Source: an uncultured Dehalococcoidia bacterium (GTDB taxonomy: Bacteria > Chloroflexota > Dehalococcoidia > Lucifugimonadales > UBA3495). From it: a DNA stretch of 64,000 nucleotides. The translations under genes and the position numbers were made by a program. A model generated the notes under the pieces. That model saw only the letters and a list, made by a program, of their open reading frames with translations, did no database searches and was not told the origin of the DNA. Below, one piece after another: positions 1 through 64,000 of this stretch (positions are counted from its first letter, which is position 1; each line of letters opens with the position of its first letter). The DNA lies in the NCBI GenBank assembly GCA_958296385.1, contig OY282494.1, positions 1,161,416 through 1,225,415 on the forward strand, read 5' to 3'.

Positions 1-84
1 CGCCCACCACGCCTCCCCCCGCCTCTAACCCTGAAACCACGCGCGCCCCGGACGGACAACCCGACCGGACGGCAACCCGGTCAA

Positions 85-993
85 TCAGTCAAACCGCCCC
101 AGCAGCCCCCGCACTGCCGCCAGAAACTCCGGCGGATTGTCCCCCTGCACCAGGTGCCCCGCGTTCGCCACCGTAACCGTCGTGCAGTCCGGATGCTCCC
201 GCCCCATCCGCGCCATCGTCTCCTCCGCAAAAATGTCGCTCCGCGCCCCCCGCACCACCAGCGCCGGACAGTCAATCCGACCCCACCCCGCCCACAGCTC
301 CTCCGCCGTCCACGTCCGCGCCTGGAACCCGCTAACCCGCATCGCCTTGTCATACTTCCACGTCCACTTCCCATCCTCCCGCTGCCGGATGCTGTACTTC
401 AACGCCCCCATCGTCTGCTCCCGGTTCCGCCCCGTGTACTCCATCACCCGCTCCGCAAACTCCTCCAGCGTATCCAGCTCGTCCGGCAATTCCCGGAAAT
501 GCTGTATCCGATTCTGCCCCCGCTGCTGCGTTTCCGGCCCCGTGTCAACAATCGTCAACGACCGCAAAACCCCCGGATTCCGCGACGCCCACGCCAGGCT
601 GTTCCGCCCCCCCATCGAGTGCCCCATCAGATGAAACCCCCGCAGCCCCAGCGCATCCACAAACCCCCCAACATCACCCACGTAAGCATCCGTCGAGTAA
701 TCCCCCTCCGGCGCCCAGTCGCTGTCCCCATGCCCCCGCTGGTCCAGCGCCAGCACCCGGTAATCCTCCGACAGCGCCAAACTGATAAAGTCCCAGCTGT
801 GCGCCTGCTGGCTGATGCCGTGCAGCATCACTATCGTCGGCAAATCCCCCGCACCGTCCCCCCACTCCAGATAATGCAGCCGCAAACCCCCCACCTCAAC
901 AAATCGGTCCACCGGCTCATTCTCCACCTCAAACGAAACCCCCATTCGGCGCGCCGCCTCATACAGCGACAACCCCAGCGAATGCGACGCCAT
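85..993 (-). CDS. alpha/beta hydrolase fold protein
   Basis: Predicted cytoplasmic serine hydrolase of about 302 residues. The ATG at 993 is chosen over an in-frame start at 1041 because GGAGG lies 7 nt upstream of it. The sequence shows the oxyanion stretch (VMLHGISQQ), the nucleophile elbow GHSMGG, an acid-strand region (ALVVRGARSDIF) and a late catalytic His in NAGHLVQGD, so the Ser-Asp-His triad looks complete. The substrate cannot be told from sequence; relatives include haloalkane dehalogenase-like, C-C bond and ester hydrolases. It has no operon partner inside the window. The family call is secure, the substrate unknown. Confidence 0.88.
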   Translation of the reverse strand: MASHSLGLSLYEAARRMGVSFEVENEPVDRFVEVGGLRLHYLEWGDGAGDLPTIVMLHGISQQAHSWDFISLALSEDYRVLALDQRGHGDSDWAPEGDYSTDAYVGDVGGFVDALGLRGFHLMGHSMGGRNSLAWASRNPGVLRSLTIVDTGPETQQRGQNRIQHFRELPDELDTLEEFAERVMEYTGRNREQTMGALKYSIRQREDGKWTWKYDKAMRVSGFQARTWTAEELWAGWGRIDCPALVVRGARSDIFAEETMARMGREHPDCTTVTVANAGHLVQGDNPPEFLAAVRGLLGRFD

Positions 994-1091
994 CCCGCAA
1001 CCTCCAGTCCAAAATCCCCCCCATCTTACCACGCCCGACAACCCACCCCGGCGCGCCCCCGGTCACTCTGCCCATCCCCCAACGCCACACC

Positions 1092-1123
1092 GAGGGGGTC
1101 TGGGGGAAATCATTTCCCCCAGC
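1092..1123. repeat. repeated palindrome, copy 1
   Basis: GC-flanked perfect palindrome with arms GGGGGAAAT and ATTTCCCCC around a single central base. It sits in a block of about 33 bp that is identical at 14992-15023. Both occurrences lie just upstream of a copy of the long dispersed repeat. It could be a terminator-like hairpin or the edge of a mobile repeat. No T-tract follows, so an intrinsic terminator is not favoured. Confidence 0.7.
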
Positions 1124-1176
1124 GTCCCCCCTAATCCCCCAGCGCACGCCCCCCCCGTCAAATCCCCCGCCAATCC

Positions 1177-1600
1177 AAAATCAGCGACGCCAACCTCTTG
1201 TCACCGCACATCAGTTCGTGTAACATACATTTATCGGGCAAATCAACCAACCTCCGCCTCCAGCCGTTCTCAGTAAGAGGCACCCCTGGAGATTGGGGCC
1301 ATCACACCAAACGCTAGCACCATCGCATCGCCGGAGATTCAAGTCAAAACGGCCAGTCAGCAAAATCGCAATCGGCAAGGGTAGTCCCATCCCCGCTTCC
1401 ACGGCGTGGGCTGCCTCCGCTGGGTATCGAGCTTCAGCCCGCGTGCAGCCCCTAAAAAGGTAGGACACGTAAAATGAAGGTCCAAAATAGTTGCGTACCA
1501 ACCTCCGGCCGTAGGGCTGACAACGACTTGAATCTCCGACAACCAACCAAACCAACCGCCCGATACCGATAGCCCGATACGACACCCGCCCGATACCAAC
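1177..1600 (+). repeat. dispersed repeat of about 425 bp, copy 1
   Basis: This stretch matches, with substitutions and small indels, 15054-15528 (same orientation) and 31141-31573 (inverted). Shared architecture, seen directly: one TATCGGGC at 1232-1239; three GCCCGATA copies at the other end (1558, 1572, 1588); and an inner 13-bp perfect inverted repeat, GGAGATTCAAGTC (1333-1345) against GACTTGAATCTCC (1525-1537). A conserved block at 1463-1483 can form a GGAC/GTCC stem. No convincing protein is encoded. It could be a MITE-like element or a structured RNA. The whole gene-free stretch 994-1634 is essentially this repeat plus the palindrome before it. Confidence 0.85.
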
Positions 1601-1634
1601 CACAATCCTTACAACCCCGGAGCCTGAACCGCCT

Positions 1635-2063
1635 ATGCAAATATCCCGACCGATGCAGCCACATCTACGGCGCTCCGTCGCCCACCACCAGCAGCAAAGC
1701 GCCCACTATCTGGACGTCGCCAACGCCGGCATCACCACCGGCGCCTACTTGGAATCGGCCCATGCTCTCCGCTGCGCCGCCACCCACGCCGCCGCCTCTG
1801 CCGCCACCCATTGGGAGATGCCCTACCGTTCCCGGCGCAAGCTCTCCAACGACTTGCGAACCCTACTCGTTGCCGGCTACGTAAAACTCCCCGAACTCCG
1901 CACCCTCCAGCGCGTCCACTACCTACCCGACGCCATCGCCGCCGCCCCGCCCGCCGCCGCCCGACGCACCCTGCGCGCCGAACACCGCCGCGTCGCCAAA
2001 CTGGCCCGCGTCATCGCCCACGCCATCGCCAGCGCCCCCGACCCCAACATCCGGCGCGTCTAA
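1635..2063 (+). CDS. hypothetical helical protein, possibly HEPN-like
   Basis: A 142-residue ORF (an alternative ATG lies at 1653). The family is not recognised. The composition is Ala/His/Arg-rich and predicted mostly helical, with a stretch of the type YLxxA...AHALRCAATHAAASA followed by a basic helix and a C-terminal KLARVIAHAI helix, which loosely resembles small HEPN or PaREP1-like proteins. Supporting a real gene: it ends just before the rny promoter region and has a sensible amino acid mix. Against: no clear ribosome binding site, and it begins immediately after a repeat copy. The existence of the gene is uncertain. Confidence 0.4.
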   Translation: MQISRPMQPHLRRSVAHHQQQSAHYLDVANAGITTGAYLESAHALRCAATHAAASAATHWEMPYRSRRKLSNDLRTLLVAGYVKLPELRTLQRVHYLPDAIAAAPPAAARRTLRAEHRRVAKLARVIAHAIASAPDPNIRRV

Positions 2064-2079
2064 CCCGCACCCCCATTTC

Positions 2080-2108
2080 TTGACTTTGCCCATAAGCGAC
2101 ATTAGCAT
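2080..2108 (+). promoter_or_regulatory. candidate sigma70-type promoter for rny
   Basis: TTGACT (2080-2085), a 17-nt spacer and TAGCAT (2103-2108) lie about 55 nt before the rny start. The match is good at -35 and moderate at -10. A perfect 6-bp stem with a 4-nt loop (2129-2144, CCGAGC/GCTCGG) falls in the predicted leader, between the promoter and the ribosome binding site. Confidence 0.45.
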
Positions 2109-2162
2109 ATAAACAAGGAAAACATATCCCGAGCCCACGCTCGGACGGACTGCGGAGGGTCT

Positions 2163-3695
2163 ATGTTAGTTATTATCCTGTCCGTCCTGGCGGCAGCGGG
2201 GGTAACAACAGGCATCGCGGCGGTAGCCTGGCTGCTGCTCAGCACCAAAAAAAGCGGCAACAAACTCCGGCGCACCCGCGAGGAGGCTGCATCCACCCTA
2301 TCCCACGCCGACGCCGAAAAACGCCGCATCATCCTGGAAGCCCAGGAGGAAGCCATCAAAATCCGCGAGGCCGGCGACAAGGAAATCACCGAACAACGCC
2401 GCGAACTCAACCGCATCGAGCGCCGTTACATCCAGCGCGAGGAGCAGCTCGATAAAAAATCCGCCGCTCTGCAAGAACACGAATCGGAGCTGTCCCAGCG
2501 CGAATCCCGCGCCCACTCCGCCCTGCAAAGCGCCGAAAACATCAAACTCCAGCACACCCGAGAACTGGAACGCATCGCCTCGCTTACCATCGACGAAGCC
2601 AAAGACATCGTCATCAAGCGCAGCGAAAACGAGGCCTCTCACGAACTGGCCCGCCGCTACTACGAACTCGAAAGAGAACACGAAGCCCGCGCCGACGAGA
2701 ACGCCCGTCGCATCATCACCCTCGCCATCAACCGCCTCGCCACCGACGTAGTGTCCGAAAGCACTACCGCTGTTGTTTCCCTGCCCAACGATGAGATGAA
2801 AGGCCGCCTCATCGGCCGCGAAGGACGTAACATCCGTGCCCTGGAAGCCCAAACCGGCGTCGACATCATCGTTGACGATACCCCCGGTATCGTCACCCTC
2901 TCCTGCTTCGACCCCGTCCGCCGCGAAATCGCCCGCCTCGCCCTGACCCAACTCGTCAAGGACGGCCGCATCCAGCCCGCCCGCATCGAGGAAAGCGTCA
3001 ACCGGGCCATCCGCGACATCGAGGAAACCATGTGGAAAGCCGGCGAGGCCGCCACCTTCGAAGTCGGCGTCAGCGGCCTCGACCCCGAACTCATCCGACT
3101 CCTCGGTCGCCTCAAGTACCGCTACAGCTACGGCGAGAACGTCCTCACCCACTCCATCGAAGTCGGACTCCTCGCCGGTATGCTCGCCTCCGAAGTCGGC
3201 GCCAACGTCCAAACCGCCCGCGCCGGCGGCCTCCTCCACGACATCGGCAAAGCCCTCACCCACGAAATCCCCGGCCCACACGCCGAAATCGGCTACGACC
3301 TCACCACCCGCAACGGCATCACCTCCGTCGTCTCCAACTGCGTCCTCGAACACCACGACGACGACCACTCCAGCATCGAATCCTTCCTCGTCGCCGCCGC
3401 CGACGGCATCAGCGCCGCCCGCCCCGGCGCCCGCAAAGAATCCATCGAACAATACACCCGACGACTCCGCGAACTCGAAGACACCGCCAACAGCTTCGAC
3501 GGCGTTCAACGCGCCTTCGCCATCCAGGCCGGCCGCGAAGTCCGCGTTATGGTCAGCCCCGACGACGTCGACGACATCGCCTGCGCCACCCTCGCCCGCA
3601 ACATCGCCGGCAAAGTCTCCCGCGACCTCCAGTTCCCCGGCCAAATCAAAGTAACCGTAATCCGCGAAACCCGCCAGGAAAGCATCGCCCGCTAA
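2163..3695 (+). CDS. rny: ribonuclease Y
   Basis: Membrane-anchored endoribonuclease that initiates mRNA decay. The 510 residues show the family order: an N-terminal transmembrane helix (residues 1-27), a long charged coiled coil (about 30-195), a KH RNA-binding domain around GRLIGREGRNIRALE (about 215-230), then an HD domain with the metal-binding LLHDIGKAL near residue 359 and the downstream EHHDDD. The length matches the usual 510-520 residues. GGAGG lies 4 nt before the ATG. It is followed by ymdB, a neighbour seen with rny in many Gram-positive-type genomes (established knowledge). Confidence 0.97.
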   Translation: MLVIILSVLAAAGVTTGIAAVAWLLLSTKKSGNKLRRTREEAASTLSHADAEKRRIILEAQEEAIKIREAGDKEITEQRRELNRIERRYIQREEQLDKKSAALQEHESELSQRESRAHSALQSAENIKLQHTRELERIASLTIDEAKDIVIKRSENEASHELARRYYELEREHEARADENARRIITLAINRLATDVVSESTTAVVSLPNDEMKGRLIGREGRNIRALEAQTGVDIIVDDTPGIVTLSCFDPVRREIARLALTQLVKDGRIQPARIEESVNRAIRDIEETMWKAGEAATFEVGVSGLDPELIRLLGRLKYRYSYGENVLTHSIEVGLLAGMLASEVGANVQTARAGGLLHDIGKALTHEIPGPHAEIGYDLTTRNGITSVVSNCVLEHHDDDHSSIESFLVAAADGISAARPGARKESIEQYTRRLRELEDTANSFDGVQRAFAIQAGREVRVMVSPDDVDDIACATLARNIAGKVSRDLQFPGQIKVTVIRETRQESIAR

Positions 3696-3754
3696 CCCCT
3701 TTCCCACCCACCCGGCCCGTCCCTAATCCCGCCGGGACTCCAACACCATTCGGA

Positions 3755-3760
3755 TATAAT
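3755..3760 (+). promoter_or_regulatory. consensus -10 box placed for a leaderless ymdB mRNA
   Basis: A perfect TATAAT ends 6 nt before the ymdB ATG at 3767. With usual spacing, transcription would start at or next to the A of the ATG. No Shine-Dalgarno sequence precedes this start and no good -35 hexamer is seen 16-18 nt upstream. This suggests a leaderless transcript, but it is only a sequence prediction. Confidence 0.45.
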
Positions 3761-3766
3761 CACCCC

Positions 3767-4540
3767 ATGCGCGTACTGATGATTGGCGACATTATCGGCA
3801 AACCCGGCCGCCAAACCCTCGCCCAACTGCTCCCCGGACTCCGCCGCGAGCTGAGCCTTGACCTCGTCACCGCCAACGCCGAGAACACCGCCGGCGGCTT
3901 CGGCCTAACCCTCAAAACCGCCCGCTCCCTCCTCGATTCCGGCGTCGACGTCATGACCTCCGGCAACCACATCTGGGACAAAAAAGACATCATCCCCCAC
4001 TTTGACGACTTGCCCCTGCTCCGGCCCGCCAACTACTACGGCGCCCCCGGCCGCGGCTGGCTCATGCACGGCACCGTCATGGTACTCAACCTGCAAGGCC
4101 GCGTCTTCATGCCCCCCATCGACTGCCCCTTCCGCGAAGCCGACGCCCGCCTGCGCGAAGCCCAACAGCACCTCGGCGCACCCCCCAAATTCGTCATCGT
4201 AGATTTCCACGCCGAAGCCACCTCCGAAAAACAGGGCCTCGGCTGGTATCTCGATGGCCGCGTCAGCGCCGTCGTCGGCACCCACACCCACGTCGCCACC
4301 GCCGACACCCGCATCCTGCCCAACGGCACCGCCTACGTCAGCGACCTCGGCATGACCGGCCCCCTCAACTCCGTAATCGGCACCCAGCTTGAACCCGTCC
4401 TGGAAAGATTCCGCACCGGCCTGCCCCAAAGATTCGAACCCGCCTCCGGCCCCTGCATCCTCAACTCCGTACTCATCGACATCGATGACCACACCGGCCA
4501 AGCCGTCAACATCACCCGAATCGACCGCCGCCTGGACTGA
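3767..4540 (+). CDS. ymdB: YmdB-family metallophosphoesterase
   Basis: A 257-residue calcineurin-like phosphoesterase of the TIGR00282/YmdB type, known in Bacillus as a 2',3'-cyclic nucleotide phosphodiesterase. Metal-site motifs are all present: GDIIGKPGR at the N-terminus, NAENTAGG, SGNHIWDKK, DFHAEATSEK and GTHTHVATAD. The ATG at 3767 is used because the protein then begins MRVLMIGD, typical of the family; there is no ribosome binding site, but a TATAAT sits immediately upstream. It lies 71 bp after rny. The last 18 bp or so of the coding end (4522-4540) are repeated at 4564-4583. Confidence 0.95.
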   Translation: MRVLMIGDIIGKPGRQTLAQLLPGLRRELSLDLVTANAENTAGGFGLTLKTARSLLDSGVDVMTSGNHIWDKKDIIPHFDDLPLLRPANYYGAPGRGWLMHGTVMVLNLQGRVFMPPIDCPFREADARLREAQQHLGAPPKFVIVDFHAEATSEKQGLGWYLDGRVSAVVGTHTHVATADTRILPNGTAYVSDLGMTGPLNSVIGTQLEPVLERFRTGLPQRFEPASGPCILNSVLIDIDDHTGQAVNITRIDRRLD

Positions 4541-4620
4541 TAAAACCCGCAAAACCACCCCCATATCGACCGCCGGCTGGACTAACCACATCAGCAACCC
4601 ACACTCATCCGGAGACCTTG

Positions 4621-5493
4621 ATGCCCGTTACCGTTGACCTCCACCTCCACACCACCGCATCCGACGGCAAGCTAACCCCCACCCAGCTAGTCCAACTCGC
4701 CGCCTCCAAAGGCTTGCGCACCATCTCCGTGTCCGACCACGACACCACCGCCGGCCTCGCCGAAGCCCAGCAAGCCGTCGCCGCTTTCCCCCATATGCGC
4801 CTCATCCCCGGCATCGAACTCAGCTGCGACGTCCCCGGCGGCGAAGTCCATATGCTCGGCTACTTCATGGACATCGACGACCCCGGCTTTCAGGATATGC
4901 TCGCCATCTTTCGCGCGGGCCGCCTGGCCCGTGGCGAGGGCATGGTCAAAAAGCTGGCCGAATTCGGTATGCACATCCAATGGGAACGCGTCCTCGAGAT
5001 TGCCGGCGATGCCTCCGTAGGCCGCCCCCACGTCGCCGATGCCCTGGTCGAAGCCGGCTACTTCCAGAATCGTTCCGACGCTTTCCATGAATATCTCGGA
5101 CGCAACGGCAAAGCCTACGTCGAGCGTTCCAAGCTCACTCCCCCCGACGCCGTAAAACTCCTCACCGACGTCGGCGGCGTAGCCGTATTCGCCCACCCCT
5201 GGTTCGAGCGACGCGGCAACGAACCCGAACCCGAACAGTCCCTAATCGAAACCGTCGAGGAACTCAAAGCCGCCGGACTCCACGGCATGGAAGTTCACTA
5301 CTCCATGTACGACGCCGCCACCGTAGATTGGCTGGCCGACGTAGCCCGCGCCTACGACCTGATCCCCTGCGGCGGCAGCGACTACCACCACAGCGGCAAC
5401 CCCCAGGAACCCCTGCCCGGCGTAAATGGCCCCCCGCCCGAATCCGTAGAGCGCCTCGAGGAAGCTGCCCGCCGCCTGGCCGCCGCCCGCTAA
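4621..5493 (+). CDS. PHP-domain phosphoesterase
   Basis: A 290-residue polymerase-and-histidinol-phosphatase domain protein, a trinuclear-metal phosphoesterase. Signature clusters are visible: HLHTTASDG (HxH) at the N-terminus, SDHDTTAG, GIELSCD, the FAHPWF histidine and GGSDYHHSG near the C-terminus. The ATG at 4621 is chosen because GGAG lies 6 nt upstream; a TTG directly before it (4618) is the alternative. Relatives include 5'-3' exoribonuclease RNase AM (YciV) and nucleoside 3',5'-bisphosphate phosphatases, so a role in nucleic-acid or nucleotide turnover next to rny and ymdB is plausible but inferred. Confidence 0.9.
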   Translation: MPVTVDLHLHTTASDGKLTPTQLVQLAASKGLRTISVSDHDTTAGLAEAQQAVAAFPHMRLIPGIELSCDVPGGEVHMLGYFMDIDDPGFQDMLAIFRAGRLARGEGMVKKLAEFGMHIQWERVLEIAGDASVGRPHVADALVEAGYFQNRSDAFHEYLGRNGKAYVERSKLTPPDAVKLLTDVGGVAVFAHPWFERRGNEPEPEQSLIETVEELKAAGLHGMEVHYSMYDAATVDWLADVARAYDLIPCGGSDYHHSGNPQEPLPGVNGPPPESVERLEEAARRLAAAR

Positions 5494-5562
5494 CCCACCC
5501 GTCGTCTAACCGCCCGCCAACCCGCCTCTCCACACTGCGCCCCATCGCGCACGCCGCCCCCG

Positions 5563-6306
5563 GTGCTTGCCAACGTGCCAACCCTGATTGCCCTCTGGGC
5601 CATCGCCTACACCCTGGGCGCCATCCCCTGTACCTACCTGCTGGCCCGAACCGTAGGCCGCATCGACCTCCGCAATCGCGGCAGCGGCAACCTCGGCGCC
5701 AGCAACCTGGCCAGTCAGCTCGGCAAACGCTGGTTCCCCCTGGTAGCCCTGATCGACTTCGCCCGCGGCGCCGCCCCCGTCCTGCTGGCCCACTACATCC
5801 TCGGCCCGGAACCCCCCATCTGGGGCTTGGCGGCCACCCCGTTATTCGGCGTATTAGGCAACAACTGGTCGCCATTCCTGCGTTTCCGGGGCGGGCGCGG
5901 CGTCGGCGTCTGGGCGGGCGGCGTGCTGGCCCTGTCCCCCCTGCTGTTCATCGCCGGGGTGCTGGTCTATGTCGCCGGCTGGCTGGCCACCCGCCGCTCC
6001 CCCGAATGGCTTTTGCTGGTAATGATTGCCTTGCCCGCCGTCTGCCTCCTCTGGCCCCCCCAGTGGTTCCTCGCCGGCTCCCCGACCCTGACCGCAGCCT
6101 ACGTCGCCGCCGGCGCCGCCCTGATTCTACTGAAACGCATCCTCGCCAACGGAGAGGCCATGCCCGCCGGAGCATCAACCCGCGCCGTCCTGCTCAACCG
6201 CCTGCTGCGCGACCGGGACATCGCCGACCGCGACCGCTGGCTGGCCCGATTGCCCGAAACTGCGGACGCCCCAAACGGTAATCGCCCCGCCCCCGACGGG
6301 TTATAA
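5563..6306 (+). CDS. plsY: glycerol-3-phosphate acyltransferase PlsY
   Basis: Integral membrane enzyme that transfers acyl from acyl-phosphate to glycerol-3-phosphate, the first step of phospholipid synthesis. It has several hydrophobic helices, the motif GSGNLGASN (family GSGNxGxTN) and FRGGRGVG (family FKGGKGVA). The usual His of the GHxxP-type segment is Asn here (LGNNWSPF). The start is GTG at 5563. At 247 residues it is longer than the usual 200-220, with a charged tail after the last helix. Two in-frame Leu-rich helices and RILANGEAMP fit the third family motif (R..NGE). Confidence 0.92.
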   Translation: MLANVPTLIALWAIAYTLGAIPCTYLLARTVGRIDLRNRGSGNLGASNLASQLGKRWFPLVALIDFARGAAPVLLAHYILGPEPPIWGLAATPLFGVLGNNWSPFLRFRGGRGVGVWAGGVLALSPLLFIAGVLVYVAGWLATRRSPEWLLLVMIALPAVCLLWPPQWFLAGSPTLTAAYVAAGAALILLKRILANGEAMPAGASTRAVLLNRLLRDRDIADRDRWLARLPETADAPNGNRPAPDGL

Positions 6307-6307
6307 T
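6302..6307 (+). promoter_or_regulatory. candidate -10 box upstream of the zinc-finger membrane protein
   Basis: TATAAT overlaps the plsY stop codon and lies 41 nt before the next ATG (6349). No strong -35 is visible. It would allow the downstream gene to be transcribed independently of plsY. Confidence 0.35.
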
Positions 6308-6348
6308 CCCCGTCACGCATCCCAACGCAAACTAACTCACAGGACAGC

Positions 6349-6855
6349 ATGGCAGAGCAGCAATCGGAAACCCAGGCCATCACGTGCCACTGGCACCCCA
6401 CCGTCACCACCGGATTATCTTGCAGCCAGTGCCGGCGTCCGATGTGCACCGAGTGCATGGTGCAAGTCCCGGTAGGCATCCGGTGCCGGGAGTGCGGCCG
6501 CGCCCAGCCGTTGCCCACCTTTGACGTCCGCCCGTCCACCTACGCCCGCGCGCTGGTCGCCGCCGCCTTGATTGCCGTCCTCGGCGTCATCCTCTGGATA
6601 GTTCTGTACAACCTCCTGCTTGGCCCCTGGACATTCGTCGTAATGCCTCTGGTCGTAGGCTACGCCGCCGGCGAATTAATTAGCCGCGCCGTCAACCTGA
6701 AACGCAGCCGGGGTCTAATGTTCATCGCCGCCGGCACGGTGGTGGTAACCTTACTGGTGTCAATGTTCCTGCTGGGCCTCCCCGGCATCAGCCTGTGGAC
6801 AATTCTATCCATCATCGGCGGCATCCTCGTCGCCATCGGCCGGGTTCGCCTCTGA
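6349..6855 (+). CDS. B-box-type zinc-finger membrane protein
   Basis: A 168-residue protein with an N-terminal Cys/His cluster (CHWHP, CSQC, CTEC, CREC, residues about 13-48), the B-box-like zinc-binding pattern often found at the N-terminus of bacterial rhomboid-like proteins. It is followed by three to four hydrophobic segments (about 62-165). No rhomboid catalytic GxSG or His is present, so this is a zinc-finger membrane protein of unknown role. Its last 51 bp overlap the 3' end of recX on the opposite strand. Confidence 0.8.
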   Translation: MAEQQSETQAITCHWHPTVTTGLSCSQCRRPMCTECMVQVPVGIRCRECGRAQPLPTFDVRPSTYARALVAAALIAVLGVILWIVLYNLLLGPWTFVVMPLVVGYAAGELISRAVNLKRSRGLMFIAAGTVVVTLLVSMFLLGLPGISLWTILSIIGGILVAIGRVRL

Positions 6856-7377
6856 TCCGACTGCCGGAGCGAACTCATCCCAAAACCGTTCCACCGTTTC
6901 GCGGCTAACCTTGGCCCCGAACCCCCGCCGTTGCAGAAAATCCCACATCTTGCGCCGGAACACGTTGCGGTCAACACCTTTTGCAATCCACCGCTCCGCC
7001 TTGCGCAACCCGGCCCGATACGCGTTCTCGGAATCATCCAGCCCATCCAAAGCAGTATCTATCAGGTCATCATCAACCCCTTTGCGGCGCAGTTCGCTCT
7101 TGAGCAGCGCCGCCCCCCGGGGCCGCCGCCGCTCCCGGCTCTCCCGCCACCGCACCGCAAAATCGGCGTCGTCCAGATAGCGATACCCCACCAGCGCCGT
7201 CACCACCCGCTCTATCGTATCGGCGGCGAACTCCCGGCCCAACCGTTTCCGCACCTCGCTTACCGAGCGCGGGCGAAACGCCAGATACCGAAAGGCCACT
7301 TGCAGCGCCCTGGCGTAAGCATCCCCGTCCTGATTGATACCCTCCCCGGCCTGGGGAGGGTTCACTGCGCCAGCCAT
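6805..7377 (-). CDS. recX: recombination regulator RecX
   Basis: A 190-residue helical-repeat regulator that binds RecA filaments and modulates their activity. Family features: the N-terminal A..YLAFRPRSVSEVRKRL repeat, YRYLDDADFAVRWRESR and the RGAALLKSELRRKGV segment, with an acidic tail. It starts 5 bp after the recA stop codon and is read in the same direction, the common recA-recX operon. Its 3' end overlaps the convergent zinc-finger gene by 51 bp. Confidence 0.93.
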   Translation of the reverse strand: MAGAVNPPQAGEGINQDGDAYARALQVAFRYLAFRPRSVSEVRKRLGREFAADTIERVVTALVGYRYLDDADFAVRWRESRERRRPRGAALLKSELRRKGVDDDLIDTALDGLDDSENAYRAGLRKAERWIAKGVDRNVFRRKMWDFLQRRGFGAKVSRETVERFWDEFAPAVGSEANPADGDEDAADDG

Positions 7378-7382
7378 CTCGT

Positions 7383-8498
7383 CTAGTTCAGACTGACGGC
7401 ATCCGGCTGGGCAACCAGGCTATCCGCGTTAGCCGCTTCACCGGCCCGATGCCCGTTCCCGGCATCGTCCGCCGGCGTTTCGTCAGGGTCCCCGTCCCCG
7501 CGTATCAGCCCCTCGATAACGTCGGATATTTCGCTGTGCTCCGTCAGGAAGTTCTTGGAGTTCTCCCGCCCCTGGCCCAAACGGGTATCCCCGTAGGAAT
7601 AAAAAGACCCCGCCTTCTTGACGATGCCCCGCGACACCCCAATGTCCAGCAAATCGCCCATCTTGCTGATGCCATGGTTGAACATGATGTCAAACTCGGC
7701 AACCCGGAACGGCGCCGCTACCTTGTTCTTCACGATGCGGGCCCGCACCCGGTTCCCAATGATTTCGGAACCCTGCTTCAGCGACTCCGAACGACGCAGG
7801 TCGATGCGAACCGAACTGTAAAACTTCAACGCCCGTCCGCCCGGCGTCACTTCGGGGCTACCGTAAGAAACGCCAATCTTTTCGCGAATCTGGTTGATAA
7901 ACACCACCGCCGTGCGGGAGCGGTTGATTGTCGCCGTCAACTTCCGCAGCGCCTGCGACATCAGGCGGGCCTGCATCCCAACGTGCACGTCCCCCATGTC
8001 GCCCTCGATTTCGGCCTGCGGCACCAGTGCGGCCACGCTGTCAATTATGACGGCGTCAATAGCCCCGCTGCGTACCAGCTGCTCGGTAATGTCCAACGCC
8101 TGCTCCGCCGAATCGGGCTGCGATATCAGCAGGTTGTCCAGGTCCAGGCCGCAATTCGTGGCATACTGCGGATCCAGCGCGTGTTCGGCGTCCACGTAGG
8201 CCGCCAGCCCCCCCATCCGCTGCGTCTCGGTCATTATGTGGATTGCCAGCGTGGACTTGCCCGCCGACTCACCCCCATAAATCTCAGTTACCCGTCCCCG
8301 GGGCAGCCCCCCCACGCCCAGCGCCAAATCCAGCGACAGCGACCCGGTGGGAATCACGTTGGTAATCAGGTGAGCCACCTGCTCGTTGCCCCGCATCACC
8401 GCGCCCCGGCCATGGTCCTTCTCGATCCGCCCCAGCGCAACCTCCAAAGCCGCCAGCTTGTCCTTGTCCAAATTGAGTTTGTCGGCGCTAATTGCCAT
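7383..8498 (-). CDS. recA: recombinase RecA
   Basis: A 371-residue DNA strand-exchange ATPase that also triggers LexA autocleavage. The Walker A is GGESAGKST at residues 75-83 (E. coli has GPESSGKTT). The MAW-like region, the NQIREKIGV...[20 protein letters not shown]2-to-C-core region and an acidic C-terminal tail are present. The ATG at 8498 is chosen because GGAGG lies 5 nt upstream; an in-frame GTG at 8510 is itself part of that ribosome binding site. No intein is seen. It is followed directly by recX. Confidence 0.98.
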
Positions 8499-8677
8499 CT
8501 CGTCCTCCACCGTATCGCCTGAATTGCGGACACATTAGCACAGGAGTTCCGATAATGCAACACCTTTTTGACCCTTCCGGCCCGAATCCCGGAAAATCCC
8601 CCGCGCCGCATCCATCGGATACCCCAGCCTGCTTATGCCAGGACTTTGGGAGCCCACGGCCCCCAAACTTAAAAGTC

Positions 8678-8923
8678 TCAAAAGCCGCCCTGGAACCCGA
8701 TTGTCACCGTGCCGTTCTCCACAATAACCGGCGTAATTCGCTCCCCGCCCGACAGTTCCAGCAGCTCCGGCACCCGGCCCGGCTGCTTGGAAACGTCAAC
8801 CTCGGTATAGTCCACCCGCTGCCTCCGGTAGTGCATCTTGGCCTGCGCGGAAAACGGGCAGTCCGGATGCGTGTAAAGAATGATTTCAGCCTGCTCTGCG
8901 GTAGTCAAAACAATCTCCTGCAA
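8678..8923 (-). CDS. glutaredoxin-like protein with monothiol CPFS motif
   Basis: An 81-residue thioredoxin-fold protein. It has the beta-alpha start IILYTHPDCPFSAQAK with a CPFS active site (the resolving Cys replaced by Ser), YTEVDVS, the cis-Pro segment ITPVIVENG and a terminal GFQGGF, typical of NrdH/Grx/UXX-star-like small redoxins. A monothiol site implies glutathionylation-type chemistry or a need for an external thiol; this is inferred. It lies between recA and the MoxR ATPase on the same strand. Confidence 0.82.
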   Translation of the reverse strand: MQEIVLTTAEQAEIILYTHPDCPFSAQAKMHYRRQRVDYTEVDVSKQPGRVPELLELSGGERITPVIVENGTVTIGFQGGF

Positions 8924-9064
8924 CGTCCGGATTCGGTCAACCGGATTTAGTCAATCGGATTCAGTGAAATTAACGTGCGCTGCCATCAGCGTCAAGGCGA
9001 ATTGTACGGACGCCGCCGCCCGAACGCAACGCAGCGATGCCCTGCGTTAAAACGACGCACTGCA

Positions 9065-10018
9065 TTAAATAGGAACGGGCTGTTCCTCCAAAAGCTCGGC
9101 AACCACCGATTCCTGGCTGCGCTCCCGCAAGCGGGCCATGCTCTTCAAGATGATGCGGTGCGACAGCGCCGGTTCCGCCAAAACTTTGATGTCGTCCGGC
9201 GTCACGTACTCCCGCCCCCGAATACCCGCCAGTGCCTGCGCGCAGCGGTACAGCCCCAACGTAGCCCGCGGGCTCGCCCCCAGCTCAACGTCAGCATGGC
9301 TGCGCGTGGCCCGGATTAACCGCACCAGATACGTCCGCAGCACCGGGTCAATATACACCCGCCGCACCAGGCTCTGAATGTGCATCACGTCGTCAGCCGC
9401 AGCCACCGGCTGCAATGACGTCAGCGGATTGGCGTCCTCAAACCGTTCCAGCATCGCCCCCTCGTCGTCCTCCGACGGGTAGCCCAGGCGCAGCCGGAGC
9501 AAAAAGCGGTCAATCTGCGCCTCCGGCAGCGGAAAGGTGCCCTCCAATTCAATAGGGTTCTGCGTTGCCAGCACCAGAAACGGCTCCGGCAGCGGCACCG
9601 TGTTTTGGTCCACGGTCACCTGCCGCTCCGCCATCGCCTCCAGCAGCGCCGATTGCGTTCTGGGCGTAGCCCGGTTAATCTCGTCGGCCAGCACAATTTG
9701 GGATATGACCGGGCCGGGCCGAAACTCAAAATCGCCCGTGTGCTGGTTGTAGTAATGTATCCCGGTAATGTCGGATGGCATCAAGTCCGGCGTGAACTGG
9801 ATGCGCCTAAACTCGCACGCCAGCGAGTAGGCCAGCGCCCGCGCCAGCGTCGTCTTGCCAATCCCCGGCACGTCCTCAACCAGAATATGCCCCCCGCTGA
9901 ACAGCGCCGCCAGGGTGTACTCAATAACCTGGTCTTTCCCGACGATGGCAAGCTGCACGTTGGCCCGGATTGCCGCCGCCGCGTCCGCTATCTCCCGGGC
10001 CTGGCCGGCCGTTATCAC
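9065..10018 (-). CDS. MoxR-family AAA+ ATPase
   Basis: A 317-residue chaperone-like AAA+ protein. Walker A is PGIGKTTLA (about residues 51-59), Walker B is VLADEINRATPRTQSALLEAM, sensor 1 is LATQNPIELEGTFPLPEAQIDRF, and the C-terminal lid is present. MoxR proteins usually work with VWA-domain partners encoded alongside; none is present here, which is odd. The GTG start at 10018 overlaps the stop of the upstream nucleotidyltransferase by 1 bp (TAGTG), so the two are translationally coupled. Confidence 0.92.
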   Translation of the reverse strand: MITAGQAREIADAAAAIRANVQLAIVGKDQVIEYTLAALFSGGHILVEDVPGIGKTTLARALAYSLACEFRRIQFTPDLMPSDITGIHYYNQHTGDFEFRPGPVISQIVLADEINRATPRTQSALLEAMAERQVTVDQNTVPLPEPFLVLATQNPIELEGTFPLPEAQIDRFLLRLRLGYPSEDDEGAMLERFEDANPLTSLQPVAAADDVMHIQSLVRRVYIDPVLRTYLVRLIRATRSHADVELGASPRATLGLYRCAQALAGIRGREYVTPDDIKVLAEPALSHRIILKSMARLRERSQESVVAELLEEQPVPI

Positions 10019-10731
10019 TACGCCGCCCGCCGGCCCGTCAAGTGGGTCTCCGCCTCCGACAGGTCTCTAAACGAATCCACGCTGCGCCAGAACGCCTCCG
10101 TCCGCACCGCCGACATCCTGCCCTGCCGGGCCAGCATCGGGAACGTAGAATCCTCATGGTCGCCCACCAACGGCAGCAAATCCCTAATCCCCGGCGCCAG
10201 CGCGTACACCCCCCCGTTGATACTGTACGGCAGCGTCACCTTCTCCCGAAACCCGTCCACCAGCCCCGTCGGCCCGCAGTCAACAACGCCGTAAGGACTG
10301 GCCATCGGAACCGTCAGTATAGTCGCCAGATGTTCCCCGCCGGCGTTGCTCCGGGCATCGTAGTCAGCGAGCAAGTCGCCCAGACTGGCGTCGGTAATGA
10401 TGTCCCCGTTGACGGCAATCACCGGCCCCCCTGCCGTCGCCGGCGCCATATCCAGCCCGGCCCGCAGCGCCCCCCCTCGTCCCAAAGCGCGCTCCTCCCG
10501 ATGGTACTTGATACGGACGCCGCAGTTAGCCCCGTCGCCAAAGTAGTCAATTATAGCCTCGGCCATATAGCCCACCAAAAGCGTCGCATCGGTCACGCCC
10601 CCGCTGCGGAGCCACCGTATCTGGTGCCACAGCAGGGGCCGCCCGTCCAGCGGAACCATCGGCTTGGGCAAACTGTCGGTCAGCGGGCGCAGCCGCTCCC
10701 CCTTGCCGCCGGCCAGTATCAGCGCGTGCAT
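10018..10731 (-). CDS. sugar-1-phosphate nucleotidyltransferase
   Basis: A 237-residue GT-A-like NTP transferase (mannose-1-phosphate guanylyltransferase or glucose-1-phosphate thymidylyltransferase type) that makes an NDP-sugar. The N-terminal signature LILAGGKGERLRPLT, KPMVPLDGRPLL, a VNGDIITD metal-site segment and a FREK..L motif are visible. The ATG at 10731 is used; a GTG directly upstream at 10734 is possible. There is no C-terminal acyltransferase hexapeptide domain. It overlaps the MoxR gene by 1 bp and follows the TRAP permease by 24 bp. Confidence 0.88.
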   Translation of the reverse strand: MHALILAGGKGERLRPLTDSLPKPMVPLDGRPLLWHQIRWLRSGGVTDATLLVGYMAEAIIDYFGDGANCGVRIKYHREERALGRGGALRAGLDMAPATAGGPVIAVNGDIITDASLGDLLADYDARSNAGGEHLATILTVPMASPYGVVDCGPTGLVDGFREKVTLPYSINGGVYALAPGIRDLLPLVGDHEDSTFPMLARQGRMSAVRTEAFWRSVDSFRDLSEAETHLTGRRAA

Positions 10732-10755
10732 CACGGGTTGCCTGCCCGCTGCCGC

Positions 10756-12633
10756 CTACTGGTACGCCCGGGGCCGGAACTCTGAGGAACAGTACTGCAC
10801 CTGGTCCCAGAACGTCAGGGTGTCCGGGGTTTTGCCGACTACTTCCATGAAATCCCGGGTGGGATTGTCATAGACGATGCACGGCGCCCACAAGGCAATG
10901 TCCGGGAAAGCGAACAGCAGCCCAATCACCACCGCCATACACCCCATAAACGGTAAAACCCCAATGTACACGTCCGTAATCGTGCTTTCTCGTAACACGT
11001 CCTGCGCCGCCGCCGTCTGCTCCGCCATCTGCGCGTCAACGTCCTGTCTAACCCCGTGCAGTATGTAAAGGTTAATCCCCTCCGGCGGGCTGATGAGCGC
11101 CGCCTCTACCAGAATCACCATGATGATGCCGAACCACACCAGGTCCACGCCCACCGCCGTCAGCGATGGCGTGAGGATTGGTATGGTCGTAACCAGCATC
11201 GCGAAACTTTCCATGAAAGTTCCCAGCAGCAGGTAGAAAAACACCAGGATGATGACAAACTGCAAAGCGTTCAGGTTAAGCCCGGTAATCCACTCCGAGA
11301 TGTCCTGCGATATGCCCAGCCTAGCAAAGGCGAAACTGAGCGTAAACGCCGCCATCACGATAAGCATAATCATTGACGACGTGCGTACCGTTGAGATGAT
11401 GGAATCCAGCAGCATCAGCCGCAGCGCCCGGCCGGCGTGCGGCCAGCTCGGATAAGTCGGCGCCGGCAAATCGCCCTTCACGCCGACAATGTAAATCGCA
11501 ATGTACCACAAGGGCGGGAACAAAAACCCCAGCAGGGTCATCGCAATCACGCTGCCCGGCAATTCCTCCTGGTGTTCCCGCAGGTAATCGTCCAGCGCAA
11601 ACACCACCACCGGGAATAGCGGAATCCCAATCAGTATCACCGCCAGCGGATTGTTGCTGATTTTCTTGTACAGCTCGTTGGCCAGCGCCACCACCAGCGC
11701 CCCGAACACCCCCAGCGCCGCCGCCTCGGTAGGCGTTGCCCAGCCGGTGTAGATTGAACCCAGCACCACCATAATGATGACCAGCACCGGCACAATTGAC
11801 ATCATCCCAATCAGCGCCCGGAACAGCATCGACGACCACGCCGCGATGCCCTCCCCGTAAGACAGGGTTGAACGCCCCCGCCGGTAGTTCCGCCGGTCGC
11901 GCGGGTCGGCAATGCCAGCTTCGGTAGCCTGCTCTTGCCGCATCACCGCCAGCTGCTCTTCGCTGTAACGGCGTACCCTGATGCCGTGGAACCACGCGCG
12001 ATACAGGCGCCGCACTTCATCATCCATCGGCGCAGTCCCCGGAAAGATGATTGACGTTATAACCATCATCAGAATCATCGTGGACGCCAGCAGGAAACCC
12101 GGCAGGAACCCGCCCATGTACAGCCGCCCGATGGATTCCTCCACCAGCACCCCGAAAATAATCAGCCCGATGCTTGGCGGTATCAGAATCCCCAGCGTGC
12201 CGCCAGCCGCCAGTGACCCGATCACCAGCCGCTCGCTGTACCCCCGCTGCCGGAACGACGGCAGGGACACCCGGCTGATGGTCGCCGACGTTGCCACGCT
12301 CGAACCGGAGCAGGCGGCAAACACCGCGCAGGATGCAATGTTCGTGTGCAGCAGCCCGCCGGGCAGAAACACCAGCCAGCGCGACAGCGCCCCGTACATC
12401 CGCTCCCCCATCCCGGAGCGCAGCATCAGCTCGCCCATCAGCAGGAACAGCGGCACCGCCACCAGAATAAAGTTGGTGTTGCTTTCCCACGCCTTGTTGC
12501 CCAGGATGTTCCACAGCGGCGCATCCGAGAACGCCTGCATCATCACCAGCGAAAGCACGCCCAGCGCGCCCGCTACGTAGAGGCCGAGGAGGAAAAATAC
12601 CCCCATCATGCTGAATGCGGCGATGATTGCCAT
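10756..12633 (-). CDS. TRAP transporter large permease (DctM type)
   Basis: A 625-residue multi-pass membrane subunit that carries solute with sodium in tripartite ATP-independent transporters. The N-terminal half reads as a standard DctM (FILVAVPLFLLMGELMLRSGM, SGSSVATSATI, GTLGILIPPSIGLIIFG). Usual DctM proteins are about 425 residues; here the middle is expanded by a hydrophilic stretch (about 220-265) and extra hydrophobic helices, as in a known long subclass. The C-terminal part (LVVTTIPILTPSLTAVGVDLVWFGI in spirit) has the family's proline-rich hairpin. It is read in order after the binding protein and small permease, so all three probably form one system. Confidence 0.93.
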   Translation of the reverse strand: MAIIAAFSMMGVFFLLGLYVAGALGVLSLVMMQAFSDAPLWNILGNKAWESNTNFILVAVPLFLLMGELMLRSGMGERMYGALSRWLVFLPGGLLHTNIASCAVFAACSGSSVATSATISRVSLPSFRQRGYSERLVIGSLAAGGTLGILIPPSIGLIIFGVLVEESIGRLYMGGFLPGFLLASTMILMMVITSIIFPGTAPMDDEVRRLYRAWFHGIRVRRYSEEQLAVMRQEQATEAGIADPRDRRNYRRGRSTLSYGEGIAAWSSMLFRALIGMMSIVPVLVIIMVVLGSIYTGWATPTEAAALGVFGALVVALANELYKKISNNPLAVILIGIPLFPVVVFALDDYLREHQEELPGSVIAMTLLGFLFPPLWYIAIYIVGVKGDLPAPTYPSWPHAGRALRLMLLDSIISTVRTSSMIMLIVMAAFTLSFAFARLGISQDISEWITGLNLNALQFVIILVFFYLLLGTFMESFAMLVTTIPILTPSLTAVGVDLVWFGIIMVILVEAALISPPEGINLYILHGVRQDVDAQMAEQTAAAQDVLRESTITDVYIGVLPFMGCMAVVIGLLFAFPDIALWAPCIVYDNPTRDFMEVVGKTPDTLTFWDQVQYCSSEFRPRAYQ

Positions 12634-12725
12634 GTCTCTCGCGACCTCCGTGCAGCGTCCGTTAAATTGGTGAGCGGGAACGCATCATTCCGGCCGGAGC
12701 AGTCAGCCTCGGCCGGCGCCGGCGA

Positions 12726-13397
12726 TTACACCCCGGCTGCGGCTTCCTGCACCGTCTGTTCCTGGGCCAGCTCCGCAATGTCCCCGCCTGAACTCTTGTG
12801 CCAGATTTCCAGCAATCCCCGCACAATCATGCTCAGCATCCATTGGAACGAAGTGAACGCCAGCATCGAGAAACCGACGGCTACTATCATCTGGACCAGC
12901 CAGAGCTCCGGCAGGAAGTTGCCGATGAGATAGGTATTCGACAAAGCCGGTTCGCAAATCCCCTCGGCGTTAGTGCGGATGCACTTCGACTCGGCCACTT
13001 CCTCCCAGCTTTTGATGGCGGTAATCAGCCCAAAGAACCCCACCGACGCCAGCGCCAGCCAGTCCGCCGTGGAGCGCATATAAGGATGGATGCGGGAGAA
13101 CAGCGGCAGCAGCACGTCAATGCGGACGTGCGAACCCGTGCGCAGCGAGTACGAGAACGCCCAAGTCCCGGCAAAGGCCAGAATATAGCCGCCGATGAGC
13201 TCCTGATTCCCCAGCACCGGCCCGACGCCGAACTTCCGCACAATCACCTGGTACGTGATGTAGAGTCCCAGTAGCAACAACATCGTGCCGCAAATGTATC
13301 CGAGAATGCGATACAAAAAGTCCAGACCGGCGTCTATCTTGTTGATGGCCCGCGTCAGCGTCACCGTTACTCTTGGCGATGCGGCTTGCGTGGTCAA
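12726..13397 (-). CDS. TRAP transporter small permease (DctQ type)
   Basis: A 223-residue four-helix membrane subunit of the TRAP transporter. It shows helices at the N-terminus (ILGYICGTMLLLLGLYITYQV), the NQELIGGYILAFAGTWAF segment and the HVRIDVLLPLF motif characteristic of DctQ. The TTG start at 13397 is preferred because GGAGG sits 6 nt upstream; the longer GTG start at 13415 would lie upstream of that ribosome binding site. The large permease begins 92 bp downstream and the binding lipoprotein is upstream on the same strand. Confidence 0.9.
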   Translation of the reverse strand: MTTQAASPRVTVTLTRAINKIDAGLDFLYRILGYICGTMLLLLGLYITYQVIVRKFGVGPVLGNQELIGGYILAFAGTWAFSYSLRTGSHVRIDVLLPLFSRIHPYMRSTADWLALASVGFFGLITAIKSWEEVAESKCIRTNAEGICEPALSNTYLIGNFLPELWLVQMIVAVGFSMLAFTSFQWMLSMIVRGLLEIWHKSSGGDIAELAQEQTVQEAAAGV

Positions 13398-13617
13398 CTG
13401 GAACCTCCAAATCACGGGTTAGGGGTATTCTACAGCGGTTATGATGGACGGCGCCCACCGCGTTTGCCAGCAGCGCCGCCCCTTTCGCACGATTGCGTAG
13501 TCTATGGGCCGGAGCATCGCTTGTCAACCTGCGCCGGTCACTTCGGAAAACTGCGCAACCCCGTCCTGCCTATTGTCATTCTTCCCTGTGCCCGGAACGA
13601 CAACAGCAAGCGGCGGA

Positions 13618-14799
13618 TTAGTTAATGTCCTCCGCCTTCCCGTCCGCGCCTACCCGGACACCAATGATCGGCGCCGCCTTTTCGTTGTAAATCTGCACCG
13701 CCTCGCTGTTGGGCCCGCCGGTGCGCTCCACCCACCGGGGCAGCACTTTGTCGCGCCCGGCCAAGTATAGTGCGTCCTTGATTTCCTGCGAGAACTCCAC
13801 GTACTCCATACCGCCCTCGGTATTCTCGTCGATGCCTTCCTGCGCCCAAACCGTCTCAACCCATTCCCGCGACGTGCTTTGGTGCCGCGCCCCTTCTTCC
13901 TTGATGATGGCCTGCAAGTCCGCGGGTATGGCATCCCAAACGTCTTTGTTCATCGTAATCCAGGTAACGGCGATCGCCACGATTGGCCCCACCATATAGT
14001 CGGTCACCTCGTACCAGCGCACCCCGGAGCCGCAGGTGCCGCACGATACCGCCGCGTCCAGCACGCCCCGCTCCAGCCCGGTGTACACGTCCGCAAACGC
14101 CATAAACTGCGGGTCGGCGCCCATCCCTTCCAGCAGGTCGCTCAGCACGGTGCTGTGGCTCCGCGTCTTCAACCCCTCAAAGTCCGACAGCGTGTTCAAC
14201 TCCCGCGAGGAGAAATAGTAGTTGCTCTCGTAGTAGTTCTCCATTATCACGATGCCGTTGGACTGCTCTTCAATGATGCGGTGCAAGTCCGGGCGAGTAG
14301 CGTCAATGACGGCAAAGTTAGTCGCCGAATCCGGGAACAGCCCCCACAGATTCGCCACGTCAATGATGGGCAGGTCGCCGCCGATGTACCCGGAGTAAAT
14401 CTCGGCCAGCTCCATCGTCTGGTCTTCAATCAGACGGAGCGAATCCGGCCCGTTCAGCCCCAGTTCGGGGAAAGAGCTGACCTGGAACTCAACCCGGCCA
14501 TTGGTGCGGTCTTTCACCCGTTCGATGAACCCGTCAATGCCGTGTTCCTCCATCGTGGAGTAAATCAGCGTGCACGGATTGCCGGTGCGGTTGATGCAAA
14601 CCAGCTGAATCTTGAACTCCGGTTCCGCCATCATCGCGCTTTCGCCGGAACCGCCATCCCCGGCAGTCGTCCCCGCCGACGAATCAGCACCCGAACCGCC
14701 GCAAGCCGCCAGTGCCCCCACCAGCAGGCACAGCAGCGCCGCCAGCAGATACTTGCCCGCCCCAATATCCTTGAATCGGTTAACAATCGCATCCATCAT
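13618..14799 (-). CDS. TRAP transporter solute-binding lipoprotein (DctP type)
   Basis: About 393 residues. A signal peptide ends in a lipobox LAAC with the lipidated Cys near residue 33, followed by a Gly/Ser/Ala-rich linker. The DctP fold shows FPELGLNGPDSLRLIEDQTMELAEI, the substrate-clamping Arg in KTRSHSTVLSDLLEGMGA, and FADVYTGLERGVLDAAV. An unusual CINRTGNPC motif starts the mature domain and is shared with both halves of the neighbouring two-domain protein. The ATG at 14799 has GGAG 5 nt upstream. It is first in the gene order binding protein, small permease, large permease. Confidence 0.93.
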   Translation of the reverse strand: MMDAIVNRFKDIGAGKYLLAALLCLLVGALAACGGSGADSSAGTTAGDGGSGESAMMAEPEFKIQLVCINRTGNPCTLIYSTMEEHGIDGFIERVKDRTNGRVEFQVSSFPELGLNGPDSLRLIEDQTMELAEIYSGYIGGDLPIIDVANLWGLFPDSATNFAVIDATRPDLHRIIEEQSNGIVIMENYYESNYYFSSRELNTLSDFEGLKTRSHSTVLSDLLEGMGADPQFMAFADVYTGLERGVLDAAVSCGTCGSGVRWYEVTDYMVGPIVAIAVTWITMNKDVWDAIPADLQAIIKEEGARHQSTSREWVETVWAQEGIDENTEGGMEYVEFSQEIKDALYLAGRDKVLPRWVERTGGPNSEAVQIYNEKAAPIIGVRVGADGKAEDIN

Positions 14800-14991
14800 T
14801 TCCGCTCCAAAGCCCGTCAATTTGCGTACATTCCCAAGCGCCCGCTACAAACACCTCACTGGTCCCATTTGGCGCCGATTGTATGGCAGCCCAAAAGCAT
14901 TGTCAATTACACCAACCCCCCCGCCCGCATCCCGTCCCAAACAGCCCAATCACCCCCGACACCGTAGCAGCGCCCTTGCCCCAAGGCTACG

Positions 14992-15023
14992 CCGAGGGGG
15001 TCTGGGGGAAATCATTTCCCCCA
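14992..15023. repeat. repeated palindrome, copy 2
   Basis: Same GGGGGAAAT/ATTTCCCCC palindrome and flanks as 1092-1123, again just before a long repeat copy. The intervening bases differ between the two sites. Confidence 0.7.
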
Positions 15024-15053
15024 GCGGCACCCCATTAGGATACGCCCCACCGC

Positions 15054-15528
15054 CAAATCCAAAAAATCAGCGACCCCAACCTCTTGCAACCGTACATCAG
15101 TTCGTGTAAGATACATCTATCGGGCAAATCAACAACCAATCCCCGCCTCAGCCGTTCTCAGTAAGAGGCATCCCCTGAGGAACCGGGGCCACACACTATC
15201 ACACCACCATCACGACCGCCGGAGATTCCAGTCACCACGGCCACCCCCGTCAGCATCCAAATCGCAATCGGCCAGGCCGCCTATCCCTGCTTCCACAGCG
15301 CGGGCGGTACTCCGCAGGGTATCGAGCTTCAGCCCGCGCGCTGCCCTAACCGGCAGGACACGTAAAATGAAGGTCCGTAATAGTTGCGTAAAAACCTTCC
15401 GGCCGTAAGGGCTGACACCGACTCGAATCTCCGGCGATAACCACCAAACCCACCAACGCCAAACCGAACCAAACCCACCGCACCGCCCGATACCCAATCG
15501 CCCGATACCGCACCCGCCCGATACCAGC
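15054..15528 (+). repeat. dispersed repeat, copy 2
   Basis: Second copy of the element at 1177-1600, same orientation, about 475 bp and the most diverged. It keeps TATCGGGC (15118-15125), three GCCCGATA iterons (15485, 15500, 15516) and the inner inverted repeat, here GGAGATTCCAGTC (15221-15233) and GACTCGAATCTCC (15420-15432), with matching single changes. It occupies most of the gene-free gap 14800-15650 between two TRAP binding-protein genes and lies downstream of a terminator. Confidence 0.85.
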
Positions 15529-15583
15529 TAACCATATAAAGGAGATGAACGATGATGCAATGACCAAACCACCTGTGCCCAAC

Positions 15584-15617
15584 TAAAAACCGGGCCGCCT
15601 CTTTCAAGACGGCCCGG
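15584..15617 (-). terminator. intrinsic terminator of the two-domain binding protein gene
   Basis: On the minus strand an 8-bp perfect stem (CCGGGCCG/CGGCCCGG, plus strand 15590-15597 with 15610-15617) and a 12-nt loop are followed by TTTTT. It lies 34 bp after the stop codon at 15651 and should separate this gene from the downstream TRAP operon. Confidence 0.85.
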
Positions 15618-15650
15618 CGTTGTACTCTCCGCTGGTTCGGGTTCGGCTAT

Positions 15651-18083
15651 CTACTCAATCGCGGATGCCGTCCCGTCGGCGTTAATCGTCACTTTGACGA
15701 TTGGCGCCACCAGTTCGTTAAAGATGACCGCCGCCTCCGACGTCGGCCCGCCGACGCGATCTACCCAGCCGGGTACCACGTTCTGGATGGCCGACTGCCG
15801 TTGCGCCGCTTTCATCTCGGGAGTGAACTCCACGAGTTTCATCCCCTCTTTCACGTTCTCCGCGACAGCGGTCGGCGCAAAGTGCTCAAACAGCAGCTGC
15901 CGGTTCAGGTACGCGTGGCGCGCCCCCTCTTCCAGCACGATGTTCTGCAAGTCCGGAGGCATCTGGTTCCAGCGGGAATGGCTGATGGTGAACCAGCTGT
16001 GACCCACCGAAACGATCGGCCCCACCAGGTAATCCGCCACTTCGTACCAGCGCAGCCCATGTCCGCACGAACCGCAGGAGATGGCGCCGTCAATGACGCC
16101 TCGCTCCAAAGCGGTGTACACGTCGGCAAACGCGATGAACTGCGGGTCAGCTCCCATTCCCGACAGCAGGTCGCTCAGCACGGTGCTGTGGCTCCGCACC
16201 TTCATGCCCTGCAAGTCCTCCAGCCCCTCCACCTGCGGCTTGGCGAATATGTAGTTGTGCGCCGTCATCATATAGGCCACTTGCACGCCGCCGTTCTCGT
16301 CGGTCACCTCCGCCATCCTCGGCTGGATCGCGTCAATCACCGCCAGCTGCGCATCCTGCGTCGGGAACAGCCCCCACAGGTTGCTCATGTCCATAATCGG
16401 GTGGTCGCCGCCCACGTAGCCGGAGTAAATCTGCGCCGAGTCCAGCGTCCCATCCTCAACCAGCCGCAGCGAGTCCGGCCCGCCGATGCCCAGTTCCGGG
16501 AATGACGACACCTCAAACTCCACCTGCCCGTTGGTCCGCCGCTTGACCCGTTCCACAAAGCCGATGTCCTCGGTTTCCTTGTAGTTCCCGATGGCCAACC
16601 CGCAGTCCACCAGCGTCCGGTTGATGCAGGCCATCTGCATCTGGAAGCTCTCGCCCTCCGAAACCAGCGGCGTCAGGTTAAAGTTGATGCCGCTTTCCTC
16701 TCCGCAAGACCAGCCGGACGGACTGCCGCCCCCGTGCGTAGCGGGTACTGCCGTCCCAACGTCGCCGTCGCACTGCGTGGTAGCGATGGCCTCCTGGCCG
16801 CCGTTGGGCGAATCCACGATGTCAATACACACGTCGCCGACACCGCGCCCATCGCAGTTCACGGCGCTGGTCATCATCATCGCCTCAACTTCACTGGCGG
16901 TTCCGTCGGGATTGATAGTCACCCCAACGATTGGGCCCACCTTCTCGTTAAAGATAGCCACGCCCTCCGAGTTGGCGCCGCCGGCCCGTTCCACCCAGTT
17001 GGGAATAATCAATTCCATCGCGGTAGCCCGCATCTGCGCCTTGACGTCATCCGGAAAATCGCTGTAGGTCATCCCTTCGCCTTCGTTCAGCGTAATTCCC
17101 GCCGGGTCCCAGTCCGATTTGAGCAGACGCAGGTTCTCCGCCTCGAATTCCTGCCCAACCTCTTTCAGGACGGCCTGGCTTTCCGGCGTCAATTCGCCCC
17201 ACTTCTCACCGTTGAGGGTTACGTAGGTAACGCCAATGGAACCCACGATTGGCCCGTACAGGTATTCGGTAACTTCGTACCAGCGCTGCCCGTAGCCGGG
17301 CGTGCCGCCGGTGATGCCCGCGTCCAGCACGCCTCGCTCCAGCGCCGTGTACACGTCCGCAAACGCAACAAACTGCCCCTCAGCCCCCAAACCCTCCAGC
17401 AAGTCCCCCAGGATGGTGCTGTGCTGGCGAATCTTCTTGTCCTTGTAAGCGCTAAGAGTCTCCAGCGGCTCGCGGCTGAAAACGTACTGGTTCGGATAGT
17501 AGGCGCGGAAAATTGGCTCGCCGCCGGTAGCCTCGCGCAAAATGGCAATCATGTCATCTTCGATGGCATCAGAGAGCGCCAGGTGAGCGTCGTTGCTGGG
17601 CGACAGGCCCCAAAGATTCCCCACGTCAATGATGGGCAGGTCACCGCCCACGTAACCGGAGTAAATCTCGGCAAACTCCAGCGTCTGGTCGTCCACCAGC
17701 CGGATGGTGTCCGGGCCGGCCAGGCCCAGTTCCGGATAGGACGAAATCTCAACCGTCACCGTGCCGCCCGTCCGTTCACTGACCTTTGGCACGTAGAAAT
17801 CGCGAATCAGCTCGCAGGGCCGCAGCGTCCGGTTGATGCAAACCACTTGCAGCGTAACCGGCTCCTGGTCAGCCATACTGGTTGACATCGCCGAGTCGGG
17901 CGCAGTCGTTGCATCGGCTGCCGCCGGCTGCGCCGGCGCCGCCGACGATGATTCCCCGTCGCCATTGCCACCGCCGCAAGCCGCCACCGCCAGCATTAAC
18001 AAGGCGATACCGGCCCCGGCAATAATAGCGCGCCAGGGTACAGTTACGGAGCGAATCGGGTTCATTCTCCTCGCGTTCGGCAT
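15651..18083 (-). CDS. two-headed TRAP solute-binding lipoprotein (tandem DctP domains)
   Basis: A single 810-residue reading frame. It has a signal peptide with lipobox AVAAC (Cys 36), a low-complexity linker, a first DctP domain (about 75-400), a linker with several Cys (from Cys 410 on) and a second complete DctP domain (about 475-810). Both domains carry the CINRTxxxC motif (Cys 82/90 and 486/494), a PELGxxGPDxxRLV segment, the ligand-binding Arg (KKIRQHSTILGD and MKVRSHSTVLSD) and FADVYTALERGV. Normal DctP proteins have one domain of about 330 residues. The ATG at 18083 has GGGAG 5 nt upstream. The permease partner is presumably the neighbouring DctQM pair. No frameshift or internal start is needed. 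Confidence 0.92.
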   Translation of the reverse strand: MPNARRMNPIRSVTVPWRAIIAGAGIALLMLAVAACGGGNGDGESSSAAPAQPAAADATTAPDSAMSTSMADQEPVTLQVVCINRTLRPCELIRDFYVPKVSERTGGTVTVEISSYPELGLAGPDTIRLVDDQTLEFAEIYSGYVGGDLPIIDVGNLWGLSPSNDAHLALSDAIEDDMIAILREATGGEPIFRAYYPNQYVFSREPLETLSAYKDKKIRQHSTILGDLLEGLGAEGQFVAFADVYTALERGVLDAGITGGTPGYGQRWYEVTEYLYGPIVGSIGVTYVTLNGEKWGELTPESQAVLKEVGQEFEAENLRLLKSDWDPAGITLNEGEGMTYSDFPDDVKAQMRATAMELIIPNWVERAGGANSEGVAIFNEKVGPIVGVTINPDGTASEVEAMMMTSAVNCDGRGVGDVCIDIVDSPNGGQEAIATTQCDGDVGTAVPATHGGGSPSGWSCGEESGINFNLTPLVSEGESFQMQMACINRTLVDCGLAIGNYKETEDIGFVERVKRRTNGQVEFEVSSFPELGIGGPDSLRLVEDGTLDSAQIYSGYVGGDHPIMDMSNLWGLFPTQDAQLAVIDAIQPRMAEVTDENGGVQVAYMMTAHNYIFAKPQVEGLEDLQGMKVRSHSTVLSDLLSGMGADPQFIAFADVYTALERGVIDGAISCGSCGHGLRWYEVADYLVGPIVSVGHSWFTISHSRWNQMPPDLQNIVLEEGARHAYLNRQLLFEHFAPTAVAENVKEGMKLVEFTPEMKAAQRQSAIQNVVPGWVDRVGGPTSEAAVIFNELVAPIVKVTINADGTASAIE

Positions 18084-18269
18084 AAGTCTCCCTCGCAGTT
18101 ACGTTTTGCGCACGGCTGGCAGCGGTAAAAAAGCGGCAAAAATCCGGCGCGCCAGTCATAGCGGTTGGCGCAATACGCTAACAGCAGGCCGGCGCAGTGT
18201 CAACGCTTTACGGCGCAAAACGCTCCAACCCGATTGCCCGCCTGCCATCCCTCCCGTTCCATCCCGCTG

Positions 18270-18275
18270 TATAAT
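18270..18275 (+). promoter_or_regulatory. candidate -10 box for the SDR gene
   Basis: TATAAT lies 43 nt upstream of the SDR start in an AT-richer patch; a clear -35 is not visible. It would serve a divergent promoter region between the binding-protein gene and the SDR-LLM-DUF362 cluster. Confidence 0.4.
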
Positions 18276-18318
18276 TCAACATAACTAATCAACCCAACCC
18301 GCATCAAGGAGTAAGACT

Positions 18319-19101
18319 ATGCCCTATCCCGGACTGGACTTGACCGGACGCAAGGCCCTGGTCACCGGCGCCGCCCGGGGCATCGGCGCCGCCCTCGCCA
18401 TCGGACTGGCCCAGGCCGGCGCCGACGTCGCCGTCAGCGACCTGCCCACCCCGGAGGCCCGCGCCGGCGTCGCCGCAACCGCTGCCGCCATCCGGCAGGC
18501 TGGCCAGTCGTCTTGGCAGTACGATATGGACGTGCAATCAATCAGCGCCATCAACACCACAACGGAGCAGGCCGCTCACGACATGGGCCGCCTGGACATC
18601 CTGGTGAACAACGCCGGCATCCGCCGCCGGGCCGCCGCCCTGGACGTTACCGAGGCGGATTGGGACGCCGTGCTGGACACCAACCTCAAAGGCGCCTTTT
18701 TCTGCGCGCAGGCCGCGGCCCGGCAAATGATCCCCAACGGCTTTGGGCGCATCATCAGCGTTTCGTCGCAGCTGGCCCTGGTCGGCGCCCCCCACCGCGC
18801 CGCCTACTGCGCCAGCAAAGGCGGCCTCGCCAACTTAACCAGAGTGCTGGCCCTGGAATGGGCCGAACACGGCATCACCGTCAACGCCATCGGCCCCGGC
18901 CCCACCACCACCCCCGGCCTGCTCGAAGCCGACACCCGCGACGCCGATTCCGTCCAAACCGACCTGGCCCTGCGGATGCCCTTGGGCCGCCGCATGGACG
19001 CCAACGAACTGGCCGGCGCCGCCATCTACCTGGCCAGCGACTCCGCCAGCGCCACCACCGGCCATCTGCTGGTAGTGGACGGCGGCTGGACGGCAAACTA
19101 A
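18319..19101 (+). CDS. short-chain dehydrogenase/reductase (SDR)
   Basis: A 260-residue classical SDR, an NAD(P)-dependent alcohol/ketone oxidoreductase. It has the cofactor motif TGAARGIG (residues 16-23), NNAG (97-100), catalytic Ser in SVSSQ (about 149) and the YxxxK pair Y163/K167, then the usual NAIGPGPTTTP loop and C-terminal GHLLVVDGGW. AAGGAG lies 7 nt before the ATG. The substrate is unknown. It is followed after 59 bp by a flavin-dependent oxidoreductase, suggesting a small catabolic operon. Confidence 0.94.
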   Translation: MPYPGLDLTGRKALVTGAARGIGAALAIGLAQAGADVAVSDLPTPEARAGVAATAAAIRQAGQSSWQYDMDVQSISAINTTTEQAAHDMGRLDILVNNAGIRRRAAALDVTEADWDAVLDTNLKGAFFCAQAAARQMIPNGFGRIISVSSQLALVGAPHRAAYCASKGGLANLTRVLALEWAEHGITVNAIGPGPTTTPGLLEADTRDADSVQTDLALRMPLGRRMDANELAGAAIYLASDSASATTGHLLVVDGGWTAN

Positions 19102-19160
19102 CCAAACCGGCCACGCCGCAACTAACCCCCCCGCCAGTGCAATCCTTTGAGAGATTAACC

Positions 19161-20285
19161 ATGAAATTCGGAATGTTTTACGAATTGCAGATGCCCCGCC
19201 CCTGGACTGACACCGCCGAGTACGACACCCTCTGGAACGCCGTGCGCCAGGTGCAGTACGCTGAGGAAATGGGCTTTGAGCGCGTCTGGCTGGTGGAACA
19301 TCACTTTCTGACCGAGTTCGCCCACTCGTCGGCCCCGGAAGTTATGCTGGCCGTAATGGCCCAGCACACCAAAAAGATGCGCCTCGGATTCGGCGTCGTC
19401 CTGGCCCCGGTGCATCACCCCCTGCACGTAGCCGCCCGCGCATCCACCCTGGACATCCTGAGCGACGGCCGCGTTGACGTCGGCGTGGGCCGCACCAAAG
19501 GCCCCTACCAGCTAACCCCATTCGGAACCGACGTAGCGCAGACGCAAAGCATGATGGTAGAAACCCTGGAATGTCTGCCCCGTATGTGGTGCGATGAGGT
19601 ATTCAGCCACTCCGGTGAGAACTGGACAATCCCGCCCCGTGAGGTAATCCCCCGCCCCTTGCAGCAGCCCCACCCGCCCCTGTGGATGGCCTGCACGCAA
19701 GAGGACACTTTCCGCCTGGCCGGACAGCTGGGCGTAGGCTGCCTGGTCAACACCCTCGGCGGCACCGACAAAACCCGCGCCCTGGTCAACACCTACTACG
19801 AAGCCATCGCCAACCCCACCCCGGTAGGCCGTTTCACCAACCGGCAGGTAGTTGCGTCAACCATCGGCTTTTGCGATGAGGACGACGCCCGCGCCCGTCA
19901 AAAAGGCGCTGCGGTCGCCGCCTGGTACTTGGAGCAAAGCCGCCAGCGTTTCACCCTGGAATGGGCCGGCGTTGACCCGGACGCCGTGCCGGAGGAATAC
20001 CAGTTCTACGTGCAAGGCGGCGCAACCCGCGGCGGCCGCCCAAGTCAAGACCCCCAGCAGCAGCAACCCCCCACCCCGGAGCAACTGCTCGCCGGCGGCG
20101 GCTACTGCGTCGGCAACCCGGACGCCTGCATCCGGGTAATCGAGGAATTCGAGGCAATGGGCGTTGACGAAATAATGCCCATCTTTCAAGCCGGCCACGC
20201 CACCCACGACGAAGTGATGAACTCCATACGCCTGTTCGGTGAGCAGGTCATACCGCATTTCCGCTCCAAGAGTACGGACGTATAA
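19161..20285 (+). CDS. LLM-class (luciferase-like) flavin-dependent oxidoreductase
   Basis: A 374-residue TIM-barrel flavin monooxygenase-type protein (FMN or F420). It has the N-terminal MKFGMFYELQMPRPW, RVWLVEHHF, LGFGVVLAPVHHPLHVAARASTLDILSDGRVDVGVG and the C-terminal EEFEAMGVDEIM region. A Gln/Pro-rich insert (SQDPQQQQPPTPEQ) sits before the last helices. The ATG at 19161 is chosen because the protein starts there in all family members; the frame is open further upstream only as a shadow of the SDR gene. The substrate is not inferable. Confidence 0.92.
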   Translation: MKFGMFYELQMPRPWTDTAEYDTLWNAVRQVQYAEEMGFERVWLVEHHFLTEFAHSSAPEVMLAVMAQHTKKMRLGFGVVLAPVHHPLHVAARASTLDILSDGRVDVGVGRTKGPYQLTPFGTDVAQTQSMMVETLECLPRMWCDEVFSHSGENWTIPPREVIPRPLQQPHPPLWMACTQEDTFRLAGQLGVGCLVNTLGGTDKTRALVNTYYEAIANPTPVGRFTNRQVVASTIGFCDEDDARARQKGAAVAAWYLEQSRQRFTLEWAGVDPDAVPEEYQFYVQGGATRGGRPSQDPQQQQPPTPEQLLAGGGYCVGNPDACIRVIEEFEAMGVDEIMPIFQAGHATHDEVMNSIRLFGEQVIPHFRSKSTDV

Positions 20286-20331
20286 TTGTCAACTACGGCA
20301 TCGCAACTACCTAATGACGAGGCATCTTTCA

Positions 20332-21471
20332 ATGACTACAATTGAGCAACCGGCCCCCGCTTTCCAGCCCGCCGCGCCATCCCGTACCAAAACCCCGGTA
20401 GTATCGGTAGTCGCTACCACGCCGCAGACGGTTCTGTCCGACGTGGAGCGGGCGATGCGCCTGGCCGGCGCCGCACAAACCCTGCTGCCGGACTACGAAA
20501 CGCTGCTCAAAATCAACATATCCTGGCAGCACTGGTACCCCGGCTGCTCCACCGCGCCCTGGCAGCTGGAGGGCGCCGTCTGCGCCCTGCACAACATGGG
20601 GCATACCGGCCTCATCGCCGCCCACAACGGCACCGTCGTAGTGGACTCTTTTGAGGGCGAGGCCAACAACAAGCACAAGCCCGTGCAAGACAAGTACAAC
20701 CTCCGCACCGTCCACCTGGACACCCCGCCGGAGCCGTGGGTGCGCTACGAACCCAAAGCCAGGATGCTTGTCCTTGACGACATCTATCCGGAGGGCATCG
20801 AAATACCCCAGCTGTTCGCCGGCAAAAACATCGTACACCTGCCCACGATGAAAACCCACGTGTTCACCACGATGACCGGCGCAATGAAAAACGCCTTCGG
20901 CGGCCTGCTCCACCGCAAACGCCACTGGACGCACTCGGTAATCCACGAAACGCTGGTCGACCTGCTGGCCATCCAGCAGGAAATCCACCCCGGCATCTTC
21001 GCCGTAACCGACGGCACCTTCGCCGGCGACGGCCCAGGCCCCCGTGCCATGCGCTGGCACATCAAAAACCGCATCGTAGCCGGCGCCGACCAAGTAGCCG
21101 TTGACGCCGTAGTAGCCTCCATGATGGGCTTCGACCCGCTATCCATCCAATTCATCAGCCTGGCCCACGAACGCGGCCTGGGCATAGGCGACCTCCGCCA
21201 AATCGAAGTAGTCGGCGACGAGCCCGACATCAGCCAAGTCAACTGGCATTTCAGCGGCACCGAAAACACCTTCGCCAGCCGTGGCCAAAAACTAATCTAC
21301 TGGGGCCCCCTAAAACCCCTGGAAAACGCCCTGCTACGCTCCCCCATAGCAGCCTGGGCCTACACCGCCAGCAACATCTACCACAACGGCTACTGGCTAA
21401 AAACAAAAGGCCGCAGCAGAATTGAGAAAGCGCTCAAAACGGAATGGGGGGAACTGTGGCAGGGATATTAG
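20332..21471 (+). CDS. DUF362-domain protein
   Basis: A 379-residue protein resembling the DUF362 family (conserved protein often fused to ferredoxin domains; no Fe-S Cys clusters are present here). Recognisable segments include LLKINISW, KNIVHLPTMKTHVFTTMTGAMKNAFGG and AVTDGTFAGDGPGPR with AGADQVAVDAVVASMMGFDP. The ATG at 20332 is used; an earlier ATG at 20314 is possible. A TATAAT at 20282-20287 overlaps the stop codon of the LLM gene and may give an extra promoter. Function unknown. Confidence 0.8.
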   Translation: MTTIEQPAPAFQPAAPSRTKTPVVSVVATTPQTVLSDVERAMRLAGAAQTLLPDYETLLKINISWQHWYPGCSTAPWQLEGAVCALHNMGHTGLIAAHNGTVVVDSFEGEANNKHKPVQDKYNLRTVHLDTPPEPWVRYEPKARMLVLDDIYPEGIEIPQLFAGKNIVHLPTMKTHVFTTMTGAMKNAFGGLLHRKRHWTHSVIHETLVDLLAIQQEIHPGIFAVTDGTFAGDGPGPRAMRWHIKNRIVAGADQVAVDAVVASMMGFDPLSIQFISLAHERGLGIGDLRQIEVVGDEPDISQVNWHFSGTENTFASRGQKLIYWGPLKPLENALLRSPIAAWAYTASNIYHNGYWLKTKGRSRIEKALKTEWGELWQGY

Positions 21472-21522
21472 GCGAAGCCGGGCAGGTTCGTCTATACTGG
21501 ATGATGAAAGGAGGGGGTTCTG

Positions 21523-22926
21523 ATGCACCTTACACAGATGAGCATTGGCGCGATTCCGCCGATTTCTGAGCGCATCACCCTCAAGTTTGACGAACGCGCG
21601 AACGTGTTCGTCGGCCCAAACGCGTCAGGGAAAAGCACGGTGCTGCTAATTCTGGCATATCATTTCAATCCACTGGATGATATGGGAAAAAGGTCATTTA
21701 AAGACTTCTGGACGCTTGAACGCCCTGATTATGATTTCGAAGGATATGTTGAATTCATGACAGAGGATGCTGCTCGGTTAACCGTAATTGCGGCAAGCGA
21801 GGATTGGTTTGTTCCTTTTGCCAATCTTGATGAGAGACCAGAATTTCTGCCAATTGTTGTACACATAGGCTCGGTACGGGTTGGATTGCCAGGAATATCC
21901 GTGGCAGAGAGCGCCGATAGCCGCAATCATGCCGCTTTCCGAGTTCTAAATGAGCCATTCAGTGGTCCGCAAGTACAGCGTGCACTTTATGCTCTGGGGA
22001 ACGAAGCTTGGTCACTAGGACGCGGGAACTCAAGCCACAAAGCGATTCGCAATTTTATCAGCGCAATTGAAACTGCGGATGCTTGCAGTATGAGCATTTG
22101 CAACGAAGTGATTCAGGACGCAAAGACACACAACTACGTACTTGTCTCGGATCTGGGAGATTACTTTTCCAATCCGGTAACTAACCCCGAAAACCTGCGT
22201 ATAATGCGCGGCGGCGCTATCAATACCAATGACATTCGTGATTTTGACATTCTGCCGGATGAGGAGCGACCGGGGCGCCTTGGAAATGATGAATCAGAGT
22301 CGATATACCTGGGGCACCTCAGTTCAGGCACGGAAGGGACGCTCCTATGGATACGATGGCTGGCGTTCAAGATGGTGCATCATTACGACTTCATGGATGG
22401 CTGGGAAAGCCAGCCCGCCGTCCTACTCATTGATGAAATCGAGAACCACCTGCATCCCACCTGGCAGCGGCGGGTGATTCCGGCGCTGCTGGAACATTTT
22501 CCGGGGTTGCAGATTTTTGCTACCACGCACTCGCCCTTTGTGGTAGCCGGGTTAAAGGCAGGGCAAGTGCATCTGCTAAACCGGGATGCCAACGGGGTGA
22601 TTACGGCCAGCACTAACACCGAGGATGTCGTCGGTTGGACAGCGGATGAGATTTTGCGGACGCTGATGGGGGTTGACGACCCTACGGACGATGCAACGGC
22701 GGCGGCGGCACGAGAGTTGCGACGGCTCCGGGATGAGGCGCCTCTGGACGATGCGCAAGAAGAGGAACAACGACAGGCGCAGATACAGGAGTTACGGCAA
22801 CTGGTGGACCGGGATTTGCTGGCCGGGGGGCCGCAGGCGGCACAGCGCGAGCTGTTCGAGCAGCAGTTTGCTGAGGCGCTGGAGAAATACCGTCAATCAC
22901 GAGATTTGAGCCAGGACAACGGTTAA
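21523..22926 (+). CDS. ptuA: AAA family ATPase, Septu PtuA-like
   Basis: A 467-residue ABC/SMC-like AAA ATPase. Walker A is GPNASGKST at residues 31-39. The signature-like YLGHLSSGTEG (about 265-275) precedes Walker B LLIDEIENHLHP (about 302-313) and the H-switch ATTHSPFVV, followed by a charged, coiled C-terminus. AAGGAGG lies directly before the ATG at 21523. The stop is 2 bp before an HNH nuclease gene. ATPase plus HNH nuclease is the Septu (PtuA-PtuB) anti-phage arrangement; other OLD/retron-type ATPases remain possible. The region 21640-22300 is visibly AT-richer than its neighbours, which suggests horizontal acquisition. Confidence 0.78.
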   Translation: MHLTQMSIGAIPPISERITLKFDERANVFVGPNASGKSTVLLILAYHFNPLDDMGKRSFKDFWTLERPDYDFEGYVEFMTEDAARLTVIAASEDWFVPFANLDERPEFLPIVVHIGSVRVGLPGISVAESADSRNHAAFRVLNEPFSGPQVQRALYALGNEAWSLGRGNSSHKAIRNFISAIETADACSMSICNEVIQDAKTHNYVLVSDLGDYFSNPVTNPENLRIMRGGAINTNDIRDFDILPDEERPGRLGNDESESIYLGHLSSGTEGTLLWIRWLAFKMVHHYDFMDGWESQPAVLLIDEIENHLHPTWQRRVIPALLEHFPGLQIFATTHSPFVVAGLKAGQVHLLNRDANGVITASTNTEDVVGWTADEILRTLMGVDDPTDDATAAAARELRRLRDEAPLDDAQEEEQRQAQIQELRQLVDRDLLAGGPQAAQRELFEQQFAEALEKYRQSRDLSQDNG

Positions 22927-22928
22927 CC

Positions 22929-23666
22929 ATGCATTCGGTTGAACGCTCGCCAGAGCCGGATTTTTTCGCTAGTCTGCGTGCAACGTACACGCAATGGGAT
23001 GAATTGGATGACGATGCCCGCATACGCATACGGGGTGCGCTGGTTCGAGATTTTGGGACGGTTTGCGTCTATTGCGAGCAAGCCTGCCAATCGCCAACGC
23101 AATCTGCAGACCCTAATGATGAGAGCGTTGACCATTTTCGCCCACGCAATCGCTTTCCCGAACAATGGCTGGACTGGCTGAATCTGGTCTATGCCTGCCG
23201 GCGGTGCAATCAGGCGAAAGGCGGCAGCTGGCCCGGCTTTGATGACGCGCTCGTAAATCAACTACTGTCCGGCGAAGATTCTCGCTATACCACCGTATCG
23301 GAATACGTGAATCCCAACGTGGTTGCCGGGCAGACGCCAGCCGGGGATTTCTTTGCTTTCGACACTGCAACCGGCGCGATATTCCCATCAGAGCAGCTTG
23401 ACCGGATGGAATGGTCAATTGCGCGCCGGACGATACGGGATATTGACTTGAACGACAGCGGGTTGGGAGAGAATGACGCGCGGCATTTATGGAACCGAAG
23501 GCTTTACCAATACCAGTTGCTGATTAAGCGGATTAACCAGCTGGATGACTTTGACGCGAAAGTTAACATCATGCGGGATTTTATGCTGCCGGATAAGCCC
23601 TTTTCGTCGTTTATTGCCGCTTGCATCAAGGGACGGTTCCCCCTGTTGGGTCAAGTTTTCGGATAG
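22929..23666 (+). CDS. ptuB: HNH endonuclease, Septu PtuB-like
   Basis: A 245-residue protein with a zinc-bound HNH nuclease core: CVYCEQ, VDHFRPRNRFPEQWLDW, LVYACRRCNQAKGG. The two CxxC pairs, the catalytic His (VDHF) and Asn (RRCNQAKG) are in the spacing typical of PtuB/RloB-adjacent HNH proteins. The C-terminal half is helical (QYQLLIKRINQLDDF). It begins 2 bp after the ATPase stop, so translation is probably coupled. Its last 41 bp overlap the 3' end of larC on the other strand. Likely the effector nuclease of the pair, degrading nucleic acid on phage infection (family inference). Confidence 0.8.
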   Translation: MHSVERSPEPDFFASLRATYTQWDELDDDARIRIRGALVRDFGTVCVYCEQACQSPTQSADPNDESVDHFRPRNRFPEQWLDWLNLVYACRRCNQAKGGSWPGFDDALVNQLLSGEDSRYTTVSEYVNPNVVAGQTPAGDFFAFDTATGAIFPSEQLDRMEWSIARRTIRDIDLNDSGLGENDARHLWNRRLYQYQLLIKRINQLDDFDAKVNIMRDFMLPDKPFSSFIAACIKGRFPLLGQVFG

Positions 23667-24831
23667 ATTCTGCTACGGTCTGCCAGGCAACACCGTTGCG
23701 TAGGGCCGCGGAGGCGATGTCGTCATACTCGGGCGCTGCGCTAACTACTTTGCCGCCCAGCCACTTGCGCTTGACTCGTATCGGGCCATACTCCGTTTCC
23801 ACCGTCACCGTGTCGCGCTCGGCCACGTAGCGGCTTACCGGCCGCGTGCGCACTCCCAGGGTTGGCGTGTCGCGCAGGAATACTTCGGCGAGGCGGCTTT
23901 CCAAATCTGCCGGGCCCAGCGCCGACAGCAGGATGCCGGGGCGGTTTTTTTTCATCTGTATCGGCGTGTGCCACACATCCAGGGCGCCGGCGTCAAACAA
24001 CCTTGCCATCGCAAAGCCCAGCTGTTCGCCGGTGGCGTTGTCCAGGTTGGTTTCCAGCAGGATTATGTTGTCCTGCCAGCGGCCCACCGGGGCGGTTGCA
24101 TCCGCCGTTTCCCCCAGCCACAACCGCAACACGTTGGGAAACGTCGCCGGGTCTTTGCCGCCAATGCCTACTCCGATGCGGGCCAGCGTCATCGCGGGCT
24201 GGCGGAACTCGGCCAGCGTTGCAATCAGGGCGGCTCCGGTAGGGGTAGTCAGCTCGCCGGCACCGGCATAGATGGGGCGTTCCGGCGCGATGGACGCCTG
24301 CGACGTCGCAATGATTTCCAGCGTGGCCGGCGCCGGGTTACTGTACCCTCCGGGGCGGCGCGGCCCGGTAGCCTCTCCCAACACCAGCGGCGCAGCATAG
24401 ACCCGGTCAATGCCCAGATACTCGATCCCGGCAACTACTCCAACGACATCAACCAGCGTATCGGCGGTGCCCAGTTCGTCCAGATGCACCGCAGAACGTT
24501 CGTGGCCGTGGACGCGCGCCTCGGCGTCAAACAGAGCGTTCAGGACATCGGCGGATTTTGTCCGCACGCGATCCGACAGGCCAGCGGCATTATCTACCTT
24601 ATCCAGCATCTGCCGGGGCGAATACCGATCGTCGGCACGCACGTCCACTATGGCCCGCGTGCCGCGCACCTCGCACCGGACATCGGGCTTGGCCGCTACC
24701 GTTGCGCCGGAGATGCCCAGCGCATTAATAATCTGGGTGATTATATCCAGTGGAAGCCCGCCATCCAGCAGCGCCCCCAGCAGCATATCGCCGCTGGCCC
24801 CGCCTACGGACTGGATATAGGCGGTTTTCAT
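23626..24831 (-). CDS. larC: nickel-pincer cofactor biosynthesis protein LarC
   Basis: A 401-residue CTP-dependent nickel insertase that makes the nickel-pincer nucleotide cofactor. It has the GGASGDMLLGALLDGG start, HLDELGTADTLVDVVG, TPTGAALI and a C-terminal LETNLDNATGEQLGFAM...MKKNRPG region typical of LarC. Here it is one open frame, unlike the split larC1/larC2 of lactobacilli that is joined by programmed frameshift. The MKKNRPG segment is encoded by a run of eight A (plus-strand T 23945-23952). It overlaps larE by 4 bp (ATGA). Confidence 0.93.
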   Translation of the reverse strand: MKTAYIQSVGGASGDMLLGALLDGGLPLDIITQIINALGISGATVAAKPDVRCEVRGTRAIVDVRADDRYSPRQMLDKVDNAAGLSDRVRTKSADVLNALFDAEARVHGHERSAVHLDELGTADTLVDVVGVVAGIEYLGIDRVYAAPLVLGEATGPRRPGGYSNPAPATLEIIATSQASIAPERPIYAGAGELTTPTGAALIATLAEFRQPAMTLARIGVGIGGKDPATFPNVLRLWLGETADATAPVGRWQDNIILLETNLDNATGEQLGFAMARLFDAGALDVWHTPIQMKKNRPGILLSALGPADLESRLAEVFLRDTPTLGVRTRPVSRYVAERDTVTVETEYGPIRVKRKWLGGKVVSAAPEYDDIASAALRNGVAWQTVAESIRKLDPTGGTVP

Positions 24832-25709
24832 GGCTGGCCGGGAGTGCCGGTAGTACGTAATATGTCATTAAGACTGCCGGAGCGCAGGCCGCTCAAGTCC
24901 AGCGAAACCCACAAATACCCCAACGCCTTAAGCCGTCTGACTATCTCGGCGCGCCGCTCGAAAGCGAATTCCAGCTCGTGCTCGCCCACTTCTACTCGGC
25001 ACAATCGGTCATGGTGCCGCGCCCTGACTTCGCGCAGGCCCAACTCCCGGAGCGCATCCTCGGCTGCCTCAATGCGTTGCAGCGACTCAATGGTCACCGG
25101 CGTGCCATAAGGAATCCGCGACGACAGGCAAGGTTGGGCGGGTTTGTCCCACAGCGGCACGCCCAGCCAGCGGGCGGCCTCCCGCACCTGCGCTTTGTCC
25201 ATCTGCGCCTCCACCATCGGGCTGCGGACGTTATGTTCAGCGGCGGCGGTCATTCCGGGTCGGTAATCGCCCAAATCGTCGGTGTTCGCCCCGTTGACAA
25301 TCCAGTCAAAACCTTCGCCGGCTACTGCGGCCAACTGGTCATACAGCTCCGTCTTGCAGAAGTAGCACCGCTGCGGGCTGTTGGCGACATAGCCCTCACG
25401 GGCCAGTTCGGCTGTGCGGATAACCCGATGATTGATGCCGAAATCGGCGGCTACCTGCTCAGCATCGCTCAAGTCGCGGCTGGCCAGTGCCGGGGACACT
25501 GCGGTTACCGCCAGCGCGCGGTCGCCCAGCACGTGATGCGCCACCACCGCCAGCAGCGCGCTGTCCACGCCGCCGGAGTAGGCCACGATGACGGAACCCA
25601 TAGCGGACAACACAGCCTCCAACCGCCGCAGGCAGTCGGGCTGATGCTCGATGGGACGATGGATAATGGGCTGATGCACGCTTGGTTGATGTCCGTTATG
25701 TTGTGCCAT
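24828..25709 (-). CDS. larE: ATP-dependent sacrificial sulfur transferase LarE
   Basis: About 293 residues. It supplies sulfur to the nickel-pincer precursor, in some species by sacrificing its own cysteine. It has the PP-loop AYSGGVDSALLA, NGANTDDLGDYRPG, and PAQPCLSSRIPYG, whose Cys corresponds to the sulfur-donating Cys of the family. The ATG at 25709 is chosen, with an in-frame TTG at 25739 as the alternative; no clear ribosome binding site is seen for either. The 4-bp overlap with larC shows an operon. No larB or larA is visible nearby. Confidence 0.93.
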   Translation of the reverse strand: MAQHNGHQPSVHQPIIHRPIEHQPDCLRRLEAVLSAMGSVIVAYSGGVDSALLAVVAHHVLGDRALAVTAVSPALASRDLSDAEQVAADFGINHRVIRTAELAREGYVANSPQRCYFCKTELYDQLAAVAGEGFDWIVNGANTDDLGDYRPGMTAAAEHNVRSPMVEAQMDKAQVREAARWLGVPLWDKPAQPCLSSRIPYGTPVTIESLQRIEAAEDALRELGLREVRARHHDRLCRVEVGEHELEFAFERRAEIVRRLKALGYLWVSLDLSGLRSGSLNDILRTTGTPGQP

Positions 25710-25790
25710 AATATCCGCTATGCGACGGGTGAAACTCAAAACGCCGGGCCATTCTACTACAATCGTGGCAATGCGCTACCGAGGTTTGCG

Positions 25791-26156
25791 ATGACGGTTC
25801 AATCAATCAGCGCCATTACGCTGGCGGTGCGGGATATGGCGCGGGCGGTGGATTTTTACCAGCGGGGCGCCGGTTTGGGCATCCTGTACGGCGGCCCGGA
25901 GGCCGGTTTCACGTCGCTCCGCATCGGAGACGGCTACCTGAATCTGATACTGTCCCCGGATGCCGACGTGCGCTGGTGGGGGCGCTGCATCCTCTACGTT
26001 GACGACGTGGACGCCCACCACCGCCGTATGATTGACGCCGGCTTTACTCCCGACGGCGAACCTGCGGATGCCCCCTGGCGAGAACGCTACTACCATATCA
26101 CCGACCCGGATGGGCATGAAATCAGCTTTGCCCGCCCGCTGAACAGTAGGGCATGA
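25791..26156 (+). CDS. VOC (glyoxalase/bleomycin-resistance fold) protein
   Basis: A 121-residue single-domain vicinal-oxygen-chelate protein. It starts SISAITLAVRDMARAVDFY and has the metal-site type segment SLRIGDGYLNLIL, a long loop with the turn VDDVDAHHRRMIDAG, and ends ITDPDGHEISFARPL, where the Glu is a usual metal ligand. GAGG lies 6 nt before the ATG. It is divergent from larE by 81 bp. Substrate unknown. Confidence 0.88.
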   Translation: MTVQSISAITLAVRDMARAVDFYQRGAGLGILYGGPEAGFTSLRIGDGYLNLILSPDADVRWWGRCILYVDDVDAHHRRMIDAGFTPDGEPADAPWRERYYHITDPDGHEISFARPLNSRA

Positions 26157-26181
26157 CATTGAATCGGCGCGCCAGCGACGG

Positions 26182-26697
26182 TCACAGCTCCAGCACGTAC
26201 ATATACAGCGTCAAGCCGGTGTGCGGGAAAGCATGGTCTTCTGCCTCATGGTAGCCACGATGCGACAGAAAACTCATCGCCGCCGTCATGTGGTTGGCCG
26301 CCCATACGGTAGTGCGGGCGTAACCGGCGGCGCGGGCGAATTCTTCCGCTTTATCCATCAGCTGCGAGGCAACCCCCATGCGGCGGGCGTTGCGGGCAAC
26401 GGCCAGGCGTCGCACTTCCGCCTCCCGTTCGCCGCGCCGATAGATGCCGATGCAGCCCGCCGTTTCGTCGCCATGCTCGGCAACCCAAAAGTTGCTGCCC
26501 GGACGCTCCAGGTAACTGCGTCCAATGTCGGCCAAGTCGTGATTGATGGCCCCATCTAAAAACTCGCGGAATCCCTCCCGGTCTGCCTCGGTGTTGAGGT
26601 AACCCTCCGCAGCGTCCTCCCGGCCGTGCAGAAACAGCGCCCGAACCGACGGGCCGTCTGCGGGACGGAATTGGCGAATGTTTATCGTTGCTGGCAT
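26182..26697 (-). CDS. GNAT-family N-acetyltransferase
   Basis: A 171-residue acetyl-CoA-dependent transferase with the GNAT fold: beta-strand 4 (GCIGIYRR), the V/R-RxxGx(G/A)-type P-loop in LAVARNARRMGVASQLMDKA (motif A), then the YARTTVWAANHMTAAMSFLSHRGY motif B. The substrate is unknown. It starts 27 bp after the YchF-like gene and is read in the same direction, so likely cotranscribed. Confidence 0.9.
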   Translation of the reverse strand: MPATINIRQFRPADGPSVRALFLHGREDAAEGYLNTEADREGFREFLDGAINHDLADIGRSYLERPGSNFWVAEHGDETAGCIGIYRRGEREAEVRRLAVARNARRMGVASQLMDKAEEFARAAGYARTTVWAANHMTAAMSFLSHRGYHEAEDHAFPHTGLTLYMYVLEL

Positions 26698-26724
26698 GAT
26701 GCTCAGAGCAAAGGGCAGTAGCCG

Positions 26725-27816
26725 TCAGGTATTAATCAGGAAGTGGATTATGTCCCCATCCTTTACGGGATAGGTCTTGCCCTCAGAGCGCAGCAGCCCC
26801 TCTTTGCGCCCCTGGGCCATGGTGCCGCAGGCGCAGAAATCATCGTAGGCGATTACCTCAGCGCGTATGAAACCCCTGGTGAAATCGGTGTGGATGGTGC
26901 CGGCGGCGTCCACGGCCGGTATTGAACGCGGCACGCTCCACGCGCGCACCTCGTCGTCGCCGACGGTGAGAAATGATACCAGCCCCAGCGTTTCATAACT
27001 GGCGCGAATCACCTGAGCCGTGGCGGACTCGCCCAGACCCAAGTCATTGCGGAACTCGTCCGCCTCCTCCGGCTCCATCAGGCCCAACTCGGCTTCCACT
27101 CTGGCGCTGATGCTGACTTCTCCGATGCCCAGCGTGAGGTCGGCGTCAATATCCAGGTCGGCCAGGCGCAGCGGGTCGGCGCCCTCGTCGGTGTTGAGAA
27201 CTGCGATGACTGCCTTATCGGTGAGCAACTGGTAATTGAGCAGAAAAGACCGCTCGGAATCGGTGAGTTGCTGCCGTCGCAAAGGAACCCCGGCATCCAG
27301 GGCCGCCCGGGCTTTCTCCACCGCATCCTTGTGGCGCATTACCATGGGACGCTCGGCCGGCTTGGTTTTGTTCATCTGGTCAGCCAGCCGCTGGGATGCG
27401 CGTTCCAAGACTTCAAGGTCAGCAAAACTCAGCTCGCTGAGCATGGCCTCCAAGTCGCGGGCCGGGTCAACCGCGCCATCGGGATGAGGAACCGCGTCGC
27501 TGTGAAACGCCCGCACCACCACCAGGAACGCCGCCGCCGATTGCAGCACGTTGCGGTAGCGCCCGCTGATTCCCTGAGACTTGGCCATAGACTCGGGGCC
27601 GGGCAAATCGGAGTAGCGGATTTCGGCCGGCACAACCCGGCGGGGATGGTAAATGTCGGCCAGAAAATCCAGCCGAGGGTCCGGCACCTTTACCACGCCG
27701 AGGTGCATCTCGGTAGCAGAGCCGGACGCGCCGCTGGCGTCGGATTTGCCCAGGGTCAGAGCGTCAAAGAGCGTAGTCTTGCCCGATTGCGGCAGACCGA
27801 TGATTACAATGTCCAA
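26725..27816 (-). CDS. ychF: YchF-like GTPase/ATPase with TGS-type C-terminus
   Basis: A 363-residue Obg-superfamily P-loop protein. G1 is GLPQSGKTTLFDAL (the usual YchF sequence is GLPNVGKSTLFNAL), followed by a switch region with DLPGPES, a coiled-coil insert (about 135-190) and a C-terminal DUF933/TGS-like domain ending KTYPVKDGDIIHFLIN. The altered P-loop and lack of the classic NVGKS suggest a diverged member. Family relatives bind ribosomes and help in translation or stress response; that role is inferred here. Confidence 0.75.
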   Translation of the reverse strand: MDIVIIGLPQSGKTTLFDALTLGKSDASGASGSATEMHLGVVKVPDPRLDFLADIYHPRRVVPAEIRYSDLPGPESMAKSQGISGRYRNVLQSAAAFLVVVRAFHSDAVPHPDGAVDPARDLEAMLSELSFADLEVLERASQRLADQMNKTKPAERPMVMRHKDAVEKARAALDAGVPLRRQQLTDSERSFLLNYQLLTDKAVIAVLNTDEGADPLRLADLDIDADLTLGIGEVSISARVEAELGLMEPEEADEFRNDLGLGESATAQVIRASYETLGLVSFLTVGDDEVRAWSVPRSIPAVDAAGTIHTDFTRGFIRAEVIAYDDFCACGTMAQGRKEGLLRSEGKTYPVKDGDIIHFLINT

Positions 27817-27865
27817 TGCTTATGATACCAAGTTGAGAGTGTACGATTTTGGGAGCGCCGGGCGG

Positions 27866-28360
27866 AGTGTGCGGCGGCATCAGGAATCGCTGGCGGATGC
27901 GCCCCGCAGGATTTTAATGACCTCATCAGGGGTAACCTGGACTCCGCCGCCATTGCGCTCGCTGAGGTTTCCCAACTCTTCAATGATACGCTGGCGTTCC
28001 TGTTCTCGACCTTGTTCTCGGCCCTCCTCCCGTCCCTCTTCTCGGCCCACCTTTCGGCCCTCTTCTCTGTATTTTTTAATGGCTGCCGGGATTAACAGTA
28101 CCATGCGTCCAGTTACCTCCAAAAGGATTGCCACCAAGAGGGCCAGGCCCGCCGCCGCGCCGAAAATGGCGGCCAGCAGATATATGACTTCATTCCCATG
28201 CTCTTGGAACGGCGGGTATTTCCACAGGCCAACGCCCACTCCGGCAAGGTACACCAGATAGTAGGCTACCCAATAGCTGCCGGCTACTTTTCTGACGGAT
28301 TCCATTTTAGCACAGCGAGAGTGCCGACGCCCTGGTCGGTGGTAGGGATGATTGCGAACC
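27866..28360. repeat. tandem duplication unit A
   Basis: This stretch, including the gene at 27880-28305 and about 55 bp upstream of it, closely matches 28403-28880. The similarity covers coding sequence, the shared ATG context (GTGCTAAAATG) and part of the upstream flank, so the duplicate carried its own start region. Confidence 0.85.
27880..28305 (-). CDS. small membrane protein with coiled-coil tail, tandem copy A
   Basis: A 141-residue protein of unrecognised family. Two hydrophobic helices (YWVAYYLVYLAGVGVGLW, then a long stretch VIYLLAAIFGAAAGLALLVAILLEV) are followed by a charged REEGR/REQGR repeat predicted to form a coiled coil and a C-terminal TPDEVIKILRG helix. The ATG at 28305 is chosen because its context is identical to that of the second copy. 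Differences from copy B lie mainly in the number of Glu/Arg-Gly repeat units. Function unknown. Confidence 0.7.
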   Translation of the reverse strand: MESVRKVAGSYWVAYYLVYLAGVGVGLWKYPPFQEHGNEVIYLLAAIFGAAAGLALLVAILLEVTGRMVLLIPAAIKKYREEGRKVGREEGREEGREQGREQERQRIIEELGNLSERNGGGVQVTPDEVIKILRGASASDS

Positions 28361-28402
28361 ACCCTTAGGAGGATGTGTTCCTTCGGGCGCGCTAATCAAA
28401 GC

Positions 28403-28880
28403 AGAGCGGCGGTGTCAGGAATCGCTGGTGGATGCGCTCCGCAGGATTTTAATGACCTCATCAGGGGTAACCTGGACTTCGCCGCCGTTGCGCTCGCTAA
28501 GACGCCCCAACACCTCAATGATGCGCTGGCGTTCTTGTTCTCGACCTTGTTCCCGGCCCTCTGCCCTGCCTTCCTCCCGGCCCTCGTCTCTGTACTTTTT
28601 TATTGCTGCCGGTATTAACAGTACCATGCGTCCGGTTACCTCCAAAAGGATTGCTACCAAGAGGGCGACGCCCGCCGCTGCGCCGAAAATGGCGGCCAGC
28701 AGGTATATGACTTCATTGCCATGCTCTTGGAACGGCGGGTATTTCCACAGGCCAACGCCCACTCCGGCAAGGTACACCAGATAGTAGGCTACCCAATAAC
28801 TGCCGGCTGCTTTTCTGACGGATTCCATTTTAGCACGGCGGGAATGTTAGCGCTCTGGCTGGTGGTAGAGGCTATTGCGA
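28403..28880. repeat. tandem duplication unit B
   Basis: Second unit of the tandem pair described at 27866-28360, with scattered substitutions and a length change in the Glu/Arg repeat. Confidence 0.85.
28415..28828 (-). CDS. small membrane protein with coiled-coil tail, tandem copy B
   Basis: A 137-residue paralog of the gene at 27880-28305. It has nearly identical membrane helices and C-terminal helix (TPDEVIKILRS), with the Glu/Arg-Gly repeat shorter by a few residues. It lies upstream of copy A and is read in the same direction. The two reading frames are both intact, so the duplication is recent or maintained. Confidence 0.7.
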   Translation of the reverse strand: MESVRKAAGSYWVAYYLVYLAGVGVGLWKYPPFQEHGNEVIYLLAAIFGAAAGVALLVAILLEVTGRMVLLIPAAIKKYRDEGREEGRAEGREQGREQERQRIIEVLGRLSERNGGEVQVTPDEVIKILRSASTSDS

Positions 28881-28926
28881 AACTGCGCTCATAACAGCCT
28901 GGTTCTCCACCCGGTTTCGCGATTTG

Positions 28927-30099
28927 CTAGGTGGCTAGTACAACGGTTCCGGTTGAGGACAGTGAGCCTCCGGTGCCATTGACTATGCTGGTGGCTGCCG
29001 GCTGGTTTGTGGAGCCTTTGCGGTGAACCTGGCGTTCTCCGCACTCGCCACGCAGTTGGCGCACTGCTTCTACCAGCAGGAAACTGCCGTACATTCCGGG
29101 GTGGCTGTAGGACAGGCCGCCGCCGTTGGTGTTCAGGGCGAAATCGCCGCCGGGGGCGGTGCGCTGGTTGGCGACGAAATCGGGGCCCTCGCCGGGGCCG
29201 CAGAATCCCAGGCCCTCAATTGTTACCAGCGTGGTGTAGGTGAACGAATCGTAAATCATCGTCAGGTCGATGTCGTCGTGGGTCAGGCCGGCGCGTTGCA
29301 GCGACAATGGCCCGGTCTCCCTTGACCAGGTTGACGTGTGGTTGGGCATGAAGCTGATGAGGTTATGGTCGTGGCCTTCGGCGGCGCCCAGCACCCACAC
29401 CGGCTCTTTCCGGCAGTTGCGGGCGTTTTCGGCGGTGGTCACGATGATGGCGGCGCCGGAGTCGGTGACCAGGCAGCAGTCAAACAGGTGGAACGGCCAG
29501 GCCACCCAGCGGGATTCGTGGTAGTCGTCAAAAGTCATGGCCGCATCGTGCATCATCGCCATCGGGTTCAGGTTCGCCCACTTGCGGGTGGACACGGCAA
29601 TCTCGGCCAGCGCCTGGCGCGTGCGCTCCTCGCCGTACTCGTGCATATAGCGGGTGCAGGCCATCGCGTAGTTGATGGGCTGCCCAATCATCCCGTAGGG
29701 CGTTTCGTACTGGGCCACGGGGAGGTTGCGGTCCGGCGGGACGCCGACGCGCTGGGAACGCCCGGCCTGGCCGTGGGTGATTAGCACGGTGTCGCAGTAG
29801 CCGGCGCGGATGGCGGCGGCGGCGTGGGCGACGTGGATGACGAATGACGAGCCGCCCACCGAGGTGTTGTCGGTGAAAGACGGCTGCAATCCGAAGTACT
29901 CGGCGGTGGCCAGCGTGCTGAAGCCGGCCGTCATCAAGCCGTTGACGTCGGACATCCGCAGCCCGGCGTCGGCCAGCGCGTTGTGAGCCGCCTCAGCGTG
30001 ATGCTGCAACGAGGATTTACCGGGCACCCGCCCCATCTGGTCTGATTCGGCAACGCCGACGATAGCGATTTCGCGTTCACGCTGTGCAGTGCTGGCCAT
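28927..30099 (-). CDS. thiolase-family protein (acetyl-CoA acetyltransferase-like)
   Basis: A 390-residue thiolase-fold protein of the lipid-transfer/SCPx-thiolase-like branch. It starts REIAIVGVAESDQMG, has LQHHAEAAHNALADAGL, the SVGGSSFVIHVAHAAAAIRAG active-region segment in which the usual catalytic Cys is Ser (GGSS), and C-terminal NTNGGGLSYSHPGMYG with GTGGSLSSTGTVVL. Ser in place of Cys is typical of this branch and suggests aldol/retro-aldol rather than thiolase chemistry. The ATG at 30099 has GGGAG 8 nt upstream. No DUF35 (OB-fold) partner, usual for this branch, is seen next to it. Confidence 0.88.
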   Translation of the reverse strand: MASTAQREREIAIVGVAESDQMGRVPGKSSLQHHAEAAHNALADAGLRMSDVNGLMTAGFSTLATAEYFGLQPSFTDNTSVGGSSFVIHVAHAAAAIRAGYCDTVLITHGQAGRSQRVGVPPDRNLPVAQYETPYGMIGQPINYAMACTRYMHEYGEERTRQALAEIAVSTRKWANLNPMAMMHDAAMTFDDYHESRWVAWPFHLFDCCLVTDSGAAIIVTTAENARNCRKEPVWVLGAAEGHDHNLISFMPNHTSTWSRETGPLSLQRAGLTHDDIDLTMIYDSFTYTTLVTIEGLGFCGPGEGPDFVANQRTAPGGDFALNTNGGGLSYSHPGMYGSFLLVEAVRQLRGECGERQVHRKGSTNQPAATSIVNGTGGSLSSTGTVVLAT

Positions 30100-30238
30100 A
30101 GTTAAATCTCCCGGCAACGCCCGTTATTCAATGATAGAACCCATGATAGAGCCTGATATGCAATCCAGGCTTCGGCGCCAAGATGTTACAACATTCCCCG
30201 GCTTGCGACAATCAGCGACAGCGGCGGCGGGGTTGGGC

Positions 30239-30276
30239 TATACTGGATGACGGTAATCGCCCGGCTTGCTGCCGGG
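30239..30276 (+). promoter_or_regulatory. candidate promoter and leader hairpin of the EVE gene
   Basis: TATACT (30239-30244) is a possible -10, and a perfect 6-bp stem-loop CCCGGC/GCCGGG (30260-30276) lies in the leader before the ATG at 30296. The 12-nt string around TATACTGGATGA recurs before the Septu operon at 21493-21504. The -35 is unclear. Confidence 0.35.
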
Positions 30277-30295
30277 AGTGTCCTGGGGAACTTTC

Positions 30296-31069
30296 ATGCC
30301 GCATAACTTCTGGATGATTAACTGCAACGAGCAGAATTTCAACATTACGCGGGAGTTGGGGTTCTCCCGCCAGGGCTTGAAGGCCGAATACCGCCGCAAG
30401 GTGCAGCGGGTGGAACCCGGCGACCGCGTCATTTACTACGTTACCGGGATTCGGGCCTTTACGGCTACTGCCACCGTCACCAAGTCTTATGAGGAGGTGA
30501 GCTCCGGCCCATGGGTGAAAGAGGGCAAGACCATCTGGCCTTACCGCATCGGCATCCGTCCCGACGTGATACTGGAGAAATCGCAGTACATTGACGCCGG
30601 GCTGCTGGCCTACCGGCTGGAATACATCCGCAAGTGGCCGCCGGAGGACTGGCATCTGGCCTTTCAGGGCAACCTGCACCTGCTGTCAAAAAGCGACTTT
30701 TTCCTGCTGGAATGCGAGATGCTGAAGTTGCGGGACGGGCGGGACAAAGCCCTGCTGGAGATCGACGCGCGGGTAGCCGCCGAGACGGAACGGGTCAACG
30801 CGCAGCGGGAACGCCGCCGGCGAACCGCCAACCGCGCCCCCGGCCAACCGGCCCGGACACAGCGAAACGGCGCCGGCGAAACGCGTCAAGGCGAACCGTC
30901 GGCACCGGAACCGGCCGTGCCGGCGGTTCTGCCGGAACGGGAGGAGGCCGGCAAAGGCGTTCCGGAACGCACGGCTAACCGGCGTCCGCGGCCGGCAAGC
31001 GCATCACGCCGTCCTAACCGACAACAAGGCCGGCGAACTGCGCCGCCGCAGCCTGGCGAGGGTGAGTGA
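30296..31069 (+). CDS. EVE-domain protein with basic disordered tail
   Basis: A 257-residue protein. The N-terminal 140 or so residues read as an EVE domain (NFWMINCNEQNF, GDRVIYYVTG, FTATATVTK), a PUA/YTH-like fold that binds modified bases and often neighbours restriction or RNA-processing systems. The remainder (about 165-257) is Arg/Pro/Glu-rich and likely disordered. GGGGA lies 8 nt before the ATG; a TTG at 30266 is in frame but has no better support. It lies near tmRNA and a repeat copy. Function unknown. Confidence 0.8.
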   Translation: MPHNFWMINCNEQNFNITRELGFSRQGLKAEYRRKVQRVEPGDRVIYYVTGIRAFTATATVTKSYEEVSSGPWVKEGKTIWPYRIGIRPDVILEKSQYIDAGLLAYRLEYIRKWPPEDWHLAFQGNLHLLSKSDFFLLECEMLKLRDGRDKALLEIDARVAAETERVNAQRERRRRTANRAPGQPARTQRNGAGETRQGEPSAPEPAVPAVLPEREEAGKGVPERTANRRPRPASASRRPNRQQGRRTAPPQPGEGE

Positions 31070-31140
31070 CGCTCAGTGCGACGGGGCGCTTGGGATGACA
31101 GCGGGGGCGCGCGATTGGATGGTGGCATAATGGATTCTCC

Positions 31141-31573
31141 GGTTGGTATCGGGCGTGTGTGGTATCGGGCGGTGGGTTCGGTTTGGTTTGATTGGTGTTG
31201 GTGTCGGAGATTCAAGTCGTTGTCAGCCCTACGGCCGGAGGTTGGTACGCAACTATTTTGGACCTTCATTTTACGTGTCCTGCCCTAATGAGAGGCAGCA
31301 CGCGGGCTGAAGCTCGATACCCTGCGGAGGCAGCCCACGCCGTGAAAGCGGGGATGGGACTACCCTTGCCGATTGCGATTTTTTGCTGACTGGCCGTTTT
31401 TGACTTGAATCTCCGGCGGTTGTGCTAGCGGTGTGATGGCCCCGGTTCCTCAGGGGATGTTCTCGAGCGAGGACGGCTGAGGGGGGATTGGTTGGTTGAT
31501 TTGCCCGATAGATGTATGTTACCGAACTGACGTGCCTTTGGCAAGAGGTTGGCGTCGCTGATTTTTGGATTTG
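31141..31573 (-). repeat. dispersed repeat, copy 3 (inverted)
   Basis: Inverted copy of the element at 1177-1600 and very close to it. It has TATCGGGC twice (31147, 31163), GCCCGATA once at the far end (31503-31510), and the inner perfect 13-bp inverted repeat GGAGATTCAAGTC (31206-31218)/GACTTGAATCTCC (31402-31414). The adjacent GGGGGAAAT palindrome of the other copies is absent here. The gene-free stretch 31070-31697 is this repeat plus about 120 bp with nothing recognised before the tmRNA promoter. Confidence 0.85.
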
Positions 31574-31674
31574 GAGGGGGATTTTGACGGGGCAATGACC
31601 GTTGGGGATGGTGGGCGATTGGTGCGCTGGCGGCGGGTGTGCTCAAAGTAGTTCGGGCAAGGCGGCGTTTGCGG

Positions 31675-31703
31675 TTCGCATTGGGGGGTTGGTGTGGTAT
31701 TAT
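31675..31703 (+). promoter_or_regulatory. candidate ssrA promoter with extended -10
   Basis: TTCGCA (31675-31680), a 17-nt spacer and TATTAT (31698-31703) preceded by TG-G, an extended -10. A start near 31710 would give a leader of about 37 nt before the mature tmRNA 5' end at 31747. Confidence 0.5.
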
Positions 31704-31746
31704 GGGTGTAAGCGGGGCCGGGGCGTTGCTTTGGTCTCGTGGTAGT

Positions 31747-32103
31747 TGGGGACGCGCGGGTTCGACAGGGGCGGTCTCTGACGGATTGCAAGCCGAGGTT
31801 GCTGCTGTCCTCGTTAAAAATGGTGGCGAACAAGTAACTGGCGAACGTGAATTCGCACTAGCCGCTTAAGGCGGCTACGTCTGCCGCCGGGTGGTCCGGA
31901 AACCGGCGATCAGACGTCCATATTTTCCGGGATGCTACCCTCACGACACCGATAGTCGGGGGCCATAGATTTATCGGCTGGCTGTTGCGGAATCCCGTCG
32001 GCGAGAGTCCGCAGTGGCGAGAATAAACCGCCGGACAAGCTTGTAGTACATCTGCTCAGGGAAGTTTCTGGACGGGGAGTTCGACTCTCCCCCGTCTCCA
32101 CCA
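31747..32103 (+). ncRNA. ssrA: transfer-messenger RNA (tmRNA)
   Basis: About 357 nt. The 5' end GGGGACG pairs with CGTCTCC (32093-32099) to form the acceptor stem. The T-arm GTTCGACTC and an encoded CCA (32101-32103) complete the tRNA-like domain. The conserved GGTTCGACAGGGGC lies at the 5' end. An internal reading frame ends at 31869 and encodes a tag finishing in GEREFALAA before TAA; the exact resume codon is not certain (frame upstream reads VKNGGEQVT). It rescues stalled ribosomes by trans-translation and marks the peptides for proteolysis. A strong terminator follows. Confidence 0.95.
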
Positions 32104-32120
32104 ATTCCGCTATCCATTTT

Positions 32121-32158
32121 CAAGCGTGCCGGCGCCGGCGAGCCGGCACGCTTGTTTT
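32121..32158 (+). terminator. intrinsic terminator after tmRNA
   Basis: A perfect 13-bp stem (32121-32133 with 32142-32154, CAAGCGTGCCGGC pairing) with an 8-nt loop, followed by TTTT. It lies 17 nt after the tmRNA CCA end. Confidence 0.92.
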
Positions 32159-32190
32159 GGTCTAATGCGGCCTCAATCTCAATCGCCGGC

Positions 32191-33045
32191 CTATTCGTCC
32201 ACCGTGGGCGACCAGTTGTAAATCTTTGACAGGGCGCCCCCCATCAGCGTGGCGCGTTCCGCATCGGAAAGCTGGTCGGTTACCCGGAATGCCTCTACGC
32301 CCTGCTCGTAGGTTAGCAGGTTCACGGCGCGCGTCCAGTCGGTGCCCCACAAGCAGCGGTCAAGGCCGAACGCGGCGAATATCCGGCTCAGCGGTTCCCA
32401 GATGTCGGGGTAGGGGAATGGCTGGTGGGACAGGGTGCCGGCGCCGGAGATTTTGATGGCTACGTTGTCAAGTTCCGCCAGCGACAGCACGTTGGGCAAA
32501 TCGGCGAAAGGCTCCGGCGGCGCCGGCGGCTCAAAGGGCTGGGCCAGGCCCACGTGGTCAACTACTATCTGCGTAGCCGGGTTGCGGCGGGCCAGCTCGC
32601 GCAGCAGCGGCAGTTTGCCCGCAGCCATGATGTTCACCGGAACGCCGGCTTGCGCGCCGGCGGCCAGTATCTGATTGAGCCCGGAGTCGTCGGCCTCATA
32701 GGGCTGGTAGGTCAGCATGATGCGGGCGCCGACTACGCCGGGGGTGCCCGTCCACTGGGCCACGTCGGCGGCGATGGTTTCCGACTGGGGGTTAAAGGGC
32801 CTGATTAGACCGAACCGGCCGGGGTGTTTGGCGTACACCTCCAGGGCGTAGCTGGCGTCGTAGCTGTACATGGCGAAAGGCGAAACCAGCAAAGCGCCGT
32901 CCACGCCCACGGCGTCCATCGCCACCACCATGTCATCGCCGGTAACCTCGTCCGGGCCTTGCAGGAATCCGGTCCAGGGGCGCTCCGGGCGGTTGCGCTC
33001 GTAGGCGTGTACCTGGGAGTCAATTGTGAGAGTCTGCGTTGGCAT
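32191..33045 (-). CDS. amidohydrolase-2 family metal-dependent hydrolase
   Basis: A 284-residue TIM-barrel hydrolase of the amidohydrolase_2 type. It starts LTIDSQVHAYERN, where QVH replaces the usual HxH metal pair. The strands GARIMLTYQPY, VVDHVGLAQPF (with metal-site His) and the C-terminal CLWGTDWTRA carry the remaining catalytic Asp of this family. The start at 33045 is set by GAGGAG 7 nt upstream. Members act on lactones, carboxylates or as decarboxylases; the substrate here is unknown. A VOC gene lies just upstream on the same strand, 54 bp away, suggesting an operon. Confidence 0.88.
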   Translation of the reverse strand: MPTQTLTIDSQVHAYERNRPERPWTGFLQGPDEVTGDDMVVAMDAVGVDGALLVSPFAMYSYDASYALEVYAKHPGRFGLIRPFNPQSETIAADVAQWTGTPGVVGARIMLTYQPYEADDSGLNQILAAGAQAGVPVNIMAAGKLPLLRELARRNPATQIVVDHVGLAQPFEPPAPPEPFADLPNVLSLAELDNVAIKISGAGTLSHQPFPYPDIWEPLSRIFAAFGLDRCLWGTDWTRAVNLLTYEQGVEAFRVTDQLSDAERATLMGGALSKIYNWSPTVDE

Positions 33046-33099
33046 CGTGTTGCTCCTCTGCTGAAATCCGCTCTCCGGCGCCGGGGGCATCGCCGCATC

Positions 33100-33537
33100 C
33101 TAGTAATGGCGCAGCTCAACCACGTTGTCGTCGGGGTCGTAAATGTAAAGGGAGATGCCGTCGCCGTGGGAACCCCAACGCTTGCCGGGGCCGGCCTGAA
33201 TCTCAACGCCGATGTCCTCAAAGCGGGACTTCAGCTCCTCCATGTCGGTGTAGTCAATAACCATGCAGAAATGGTCCTGATTGCGGGCGTCGTCCTTGTC
33301 GTTGGGGATGTTCTCGGAGGCGAAAAAGTCAATGATGGTATCGGCGTTGATGCGGGCCGACGGGAAACGGACTTCGCCGGCGCGCCACTGCGCCACGCGC
33401 TCCGCCTCCAGGCCAAGCACTTCGGTGTAGAACCGCAGCGATTCCTCAACGTCTTTGGTACGCAGGACGATGTGGTCCATTTCGGTAATTTTGACCAGGG
33501 GCTTGGTGAGGGTTTCGAATTGGGTTATGGTAGCCAT
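33100..33537 (-). CDS. VOC-family dioxygenase/glyoxalase-like protein
   Basis: A 145-residue vicinal-oxygen-chelate protein. It has KITEMDHIVLRTKDVEESLRFYTEVLGLEAE at the N-terminus, QDHFCMVIDYTDMEELKSRFEDIGVE, and ends SLYIYDPDDNVVELRHY, a lactoylglutathione-lyase-like pattern with metal-binding His and Glu. GGAGG lies 6 nt before the ATG at 33537. The amidohydrolase follows on the same strand. Substrate unknown. Confidence 0.9.
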   Translation of the reverse strand: MATITQFETLTKPLVKITEMDHIVLRTKDVEESLRFYTEVLGLEAERVAQWRAGEVRFPSARINADTIIDFFASENIPNDKDDARNQDHFCMVIDYTDMEELKSRFEDIGVEIQAGPGKRWGSHGDGISLYIYDPDDNVVELRHY

Positions 33538-33719
33538 TGGTGGCCTCCTGCATTGCAGCGTCGGTTGCGGGCGTGTTGGCGGCATTATATGGCCCGGACG
33601 GCCGGTTGTCATCCGGCGCAGCGTCACTCCGGGTGACATTTGGCCGGGTGACATTTGGCGGTGGACATTGGGCGTTTGCCGCCTTACTATTGCGGCAATT
33701 GCGAATGGGGGGATGATTT

Positions 33720-35444
33720 ATGGCGATACGAGAGATGACGGCCAGCGCCTCGCGGCTGATGGTGGAGCAGCTGGCGGCTTTGGGCGTGAAGTACGTTTTC
33801 AACAATTCCGGCTCGCGGGAGGCGCTGTTTTTCAACGAGCTGCACTCCCGGCCCGATATTCACGGGATTCTGGGGCTGCACGAGGGGGCGGTGGCGGCGA
33901 TGGCCGGGGGGTACACGCAGGCCAACCTTGCGCCGGGCGTAATGGTGGTGCATCTGGGCGCCGGGCTGGCCCAGTGTATGGGGCAGCTGATTAACATCTG
34001 GACGGGCAGCCTGCCGGTGGTGGTCATCACTTTTGCCGGCGACACAGGCAGCTTTGCCGGCACGATTAACCTGGATTTGTCGCACAACGCCGGGCCGACG
34101 GCCATCAGCGCGCCGCTGACCAAGGCCAACTGGACGGTGATTGAGCCGGCGGGACTGCCGGCGGCGATTGAGCGGGCCGTGCGGGTGGCGATGACGCCGC
34201 CGGTGGGGCCGGTGCATCTGGCGGTGTACGACCGGCTGCTGGGGCCGACCGAGTATTCCGCCAACATCATTGACGGCGGCGTGCCGGAGTTCCGGAGCGG
34301 CTACCCGTCGGACGGCGACGTGGAGGCCATCGCCCAAGCGCTGCGCGACGCCAAGCGTCCTTTGCTGTACGCCGGCGACGGCATCTGGAAAAGCGGCGCC
34401 GACGCGGAGGTTACGGCGCTGGCGGAGCGGTTTGGCCTGCCGGTGGTGGGCGAACTGCGGGGCGTCCCCATCAAGCACCCGCTGCACTGCGGCGGGCGCC
34501 GGCTGGAACAGGCGCCGGACATTGACCCTGACCTGATTCTCTGCTGGGGCGTGCGCCATAACGGAACCGGCACCCCCGACGACTACGCCGCTTTTTACAA
34601 CGCCGAGCGTATCATCGCGGTAGGCGCCGATGCGGAAAAGCTGGAGAACATCCCGGGGCTGGACTTGGCGGTGCTGGCCGATGAAAAGCGCACCGCGCAA
34701 CGGCTGCTGGACGTCACAGAGTCGGAACGCGAACGTCTGTCGGAACGGCGGGCGTGGGCCAGAGAGGAAGCCGCCGCACTGCGCGCCCGCCGGCGGGATG
34801 CCGCCCGGCAGATTGCGCCGCAGACGGGCAAAGTCCGGCCCTACGTGCTGGCCGACGCTCTGGACAACGCTTTGGAACGGCGGGGCGGCGGCCTGGTAAC
34901 CATCGAGCAGTTCGCCGTTGCGCAGGATTTGCTGGACAACTCCGGTGCGCCGGGCAGCAACCAGTACATCCGGCCGGCCGGCGGCTCGGAGGGCTACGGC
35001 GTGGGGGCGGCCATTGGCGCCAAGCTGGGCGCGCCGGGGCAGCCGGTGGTGGGGCTGGTGGGAGATGGCTCCCTCTACTACTCCGATTCGGCCCTGTGGA
35101 CGGCCGCCAGCCACAACATCCCCGTGCTGTACGTGATTTCCAACAACGGGGCCTACGGCATCGTCGCCAATTCCTTTGCCAACGCCAACGCCGATATGAA
35201 GGAAACCGGGGAGTACCGGGGCGTGGTGCTGGACAACATCGACCCGGTCAAGCTGGCCGAGGGGTTCGGCGTGGAGGCGATGGACGCTACCGACGAGGCC
35301 ACCATCGGCGAGGCCATCGACCGGGGACTGGCGCTGGTCGAGGATGAGCAGCGGCCCTATCTGCTCAACGTGCATCTGCCGCTGGGACTGCCGGAGGGCG
35401 GGCGGCCCGGCGCCATTTACAGCCTCAAGGATGACGTTTCCTGA
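33720..35444 (+). CDS. thiamine-diphosphate-dependent enzyme (acetolactate synthase/benzoylformate decarboxylase type)
   Basis: A 574-residue ThDP enzyme with the three-domain order of the acetolactate synthase superfamily: the N-terminal PYR domain with the activating Glu in GLHEGAVAAMAGGY (about residue 57), a central domain, and the C-terminal PP domain with the cofactor motif GDGSLYYSDSALWTA...NNGAYG. It is the same length as typical acetolactate synthase or decarboxylase proteins. An FAD-binding segment typical of true ALS is not apparent, so a decarboxylase/lyase role is as likely. GGGGGG precedes the ATG loosely. It begins a plus-strand block followed by a propeller protein and a LigB-type dioxygenase. 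Confidence 0.9.
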   Translation: MAIREMTASASRLMVEQLAALGVKYVFNNSGSREALFFNELHSRPDIHGILGLHEGAVAAMAGGYTQANLAPGVMVVHLGAGLAQCMGQLINIWTGSLPVVVITFAGDTGSFAGTINLDLSHNAGPTAISAPLTKANWTVIEPAGLPAAIERAVRVAMTPPVGPVHLAVYDRLLGPTEYSANIIDGGVPEFRSGYPSDGDVEAIAQALRDAKRPLLYAGDGIWKSGADAEVTALAERFGLPVVGELRGVPIKHPLHCGGRRLEQAPDIDPDLILCWGVRHNGTGTPDDYAAFYNAERIIAVGADAEKLENIPGLDLAVLADEKRTAQRLLDVTESERERLSERRAWAREEAAALRARRRDAARQIAPQTGKVRPYVLADALDNALERRGGGLVTIEQFAVAQDLLDNSGAPGSNQYIRPAGGSEGYGVGAAIGAKLGAPGQPVVGLVGDGSLYYSDSALWTAASHNIPVLYVISNNGAYGIVANSFANANADMKETGEYRGVVLDNIDPVKLAEGFGVEAMDATDEATIGEAIDRGLALVEDEQRPYLLNVHLPLGLPEGGRPGAIYSLKDDVS

Positions 35445-35476
35445 GCCGGGCCGCATCGTTAAAAGGAAGGTGCAAA

Positions 35477-36472
35477 ATGTCAGCGGACAAAAGGATTTAC
35501 GTTGGGATGCACGACGGGGTTTGCGCCGTCGTCAGCAAGGACGGCGGGCAAAGCTGGGAGCAGGGGCCGGTCACACCGCTGGCCCACGCCGCCGCGCGTC
35601 TGGCGGCCAGCCCGGTTGCGCCCGTACGGGCCTATCTGGCGTCGTATGAGTCGGGGGTCTATCGCACCGATGACGGGGGGATGTCGTGGCATCGGCTGGA
35701 TTCTTACCCCTCCGACTACGCGCACAGCGTGCTGGCGCATCCGGAGCAGCCGGATACGGTGTACGTGGGCAGCGAACCGGCGGCGGTTTATCGCTCGGCG
35801 GACGGCGGCGCAACGTGGGAGGAACTGGACGGGCTGCGCGCCGTGCCGGAATCGTCGGAATGGGGGTTTCACTCGCCAACCCGCGACTCGCACATCCGCG
35901 ACCTGCGCGCTGCGCCCGGCGATGCGGATTGCCTGTACGCCGGCATTGAGGTGGGCGGTATGGTGCGCTCTGCGGACGGCGGGCGCAGCTGGCGGCAGCT
36001 GCCCGGCCTGCACGACGACATCCACTGCGTAAGCCTCAGCACCAACCGGCCTAACCGGGTGTACGTGGCTACGGCCCGCGCGCCCTACCGCTCCGATGAC
36101 GGGGGCGGGCAGTGGGAGGCGATTAACGCCGGGCTGGAACGCCGCTATACGCTGCACATCGCGGCGGCGCCTGACGACGCTGACCTGGCGCTGGTTACGG
36201 TGTCGGAGAACGCGCGGCGCGGCAATCCGCAGTTTTACCGCTCCGGCGACGCCGGCCGAAGCTGGCAGCTGGTGCAGGGGTTGGGCGCCGGGGAGGATGC
36301 GGCCGATATGGTGGTAGCCTTTGAGTGGGATCCGGAGGAACCGGGCCGGGTGTACGCCGGAACGGACGGCGGCGGTTTGTTCAGCAGCGGGGACGGCGGC
36401 GTTACGTGGCAGCCGCTGCCGGTTCGCCTGCCCACCGTTGCCGTGGGCGCGCTGGCAGTGGTCAACGGATAG
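35477..36472 (+). CDS. Asp-box (BNR) beta-propeller protein
   Basis: A 331-residue repeat protein of sialidase/VPS10-like type. At least seven Asp-box motifs are visible (SKDGGQSW, RTDDGGMSW, RSADGGATW, RSADGGRSW, RSDDGGGQW, RSGDAGRSW, SSGDGGVTW), one per propeller blade. No signal peptide and no catalytic sialidase residues can be seen, so it appears cytoplasmic and of unknown function. AAGGAAGG lies 6 nt before the ATG. It follows the ThDP gene by 32 bp and precedes the dioxygenase by 66 bp, in the same direction. Confidence 0.88.
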   Translation: MSADKRIYVGMHDGVCAVVSKDGGQSWEQGPVTPLAHAAARLAASPVAPVRAYLASYESGVYRTDDGGMSWHRLDSYPSDYAHSVLAHPEQPDTVYVGSEPAAVYRSADGGATWEELDGLRAVPESSEWGFHSPTRDSHIRDLRAAPGDADCLYAGIEVGGMVRSADGGRSWRQLPGLHDDIHCVSLSTNRPNRVYVATARAPYRSDDGGGQWEAINAGLERRYTLHIAAAPDDADLALVTVSENARRGNPQFYRSGDAGRSWQLVQGLGAGEDAADMVVAFEWDPEEPGRVYAGTDGGGLFSSGDGGVTWQPLPVRLPTVAVGALAVVNG

Positions 36473-36538
36473 AACGCTTTTCGGATAGAACGCTTTGCAG
36501 CAGCATCGCATCGGAATATCGGAACAAGGAGCTGGACA

Positions 36539-37534
36539 ATGGCAGAGCTAGTATTGGGACTGGCATCCTCGCACAGCCCGCAACTCAGCACGCCCGCCGA
36601 GGGGTGGGCCGGGCGCGGGGAGCGGGACAAGGGCAACCCGGAGCTGATTGGAACCGACGGCATCACCTCCAACTACGAGGGGCTGCTGGCCCGCACCGAC
36701 ACGGCCCGCATCGCCAAAGAAATAACGCCGGCCAAGTTTGAGCAGCGGCACCAGCAAAACCAGCAGGCCATCGCGCATCTGGCCAGGAAACTGTACGACG
36801 CGCGGCTGGACGTGCTGGTGATGGTGGGGGATGACCAGCACGAGTACCTGCTGGACGACAATATGCCGGCTTTCTGCGTTTATTGGGGGGACGAGGTGAA
36901 AGTCTCCGGCCACGAGGCCGGGCCAGCGACGGGCAACCGGCTGCTGATTGGCTACAACACCGAGGACGTGTATGCGCCCACCGATTCGGCGCTGGGCTTG
37001 CATATCATCGGCAGCCTGATGGACGCCGAGTTTGACGTGGGCAGTTCCAGCTTTCTCGACCCCAGCCGGGGCGGACGCGCGCAAGGCGGCATCGGCCACG
37101 CTTTCGGCTACGTCTATAACCGCCTGATGAACGGGGCGACGATTCCGACGGTGCCGGTTATGCTCAACACCTACTACCCGCCCAACCAGCCCACGCTGAA
37201 ACGGTGCTACAACCTGGGGCAGGCGCTGCGCGGGGCGATTGAATCCTGGCCCAAAGATATACGCGTGGGCATACTGGCGTCCGGCGGCCTCAGCCACTTT
37301 GTGGTTGACGAGGAGCTTGACCAGCAGGCGCTGGACGGGATGCAGGCCAAGAGCGTTGACCGGCTGTCCGCTTTGCCGCGCGAGAAAATAAACTCCGGCA
37401 GCTCGGAGATACGCAACTGGATTGTGGTAACCGGGGCAACCGAGCATCTGGACATGGACGTGGTGGACTACGTGCCGTGCTACCGTTCGCCGGCCGGCAC
37501 GGGCTGCGCGATGGGGTTTGCCAGCTGGGAATAG
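36539..37534 (+). CDS. class III extradiol dioxygenase (LigB-like)
   Basis: A 331-residue catalytic subunit B-type extradiol ring-cleavage dioxygenase. It opens aromatic diols with nonheme Fe(II). It has SSHSP near the N-terminus, VGDDQHEY (iron-ligand His region), VPVMLNTYYPPNQP and the C-terminal LASGGLSHFVVDEELD. AAGGAG lies 7 nt before the ATG. It faces the HpaB-type monooxygenase gene with only 7 bp between the stop codons; hydroxylation followed by ring cleavage is a plausible shared pathway, inferred from gene content only. Confidence 0.9.
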   Translation: MAELVLGLASSHSPQLSTPAEGWAGRGERDKGNPELIGTDGITSNYEGLLARTDTARIAKEITPAKFEQRHQQNQQAIAHLARKLYDARLDVLVMVGDDQHEYLLDDNMPAFCVYWGDEVKVSGHEAGPATGNRLLIGYNTEDVYAPTDSALGLHIIGSLMDAEFDVGSSSFLDPSRGGRAQGGIGHAFGYVYNRLMNGATIPTVPVMLNTYYPPNQPTLKRCYNLGQALRGAIESWPKDIRVGILASGGLSHFVVDEELDQQALDGMQAKSVDRLSALPREKINSGSSEIRNWIVVTGATEHLDMDVVDYVPCYRSPAGTGCAMGFASWE

Positions 37535-37541
37535 GCGGCGC

Positions 37542-39029
37542 CTAGTACGGCAGCGGCTCGGCAATCAGCGCCTTGATGCGGGCGGTAATGTCCGCCTGGT
37601 CGTAGGTGCGCAGCAGGTTGATGCGGTTGCGGTTGGGGTCGCCGCCGTGCCAGTACTCGTAAATCTCCTGCCGCATCCCAAAGGACGAAACGGCCAGGTC
37701 GTGGGCCAACCGGAAAAGGCGCGACTTGTACTCCACGCCGACGCCTTTGCCCGGCATATAGCGGGCCAGGTAAGGGCGGAACTCCGGGTTGGCCAGGTCG
37801 TTCTCGCTGGGCTGCATAATCATCCCGGAACCGGAAATCTCCCGCAGCAGCTCCACCATCCGGGCCGACGTTTGGGCGAAGTAAATGTTCATGCCGGACA
37901 TTGAGCCCAGCGACATCAGGCCGTTGTCGGCCAGATAGGCGTTGTGTTCCACGCCGTCCATAGCGTGCTGCCACATCTCGGTGTAGGTGGCCATTTCGCC
38001 CAGTTTCGCCGCCACCTCCCGGTACTCAATCACGCCGATGGCCTCGGCAATCAGGGTAGCGACGGCGGTCATCAGCTTCATCCGCTGGTGAATCCGGCAC
38101 AGGTTGCCCCAGCCGCGAAAGTTGGCGTCGGAACCGAGCCGCTGCAACAGCGGGGCCGAATCGTAGAGCATAAAAATGCGGTTCCACGGCACCAGCACGT
38201 GGTCAAAGAACAGCATCGCATCCTGCTCATCGTAGCGGGCCGCCAGTGGATGGCCGTAGCTGCCGGGCCATTGGGACACCGGCTCCCGGCACAGAATCTT
38301 AAGCCCCGGACTGTCGGTGGGAATGGAAAAGGCCAGTATGAACTTGGGGTCGGCGCGGCGCACAAAGGTGGCCGAGAGGGATACGTAGGTTTCGTTGCTG
38401 ATGGGCGCGGCGGTGGCCAGCTGCTTGGCGCCGTGAACAATCACCCCGTCGGCGGTTTCCTCCACCACGTGCAGCGCAACCTCGGCTTCGCTGGCGGCGC
38501 GGGTTTCGTTCTGCGGCTGCTGGCTGCGGTCAACCTGCGGGTCGCCCAGGGCGTGGGTAAGGAACAGGTCGTTCTCCATACAATGGCGGTAGTAGTTGGT
38601 GATATTATCGCCAAAGTCGCAATGCGGGTTCCGCACCTGCCCCAGCGCATCGCGGATGGCGTACAGCCCGATGATGTGCGGGGCCAGAATATCCGGACTG
38701 CGCCCCAACTGCCCCCAGGATTCCGCGTTCCAGATTTCGCTGTTGCGCCGCTGCGCTTTCAGGTCATCACGACTACGCGGCAGCAGCCACGACAGACTGC
38801 AACGGTTGCCGGTGTCCGGGGAGATAAAAGTCATCTCATCCCGATACTCCGGCGAGTGTTGCAAGTCGTAGATACGGGCCAGTTCGCGCACCATACCGGA
38901 CATAGCCGGGTGAGCGGTAACATCGGCAACTTTGGCGCCGTCCAGCCAGACCTCGCGGTCATCCTGCAAGCTGGCGATGTAGCGGGCGCCGGACATGGCG
39001 CCGAGGGCGGGGGCTGTTTGCAGTGCCAT
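37542..39029 (-). CDS. HpaB-family flavin-dependent monooxygenase
   Basis: A 495-residue protein of the 4-hydroxyphenylacetate 3-hydroxylase (HpaB) family, acyl-CoA-dehydrogenase-like fold, which hydroxylates aromatic rings with reduced FAD. Recognised segments: GARYIASLQDDREVWLDGAKV, NDLFLTHALGDPQVDRSQ, DGVIVHGAKQLATAAPISNE, DHVLVPWNRIFMLYD and a C-terminal SSFGMRQEIYEYWHGGDPNRNRINLL. The family's usual 480-520-residue length is met. GAGG lies 5 nt before the ATG. No reductase partner (HpaC) lies next to it. Confidence 0.95.
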   Translation of the reverse strand: MALQTAPALGAMSGARYIASLQDDREVWLDGAKVADVTAHPAMSGMVRELARIYDLQHSPEYRDEMTFISPDTGNRCSLSWLLPRSRDDLKAQRRNSEIWNAESWGQLGRSPDILAPHIIGLYAIRDALGQVRNPHCDFGDNITNYYRHCMENDLFLTHALGDPQVDRSQQPQNETRAASEAEVALHVVEETADGVIVHGAKQLATAAPISNETYVSLSATFVRRADPKFILAFSIPTDSPGLKILCREPVSQWPGSYGHPLAARYDEQDAMLFFDHVLVPWNRIFMLYDSAPLLQRLGSDANFRGWGNLCRIHQRMKLMTAVATLIAEAIGVIEYREVAAKLGEMATYTEMWQHAMDGVEHNAYLADNGLMSLGSMSGMNIYFAQTSARMVELLREISGSGMIMQPSENDLANPEFRPYLARYMPGKGVGVEYKSRLFRLAHDLAVSSFGMRQEIYEYWHGGDPNRNRINLLRTYDQADITARIKALIAEPLPY

Positions 39030-39154
39030 TGCTACCTCAATTGGATTGAGCCGTTGAATTGAACCGTGCTAGCTGTAATAGATGTACATTCGCAGGCTGC
39101 CGTTAGCAATGCGGCATACTTCGGGCATCGTTGACCGACGGACGGACGGACGGG

Positions 39155-39790
39155 CTAACCGGCCTGGCCCGTCAGTTTCAAGTACAGCGCATCGCCGCAC
39201 AGGGCAACGTCATCGCCCCATTCCACCGCGCCGCCGGCGCCCAGCCGCACCGACTCGAAAAACCGGCGGTCGTTCCAGCGCGCAAAAGGTTCGGCGCCGG
39301 CAATGTCGGACAAGTCCACTTCGCCGGCAACGCCATCGGCATAGCGCAGCCAGATGCGATGCCCGGCAAGGGGAGCTACCGAAGTCGGCATGGCGAATTC
39401 GCCGGAGGATTCTGCCGTCCCAAAGCTGCCAGCCTTGCCCAGAGACAACGGCCCGGCCGGCGCCAGTTTGCCGGCCGCATAGTCCTCATCAAGGTTAAAA
39501 ATCTGCAAGGCAGAGGCGCCCAGACGGAACTCGTCCTGAGGGCTGAACAACACGGGGCAAGGCCACTGCTGTTTGCCGATGGACAGCAGGGCGATACCAT
39601 AACCCCAATCCGCCAGACTGCCGTCCGGCAGCGCAACGCTCCGCTGGCAAGTGGGTTCAATGCCCAGCTCATTCAGAACGGACGCCGGGAAAATGGAGTG
39701 GTCAGCCCAAACGTCCACCAGGGGATGCGTGGGGTAAAAATCCGCCCCGCCAAGTTTGCAGATACCGACTTCGGCCCGCAGCTGAGTCAT
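39155..39790 (-). CDS. clan-AA (retropepsin-like) aspartyl protease-like/DUF2442 fusion
   Basis: A 211-residue protein with two apparent domains. Residues about 1-110 resemble a bacterial clan-AA aspartic protease (LVDVWADHSIFPASVLNELGI, VALPDGS, LGASALQIFNLDED), but the DTG-type active-site triad is DVWA. Residues about 140-211 match DUF2442 (HRIWLRYADGVAGEVDLSDI, ARWNDRRFFESV, VEWGDDVALCGDALY). The order and pairing are unusual. Family assignments are pattern-based and the catalytic activity is doubtful. Confidence 0.65.
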   Translation of the reverse strand: MTQLRAEVGICKLGGADFYPTHPLVDVWADHSIFPASVLNELGIEPTCQRSVALPDGSLADWGYGIALLSIGKQQWPCPVLFSPQDEFRLGASALQIFNLDEDYAAGKLAPAGPLSLGKAGSFGTAESSGEFAMPTSVAPLAGHRIWLRYADGVAGEVDLSDIAGAEPFARWNDRRFFESVRLGAGGAVEWGDDVALCGDALYLKLTGQAG

Positions 39791-39886
39791 TGCCGCCTGT
39801 CCTTGTGCGCTGTAATCCGGGAGTTTCGCTGCGTTCAGTATCGCACATCGTCGCTTGTCTTGCCCGGTTTTGCGCTTTGCCGACAG

Positions 39887-40073
39887 CGTTTCGGTTTGGG
39901 TGGTTTAGTTTCCCTAATGTCATTCCGCCCCTCTCCCCCAATGTCATTCTGAGCGCAGCGAAGAATCTCGAAAGCGTAGCAACGGCGTTGCCCTCAAAGT
40001 GTGTCCTACGTCATCGAGATTCTTCGCTGCGCTCAGAATGACATTGAGGGAAACTAAACCACCTGAAACGGAA
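39887..40073. repeat. long inverted repeat (palindromic element)
   Basis: The arms at 39887-39971 and 40014-40073 pair over about 60 bp as inverted repeats, containing the ATGTCATTCTGAGCGCAG-type motif and its reverse complement and the outer GGTGGTTTAGTTTCCCT. The left arm carries a small internal duplication of ATGTCATTC. About 42 bp separate the arms. The GTCATTCTGAGCGCAGCGAAGAA motif (read in two pieces) is a widely scattered bacterial repeat. It fills the gap 39791-40104, which has no gene. Confidence 0.85.
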
Positions 40074-40104
40074 CGCTACCCGCTTTGCCGGGGTCATGCC
40101 GGCG

Positions 40105-41637
40105 CTATATCCGGCTGTTGTAGGCGTAGTGTGGGGTTCCGCTGGTGGGCGGGTGGGTGCGGTAGAACTGCTCGACGTGGGGCGCCAGGCGGGTGGCCAT
40201 TTGGCGGGTGGCCTGCGTTGCGGGCGGCAGGGGGTGGGCTAGTTGCTCGCGCAGTTCTTGGAGTACTTCGGCCTGGCTGATGCGCGGGTGCGCGCCGTCT
40301 TGCAGCAGTATTTCGCCATCTACGATTACGGCTGCGATGTCTTGCGGTTTGGCCCGGCCTAGAATTAGCTCCAGGGGAGGCGTGTCGGGGTCAAGGTAGG
40401 GGTTTTCCAGTCTGTCCAGGCGTATGAGCAGCAAGTCGGCCCGGCGGCCCGGTTCCAGCGCGCCGATGTCCCCGTCAAACCCGGTGGGGATGGCGGCGTT
40501 GGCGGTGGCCATGGCCAGAACCTGCCCGGCGCTGATGGCGGGGGCGTCAATCCCCGGCTGGCGGTGGAGTTTGCTGACCAGCCGCATCTCCTGCAAGATG
40601 TCGTCATCGTCGTTGATGGCCGTGCTGTCGGTGCCCATTGCTACGTTGACGCCCCGGGCCAGCATCGGATTCACCGGGGCGATGCCGTTCTTGAGGCGCA
40701 GGTTGGAGCTGGCGTTGTGGCAAACCGTGGCGCCGGCGTCGGACAGCAGCTCAATGTCGCCATCGGTGAGCCAAACGGCGTGGGCAAAGGAAACCTCCGG
40801 CCCCGGGAATCCCAAATCGTGCAGATGCGCCAGCGGCGTCTTGCCCCAGGTACGCAGCCCGTAATCCTTTTGGTAGGCGCTCTCCATCAGGTGCATATGG
40901 ATGCCGGTCTGATACCGGGCCGCATACTCTTTGGCCCGCAGCAGGAAATCATCGGAGTTCCACTGCACGTTGGCGGGGCTTAGCAGCACGCGCACCTTGC
41001 CCGAATGGTGATTGTGGTACTGGCGATAAGTGTCGTCAAAAAAGGCGAAGTAGTCATCATCGGACATATCGGCGGCGGCCAGAAAGCGGCCCACGTCGTC
41101 AGCCAAGTCGGCCGGCAGTCCGGATAGAAACTCGCCGTCGCTGGCGTACACCACCCGGTTTTGAGTGCGGGGAAAGCTGGAGAATGCCACCCGCATACCG
41201 GCGTCCCGAAAGCCCCGCAGCACGGCGTCCACGTCCTCTTGCAGGGTAGCGACGGCGCCCTGCGGATGGTTGTACATCACGGTGGTGGTACCGGACGCCA
41301 TCATGTTCAGGGCGGTGTACAGGGTAATCAGATAGTAGTCGCAGGGGCGGCGCCCCCAGCCGGCCAGAATCCACAGCTCCAGACAATCGTCGCAAGCCCC
41401 CATCTGCAAGGTCGTAACGCCGCGCCCGTGATGGTGCGCGTTGACTAGTCCGGGGATGATGGCATAGTCCAGCCCGCCAAGTTCCGCATCGGGCTGGTAC
41501 TTATCCCGCAGCGACTGGTAGGGGCCGACGTCTTTGATAACGCCGTCCTCCTGATACACCGCCGCATCGTAAAGCGTCGTAACACCGGCGCCGGCCGGGG
41601 TGAGCAGGTGCTTGCCGCGAATCAACGAGGACGCCAT
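40105..41637 (-). CDS. amidohydrolase, ATZ/TRZ/cytosine-deaminase-like
   Basis: A 510-residue metal-dependent deaminase/hydrolase. It has the HxH metal site in IIPGLVNAHHHGRG, VSFAHAVWLTDGDIELLSDAGATVCHNASSN (metal His and conserved Asn) and GTDSTAINDDDDILQEMRL (metal Asp). The N-terminal and C-terminal beta-sandwich pieces are recognisable. AAGGAG lies 7 nt before the ATG at 41637. The substrate is unknown (chlorohydrolase, guanine deaminase and related activities occur in the family). An epimerase gene lies 37 bp upstream on the same strand. Confidence 0.9.
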   Translation of the reverse strand: MASSLIRGKHLLTPAGAGVTTLYDAAVYQEDGVIKDVGPYQSLRDKYQPDAELGGLDYAIIPGLVNAHHHGRGVTTLQMGACDDCLELWILAGWGRRPCDYYLITLYTALNMMASGTTTVMYNHPQGAVATLQEDVDAVLRGFRDAGMRVAFSSFPRTQNRVVYASDGEFLSGLPADLADDVGRFLAAADMSDDDYFAFFDDTYRQYHNHHSGKVRVLLSPANVQWNSDDFLLRAKEYAARYQTGIHMHLMESAYQKDYGLRTWGKTPLAHLHDLGFPGPEVSFAHAVWLTDGDIELLSDAGATVCHNASSNLRLKNGIAPVNPMLARGVNVAMGTDSTAINDDDDILQEMRLVSKLHRQPGIDAPAISAGQVLAMATANAAIPTGFDGDIGALEPGRRADLLLIRLDRLENPYLDPDTPPLELILGRAKPQDIAAVIVDGEILLQDGAHPRISQAEVLQELREQLAHPLPPATQATRQMATRLAPHVEQFYRTHPPTSGTPHYAYNSRI

Positions 41638-41674
41638 CGGGTAACTCCTTATGGGATGGGGTTTGACCGCTGTC

Positions 41675-42667
41675 TCAATCCAAAAACCCGGATTCCTGCC
41701 GCCATTGCACGTAGTCGGTCAGGCCGGCGGCCAGGCTGTATTGGGGCGTCCAGCCCAGGTCGTGCCAGAGCCGGTAGCCGGACAGGGGGCCGCGTGTCGG
41801 CCCTGGCGCGGCGTCGGCATTGGCAGCGGCGTCATTGGATGTTTCTGCTGCTGCCAGTTTGGTTTGCGGGAAAAGCTCGGCCAGCGTGCGCTGAATCTCG
41901 CCGCCGGTTACGGGCGTTGCGTTGGTGACGTTGTAGAGGTCGTGGGGCCACGCCGGCGCATCCACGACGGCGGCAACGGCGTCGGCGGTGTCGAGAACGT
42001 AGGTATAGTCGCGGCCATAGTCTGAGTCGTCTATGGCGATTGGCTCGTCGCGCAGCATCTGGCCCGTCCACTGGTAGGGCGTGGACATATTGCTGCGGTG
42101 GCCGGTTACCCGCTCCATCGGGCCGTAGGGGGTGCTGAGGCGCAGGCTGACGGTGGCAAAGCCGTGCAACGCGCCGTACCGCCGGGCCAGGCACTCGCTG
42201 GCAAACTTGGTAATGCCGTACAGGTTGCCGGGCTGCGGCGGGTCGTCCTCGTTGTAAGTCTGGTCCGGCGCGCGGGTCAGGCCGTAGGCGGCGCCGGAGC
42301 TGATATAGACGAACCGCGCCACGCCGGCCAGCCGGGCCAGCTCCAGCAGGTTGCCGGTGCCGGCCAGGTTGATGTCCAGGATGTCCTTGCTGCGGGCGGT
42401 TTCCAGGTCGGCGCGGTTCACCGTGAACACGGCGGCGTGCACCACTTTGTCAATGGCGTAAGCCTGCCGCAGGGCCGCCAGCCCCGTCGCATTGAGAATA
42501 TCGCCGGTGACGAAAGTGACCTGGGCGGCCAGGCCGTCTAAAAATTGCTGCGTCAGCGCATCGGGCGGCATCACGTCCAGGCTGACGACATCATGGCCGC
42601 GCGCGGCCAGCGCCTTGACGATGTTGACGCCGACAAAGCCGGCGCCGCCGGTTACCAGGGTTGCCAT
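41675..42667 (-). CDS. NAD-dependent epimerase/dehydratase
   Basis: A 330-residue extended SDR. It has VTGGAGFVGVNIVKALAARGHDV (Rossmann GxxGxxG), the catalytic Ser-Tyr-Lys region ISSGAAYG...YGITKFASE (YxxxK) and the typical C-terminal helices. It probably acts on an NDP-sugar or other hydroxy-carbonyl substrate. AGAGGA lies 7 nt before the ATG. It is followed by the amidohydrolase and is divergent from the DUF917 gene by 123 bp. Confidence 0.92.
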   Translation of the reverse strand: MATLVTGGAGFVGVNIVKALAARGHDVVSLDVMPPDALTQQFLDGLAAQVTFVTGDILNATGLAALRQAYAIDKVVHAAVFTVNRADLETARSKDILDINLAGTGNLLELARLAGVARFVYISSGAAYGLTRAPDQTYNEDDPPQPGNLYGITKFASECLARRYGALHGFATVSLRLSTPYGPMERVTGHRSNMSTPYQWTGQMLRDEPIAIDDSDYGRDYTYVLDTADAVAAVVDAPAWPHDLYNVTNATPVTGGEIQRTLAELFPQTKLAAAETSNDAAANADAAPGPTRGPLSGYRLWHDLGWTPQYSLAAGLTDYVQWRQESGFLD

Positions 42668-42790
42668 ACTGTCATCCTCTCCGGTTGTCGTTATCGCCCC
42701 CGCTCCGGGCCGGGGGATACAACCGGGAGTTTAGACGCGGGGCATTTTGCAGTCAAACCGGGCGCCCCAAAACGCCCGGCGACTGTTATT

Positions 42791-43915
42791 ATGACGCAAC
42801 GTCCGGCGGCGGCGGCGGGCGATAAAAGACGGGTTGCAAGCGGTTTGTGGCAAGTTACTGAAAACGATTTGGAGTCCATTGCCATCGGCGCCGGCATACT
42901 CGGCACCGGCGGGGGCGGCAATCCTTACATCGGGCAGCTGCGCGCGCGGCAGGCCATCCGGCAGTGGGGGCCGGTAACCGTGCTGGCCCCGGAGGAGCTG
43001 CCCGACGATGCCAGCGTCGTCTGCGTCGGCGGTATCGGGGCGCCTACCGTTGGCATTGAGAAAGTGCGCGACTTGCAGTCATATTACGCCCTGCGCGCCA
43101 TTGAGGATTACACCGGCGCGACGGCGACTGCCCTCATCTCCAACGAAATCGGCGGCAGCAATTCCGTTGAGCCGCTGATACCGGCGGCCAAAGCCGGCCT
43201 GCCCGTAGTTGACGCAGACGGGATGGGGCGGGCGTTTCCGGAGTTCCAGATGAAAACCTTTTTCGTCTATGGCGTGCCCTGCTGTCCGATGGCCATTGCC
43301 GACGAGAAGGGCAATTCCGCCATCATCCGGGAGACGGTCAGCCCCGTTTGGGCCGAACGGCTGGCCCGCGCGTTGACGGTGCAGATGGGATGCGTCGCCT
43401 GCTATGCCGTCGCTCCGATGACTGCGGAGCAGGTGCGGCAGACGGCAGTTCCGCGCACGCTGTCGCTGGCCCGGGAGTTGGGGGACGCTGTGATACGGGC
43501 CCGGAACGAGGGCGATGACCCCCGCGCTGCCATCTTTGGAACCTGCCCCGGCAAAACGCTCTTTTGCGGCAAGGTCGTTGACGTGGAACGGCGCACGGCG
43601 GCGGGTTTCGCGCGGGGGACGTTGACTATTGACGGGCTGGATTCTTGCGCCGGCGAGCGTATGGTAATCGAGTTCCAGAACGAAAACCTGATTGCCCGGC
43701 GGGATGGCGCAATTGTCTGCACCGTTCCCGACTTAATCTGCGCGGTTACCATCGACCGGGGCGAGCCGGTTACTACCGAGCTGATGCGCTACGGACTGCG
43801 GGTTGCCGTCCTGGGCTTTCCGGCGCCGGCGCTTTGGGCGGCCCCGCAAGGGCTGGCCGTCGCTGGGCCGCGCGCTTTCGGCTACGACACCGATTACGTC
43901 CCCCTGGCAGTGTAG
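42791..43915 (+). CDS. DUF917-domain protein
   Basis: A 374-residue protein of the DUF917 family. It has AIGAGILGTGGGGNPYIG at the N-terminus, NEIGGSNSVEPLIPAAKAGLPVVDADGMGRAFPEFQM and a C-terminal region of beta strands. The ATG at 42791 is chosen as the start nearest the family N-terminus; no clear ribosome binding site is seen. A hydantoinase/oxoprolinase gene begins 10 bp later, the usual companion, suggesting joint action on hydantoin- or oxoproline-like rings (inferred). Confidence 0.85.
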   Translation: MTQRPAAAAGDKRRVASGLWQVTENDLESIAIGAGILGTGGGGNPYIGQLRARQAIRQWGPVTVLAPEELPDDASVVCVGGIGAPTVGIEKVRDLQSYYALRAIEDYTGATATALISNEIGGSNSVEPLIPAAKAGLPVVDADGMGRAFPEFQMKTFFVYGVPCCPMAIADEKGNSAIIRETVSPVWAERLARALTVQMGCVACYAVAPMTAEQVRQTAVPRTLSLARELGDAVIRARNEGDDPRAAIFGTCPGKTLFCGKVVDVERRTAAGFARGTLTIDGLDSCAGERMVIEFQNENLIARRDGAIVCTVPDLICAVTIDRGEPVTTELMRYGLRVAVLGFPAPALWAAPQGLAVAGPRAFGYDTDYVPLAV

Positions 43916-43925
43916 CGGCGGCCCC

Positions 43926-45497
43926 GTGTTCATCGGCGTTGACGTCGGCGGCACCAATACCGATGCCGTTCTGATGGACGGGTCTAACCGGGACGGGCCT
44001 AATCTGCTGACCGGCGCAAAAGTACCGACTACCGGCGATGTAACGTCCGGCATCGTCAACGCCGTATCGGAACTACTCAGCGGCCAGCCCGGCCCGCCAT
44101 CGGTGCGGGCGGTAATGGTAGGCACGACGCACTTCACCAACGCCCTGCTGGAACGGCGCAGCCTCGCCCCCACCGCCGTAATCCGGCTGGCGCTGCCGGC
44201 CACCCAACTGCTGCCGCCATTAGTCGACTGGCCGGCGCCGCTGCGGGATGCTATCGGCGGGCTGACCTACATGATACCCGGCGGCCACGAGTTTGACGGG
44301 CGGGAGATTGCGCCCTTGGGCCGGCCCGAACTCCAAGCGGCGGTTCAGGATTTGCGCCGCCGGGGAATAGCTGCGGTAGCGGTTTCCGGCGTGTTCTCGC
44401 CGGTGAATCCGTCCCACGAAACGGAGGCCGCCGCGCTGATTCAAGAGGCGGCGCCCGAACTGCGGGTTTGCCTGTCCCACGAGAACGGGCGGATGGGCCT
44501 GCTGGAACGGGAAAACGCGGCGGCCTTGAACGCCAGTCTGGGCAATGTAGCCGTCCAAACCGTTGCCGGCATCAAGGATGCGCTGGCCGCGCTGGGCATT
44601 GACGCCCCGCTCTTTATGACGCAAAACGACGGTACGCTGATGGATGCGGATTACGCCGTCCGCTTTCCGGCGCTCGCCATATCCTCCGGGCCAACCAACA
44701 GTATGCGGGGCGCCGCCTACCTGTCCGGCGTGCGCAACGGCATCGTGGTTGACGTGGGCGGCACTTCTACCGACGTTGGGGCGTTGACCAACGGCTTTCC
44801 GAGAGAATCGGACGTTGCCATCCAGCTGGCCGGCGTCCGCACCAACTTTCGTATGCCCGATATGCTGTCCATATCGCTGGGCGGGGGCAGCGTGGTGAGC
44901 GGAGGCAGCGTGATGGAACCGGAACCGCTGCGCATCGGCCCGGAAAGCGTCGGCTACCGGCTTACCGAGCAGGCGTTAGTCTTTGGCGGCGACACCCTGA
45001 CGACAACCGACCTGGCCGCCGCCGCCGGACGGGCCCGTGTGGGCAGCCCGCACCGGGTGGCCGCGCTGGAACCGCAGCTGGTGAACCGGGGCCTGGCGGA
45101 GATACAACGCCGCGTGGAAACCGCCATCGATCAGGTCAAGCTAAGCCGCTATGATGTGCCGGTGATTCTCGTTGGCGGCGGCAGCATCCTGTTGGGCGAT
45201 GCGCTGAGCGGAGCGTCCGCGGTTTTGCGGCCGGAACACGCCGGCGTTGCCAACGCCATCGGCGCGGCCAGCGCGCAGGTGGGAGGGCAGGTGGAGCGGG
45301 TCTATTCGCTGGAAAGCATCGGGCGGGAACAGGCCGTTGCCGACTGCTCCGCCGCCGCCGTCGCCCGGGCGGTGGCCGCCGGCGCTGCTGCGGAGTCTGT
45401 TGCAGTGGTCGAGGTTGACGAAACGCCTTTGACTTACGTGCCGAGCAGCGCCACGCGCGTGCGCGTCAAGGCCGTCGGCAACCTTGCGCTAATCTAA
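43926..45497 (+). CDS. hydantoinase/oxoprolinase family protein (HyuA-like)
   Basis: A 523-residue ATP-dependent amide-ring hydrolase subunit of the HyuA/OplAH type. It starts at a GTG (43926) with FIGVDVGGTNTDAVLMDG, the ASKHA phosphate-binding motif, and has GTTHFTNALLERRSL, VDVGGTSTDVG and GGGSILLGDAL. It is shorter than full-length HyuA because it lacks the C-terminal extension. Ten bp separate it from the DUF917 gene. No HyuB-like partner lies nearby, so it may work with DUF917 alone. Confidence 0.92.
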   Translation: MFIGVDVGGTNTDAVLMDGSNRDGPNLLTGAKVPTTGDVTSGIVNAVSELLSGQPGPPSVRAVMVGTTHFTNALLERRSLAPTAVIRLALPATQLLPPLVDWPAPLRDAIGGLTYMIPGGHEFDGREIAPLGRPELQAAVQDLRRRGIAAVAVSGVFSPVNPSHETEAAALIQEAAPELRVCLSHENGRMGLLERENAAALNASLGNVAVQTVAGIKDALAALGIDAPLFMTQNDGTLMDADYAVRFPALAISSGPTNSMRGAAYLSGVRNGIVVDVGGTSTDVGALTNGFPRESDVAIQLAGVRTNFRMPDMLSISLGGGSVVSGGSVMEPEPLRIGPESVGYRLTEQALVFGGDTLTTTDLAAAAGRARVGSPHRVAALEPQLVNRGLAEIQRRVETAIDQVKLSRYDVPVILVGGGSILLGDALSGASAVLRPEHAGVANAIGAASAQVGGQVERVYSLESIGREQAVADCSAAAVARAVAAGAAAESVAVVEVDETPLTYVPSSATRVRVKAVGNLALI

Positions 45498-45537
45498 CGC
45501 TAGATAATCTAACGCTAACGGAGGCGAGTTGCAGGTT

Positions 45538-47070
45538 ATGAAGTACGACGTGATTGTTGTTGGCAGTGGTTCGGCGGGTTCGGTGGTGGCCAGCCGGTTG
45601 TCGGAGAACCCGGAGCGCGCGGTGCTGCTGCTGGAGGCGGGGCAGGATTATCCCGATGCCGATTTGCTGCCGGATGCGGTGCGGGATGGCAGCTCCAGCG
45701 AGGGGGAGCAGCCCGGCTCGCCGGTGTCGTGGTCGCTGCGTGGCGTTATTAATGACGAGCAGGGCGAAATCAACATCGCACAGGGCAAGGTCATCGGCGG
45801 CTCCGGTTCCATCAACGGGCAGGTTTATCTGCGCGGGCTGCCGGAGGACTTTGAGCGGTGGGAATCTTTCGGCAATCCGGAATGGTCTTATCTGAAAGTG
45901 CTGCCCTACTTCCGCAAGGCCGAAACCGACTTGGACATCCAGGACGACTTTCACGGCAGCGACGGGCCCATCCCCATAGTACGCCGGGAGAACGAGCCCT
46001 GGCCCGACGTACAAAAAGCCTTTCACGCTGCCGCTCTGGAACGGGGTTACGCCGTCAATCCGGACCTCAACGGGCCCGATTCCGGCGGCATCGGGGCCAT
46101 TCCGATGAACAACCGGGCCGGCGTCCGGATGAGCACGGCCATCACGCATCTCAACCCGGTGCGGCACCGGCTCAACCTGACGGTGCGGGGCAACGCGCTG
46201 GCGCGGCGGGTGCTTTTGGACGGCACGCAGGTGGTGGGGCTGGAAGCCGAAAGCGGCGGCACAGTGTTCCGCATCGCCGCCGACCGGGTGGTTTTGTGCG
46301 CCGGCGCATTGAAATCGCCGCATCTGCTGATGCTGTCGGGAATCGGGCCGCGAGAGCAGCTGGAGGAATTTGGCATCCCGGTCATCAAGGAACTGCCCGG
46401 CGTGGGGCAAAACCTGTTCAACCATCCCATGGGCAGCGTTACCTTTCGGGTGCAAGACCACGTTGCGCTGCACGCCAACGCCGGCGCGCTGCGCTTTGGC
46501 CTGCGCGTAACGTCCACGCCGCCCTCCGAACCTTACGACGTGATGCTGCACACGCTGGGGATATTCAACGTAATGACCGGCGAACGGCTGCCCGACCGCA
46601 CGGCCCGGATTGCCTGCGCCCTGGAGCTGCCGGAAGGCTCCGGCTGGGTGCGTCTGGCCTCCGCCGACCCGGCGGTGCAGCCGGCCATCAACTACCGCTA
46701 TCTGAGCAATGAGAACGATATGCGGCGGATGCGCGACGCGGTGCGGCTGGCGGCCAGTCTGCTGGAATCCGAATCGTATCGCAACGTTATGGAGCATCGC
46801 ATTGCGCCCACCGACGAAGTTCTGGCCGACGACGATGCTTTGGACGGCTGGATTCGTCAAACCGTCGGCACGTCCCGGCACGTTTCCGGCACCTGCCGCA
46901 TCGGGCCGGACGATGACCCGATGGCGGTTACCGACCAGCAGTGCCGCGTGCGGGGAATTGCCGGGCTGTGGGTTGCCGACTCGTCCATTATGCCGCAGGT
47001 TACCCGCGCCAACACCAACGCCACCGCCATTATGATTGGCGAACGCGTGGCCGACTGGGTGGCCGCCTGA
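45538..47070 (+). CDS. GMC-family FAD-dependent oxidoreductase
   Basis: About 510 residues. Glucose-methanol-choline oxidoreductase fold: FAD motif YDVIVVGSGSAGSVVASRLSE, the second FAD segment GKVIGGSGSINGQVYLRG, VVLCAGALKSPHLLMLSGIG, and the C-terminal catalytic region with HVSGTCRIG and NTNATAIMIGERVADW. The ATG at 45538 is used; a TTG at 45529, 4 nt after GGAGG, is an alternative. It probably oxidises an alcohol in the catabolic region; the substrate is unknown. Confidence 0.9.
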   Translation: MKYDVIVVGSGSAGSVVASRLSENPERAVLLLEAGQDYPDADLLPDAVRDGSSSEGEQPGSPVSWSLRGVINDEQGEINIAQGKVIGGSGSINGQVYLRGLPEDFERWESFGNPEWSYLKVLPYFRKAETDLDIQDDFHGSDGPIPIVRRENEPWPDVQKAFHAAALERGYAVNPDLNGPDSGGIGAIPMNNRAGVRMSTAITHLNPVRHRLNLTVRGNALARRVLLDGTQVVGLEAESGGTVFRIAADRVVLCAGALKSPHLLMLSGIGPREQLEEFGIPVIKELPGVGQNLFNHPMGSVTFRVQDHVALHANAGALRFGLRVTSTPPSEPYDVMLHTLGIFNVMTGERLPDRTARIACALELPEGSGWVRLASADPAVQPAINYRYLSNENDMRRMRDAVRLAASLLESESYRNVMEHRIAPTDEVLADDDALDGWIRQTVGTSRHVSGTCRIGPDDDPMAVTDQQCRVRGIAGLWVADSSIMPQVTRANTNATAIMIGERVADWVAA

Positions 47071-47197
47071 CGGTTGCCCCACGATTGCCGGGCCATTACA
47101 CTGGCAGCGTTGATTTGACTGAACACGGTTGATTTGACTGAACACGAACGATTTAACGACGAAACCAAGTTCGGGCAACACGCCTGCGGAGATGCTG

Positions 47198-47815
47198 ATG
47201 ATTTACGAAGTTCGCACCTACGATATGAAGCCCGGCGCGGTGCCGCAGGCTGAGGAAGCCTTTGCCGAGGCGCTGCCCCATCGGGAGAAGTACTCGCCCA
47301 TCGCCGCCTTTTGGCACACCGAGATTGGCCCGCTGAACCAGATTATCCACGTCTGGGGCTACGACAGCCTGGAGCATCGGGATGCGGTGCGGGCCGAGGC
47401 GGCGCAGAACCCCAACTGGCCGCCCAAAATTACGCCGGGCAACATCCTGAACATGAACTCCGAGGTCTGGACGCCAGCGCCGTTTATGCGGCCCATGGGC
47501 GGCGACCAGGCGTTGGGCAACATCTACGAGATGCGGATTTACACCTACGAGCCGGGGGCGATGCCGGAGCTGCTGCGCCGCTGGGCCGACTCGCTGCCCT
47601 ACCGGGAGGAGTTCTCGCCGCTGGCCGCCGGGATGTACACCGAGTTTGGCAACCTGAACCGCTGGATGCACGTCTGGCCCTATCAGGACTTGAACCACCG
47701 GGCCGAAGTGCGGGCCGCCGCCAGCAAAATCCCGCAGTGGCCGTCGGGCGCGCCGGGCCGGGTCAGTCAGGAAAACAAGATTATGATACCGGCCAGTTTC
47801 TCACCCATGCACTGA
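47198..47815 (+). CDS. NIPSNAP-family protein, two domains
   Basis: A 205-residue protein with two copies of the NIPSNAP ferredoxin-like fold: MIYEVRTYDMKPGAVPQ...WHTEIGPLNQIIHVWGYDSLEHRD and YEMRIYTYEPGAMPELLRR...YTEFGNLNRWMHVWPYQDLNHR. The ATG at 47198 is 6 nt after GGAG, better than the ATG at 47192. Function is not established; such proteins are common in catabolic clusters of environmental bacteria. Confidence 0.88.
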   Translation: MIYEVRTYDMKPGAVPQAEEAFAEALPHREKYSPIAAFWHTEIGPLNQIIHVWGYDSLEHRDAVRAEAAQNPNWPPKITPGNILNMNSEVWTPAPFMRPMGGDQALGNIYEMRIYTYEPGAMPELLRRWADSLPYREEFSPLAAGMYTEFGNLNRWMHVWPYQDLNHRAEVRAAASKIPQWPSGAPGRVSQENKIMIPASFSPMH

Positions 47816-47896
47816 CGCCGGAACGACGGTACAGCAGCCGATGGCGCATCATCAAACGACGGCGCGCCATCTGACGACAGCATAGAGGACGGGGCA

Positions 47897-48913
47897 ATGA
47901 AACTACTGACTTACGATGCCGGCGCCGGCGCGCGCTGCGGCGTTTTGCAGGATGACGCGGTTGTTGACGTTACGGCGCTGCTGGGCGCCGGGCGGCATCT
48001 GCCGGACGTGCGCGCTTTGCTGGAGTGGGACGATTCCGCCATCGACCGGGTAGGCGATGCGCTGGCCGGCGGCATAACGGCGCCGAAAGTCGCACTGGCC
48101 GACGTCCGCCTGCGCGCGCCGGTGCTGCAACCGCCCACCGTGCGGGATTACATCGTCTATGAGGAACACGCCACCTCGCAGGGCACGCGGGAAATCGACC
48201 CGGTGTGGTATCGGATGCCCGTCTTTTACTTCTCCAACCCGCTGGTCATCTACGGGCCGGATGAGCCGGTGCCGTACCCGTCGGCGTCCGACCAGCTGGA
48301 CTACGAGCTGGAAATCGGCGCCGTCATCGGCCGGGCCGGGGCTAACGTGCCGGCGTCGGAGGCGATGCAGTACATCGCCGGGTTCTGCATATTCAACGAC
48401 TGGAGCGCGCGCGACTTGCAGTTTGACGAGATGACCTTCGGCCTGGGCCCGGCCAAGGGGAAAGACTCGGCGTCGTCCATCGGGCCCTGGCTGGTGACCA
48501 CCGATGAGCTGGCGCCGCACATCAAGGACGGCCGGCTGGACGCGGCCTGCCACGTGCGGGTCAACGGGGATGACTGGCTGCGGGACGGGGCGGCAATCAA
48601 CGCTTATTACAGCTGGGGCGAAATCATCGCGCGGGCGTCCAAAGACAGCCGCATCGCCCCCGGCGACGTCATCGGCAGCGGCACCGTGGGCGGCGGTTCG
48701 GTGCGGGAGGCCATCCGCAAAGGCTACGAGAACGCCCGCTGGCTGGAACCCGGCGACGTCGTAGAGCTGGAAGTGGAACGCATCGGCGCGCTGCGCAACG
48801 AACTGACGGCCAAAGCGGGCGTTGACCCCGGCTACCCCTATCTGCCCAAAAACCCCACCGCCACCCCGGAGCGCGGCTCCGCGCGGGACTACCGCTACCA
48901 CCGCACGCGCTAG
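47897..48913 (+). CDS. fumarylacetoacetate hydrolase-family protein
   Basis: A 338-residue FAH-fold protein that hydrolyses or decarboxylates dicarboxylate C-C bonds with a divalent metal. Metal-site motifs: RDYIVYEEHA near residue 83, DYELEIGAVIG (acidic ligands), FNDWSARDLQFDEM, AKGKDSASSIGPWLV and GDVIGSGTVGGGS. AGAGGAC lies upstream of the ATG. It is downstream of the NIPSNAP gene by 81 bp in the same direction. It fits a ring-cleavage pathway with the dioxygenase and HpaB upstream, but this is inferred. Confidence 0.93.
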   Translation: MKLLTYDAGAGARCGVLQDDAVVDVTALLGAGRHLPDVRALLEWDDSAIDRVGDALAGGITAPKVALADVRLRAPVLQPPTVRDYIVYEEHATSQGTREIDPVWYRMPVFYFSNPLVIYGPDEPVPYPSASDQLDYELEIGAVIGRAGANVPASEAMQYIAGFCIFNDWSARDLQFDEMTFGLGPAKGKDSASSIGPWLVTTDELAPHIKDGRLDAACHVRVNGDDWLRDGAAINAYYSWGEIIARASKDSRIAPGDVIGSGTVGGGSVREAIRKGYENARWLEPGDVVELEVERIGALRNELTAKAGVDPGYPYLPKNPTATPERGSARDYRYHRTR

Positions 48914-49031
48914 TCAAAATACCCGGTTCCTGCATCCGGTTTTTAGCGACGGATTTTGCGGTTTCAGATAGGATTGAACTGGCCGCATCACTTTGTGCCG
49001 GCCAAGTCAGTCTGAGCTCGGAGAAACCGCT

Positions 49032-49439
49032 ATGAACGCGCTAAGCAAGCCGATCGCCGTCGTTTTACTGCTGATGTCCGTTGGCGTCGCATTCCATTTC
49101 CTGTTCGGGCCGTTCTACGCCAGCGTGCTGGACAACGGGATGACGTGGAGCGTCATTAACTACTTCCAGGCCGTTGGCGTGGTTGTGGCCGGCGTGTTCC
49201 TCTATATTCGCAAATTGGAAGAGGACAAAAAGTGGCCCAACGACGGCCGGGTGACCCGCGCCTATTGGGAGTCCAATATCGCCCTCGGTCTGGCCGTGCT
49301 GTTCTTTTGGAACTGGATTGACGTGTCCACCGGCGAACGGGGCGGGACGAACAGCATCATCTGGGTAGTGGTAGATACCTTGTTCATACTGGTGGTAGCG
49401 TCCGCCGGCTGCCACCTCTGGCGCCGCCCCAAGCAGTAG
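49032..49439 (+). CDS. hypothetical membrane protein
   Basis: A 135-residue protein with three or more hydrophobic helices: IAVVLLLMSVGVAFHFLF, WSVINYFQAVGVVVAGVFLY, a middle segment ESNIALGLAVLFFWNW and a C-terminal IIWVVVDTLFILVVASAG. No known motif. The ATG at 49032 begins the first helix; an upstream ATG at 48993 is unsupported. It is the last gene of the plus-strand block and faces the RidA-type gene convergently. Confidence 0.7.
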   Translation: MNALSKPIAVVLLLMSVGVAFHFLFGPFYASVLDNGMTWSVINYFQAVGVVVAGVFLYIRKLEEDKKWPNDGRVTRAYWESNIALGLAVLFFWNWIDVSTGERGGTNSIIWVVVDTLFILVVASAGCHLWRRPKQ

Positions 49440-49453
49440 AGACGGGCGGCCAG

Positions 49454-49843
49454 TTAGCCCAATTCGGCAATGGCCTCAATCTCCACGTCCAGCCCATCCT
49501 CAGCCAGGGCGGTGATTTCGACCAGCGTGTTGGCGGGGTAATCGCCCTGGAAATACTCGGCGAACAGCGCCTCCTGCTCATCCCGATGGGCGTTCCAGTC
49601 GGCGATGTCGGTTACGAAAGTCGTAATCTTTACGATGTCGGCCGGAGCGCCGCCCTCCGCGGCTACGATGCGGGTAATCCGATCCAGCGTCACCCGCAGC
49701 TGGGCCATCATCGCCTGCCCCTGCGCGTCGGTGCCGCGGGCGGTGCAGCCGGCGATGAACAGCAGGTTGCCAACCCGCACGCCCCGGCTGTAAGTAGGCC
49801 CGGACGGGGCAATGTCGGGATAGTTGTTGCGGATTTTGTCCAT
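49454..49843 (-). CDS. RidA/YjgF-family protein
   Basis: A 129-residue RidA-fold protein, imine/enamine deaminase or related. It has SRGVRVGNLLFIAGCTARGTDAQG, QAMMAQLRVTLDRITRIVAAEGGAPADIVKITTFVTD and a C-terminal YPANTLVEITALAEDGLDVEIEAIA. The key Arg expected in the active site of true RidA (in the ARxA/ANTLVEI region) is Asn-Thr-Leu here, so it may be an Rid subgroup member with another role. GGAGG lies 6 nt before the ATG. Confidence 0.88.
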   Translation of the reverse strand: MDKIRNNYPDIAPSGPTYSRGVRVGNLLFIAGCTARGTDAQGQAMMAQLRVTLDRITRIVAAEGGAPADIVKITTFVTDIADWNAHRDEQEALFAEYFQGDYPANTLVEITALAEDGLDVEIEAIAELG

Positions 49844-49887
49844 ATCGTGCCTCCGGAATACGGTTTCGCCGCAGACGCCGGCGCAAA

Positions 49888-49921
49888 ATATGACCCCTCC
49901 CGTAGCAGGATGGGGTCATAT
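49888..49921 (-). terminator. intrinsic terminator after the LLM oxidoreductase
   Basis: On the minus strand a 10-bp stem (ATATGACCCC/GGGGTCATAT, plus strand 49888-49897 with 49912-49921) is followed by a short T-run. It lies 24 bp after the stop of the gene at 49945 and before the RidA-type gene, separating the two transcripts. Confidence 0.8.
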
Positions 49922-49944
49922 CTGCGTTGCGATGGGGTAAGGAT

Positions 49945-51237
49945 TTACCCGGCGGTTTCGGCCTGGCCGGCCGGTACCGGCGCGGGCGGGTCGGCTACGT
50001 AGGGTTTGCCGGTAGCCGGGTCAACCTCAAAGGGGCCGGGCAGCTCCAGCTCTTTGGCAATCTCGCGGACGGCGGGCAGCACTTCCTGGCCCATCAGCCG
50101 CAGGCTGCGCATAGCGTCGTCGTGCGTCATCGCGCCGTCGCCGTCCCAGAAAAATATGCTGCCGGGGCGGATGGTTTCCAGCACGTGCCGGATTTTCGGA
50201 ATCACCGAGTCGGGCGTGCCGGAGATGATGGTGTAGTCCTGAATCTGCTGCTCGTAGGGGCGGGAGAGGACGCCGCCGGGGCCGATGCTGCCGCCCCGGG
50301 CCTGCGTAGCCACCGCCTGCGTGGGCAGCACCCGCCGCCGTGAGGTCAGGCCCGGCAGACGCAGCAGGGCCTGGTTGGTAGTGCCCTCGTTGCCGGCCAG
50401 GAACGGGTTGCTCGGCCCCTGCACGTACTTGCGCCCGGTCTGTTCGGCCAGTTCCTCGGTTTCGTCAACGTGCACTTTCCAGAGGTAGCCGATGTTCTGC
50501 GAACCGGACTCGTAGCCCAGCTCGGCGGCGGTGTCGTGGTACAGCTGGAACGCCTGCTTGGTGGGTTCCATCTCGGTGGCCAGCATAATGTAGGGGATGC
50601 GCTGCTCCGCCGCCCACATCAGCGAGTCGCGGCTAACCACGCCGGGCAGCCAGATGGGGGGATGCGGCTTCTGGTAGGGCTTGACCCAGGGGTTGACGTG
50701 CCGGAACTGGTAGTGCTTGCCCTCCCAGCGGAACGGGCCGGGCGTCGTCCACGCCTTGACAATCAGCTCGTGGGCCTCTTTGAACCGCTCCCAATTGTAG
50801 TGCGGTTCCACGTTGTGGGCCACGCTCTCCCGCCCGGTGCCGCGCACCCAGCCGGACACCAGCCGGCCCCGGGAAATCATGTCAATCATGGAAAGCTGTT
50901 CCACCAGCCACAGCGGGTCATCCCAGATGGGAATGATGTTGCCCAGCAGCACAATCTTGGCGCGCTGCGTGATGCGGGCCAGGATAGACGCCTCCACGTT
51001 CATTGCGCCGCCCATGCAAAAGGGCGTGCTGTGGTGCTCGTTGAGCATCAGCCCGTCAAAGCCCATCTCCTCGGCGTAGATTTTCTCGTCCAGATAGCGG
51101 TTATAAAGGTCGGCGCCCAACTGCGCGTCGTAGATGTCGTTGCTGACGTCCAGGTCAAGAATGGGCTTGCCGGTGGCGCCGAAGTACCCGGACTTGGGGT
51201 CCTGGTACGGCCTTTCGGTGAAGTATCCGATGAACAT
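49945..51237 (-). CDS. LLM-class flavin-dependent oxidoreductase
   Basis: A 430-residue luciferase-like flavin monooxygenase, a different subfamily from the gene at 19161. It has FIGYFTERPYQDPKSGYFGATG at the N-terminus, DGLMLNEHHSTPFCMGGAMNVEASILARIT, VSGWVRGTGRESVAHN and the C-terminal DDAMRSLRLMGQEVLPAVREIAKEL. AAGGAG lies 7 nt before the ATG. Upstream on the same strand are an alpha/beta hydrolase and an amidase, forming a probable operon. Substrate unknown. Confidence 0.92.
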   Translation of the reverse strand: MFIGYFTERPYQDPKSGYFGATGKPILDLDVSNDIYDAQLGADLYNRYLDEKIYAEEMGFDGLMLNEHHSTPFCMGGAMNVEASILARITQRAKIVLLGNIIPIWDDPLWLVEQLSMIDMISRGRLVSGWVRGTGRESVAHNVEPHYNWERFKEAHELIVKAWTTPGPFRWEGKHYQFRHVNPWVKPYQKPHPPIWLPGVVSRDSLMWAAEQRIPYIMLATEMEPTKQAFQLYHDTAAELGYESGSQNIGYLWKVHVDETEELAEQTGRKYVQGPSNPFLAGNEGTTNQALLRLPGLTSRRRVLPTQAVATQARGGSIGPGGVLSRPYEQQIQDYTIISGTPDSVIPKIRHVLETIRPGSIFFWDGDGAMTHDDAMRSLRLMGQEVLPAVREIAKELELPGPFEVDPATGKPYVADPPAPVPAGQAETAG

Positions 51238-51312
51238 TTTGATGCTCCTTATGCCGTTAACGGTTCACTCGGAATGACGATGGGACGGCGATTGGTTTGG
51301 GCAGCGCCGTCT

Positions 51313-52119
51313 TTACGATGACAGGAAATCCCGCACCAGGGCCAGAAACTCGTCGGTCTTTTCCAGTTCGGGATGATGGCCGCAGTCGTCCAGCAGGCTG
51401 ACGCGGGAGCCGGGGATGGATTCGTGGTACAGCCGGCTGGCGCTGGCCGGTATGATGCCGTCATCCTGCCCCCAGATAATTTGCGTGGGCAGGTTTTTCA
51501 GCCGGTGCAGCAGGTTGGGCAGGCCGGGGTAGTACATATACGGGCGCCAGCTCAGCCGGCAGGCCTCCTCGCGGGCCACCTCCCACGCCTCAGCTAGTTC
51601 GGGGGAGGGTTCGTCAGGGCAGACTTGTTGGAATTCGGGGACGTTCTCCGGGTCGTGGAATCCGGCCGTCAGAAAATCCTTGGCCACGGCCAGAAACATA
51701 TCGTAGATTTCGCCGGTGGGCGGCTTGATGCCGGCGGGTGCAACCAGTACCAGCTTGCGGAAAAGATACGGCGACATCGCGGCCATTTCCGCGGCCAGCC
51801 AGCCGCCCAGCGACAGTCCCAGCAGGTTAACCCGTTCCAGCCCCAAATCCTCGATGGCCTCCAGATACCAGCCGGCCAGGTCCCTCATGTTCATCACCCA
51901 TTCCAGCCGCTCCGTGCCGCCAAAGCCCGGGTGCGACGGAATGTAAAGCCGGTAATCCTGGGCCAGCGCCTCCTGATACCGCAGCGCGCCGTGATGGCCC
52001 AGCTCATCGTGGAGTATCAGCAAAGGTTCGCCGTCGCCGCGGCCGCCCCGAACCAGCTGGAGATTGGCGCCGGCAACCTCAACGAATTCCTCAGTCCATA
52101 CTTGCGCGCTTGCTGCCAT
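51313..52119 (-). CDS. alpha/beta hydrolase fold protein
   Basis: A 268-residue hydrolase. It has the oxyanion loop LLILHDELGHHGAL, nucleophile elbow GLSLGGWLAAEMA, and the acid and His regions IIWGQDDGIIPAS and DDCGHHPELEKTDEF. AAAGGAGG lies upstream of the ATG at 52119. It lies between the LLM gene and the amidase. The substrate is unknown; meta-cleavage-product hydrolases share this look. Confidence 0.9.
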   Translation of the reverse strand: MAASAQVWTEEFVEVAGANLQLVRGGRGDGEPLLILHDELGHHGALRYQEALAQDYRLYIPSHPGFGGTERLEWVMNMRDLAGWYLEAIEDLGLERVNLLGLSLGGWLAAEMAAMSPYLFRKLVLVAPAGIKPPTGEIYDMFLAVAKDFLTAGFHDPENVPEFQQVCPDEPSPELAEAWEVAREEACRLSWRPYMYYPGLPNLLHRLKNLPTQIIWGQDDGIIPASASRLYHESIPGSRVSLLDDCGHHPELEKTDEFLALVRDFLSS

Positions 52120-52240
52120 TTGCCAATTCCTCCTTTAACGGGCCCGGCGTCTGCATCCGGGCAACCAATAATAACACGCCAGCCGCAACCCGTCGCAGTC
52201 GGGCATCATTACCCGCCGCATCAGCCGCCGGCGCCGGGCG

Positions 52241-53674
52241 TTACAGTTCCGGCGGCCGGCGGTTATGCCAGGGGGTGGCCTGTTCGTAGGCGTAGGCGGC
52301 GCGCAGTACGTTGGGCTCGCCCAGCTGCGGGCCGGCGATTTGCATTGCCAGGGGCAGGCCGCCGTCGCCATCGTCGGTGAACCCGCAGGGGATGCTCAGC
52401 GCCGGGCAGCCGCTGAGGCTGTACAGGCCCCGGAAACTGCCCTCGCGCAGCGCCGCCGCCGCCGTTTCCTTGCTGCCGATTACTTCCGGCTCGTCGGACA
52501 GCAGGCCGGCCGGGCCGGTGGACGTGGGCTGTATCAGCAGGTCAACGTCGCGGAACGTCTGAAAGACCTGGCGGCGGATGAGCGCGCGCAGTTTCAGCGC
52601 CTTGTAATACACCTGCGCGGGTATCAGATTGCCCACCGCAAAGGCAACCCGCGTGTTGGGGTGGTAGTCGGCGAACCGCTCCCGCAGCCACTCCGGGTTG
52701 AGGCTGACCCGCTCGGTGCTGGTGATGGTGCGGACGATGGGGCCGGTGGCCGGCGCCAGCGGCAGGCTGACCGGCACGACGGTTGCCCCCAGACTGCGCA
52801 GCACGTCGCTGGCGGCGGTTACCGCATCCCGGCTTTGCTCGTTAAGAGTAAGGCCGTGCCCGCCCATCAATTCCTGCACCACGCCGATACGCAGGCCGGC
52901 GATTCCATCTTGCAGGCTGCCGACGTAATCGGGGACGGGTTCGCGGCGGCTGTATCTATCCTGCGGGTCGTGGCCGGCGATGGCGCCCAGGGTCAGCGCG
53001 CAGTCGGCAACGGTTCGGGAGATGGGGCCGATGGTATCCACCGACCAGCTGGCGCCGTCCACACCGGCGCGGCTCACCCGCCCCCACGTGGGGCGGATGC
53101 CCACCAGCCCGCAGTTGGCCGCCGGCCCGCGAATGGAACCGCCGGTGTCCTCGCCCAGCGAGGTGGCGCACAGAAAGCCGGCGGTGGCCGCCCCGCTGCC
53201 GGTGCTGGAAGTGCCGGGGTTGCGGCGGGTATCCCAGGGGTTGCGCGCCGCCCCAAACCACGAGCTGATGGGGTCGCCCAGCGCAAACTCGCTCATGTTG
53301 GTCTTGCCGATGATGATAGCGCCGGCCGCCTTGAGACGCGCCACCACCGTAGCATCCTGCTCCGGCACAAAGTCGGCGCGAATCTTGGAGGCGTCGGTAG
53401 TGCGGACGCCGGCGGTGTGGATTTGATCCTTGATGCCAACCGGCACGCCGTGCAGCGGGCCGCGCAGCTTGCCGGCCAGCAGCTCGGATTCCAGCTGCCG
53501 GGCGTCGTCCAGAGCGGCGTAGGCGCAAACGGTGATGTAGGCGTTGAGCTTGCCGCCCACCGCCGCGATGCGCTCCAGGTAAGACTGCACCGCCTCCACC
53601 GGAGATATGTCCCGTTCCCGGATGGCGTGGGCCAGTTCCGATGCCGACATAAAGGGAATGTTCCGGTCTGCCAT
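52241..53674 (-). CDS. amidase-signature-family hydrolase
   Basis: A 477-residue amidase. The Ser-cisSer-Lys catalytic set is visible: Lys in VPVGIKDQIHTAGV, the GTSSTGSGAATAGF glycine/serine loop with the cis-Ser, and the nucleophile in TSLGEDTGGSIRGPA. The ATG at 53674 has GGAGG 6 nt upstream. One base separates it from the stop of a 63-residue GatC-like gene, so the two are translationally coupled. AtzE, an amidase with a small GatC-like partner (AtzG), has the same arrangement, so an AtzE-like role is possible. Confidence 0.92.
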   Translation of the reverse strand: MADRNIPFMSASELAHAIRERDISPVEAVQSYLERIAAVGGKLNAYITVCAYAALDDARQLESELLAGKLRGPLHGVPVGIKDQIHTAGVRTTDASKIRADFVPEQDATVVARLKAAGAIIIGKTNMSEFALGDPISSWFGAARNPWDTRRNPGTSSTGSGAATAGFLCATSLGEDTGGSIRGPAANCGLVGIRPTWGRVSRAGVDGASWSVDTIGPISRTVADCALTLGAIAGHDPQDRYSRREPVPDYVGSLQDGIAGLRIGVVQELMGGHGLTLNEQSRDAVTAASDVLRSLGATVVPVSLPLAPATGPIVRTITSTERVSLNPEWLRERFADYHPNTRVAFAVGNLIPAQVYYKALKLRALIRRQVFQTFRDVDLLIQPTSTGPAGLLSDEPEVIGSKETAAAALREGSFRGLYSLSGCPALSIPCGFTDDGDGGLPLAMQIAGPQLGEPNVLRAAYAYEQATPWHNRRPPEL

Positions 53675-53675
53675 A

Positions 53676-53867
53676 TCAGTCCTCCAAATCGGCGGGTTGG
53701 GCAACGGCGACGTATTCCTCCAGGCTCATCCCCGGCGCGTCAATAGCCGCCATCGAATCCAGCATTGCATTCAGGCTGTGCGTAACCTGGCTAAGTTCGG
53801 GTTCCGCCAAAGCCAGGCTAACCGCCCTGGCCAGCGCCCGCACATCCTCGTTGGTCAAGTCAGGCAT
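53676..53867 (-). CDS. small GatC/AtzG-like amidase partner
   Basis: A 63-residue protein: MPDLTNEDVRALARAVSLAL, then SHL-type segment VTHSLNAMLDSMAAIDAP, ending in an acidic tail. It resembles GatC/AtzG-like helical hairpins that wrap around an amidase. The ATG at 53867 has AAGGAAG 5 nt upstream. The stop is 1 bp before the amidase start. GatC itself is longer (about 95 residues); AtzG is 68. No GatB is seen, so an Asp/Glu-tRNA amidotransferase is unlikely. Confidence 0.6.
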   Translation of the reverse strand: MPDLTNEDVRALARAVSLALAEPELSQVTHSLNAMLDSMAAIDAPGMSLEEYVAVAQPADLED

Positions 53868-53913
53868 AACAACTTCCTTATCAAGTGAGCAAATCGTGTT
53901 GAGCAAGCCGGCG

Positions 53914-55836
53914 CTATTGCAGGCTGTTCAGATAGTCGGCGATGGCGCGGGCTTCGGTTTCGGTGGCGCCGGTGGATGGCATTGACGTGCCGGGGGCAAA
54001 CTGCTCCGGGTTAGTTAGGTATTGGATGATGTCGTCGTGCGTCCAGGCGGCCTCCCGCGCACGCAGCGCCGCTGAGAAATTATAACCGCTGACTTGGCCC
54101 GGTGCGCGCCCGATTATACCGACCAGGTGCGGGCCGGGGCCGTGCTGCTCGGCGTTCAGACTGTGGCAAACGCTGCATTGCTGGCTGAACAGCTGCTTGC
54201 CGGCCGCCGTGTCCGTACCCGAATCTCTCGCATCCGGAGTTGGCGTTGGCGCTGGCGTTGGCGTTGGGGAGATGGCATCGCAGTCAACCGAGTACACGTC
54301 ACGGCGGTTGCGGGATTCCTCATCGCAGTACATCGTGGAACGGCTCAGAAAGTACACCCGCCCGCCATCGCGCAGCAGGGCGATGCGTCCATTCGGCATA
54401 AACGTTATATCGCGGATGCGGTAGCCGATTTCGATTTGCTCGACGTACTGCACGTCCGTATCGATGCGACGGACTCGGTAGAGCCAGCCAAAAAACGAGA
54501 CCACCAGCAGGTCGTCTTGCCACAGTGGGTAATGCTGCGGGTCGTTGACGGCAAGGGCGGACAGGGCCGGCGACGGCACCCAGGCAAACGCCGGCGGACG
54601 GAAACCGTCGTGCCGCCCCAGCTCCGCATCCTTGATGTTCGGGGGAACTTCCCGGCCATACCGCACCCCGTAGGTGACCCGGGGCCAGCCGTAATCGCTG
54701 CCCGGTTCCAGCAGGTTAAGTTCGTCGCCGCCCTGCGGCCCGTGGTCGGTGGCCCAGAGGTTGCCATCGGCATCGCGCGCCAGCCCTTGCGAGTTGCGAA
54801 AGCCGATGGCCAGCGTCTCAACCTCTCCCGTTGCGATGGCGATGCGGACGAGTTTGCCCAGCTGCCGGGCGGCGTCAAACGTAGGCTCCGCCCACCAGCC
54901 GCCTATTCCCTGGCGCCCAATTATCACCAGCAGATGGTCTGCGCCGTCCAGCAACATTTTGCCGCCGGACTCGTGCCCGGCAAACCAGCGCAAAGGCAAG
55001 CAGGGTTCTGCGTCAAATATCGTCCGCCACTCCGGCATGACCGTTACGCTTGCGCCATCCCGCCGAATCGTCGTGGACGACAACCGGAACCGGATACACT
55101 CGCCGGTAAAGTAATGGTGCGTCGCAAACAGCTCGTAACGCCCGCCGCCAAGCTCTTGCAGCAAAATATCGGCAACCCGAAAGACCCCCGGACTGAAATG
55201 ATTATCGTAATCCTCATGCTCCACCAGAGACGCTGCATTCATCGGAACGTTGCCGTCAAGATATTCCACCGTTCCATCGGAGAAAACCATGGCCAGCCGG
55301 CCTTTCGTCGTAACAACGAGCAGGTCATCCCCCATCGCCTCAATGGCCCCACCGTTCCCGTAGAAACTTTCGAGCCTGACGACCTCACTCTCGAGAGCAT
55401 ACAGATGCGTGGCGAAAGCCGGGCCCTCTGCTGCGGGGACGGCCGGCGGCGCCGGCGTTGGCGCTGGCGTGGGCGTTGGGATGGGCGTAGCCGTTCGGAT
55501 GGGCGTAGCCGTTGGCGCGGGTGTTGCCGTCGGCGCGGATGTTGCCGTTGGGACGGGTGTAGCCGTTGGCGCCGGCGTAGCGGTCGGGATCGGCGGGGCC
55601 GTTGGGGCGGCGGTGGCGATTATCGTTGCAACTCCGGCGTCCGGCGGCGCCGGCCGGGGCGTAACCGCCGGTTCCTCGGAGCAGGCGGCGACGATTATTC
55701 CCAGCAGGGCGAGGGCGATAAGCCAGCGTGCGGGCGTACGGCGTGCTGCGTTCCATACGGAAAGTTGCGCGTATCCCACGCGCCTACGTTCTAATTTTGC
55801 ACGGATGGAATATGTTACAGACTGTTCAGGGTGCAT
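53914..55836 (-). CDS. lipoprotein: PQQ/glucose-dehydrogenase-like propeller fused to cytochrome c, copy 1
   Basis: About 640 residues. A signal peptide ends in a lipobox IIVAACS, followed by a long Pro/Thr/Ala-rich linker (ATPAPTATP repeats). A soluble-glucose-dehydrogenase-like beta-propeller follows (SQGLARDADGNLWATDHGPQGGDELNLLEPGSDYGWP), then a second PTPTP linker and a class I cytochrome c domain with CSVCH heme motif and the axial-ligand Met in APGTSMPSTG (codon 53980-53982). It probably passes electrons from a periplasmic or surface dehydrogenase to cytochrome acceptors. The ATG at 55836 has GGAG 6 nt upstream; an ATG at 55848 is the alternative. Confidence 0.9.
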   Translation of the reverse strand: MHPEQSVTYSIRAKLERRRVGYAQLSVWNAARRTPARWLIALALLGIIVAACSEEPAVTPRPAPPDAGVATIIATAAPTAPPIPTATPAPTATPVPTATSAPTATPAPTATPIRTATPIPTPTPAPTPAPPAVPAAEGPAFATHLYALESEVVRLESFYGNGGAIEAMGDDLLVVTTKGRLAMVFSDGTVEYLDGNVPMNAASLVEHEDYDNHFSPGVFRVADILLQELGGGRYELFATHHYFTGECIRFRLSSTTIRRDGASVTVMPEWRTIFDAEPCLPLRWFAGHESGGKMLLDGADHLLVIIGRQGIGGWWAEPTFDAARQLGKLVRIAIATGEVETLAIGFRNSQGLARDADGNLWATDHGPQGGDELNLLEPGSDYGWPRVTYGVRYGREVPPNIKDAELGRHDGFRPPAFAWVPSPALSALAVNDPQHYPLWQDDLLVVSFFGWLYRVRRIDTDVQYVEQIEIGYRIRDITFMPNGRIALLRDGGRVYFLSRSTMYCDEESRNRRDVYSVDCDAISPTPTPAPTPTPDARDSGTDTAAGKQLFSQQCSVCHSLNAEQHGPGPHLVGIIGRAPGQVSGYNFSAALRAREAAWTHDDIIQYLTNPEQFAPGTSMPSTGATETEARAIADYLNSLQ

Positions 55837-55941
55837 CTCTATCTCCATAGTATGTTATCTAAACTGCCCGGTTCGGATTGAGGCAACATCATACACCCGG
55901 AAAGGCATCATTGCTACACGCTTTGAGTAATCAGACAGACT

Positions 55942-57663
55942 CTATTGGATACTGTGCATATAGATGACGATGGCGCGGGCTTCGGCTTCGGTGGTGCTGC
56001 TTGCTGACTTAGCCGTGCCGGGGGCGAATTGCTCCGGGCTGGTTAGATACCGGATGATGTCGTCCGCCGTCCAGGGGGTTTCCAGGCCACGCAGGGCGGC
56101 CGAGTAATCATAGCCGTCGGCTGCGCCGGGCGTGCGGGCGATGATGCCGACCAGGTGTGGGCCGTCGCGGTGCTGCGCGTCGGTCAAGGTGTGGCACGCG
56201 CTGCATTGCTGGATGAACAGCTGCTGGCCGGTCGTCGTGTACGCGTCCGGGTTCGCCGCAGCGGGGGCATCCGGCGTTGCTGTTGGCGCCGGAGTTGCTG
56301 TTGGCGCCGGGCCTATCACAGCGCAGTTCAGCGCGTACACCCCGCGCCGCTCCCTGACGTCCTCAGTGCAGTACCTATCGGAACGACTCAGCAAGTGCAC
56401 CCAATTGTCATCCTGCAACAGGGCAATGCGTCCGTCGGGCAGCAGCGTTATGTCGCGGATGGAGTAGCCGACTGCGATTTGCTCGACGTACTGAATCTGC
56501 GTTCCGTGCCGGCGGATTCGGAACAATGAGGCGGCTTTGTACGACGCAACCAGCAGGTCGTCTTGCCACAGGGGAAAATGCTGCGCGTCGTTGACGGCAA
56601 GGGCGGAGATGCCCACATTCGGCACCCAGGCAAAGGCCGGGCGCTCAAAGCCGTCGTGCCGGCCGGTATCATCGTCTTTGACCAGCCGCAGGGATACACC
56701 GCCCAGGCCTTCGCCGGAGCCAACGCCGTAGGAGGCGTGGGGGTAACCGTAATCGGCACCCGCCCGCATCAGGTTCAGTTCGTCCCCGCCCAGCGGCCCG
56801 TTGTCCGTAGCCCACAGGTTGCCGTCGGCATCCCGCGCCAAGCCCGGCGAAGTGCGCAAGCCGGTGGCCAGTATCTCCGCCTCTCCCGTTGCGATGGCAA
56901 CGCGCACGAACTTGCCAATGTGCAGGTCATCCGGAATTGGCCGCTGCCCATACGCGTGGTTGCCGATGGTTACGAGTAAGTGTTCCGCCCCATCGGTCAA
57001 CATTTTGCCTCCGGAGTTATACCACCCGCTAGTACGCTCGGAACACGGTTCCGCGTCAAATACCGTTCTCCAATCCGGCCCAACGGCCCACTGCTGCCCG
57101 TCTCTAATCAGGGTAGTAGATGACAGCCGGAGCCCGACACACTCTGCGCCAAAATGGTGGTGAGTAACAAATAGTGTGTATCCGTCCTCAACTTCTTGCA
57201 GCATAATATCGGCGACGCGAAACGGAACCGGGTCAAAATCAGGACTCTCGCTCATTGCGCTCGACTGCAACGCCGCATAGTTCATCGGAACGTTGCCGTC
57301 GAGGTATGTCAAAGTGCTGTCCGGCGCTACCAGGACAAACCGGCCCTTGGGCGTAGCGACCAGCAGGTCATCCCCCACGCTTTCAATGGCCCCGCCGGTG
57401 CCGTCAAAACTTTCAAGTTCGACGGATTCGCTTTCCAGCGCGTACAGATGCGTAGCGAGTCCCGGGTTCTCAGGTTTGGGAGTGGGCGCCCGCGTCGGTG
57501 TGGGCGTGGGTATCAGCGTGGGCGTGGCTATCGGCGTAGCCGTTGGCGCCGGTTCCCCGGAGCAGGCGGCGGCAATTATCCCCAGCAAGGCGAGTGCGGT
57601 AAGCCAGACTGCGGGTGTAAGACGGACGGCGTGCCGCAGGCGGGGATTGGGCGTTATCGCCAT
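55942..57663 (-). CDS. lipoprotein propeller-cytochrome c fusion, copy 2
   Basis: A 573-residue paralog of the gene at 53914. It has a lipobox IIAAACS, a shorter PTPT linker, the same propeller (SPGLARDADGNLWATDNGPLGGDELNLMRAGADYGYP) and a C-terminal cytochrome c domain with CSACH. The residue aligning with the axial Met of copy 1 is Lys (FAPGTAKSASS, codon 56008-56010, AAG in place of ATG), so the heme ligand set is altered. It lies 105 bp upstream of copy 1 and is read in the same direction. Confidence 0.88.
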   Translation of the reverse strand: MAITPNPRLRHAVRLTPAVWLTALALLGIIAAACSGEPAPTATPIATPTLIPTPTPTRAPTPKPENPGLATHLYALESESVELESFDGTGGAIESVGDDLLVATPKGRFVLVAPDSTLTYLDGNVPMNYAALQSSAMSESPDFDPVPFRVADIMLQEVEDGYTLFVTHHHFGAECVGLRLSSTTLIRDGQQWAVGPDWRTVFDAEPCSERTSGWYNSGGKMLTDGAEHLLVTIGNHAYGQRPIPDDLHIGKFVRVAIATGEAEILATGLRTSPGLARDADGNLWATDNGPLGGDELNLMRAGADYGYPHASYGVGSGEGLGGVSLRLVKDDDTGRHDGFERPAFAWVPNVGISALAVNDAQHFPLWQDDLLVASYKAASLFRIRRHGTQIQYVEQIAVGYSIRDITLLPDGRIALLQDDNWVHLLSRSDRYCTEDVRERRGVYALNCAVIGPAPTATPAPTATPDAPAAANPDAYTTTGQQLFIQQCSACHTLTDAQHRDGPHLVGIIARTPGAADGYDYSAALRGLETPWTADDIIRYLTSPEQFAPGTAKSASSTTEAEARAIVIYMHSIQ

Positions 57664-57687
57664 ACACTTTACCGCACAGCTGCCGCC

Positions 57688-59097
57688 CTAGGGACGTTCC
57701 GGCCACACCGCGTCGTGGTAGCCCAGGGGTACGGTTGGGCGGGCCCAGTGGGCCGGCGTTTCGGAGAATTGCACAGCCGGGGCCAAGTGGCCCAGCCGGC
57801 CGTTGGGCGTGTCGCTGGCGGTTGACCAGCGGGCGATTTCGTCGGACATGAACTCTTTTGGCACGTCCTGGAGCTCCGCCTCCGCTACCTGCCCCCGGTC
57901 CACCAGCCAGCGTCCGGTTTGGGCCAGGGAGATTCTGACCAGCCAGCTGCCCCCCTCGCGCACCCGGCGGGCCAGCGCCAGCAGTGCGCCGAACGCCATC
58001 AGGTAGCCCGTCAGATAGTCAATGGCGGAAACGGGGTAGAACTGCGGCCCCGGTTCGGCGCCGGGAAACAGCTCGCCCTGCCGGTGGGTGATGCCGCTGA
58101 CCGTTTGCACTACCGTGTCAAAGCCCCGCCGCTCGGCCCACGGCCCCACGCGGCCAAAAGCCGACAGCGATACGTACACGATGCCGGGCCGGAGCTTTGC
58201 CAAATCCTGCGGGGATAGCCCCCGTTTCGCCAGCGTGCCGGGGCGATACCCCTGCGAGAACACGTCGGCCCCGCTGACCAGCCCGCGCAGGGTGGCAACG
58301 TCGCTTTGCTCCCGCAAGTCCAGGTGCGTGGACAGCTTGCCGTGTCCGGTGTCGTATTCCTGAACGACGCTGCTGGGCAGATGGGCGCCGGTGATTTTCA
58401 GCACGTCCGCACCGTGTTCCGCCAGCGTGCGGGCGCAGGTTGGCCCGGCCAGCACGCGGGTCAGGTCAAGCACCCGGACGCCCGACAGCGGACGCGGGCC
58501 ATCCGGCAGCGGTTCCGGCGGGCTGTCGCCAATCTTTTCAATCTCCATCAGCGGCAGCGATGCGACGGCCGCCGACTGCGGATGCTGCGCCCATTCGGCC
58601 ATCGAGCGCACCATCCCGCCGGCGCCGTTGGCCGCGATGATGGCCTCCTCCAGCTCCAGAGCGTCCCACTGCGCGACGGCCTGGCGCACCGCCTCCCGAT
58701 CCTCGTCAACGCCCAGCACGCTCAAGGCGGCAGCACGATGATTGGGAAAGTTGCAGTGCAGGTAGCTCCAGCGCCCGTTGCGGGCCGGATACACGCCCAT
58801 CACCGAGGGCCGCTCCCGGCCCACCGGCGCATCATCCATCTGCATATACTGGCTGCTGCGGAGCGATGCGGTAGCCTGCCGCGCGTCAACCCCGATTTCC
58901 TGCCGCCGCCCCGTCCGCAATTCCCAAAGGTCGGACACGGCCAAACCGACGGCGGCCAGGCTGGCGGCGGCGGTTTCCCCAATGCGGAACGGCGTCGGCA
59001 AGATAGGGTCACCGCCCCCGGTGAACTCAACCTCCCCGGCGCGGCTGGCGTCCCAACCAGGAATAGAAAGAAGCGTTGACAGCGCTGCGTTAGCCAC
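57688..59097 (-). CDS. class III CoA transferase (CaiB/BaiF)
   Basis: A 469-residue formyl-CoA-type transferase. The catalytic region is VRVLDLTRVLAGPTCARTLAEHGADVLKI, and the family segments LREQSDVATLRGLVSGADVFSQGYRPGTLAKRGL and VYVSLSAFGRVGPWAERRGFDTVVQTVSGI are clear. The substrate-binding N-terminal extension reads like a second partial CoA-transferase domain, giving a longer protein than the usual 400. The GTG start at 59097 has AGGAG 7 nt upstream. It activates an organic acid as a CoA thioester in catabolism (inferred). Confidence 0.92.
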   Translation of the reverse strand: MANAALSTLLSIPGWDASRAGEVEFTGGGDPILPTPFRIGETAAASLAAVGLAVSDLWELRTGRRQEIGVDARQATASLRSSQYMQMDDAPVGRERPSVMGVYPARNGRWSYLHCNFPNHRAAALSVLGVDEDREAVRQAVAQWDALELEEAIIAANGAGGMVRSMAEWAQHPQSAAVASLPLMEIEKIGDSPPEPLPDGPRPLSGVRVLDLTRVLAGPTCARTLAEHGADVLKITGAHLPSSVVQEYDTGHGKLSTHLDLREQSDVATLRGLVSGADVFSQGYRPGTLAKRGLSPQDLAKLRPGIVYVSLSAFGRVGPWAERRGFDTVVQTVSGITHRQGELFPGAEPGPQFYPVSAIDYLTGYLMAFGALLALARRVREGGSWLVRISLAQTGRWLVDRGQVAEAELQDVPKEFMSDEIARWSTASDTPNGRLGHLAPAVQFSETPAHWARPTVPLGYHDAVWPERP

Positions 59098-59313
59098 GAT
59101 GGTACTCCTGCCTGCGGTACGCCGGACGGCAAGCCGGCATTTGGAATTGAGGGCTAAATCGTACAGTAACCGATGGCCGGAATCAATCGGAACCGCCCTC
59201 GGTCATTCTATCCCCCGCCATGGTTCCGAACGGTCGGGGTTGGAAACGGCGGGCAAATGTGATACCCTTCACAAGGTTTCAATCCGATTCTGCCCATACG
59301 GGAGGAGTATCAC

Positions 59314-59601
59314 ATGGAAGGCAAGGTTCAGATCGAGATAACCTATTGCGTGCCTTGACAGCACCACGCTACCGCCACGTGGATGGCGAACGAGTTTTTC
59401 CGGGCCTACGGTGGGGACGCCGCGATTACCATTTCCCCGCGCGGACAGGGCATCATGGAAGTGTTCCTGGACGGCGAGAAAATCTTTGACAAGAAGGCCG
59501 AGGGCAACATCTACCCCGAGCTGGGCCGCGTCCGCAAGATGAAAGAAGTCATCTCGGCACGCATCGCCAGCGCTGACCTGGCCGTAGCTGCCGACGACTA
59601 G
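59314..59601 (+). CDS. SelW/Rdx-family selenoprotein (in-frame TGA as Sec)
   Basis: Reading from ATG at 59314, TGA at 59356-59358 is codon 15, and the frame continues to TAG at 59601 for 95 residues. With selenocysteine at 15 the N-terminus reads EITYCVPU, a CxxU motif in the place of the CxxC of SelT/SelW/SelH (Rdx) proteins. The rest matches the family: TWMANEFF, and GIMEVFLDGEKIFDKKAEGN followed by IYPEL. GGGAGGAG lies 6 nt before the ATG, far better than any start after the TGA. A SECIS-like hairpin follows the TGA. Rdx proteins are thioredoxin-fold selenoredoxins. Alternatives are a nonsense mutation or a sequencing error. Confidence 0.82.
59356..59388 (+). promoter_or_regulatory. candidate bacterial SECIS element
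   Basis: After the TGA (59356-59358) a 5-bp stem CGCCA/TGGCG (59373-59377 with 59384-59388) with a 6-nt loop CGTGGA can form. The loop begins 19 nt after the UGA and its second base is G, matching the published bacterial SECIS rules (loop 16-37 nt after UGA, a G in the first two loop bases). A competing CCACG/CGTGG pairing overlaps it. Confidence 0.55.
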
Positions 59602-59622
59602 TCCGGCGACAACTCCAACGGC

Positions 59623-59665
59623 AAAAGCAGCCGTCGCTCTCCATCGGGAGCGGCGGCTTTGCTTT
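59623..59665. terminator. probable bidirectional terminator
   Basis: An imperfect GC-rich stem (left arm 59623-59639, right arm 59648-59665) flanked by an A-run on the left and TTTGCTTT on the right lies between the selenoprotein stop and the tmk stop. It could end transcripts from both sides. Confidence 0.6.
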
Positions 59666-60344
59666 ACGGATGCGGCGGCAGCAGCGGCCTGACCGCCTGC
59701 CACACTTGCCCGGCAATCTCATCAATTGGCCGGTTGCCCTCGATGAGCAGCCAGCGCTCCGGGTTGGCGGCGGCCTGCTGGCGAAACCCCCGGCGCGCGG
59801 CAACGTGGAACGCCATCACCTCATCCTCAAAACGGTCCGGCTCCAAGCGGCCGGTCTCCAGACAGTCGGCAACCCCGCCGGCGTTTAACCCCAACTCCAG
59901 CTGGCGGCCCTTAACCCGCCCCAGCCCAACAAACGGGTCAACGTCCAGCAGTATGGTCAAGTCGGGATAGCGGCCGCCGGTAGCAAAGTCGTTCAGCCAC
60001 GCAATGCTTTCCCGGTCAATGCCGCGCCCGTAGCCCTGATATGCCACCGTTGAGCCGGCAAAGCGGTCGGTGATGATGATGTTGCCGGCGTCCAGCGTCG
60101 GCGCGATGGCGGCGGCCACCAGTTCGGCGCGGGCGGCCTCAAACAGCAGCAGCTCGGACAAGGGCGAAAGGGCCTGCCCGTTGATAAGATACTCCCGCAA
60201 ATAGGCGCCCAGCTCGGTAGAGCCGGGCTCCCGCACCAGCGTCGGGTCGTAGCCCTGCTCGGTCAGCTGCTGGTGCAGGCGGGCGGCCTGCGTGGTTTTG
60301 CCCGCCCCGTCGCCGCCCTCAAACGCTATGAACAAACCCGACAT
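59664..60344 (-). CDS. tmk: thymidylate kinase
   Basis: A 226-residue dTMP kinase that makes dTDP. It has the P-loop FIAFEGGDGAGKTTQAARLHQQL, the DR motif (TDRFAGSTVAYQGYGRG) and a LID-type segment LLDVDPFVGLGRVK. The ATG at 60344 lies 14 bp after the R3H ATPase stop, so they share an operon with pdxT and pdxS. Confidence 0.95.
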   Translation of the reverse strand: MSGLFIAFEGGDGAGKTTQAARLHQQLTEQGYDPTLVREPGSTELGAYLREYLINGQALSPLSELLLFEAARAELVAAAIAPTLDAGNIIITDRFAGSTVAYQGYGRGIDRESIAWLNDFATGGRYPDLTILLDVDPFVGLGRVKGRQLELGLNAGGVADCLETGRLEPDRFEDEVMAFHVAARRGFRQQAAANPERWLLIEGNRPIDEIAGQVWQAVRPLLPPHP

Positions 60345-60358
60345 CGCCCTGTTCCGCG

Positions 60359-62026
60359 CTAGGGCCGGTAAATCAGCACGCCGCGCCGGGGGTCGCGGCC
60401 CCGGCTGGTTGACGCCAGGTCAAACTCCTCGGCCAGCATATGTTGCAGGCGGCGGATGTAGGGCCGCTGCGGTTCCAGCTGGACGGAGAACTCGCCGGAC
60501 AGGACACGCCGGGCGGCTTCCTCGGCCTCCGCGCGGGCGGCGGCAACCGCAGCATCGCTGGCGTCGTCGTCCGGCCGGCGGGCGGGCCGGGGCAAGTCAA
60601 TGCCCTGGTCGCGGGCCAGCGAGTTGAGAAACTCGGCGATTTGGGGCGCGGTGTTCTTGCGCAGCACGTACACCGGGATGCTGTTGTCCTCCGCAACCCG
60701 CACCAGCTGGCTGCCCCGGCGGTAGTGATTCTTGGTCGTCAGCAGCACGTTGGCCCGGCGCAGCTCGTGGACAATCTCCGCCGACACGCCCCGCTCGGCC
60801 AGCGCCGCCTCCAGCTTGTCCCGGCTGATGCCGAACAGAAAGATGCGCGAATCCAGACGCGGCCCGGTATCGCCGTCGGCGTCCGGCGCATCGCGGAAAC
60901 TGGCCGGGGGATACTGGTCATAGGCAGTTTGAGCGGCGTTGCGGCGGGACTTGCCGTTGCGCCGCCCCTGCAACTCGTTGGCCGACCAGGGGGCCTGGTC
61001 AGCGCCGCTGCGCCGGGGCGCCGCCGTGCGGGTTACGTTGCCGTCGCTGTCCATATGCCGGGCCTCCGGCGCCACCGGATAGCCCCGCAGCCACTGGTCA
61101 ACCACCTGCGCCACATCGTCGTGCACCGCCACCTCATCCCGGTCCTGGATTTCCACCACCACGTCAAAAGTCGGCGGCGCCTTGCGTTCCAGCACCGTCT
61201 TTTGCGTGCCCCGGAACCGGGCCTCCTGATCGCCGAGAGTAACCGTCTGCACGCCGCCCACCAAGTCGGACAGCGTGGGGTTCATAATGAGATTGTCCAG
61301 CGTGTTGCCGTGGGCGGTGGCCACCAGCTGCACCCCGCGCTCCGCGATGGTGCGGGCGGCGGCGGCCTCCTGCGTGGTGCCCATCTCGTCAATGATGATG
61401 ACCTGCGGCATATGGTTCTCCACCGCCTCAATCATCACGCCGTGCTGCTCGGTGGGCGTCGGCACCTGCATCCGCCGCGCGTGGCCGATGGCAGGGTGCG
61501 GAATATCGCCGTCGCCGGCAATTTCGTTGGACGTGTCCACGATGATAACCCGCTTGCGGGCCTCGTCGGCCAGCACCCGGGCCACCTCCCGCAGCATCGT
61601 AGTTTTGCCCACGCCGGGGCGCCCCAGCAGCAGGATGTTCTTGCCGCCGTAGGCCAAATCCTCAATCATCTTGATGGTGCCAAACACCGCGCGCCCCACC
61701 CGGCAGGTAATGCCCACCACGTCGCCCCGCCGGTTGCGGATCGCCGAGATGCGATGCAGCGTGCGTTCCATACCGGCCCGGTTATCGCCGCCAAACGAGC
61801 CGATGCCGTCCACCACGTGCTGCAAGTCGGCCCGGCTTACCGGGTCAGCGCCCAGCATAACGTCCCCGGTGGTGAACCGGGCCTCCGGCGCGCGGCCCAG
61901 GTCAAGCACCACCTCCAGCAGTTCGCCGGCGTTCTCCTGCTGGTTCAGGCTCTCCACAACCCGGTCGGGCAGCACTTGCAGGAGCTGTTCCAACTCATCA
62001 TTGGCCAGTTGCTCAACGGTTACCAA
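60359..62026 (-). CDS. R3H-domain AAA ATPase (SpoIIIAA/Ycf45-like)
   Basis: A 555-residue protein. It has a P-loop ATPase with GRPGVGKTTMLREVARVLADE and a downstream DEMGTTQEAAAARTIAERGVQLVATAHG, followed by a charged linker and a C-terminal region with R3H-like single-stranded nucleic-acid-binding features (LQHMLAEEFDLASTSRGRDPRRGVLIYRP). It resembles the SpoIIIAA/Ycf45-like ATPases common in Chloroflexota and cyanobacteria. The TTG start at 62026 has AGGAGG 6 nt upstream. Function unknown; nucleic acid or secretion roles are inferred. Confidence 0.88.
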   Translation of the reverse strand: MVTVEQLANDELEQLLQVLPDRVVESLNQQENAGELLEVVLDLGRAPEARFTTGDVMLGADPVSRADLQHVVDGIGSFGGDNRAGMERTLHRISAIRNRRGDVVGITCRVGRAVFGTIKMIEDLAYGGKNILLLGRPGVGKTTMLREVARVLADEARKRVIIVDTSNEIAGDGDIPHPAIGHARRMQVPTPTEQHGVMIEAVENHMPQVIIIDEMGTTQEAAAARTIAERGVQLVATAHGNTLDNLIMNPTLSDLVGGVQTVTLGDQEARFRGTQKTVLERKAPPTFDVVVEIQDRDEVAVHDDVAQVVDQWLRGYPVAPEARHMDSDGNVTRTAAPRRSGADQAPWSANELQGRRNGKSRRNAAQTAYDQYPPASFRDAPDADGDTGPRLDSRIFLFGISRDKLEAALAERGVSAEIVHELRRANVLLTTKNHYRRGSQLVRVAEDNSIPVYVLRKNTAPQIAEFLNSLARDQGIDLPRPARRPDDDASDAAVAAARAEAEEAARRVLSGEFSVQLEPQRPYIRRLQHMLAEEFDLASTSRGRDPRRGVLIYRP

Positions 62027-62099
62027 CTAAAGCCTCCTGCCGCAGGATGGATTGATTGCCTGCGCGATGGGGTTAGAGATGGGGTTGCGGTGCGTAGCA

Positions 62100-62720
62100 T
62101 CAGCGGACGCGGGGCGCAGCGATGGCGGGCGCGTCCGGGTCAAATGATGGCCCGCCGGCCAGCGCCACAAAGTAGCGATGCACCCGGGCGTCGGCGGTCA
62201 GTTCGGGATGAAACGACGTCGCCAGCAACTTGCCCTGCTGCACGGCAACCGGCCGGCCATCAGGCAAAGCGGCCAGCACGTCCACGCCGGCGCCAACCCG
62301 GATGATAACCGGCGCGCGGATAAAGATGCCGTGGTATTCGTCGTCTCCAAAACCCCGGATGGCCAGCGCCTGCTCAAAGGAATCAACCTGCCGGCCAAAA
62401 GCGTTGCGCTGCACGCCAACGTCCATCAGTTGCAGAGGAACCGGGTCAGCCTCGGTAATCTCGTTAGCCAGCATAATCATACCGGCGCAAGTCCCCCAGA
62501 CGGCTTTGCCGGATGACGCCATCCGGGCCACCGGCTCCCGCAGCCCGTAAAGGGACATGAGCCGGCTGAGCGTAGTGCTTTCACCGCCGGGAATAATCAG
62601 CCCATCCAGCCCCGCCAGATGGTCGGGCAGACGCACCTCAATTGCGGTGGCGCCGATTGTGCGGAGCACGTGGCAGTGTTCCGCAAAATCCCCCTGTACA
62701 GCCAAAACGCCGATGTTCAA
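62100..62720 (-). CDS. pdxT: pyridoxal 5'-phosphate synthase glutaminase subunit
   Basis: A 206-residue glutaminase that hands ammonia to PdxS. It has IPGGESTTLSRLM, the nucleophile Cys78 in VWGTCAGMIMLANE, and the His/Glu pair in SFHPELT. It starts 86 bp after the pdxS stop on the same strand. Confidence 0.97.
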   Translation of the reverse strand: MNIGVLAVQGDFAEHCHVLRTIGATAIEVRLPDHLAGLDGLIIPGGESTTLSRLMSLYGLREPVARMASSGKAVWGTCAGMIMLANEITEADPVPLQLMDVGVQRNAFGRQVDSFEQALAIRGFGDDEYHGIFIRAPVIIRVGAGVDVLAALPDGRPVAVQQGKLLATSFHPELTADARVHRYFVALAGGPSFDPDAPAIAAPRVR

Positions 62721-62806
62721 CTAAACGACCAGCCGATGTCCTTGTCGATAAACGGTCTGCCGGCAAACGCCGGGCGATGCTATGCCGCGCGTGGGCGCCT
62801 CCGATA

Positions 62807-63700
62807 TTAGACGCTGCGCGTGGCCAGCAGTTGTTCGGCGGGAATGGAGCGGGCCGATATGCCCACCATCGCCTCGCCCAAATTTTTGGAAACGTCCGCC
62901 AGGATGTGCGGGTCCTGGTAGTGCGTAACCGCCTGCACGATGGCATGGGCCCGCCGGGCCGGGTCACCCGACTTAAAGATGCCGGAACCCACGAACACGC
63001 CGTCGGCGCCCAGCTGCATCATCAGGGCGGCGTCGGCCGGAGTTGCCACGCCGCCGGCGGCAAAGTTGACGACGGGCAGCCGTCCCTCCTCGCGGGTTTG
63101 CTGGAGCAGGTCAAGGCTCACGCGCAAATCCCGCGCCTCCACCACCATCTCGTCATCGGGCAGGGTGCGCAGCTTGCGGATGGCGCCCTGCACGGCCCGC
63201 ATATGGCGCACGGCCTCAACCACGTCGCCGGTGCCGGCCTCGCCCTTGGTTCGAATCATCGCCGCGCCCTCGGAGATGCGGCGCAAAGCCTCGCCCAAGT
63301 CGCGGCAGCCGCACACGAAAGGCACGGCAAAATCGTGCTTCCAAACGTGGTGCGCCTCGTCAGCGGGGGTCAGCACTTCGGACTCGTCCACGTAATCTAC
63401 GCCCATGGCCTGGAGGATTTGGGCCTCTACGAAATGCCCAATGCGGCACTTGGCCATCACCGGAATGGACACGGCGTCAATGATTTGGGAAATCATCGTA
63501 GGGTCGCTCATGCGGGCCACGCCGCCGTCGGCCCGGATGTCGGCCGGTACGCGTTCCAGCGCCATAACCGCCACGGCGCCCGATTCCTGAGCGATGCGGG
63601 CCTGGTCCGGCGTAACCACGTCCATAATGACCCCGCCCTTGAGCATCTGGGCGTGGCCGGATTTTACGGTGAAAGTGCCGGTAAGGACGTCAACAACCAT
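62807..63700 (-). CDS. pdxS: pyridoxal 5'-phosphate synthase lyase subunit
   Basis: A 297-residue TIM-barrel synthase that makes PLP from ribose 5-phosphate, glyceraldehyde 3-phosphate and ammonia. The active-site Lys are in [21 protein letters not shown] (Schiff-base Lys) and [20 protein letters not shown]. The ATG at 63700 has AGGAGG 7 nt upstream. It is the first gene of the pdxS-pdxT-R3H ATPase-tmk run. Confidence 0.98.
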
Positions 63701-63845
63701 CAATGAACCTCCTGTCCACAGGTATCCTGCCCGCATTATAGCCCCGGACGGTACGCTAATCAAATCGGGCCGCACACAGCAGCAACGGCGCGGAGCGAGG
63801 GCTCACGCCTCCCAATCCACGCCGTCCGCGCAGTTGTCCATTTTG

Positions 63846-63922
63846 TGGTGGGCCTGGATGGACTCGAACCAACGACCTCAGTCTTATCAGGACTGCGCTC
63901 TAACCGCCTGAGCTACAGGCCC
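63846..63922 (-). tRNA. tRNA-Ile (anticodon GAT)
   Basis: A minus-strand cloverleaf: acceptor GGGCCTG pairs with CAGGCCC, D-arm TAGCTCAGGCGGTTAGAGC, anticodon loop CTGATAA (anticodon GAT), T-arm GTTCGAGTC, discriminator A and an encoded CCA (63846-63848). Confidence 0.97.
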
Positions 63923-63932
63923 AAGGATAGAC

Positions 63933-63961
63933 AGCATAACAAACTTATCCCGACGGCGCAA
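63933..63961 (-). promoter_or_regulatory. candidate promoter of tRNA-Ile
   Basis: On the minus strand TTGCGC (plus 63956-63961), a 17-nt spacer and TATGCT (plus 63933-63938) lie 10 nt before the mature tRNA 5' end. Confidence 0.5.
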
Positions 63962-64000
63962 CTCCAAATCCCGTATGCCCGCCCGCCTCATCAAGGCCCA

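Follow-up and report, generated by a model that had tools for sequence, protein, structure and literature searches.

A single gene in the window, as we call the whole 64,000-nucleotide stretch of DNA analysed here, encodes an 810-residue DctP protein in which two solute-binding domains (heads D1 and D2) follow one lipoprotein signal peptide. In the textbook view of TRAP transporters, one single-domain receptor serves each permease. We consider it probable, with moderate confidence, that the two-headed protein is tethered to the membrane as a double receptor that serves a single DctQM permease and binds two carboxylates, or else one ligand with two different affinities.

Results

A two-headed DctP lipoprotein in one reading frame

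The fusion gene, complement(15651–18083), is a single 810-residue frame on the minus strand that begins with an ATG at 18083 and ends with a stop codon at 15651; the plus-strand reading of the same interval is interrupted by stops. We assigned the following features to it.

15651..18083, minus strand: two-headed DctP lipoprotein, 810 aa (open reading frame, two DctP matches, conserved in relatives)
17976..18083, minus strand: lipoprotein signal peptide, residues 1–36, lipobox LAVAAC36 (sequence by eye, modelled helix 17–35)
16884..17861, minus strand: head D1, residues 75–400, A-type, motif ITGGTPGYGQRWYEV, Arg219 (domain match, model, alignments, tree)
16647..16883, minus strand: spacer, residues 401–479, with Cys 410, 419, 438 and 460 (predicted disordered at 401–469, no Pfam match)
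15654..16646, minus strand: head D2, residues 480–810, B-type, motif ISCGSCGHGLRWYEV, Arg630 (domain match, model, alignments, tree)

The Pfam DctP family (PF03480) matched two stretches of the fusion protein (whole protein E 4.9e-50, 170.9 bits, cut-off 23.4), each head on its own exceeded the curated PF03480 cut-off in a genome-wide domain scan, and the NCBIfam model TRAP_S1 also gave two matches. A DctP receptor is a single domain of ~300–330 residues; the fusion has two domains in 810 residues and is therefore a variant of the DctP-type receptor. Its export signal consists of the lipobox, recognized by eye, and a single N-terminal helix at residues 17–35, evident in the sequence and in an AlphaFold2 model. 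Cys36 was present in 14 of the 14 aligned rows that span the signal region, a region missing from 5 of the 19 rows.

The AlphaFold2 model, based on 19 two-headed proteins, contains two confidently folded heads (ten-residue blocks with pLDDT of 71–96 and one block at 60). The spacer between them is predicted to be disordered, with pLDDT below 50 at residues 401–469. The overall pTM was only 0.49, and thus no fixed arrangement of the heads is predicted. When the model was compared with the PDB using Foldseek, the best 50 matches, for which the matching head is not specified, were mostly TRAP receptors, and the top fold match was 2pfy, titled a pyroglutamate-binding receptor; by model and search, the fusion has the TRAP receptor fold.

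The initial annotation had described an 810-residue DctP tandem in one frame with one signal peptide, whose halves both keep the ligand-binding Arg and a CINRTxxxC motif and are linked by a Cys-containing spacer. Each part of this description stands: the open reading frame, the two PF03480 matches and lipobox Cys36 establish the tandem, R219 and R630 are the binding Arg residues, CINRTxxxC supplies C82/C90 in D1 and C486/C494 in D2, and the spacer contains the four Cys residues listed above. The tandem gene at 15651–18083 is real, with the correction that it lies on the minus strand.

The heads belong to different clades and differ at a pocket motif

D1 and D2 are 48% identical over 323 columns, and P2, the product of a neighbouring single-headed gene, is 49% identical to D1 and 53% identical to D2. 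Alignment to solved DctP proteins, rather than to SiaP itself, places R219 and R630 at the position of SiaP Arg-147. In the alignment of two-headed proteins, R219 was found in 19/19 rows and R630 in 18/19, with Phe in its place in L045 (L and G numbers denote loci and genomes, respectively). Among full-length DctP sequences, 96.8% have an equivalent of Arg-147, which selects carboxylates (excerpt of PMC4646407). The CINRTxxxC Cys pair, at the first strand (C82/C90 and C486/C494), is kept in both heads of 19/19 aligned two-headed proteins and could possibly form a disulfide near the pocket.

At the position of the ENP motif of the solved protein 4nn3, A- and B-type heads have their own motifs, TGGTPG or TGGEPG in D1 and D3 heads and SCGSCG or SCGTCG in D2 and D4 heads. 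ENP is thereby replaced in both fusion heads, and DctP6 and DctP7 (2pfz and 2pfy) likewise lack it there. These two proteins were also the best solved sequence matches of D1 (2pfz, E 1.2e-11; 2pfy, E 4.9e-10), and their titles as pyroglutamate-binding receptors provide only a lead to the ligand of D1.

In a tree of 53 heads, D1 grouped with D3 (17 rows, support 100/100). Two other groups, D2 and its relatives (14 rows, 100/100) and D4 plus P2 (7 rows, 99/98), stood apart from D1/D3; the fork uniting the D2 and D4 sides had support of only 91/83. The same groups were recovered in a first tree of 80 heads. These head types are paired in several ways. The D1–D2 pairing is found in the window and seven relatives, D3–D4 in L004, L006, L008, L009 and L010, D3–D2 in L011, and D3 with a second D3-side head (D3–D3′, A–A) in the second gene of L007. 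A D2-side head precedes a distant head in one frame in L047, and a D4-side head shares one frame with a D2-side head (B–B) in L045 and L046. Lone heads are of the D4 type in the window (P2) and L014, and of the D3 type in L054. Because the records of L011 and L007 are at chromosome level, chimeric assembly is less likely in these two, though possible. P2 may have lost a D3 head, or the relatives may have acquired one. On an rpoB tree with an unresolved genus base, the window genome (G000) and G007, each with a lone D4 head, were not sisters. The 830 bases that separate the fusion gene from P2 contained no trace of a former head, either by tblastn (best E 0.19) or by blastn (no match).

Both heads might nevertheless bind the same ligand, in which case the fusion would only raise the number of sites per lipid anchor and thus avidity or capture capacity. 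Fold, Arg and CINRTxxxC are common to the two heads, and same-class pairs exist (A–A in the second gene of L007, B–B in L045/L046), but the heads of D1–D2 and D3–D4 proteins fall in different supported clades with conserved, distinct pocket motifs (GGTPG/GGEPG versus SCGSCG/SCGTCG). We therefore regard a shared ligand as unlikely, while leaving it some weight.

The fusion gene lies near dctQ and dctM, apparently in its own transcription unit

The minus-strand gene order is two-headed P, P2, DctQ, DctM, and the following features were assigned downstream of the fusion gene.

15589..15618, minus strand: terminator-like hairpin, 13 pairs, 9 of them G–C, directly 3′ of the fusion gene (consensus scan)
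14878..14906, minus strand: promoter-like site TTGACA-17-TACAAT, 11/12, before P2
13618..14820, minus strand: P2, single-headed DctP lipoprotein with a D4-type (B) head (open reading frame, domain match, tree)
13499..13527, minus strand: promoter-like site TTGACA-17-TAGACT, 10/12, before dctQ
12726..13415, minus strand: DctQ small permease (PF04290, E 5.4e-12)
10756..12633, minus strand: DctM large permease, 625 aa, including ~65–70 additional residues (PF06808, E 8.5e-73)

DctQ and DctM partners (QM) are thus close by in the window, and this linkage varies among relatives. Six relatives have a second two-headed gene at the place of P2, and the signal peptide of P2 is similar to that of the D3–D4 genes in some relatives. 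What we read in the window looks like three transcription units (fusion, P2 and QM) rather than one P-Q-M operon, because a hairpin immediately 3′ of the fusion gene, and promoter-like sites ahead of Q or of the following P gene, are found again in L005, L008, L010 and L013. Taken as a whole, the scan exceeded background only modestly, with 5 promoter-like sites against 2.4 expected and 9 terminator-like sites against 6.5 expected.

The earlier proposal was that one chain could bring two ligands, or one ligand at higher local concentration, to a single permease; delivery to a single permease fits L005 and L013, where the fusion is the sole DctP gene adjoining QM (DctM is split in the L005 assembly, and the fusion gene is interrupted in that of L013). 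Two features of the window genome count against pairing the fusion with QM: the gene immediately upstream of QM is P2 and not the fusion, and a separate terminator-like site follows the fusion. The fusion could instead be an orphan receptor for another carrier, or a sensor, that does not work with the neighbouring QM. The window genome has two DctM genes, one of them an orphan (G000:C1:2727761), and this orphan, L065, could be the partner of the fusion instead. A separate transcription unit, as called by consensus scan, would fit such a role, as would the relatives in which fusion and QM are unlinked. In G001 and G006, QM has no DctP gene within the stretch read (L066, L067), fusion and QM being on different contigs or ~1.4 Mb apart, and in G008 QM is divergent (L068); in these three genomes the link between fusion and QM is therefore one of genome content only. 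The contig of G002 ends at Q. Additional two-headed genes likewise have no QM in the stretch read (L045, L046, L047 and L055). Against an orphan role, no other DctP gene separates the fusion from QM in L005 and L013, and the fusion shares strand and order with QM in the window, L006, L007, L008, L010 and L014. On this evidence, we think it quite improbable that the fusion serves something other than the neighbouring QM.

Two observations concern the DctM proteins themselves. The orphan DctM-like permease L065 (7723–9342, minus strand; G000:C1:2727722–2729341) had no DctQ or DctP match in the surrounding 18 kb. In the DctM encoded at 10756–12633 on the minus strand, the extra ~65–70 residues lie at residues ~325–392 and include two hydrophobic runs; this stretch is present in G000, G001, G002, G003 and G009 and absent from G005–G008 and G010–G013. 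G007 and G009 are near-sisters on the rpoB tree and differ in the extra stretch, which suggests two DctM lineages that have been exchanged.

The spacer has conserved pairs of cysteines

No match was found in a Pfam search of the 79-residue spacer, and the possibility that it is a known domain was rejected. A spacer with the pattern CDG...SP.G.SCG is common to D1–D2 genes, the D3–D2 chimera L011 and L045/L046; D3–D4 genes have a short spacer without it. Cys 438 and 460 occur in all nine D1–D2-type rows (L011 included) and in L045/L046, and Cys 410 and 419 occur together in 7/9 D1–D2-type rows; the two exceptions, L004 and L011, retain neither. This pairwise co-occurrence in nine related sequences suggests that the spacer may contain two disulfides, 438–460 in all cases and 410–419 in most.

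Dimeric TRAP receptors exist, including a helix-swapped dimer (excerpt of PMC1839085), and tandem heads would fix a 1:1 pair, so the fusion might be a covalent stand-in for such dimers. The spacer, however, is long and predicted to be disordered, the model has a pTM of only 0.49, and short- and long-spacer forms coexist, leaving only a slim chance that the fusion replaces a dimer.

Both heads are conserved among relatives

A scan of bacterial genome contigs found 11 related loci, in records of Chloroflexota/Dehalococcoidia metagenome-assembled genomes (MAGs), one of them titled SAR202; from isolate names, we take the relatives' MAGs to be sponge-derived, and the window bacterium is likewise taken to be sponge-associated. 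Both heads are in an unbroken single frame in eight of these loci (L004–L011), although in L010 the contig end cuts off the start of the gene. L012 consists of two overlapping frames, L013 is interrupted, and L014 is truncated within D2 by the end of its contig. The L004–L011 proteins are 71–86% identical to the window protein.

Comparison of the window copy with L004–L010 (7 of the 8 comparisons run) gave dN/dS values of 0.063–0.097 for D1, 0.061–0.101 for D2 and 0.115–0.230 for the spacer, and comparison with L011, which has a different type of first head, gave 0.259, 0.079 and 0.178, respectively; many dS values exceed 1, and these ratios are hence rough. Judged by them, D1 and D2 are both under purifying selection. 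Decay of one head was rejected because the ratios are low in both. The D1 branch of the window is unusually long (0.17 versus 0.010–0.12 in the seven other D1 rows).

Frameshift or misassembly, the source of error named by the initial annotation, was rejected on the strength of the unbroken frames in 8 of 11 loci. Broken frames at the fusion gene in 2/11 loci (L012 and L013) indicate that errors or decay do happen in these MAGs, but the window genome is a single contig, the eight one-frame loci include the chromosome-level records L007 and L011, D2 has no second signal peptide ahead of it, and the spacer itself is conserved, so the notion that an artefact fused two normal genes, contradicted already by intact homologues, has next to no probability.

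Two-headed receptors form a small family centred on one genus

At least one intact two-headed DctP frame was found in 9 of the 14 genomes of the window genus, with 18 such proteins in total. Among the remaining five genomes, G002 has part of D1 plus D2 in one frame, G005 an interrupted copy, G007 a copy cut at a contig end, G004 fragments, and G011 a single head beside QM. DctP occurs in 27 of the 50 family genomes overall, and 1 of the 13 DctP-bearing genomes outside the genus (G014) encodes a two-headed protein, which forms its own lineage. In a sample of 400 genomes from the phylum, DctP was present in 70, and two complete domains in one frame were found in at least one, the window's own; this count is a lower bound, as no more than five candidates were scored for some genomes. 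The fusion is not alone, and its family is small and occurs mainly in one genus of Chloroflexota, in SAR202/Dehalococcoidia MAGs. Of 597 plasmid records with a DctP match, 0 covered 80% of the query at one place, and the one annotated plasmid record that we inspected encodes a conventional P-Q-M set with a single-headed receptor. DctP domains number only three in the window genome, all of them in the cluster of the fusion gene.

Several related receptors contain extra sequence. In many single-headed relatives (L033, L036, L038, L048–L053 and L057–L061), an N-terminal extension with the shared motif AGGPGAIYVGD... lies between lipobox and head, and the motif also occurs in the linker of L055, a separate two-headed protein. 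L045 (3919–4500) and L046, with frames of 918 and 925 residues, have added sequence ahead of the first head, which in L045 weakly resembles a fibronectin type III domain (E 0.0098, short of the Pfam cut-off). In another genus, G025 and G035 have 15 and 19 DctP matches, respectively, a local expansion of single-headed receptors.

Discussion

Each head resembles DctP-type receptors (PF03480; Bordetella DctP6/DctP7 and H. influenzae SiaP) in sequence and conserved Arg, and the model resembles them in fold; unlike them, the fusion combines both heads, with a Cys-containing spacer between, in a single lipid-anchored chain. We found no description of a two-headed TRAP receptor in the literature covered, with preprints and most subscription papers outside that coverage, and found SAR202 TRAP transporters in general mentions only. 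Fourteen TRAP proteins are reported in five SAR202 genomes, with no architecture given (excerpt of PMC5395668). QM fusions occur in a small proportion of TRAP systems and Q-P fusions are rarer still, P-P fusions being unmentioned in the excerpt (PMC8276074), and an excerpt of another article mentions QM fusions only (PMC5812351). Like these QM and P-Q fusions, the protein described here combines subunits in one chain, in this case P with P. The TAXI lipoprotein BP0403 is also an elongated, multi-domain TRAP-type lipoprotein, but it belongs to a different subfamily, has only one binding domain and has GltS as its partner (excerpt of PMC12344293).

A parallel may be GlnPQ, which also has two binding domains in tandem; these differ in specificity, serve one transporter and bind independently, and the rate of transport depends on linker length (excerpt of PMC8025302). 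GlnPQ is an ABC system in which a 19-residue linker connects the domains to the membrane subunit and 14 residues connect one domain to the other, whereas the fusion belongs to a TRAP system and is a chain of its own, held by a lipid anchor, not joined to a membrane subunit and with a Cys spacer of 79 residues. By analogy, the fusion may work like the GlnPQ tandem domains on a TRAP system.

If the fusion is a double receptor for DctQM, each head would capture a carboxylate of its own, or both would capture the same carboxylate with unequal affinities, and then close, and the closed heads would dock in turn on the neighbouring DctQM elevator. Lipid at the N-terminus would hold head 1 near the membrane, and head 2 would extend on a tether of ~79 residues that is probably disulfide-stapled. 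Because the fusion gene appears to be transcribed separately and head pairing differs among relatives, the fusion would be an interchangeable receptor module, broadening the uptake of one permease alongside single-headed P2. More tentatively, and with our doubts somewhat outweighing our confidence, the family as a whole may be a combinatorial receptor system in which divergent DctP heads are recombined in tandem on lipid anchors, with lone D3 and D4 heads in addition, such that one TRAP permease gains new ligand sets by swaps of heads rather than of permeases.

The TRAP permease is described as a monomeric elevator (excerpt of PMC10774421), and the presence of up to four heads beside one QM pair raises the question of how several receptors share one permease of this type. 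Natural variants with one head, two heads or swapped heads provide a ready comparison set. The family also opens the question of whether head pairing might set the diet of abundant sponge symbionts.

Follow-up and report, generated by a model that had tools for sequence, protein, structure and literature searches.

The window, a stretch of 64,000 nucleotides from an uncultured Dehalococcoidia bacterium, contains at positions 59314-59601 a SelW-like (Rdx) selenoprotein gene that uses TGA for selenocysteine. The gene lies on the forward strand and runs in one frame from an ATG start codon (59314-59316) through TGC GTG CCT TGA to a TAG stop codon (59599-59601), encoding 95 residues. The in-frame TGA (59356-59358) is codon 15, and the TGC at 59347-59349 encodes Cys12, the first residue of the CxxU motif (C12-V-P-U15) in a read-through product that begins MEGKVQIEITYCVPUQHHATATWMANEFF. 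This product is matched by the Pfam family Rdx (PF10262) with an E-value of 4.4e-14 and 52.9 bits over a cut-off of 22.6, and by the NCBIfam model TIGR02174 (CXXU_selWTH) with 34.8, barely over its cut-off of 34.2. A ribosome binding site, GGAGGAG, is located at 59301-59307 on the same strand, six bases 5' of the ATG, and a GGAG-type site at a similar distance was found in nearly all relatives that share the same ATG start. An AlphaFold model of the product, with a pLDDT of 90.7, has the order strand-helix-strand-strand-strand-helix, the first strand (residues 5-12) leading into the CxxU motif.

The open reading frame listing for the locus under table 11 gives only a shorter frame of 72 aa, at 59383-59601. 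The existence of this frame favours a different reading, in which the TGA simply ends translation and a truncated protein is made from the internal ATG at 59383. A protein made from this ATG would be without the first strand and the CxxU motif, both of which are invariant in the alignment, and the good ribosome binding site precedes the upstream ATG rather than 59383. The internal ATG also falls on the edge of the SECIS loop described below and encodes the Met of a conserved WM pair, and such an internal start is considered very improbable. A first-pass annotation, made from the letters alone, had already placed an Rdx/SelW-type selenoprotein with an in-frame TGA in a CxxU motif here, had noted the ribosome binding site before the upstream ATG, and had predicted that automated annotation would yield the short frame from 59383. 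All of this holds, and all of its coordinates are correct.

Downstream of the gene, an intrinsic terminator-like hairpin (59629-59658, forward strand) lies before a convergent thymidylate kinase-like gene; one such hairpin was found where 0.4 were expected in shuffled sequences. The neighbouring gene (59664-60344, reverse strand) is presumably tmk, a name given by recognition of its sequence. The reverse-strand stretch 59664-62026 holds this gene followed by a predicted P-loop ATPase, and tblastn of the neighbours against the relatives' loci showed that most close relatives retain the two genes in this order next to the SelW gene. Since the SelW gene is convergent to both genes, their association is one of synteny and not of an operon. 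The retention of tmk in most close relatives indicates that the loci compared are mainly orthologs. Elsewhere in the window, two paralogous genes stand in tandem on the reverse strand (53914-55848 and 55942-57663). Judged by eye, their large products resemble lipoproteins and contain Pro/Thr-rich linkers, probably a domain of the sugar-dehydrogenase type and, at the C terminus, a CxxCH haem motif. A tmRNA gene with the tag peptide GEREFALAA is located at 31748-32103 on the forward strand.

Scanning a single genome for each species provided 50 loci encoding a relative, all labelled as Dehalococcoidia, SAR202 or Chloroflexi/Chloroflexota; two of them carry the bin names bin87 and bin22 of a study of sponge symbionts (PMC5649159). 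It is from these relatives that the SAR202-type lineage of the window is deduced. These relatives were assembled independently and have protein identities from 48% to 98%. One near-identical relative (L074, 6001-6263) contains a stretch of Ns within the gene, after which the frame breaks, with the TGA codon still readable. An in-frame stop could in principle arise from a sequencing error, the true codon being TGC or TGT, an outcome that the first-pass annotation had itself allowed for at 59356-59358, or it could mark a pseudogene broken at the stop; the stop itself, and nothing more, speaks for either. Both were rejected because TGA stands at the same codon in every relative (50 of 50), across many separate assemblies and with the protein conserved on both sides, and because the sequence 3' of the TGA is under synonymous constraint and shows covariation. 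The probability left to error or decay is practically negligible. In an alignment of 24 relatives, Cys12 and position 15 are both invariant, and Cys-form homologs have a Cys codon where this gene has TGA. The TGA occupies the second active-site position of the CxxC/CxxU motif, as had been claimed, and the relatives' protein sequences match on both sides of it.

The 13 codons directly after the TGA form a constrained stretch. Across 41 sequences, the window gene and 40 of its close relatives, synonymous codon entropy is 0.40 of expectation over codons 16-28 and 0.92 over codons 29-40, and all 41 have GCC at codon 21 and ACG at codon 22. RNAalifold places a hairpin, CGCCA-CGUGGA-UGGCG, in this stretch at 59373-59388 on the forward strand, with the stem CGCCA/TGGCG and a small apical loop, CGTGGA (59378-59383), that contains G and starts 19 nt after the UGA. 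Standard pairs fill 96.4% of the pair cells in 28 distinct sequences, and the outer stem pair occurs as C-G, U-A and G-C. The U-A forms arise when ACC becomes ACT and GCG becomes GCA, both silent changes at the third codon position, which indicates that the RNA has been kept and not the protein. In 500 shuffles, neither the pairing nor the covariation score was ever as high as the one observed, and the pairing is lost when the partner is slid. In more distant members of the class the hairpin lies in nearly the same place, with the loops UGGAU, AGUAU, AGUCU and AGUUU and a G within the first two loop bases. Single-sequence RNA folding after the TGA gave a stability not above that of shuffled sequence, the signal residing in the comparative data only. 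A loose hairpin rule was positive in 51 of 56 Sec and 23 of 33 Cys homologs, which is no clean separation; the Cys homologs score under this rule because the DNA is GC-rich. The argument for the hairpin therefore rests on covariation and synonymous constraint, and not on its presence. Judged by this comparative signature, the predicted hairpin is a bacterial SECIS element.

The genome, a single contig (C1) of 3,298,084 bases that is 99.95% complete, carries the complete selenocysteine machinery. A tRNA-Sec at 449534-449626 scores 66.4 bits over a cut-off of 47 and is called by ARAGORN as tRNA-SeC with the anticodon TCA (UCA). The genes selA (530567; 536.6 bits), selB (2124890; 357 bits) and selD (1766127; 374 bits) likewise exceed their curated cut-offs, and all four lie on the one contig. 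The selD gene is itself interrupted by one in-frame TGA at its active site, which reads CAGU and lies near the N terminus. Together with the PF10262 match and the conserved TGA, this machinery, sought on the suggestion of the first-pass annotation, supports the selenoprotein reading.

The same annotation had also proposed a search for further homologs with TGA. Three Rdx genes were found in the genome, each with one TGA and none in a Cys form; the second (C1:3140875) has CWDU and the third (C1:2098664) CVPU. Two family searches of the genome identified seven further redox genes (L107-L113, at C1 1066538, 2485295, 3297428, 2308195, 543524, 542633 and 3224436), each with a single TGA at an active-site position. 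Six belong to the AhpC/TSA family, one with TGGU and five with UxxC (e.g. WUPHC, WUPYC and CUVNC), and one is AhpD/CMD-like with CRYU. The genes at 542633 and 543524 adjoin each other. No TAA or TAG was found inside any of these matches. With selD, the genome has at least 11 TGA genes, a lower bound as the selenoproteome was sampled via family searches, and it is rich in selenoproteins.

UGA is reassigned in some bacteria, and it can be argued on such general knowledge that a reassigned or suppressor tRNA inserts another amino acid, e.g. Trp or Cys, at this codon. This is contradicted by the presence of a canonical tRNA-Sec with SelA, SelB and SelD, and by the location of the TGA sites at redox-active positions that are Cys in homologs. 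Most members of the searched families in this genome have no internal TGA, and UGA therefore does not serve as a general sense codon here. Reassignment is accordingly rated as highly improbable, and selenocysteine is the preferred reading of the codon.

The distribution of the two forms was compared across 294 genomes of the same class, 122 of which have Rdx and 197 selA. Selenoprotein use is therefore ordinary and widespread in the class, and the earlier view that it would be unusual in such an organism was mistaken. Among the matches listed, 53 of the 61 genomes with a TGA-form Rdx have selA; the other eight are fragmented assemblies, seven of which hold a tRNA-Sec that passes the cut-off, so that 60 of 61 have one or the other. 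Among the matches listed for genomes with the Cys form only, 17 of 54 are without selA, and 13 of these 17 are also without tRNA-Sec. A tree of 89 Rdx proteins requires about four Sec/Cys changes (bootstrap range 4-5; shuffled mean 27), its fine detail being unsure because the columns are few and some of the branches long. In one group from the same order, a Cys clade is nested in a Sec clade, and all five of its members lack the hairpin. In other genomes of the class, Cys-form and TGA-form Rdx genes adjoin each other (L146 in G190, L149 in G230, L118 in G271 and L123 in G107), which suggests duplication followed by a division between Sec and Cys.

The gene, conserved UGA, SECIS constraint, complete Sec machinery and fold computed here are almost certainly explained by a SelW-like (Rdx) protein in which UGA codon 15 is read as Sec via the SECIS element, giving a CxxU redox pair and a probable oxidoreductase. 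The UGA would be decoded by tRNA-Sec and SelB under the direction of the short hairpin just downstream in the coding sequence, with SelA making Sec from selenophosphate supplied by SelD; we infer that Sec is actually incorporated at residue 15. In the predicted thioredoxin-like fold, Cys12 and Sec15 would form the redox pair. In CxxU proteins, Sec is the attacking residue and Cys the resolving residue. Sec15 would thus attack an oxidised or electrophilic substrate, and Cys12 or a cellular thiol would resolve the intermediate. The most likely function is that of a thiol/selenol oxidoreductase, with redox chemistry and a physiological role that are putative. On the basis of the CxxU motif, a survey of the Sargasso Sea inferred a redox role, and it mentioned an interaction with glutathione (PMC1088965).

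The SelW-like family already ranks among the most common marine selenoproteins, and the present gene gives some of these abundant proteins a clear taxonomic origin. SelA and SelB have been reported for the majority of sponge symbiont bins, which span various phyla, by a study that also covers SAR202 bins (PMC5649159), and three selenoproteins were counted in Chloroflexi by an early survey covering complete genomes of bacteria (PMC1794560). Among the papers searched, none was found that describes SelW selenoproteins of SAR202. The chance is about even that SAR202-type Chloroflexota are a selenoprotein-rich lineage not so described before, given the at least 11 TGA genes of this genome, among them three SelW paralogs with no Cys form beside them, and the sister families in which a Sec-form Rdx stands beside a Cys-form duplicate without the SECIS hairpin. 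The findings point to a selenium-dependent redox repertoire in these uncultured bacteria. They also offer a clear example of a gene truncated by standard gene calling, now with machinery, conservation and SECIS evidence behind it. No new mechanism is implied.

The best Foldseek matches to the model include 2obk, 2oka, 2fa8 and mouse SelW (2npb). The Cys-form bacterial Rdx structures 2oka, 2obk, 2fa8, 2ojl, 2p0g and 3dex share the fold (Foldseek probability 1.00; TM-score by query length 0.63-0.76) at about 25-32% identity; 2oka and 2obk have CxxC, with Cys where the window protein has Sec. Mammalian selenoprotein W (2npb) has the same fold (Foldseek E 1.6e-4) at 19% identity and, like the window protein, a CxxU motif. 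In eukaryotes, the SECIS element is in the 3' UTR, outside the coding sequence (PMC1088965), and mammalian SelW differs in this from the window gene, whose hairpin is inside the coding sequence. The known bacterial SelW-like selenoproteins (PF10262; TIGR02174) have the same CxxU motif, size and fold, and a SECIS element directly after the UGA. The window protein differs from them in its source, the SAR202-type Chloroflexota.
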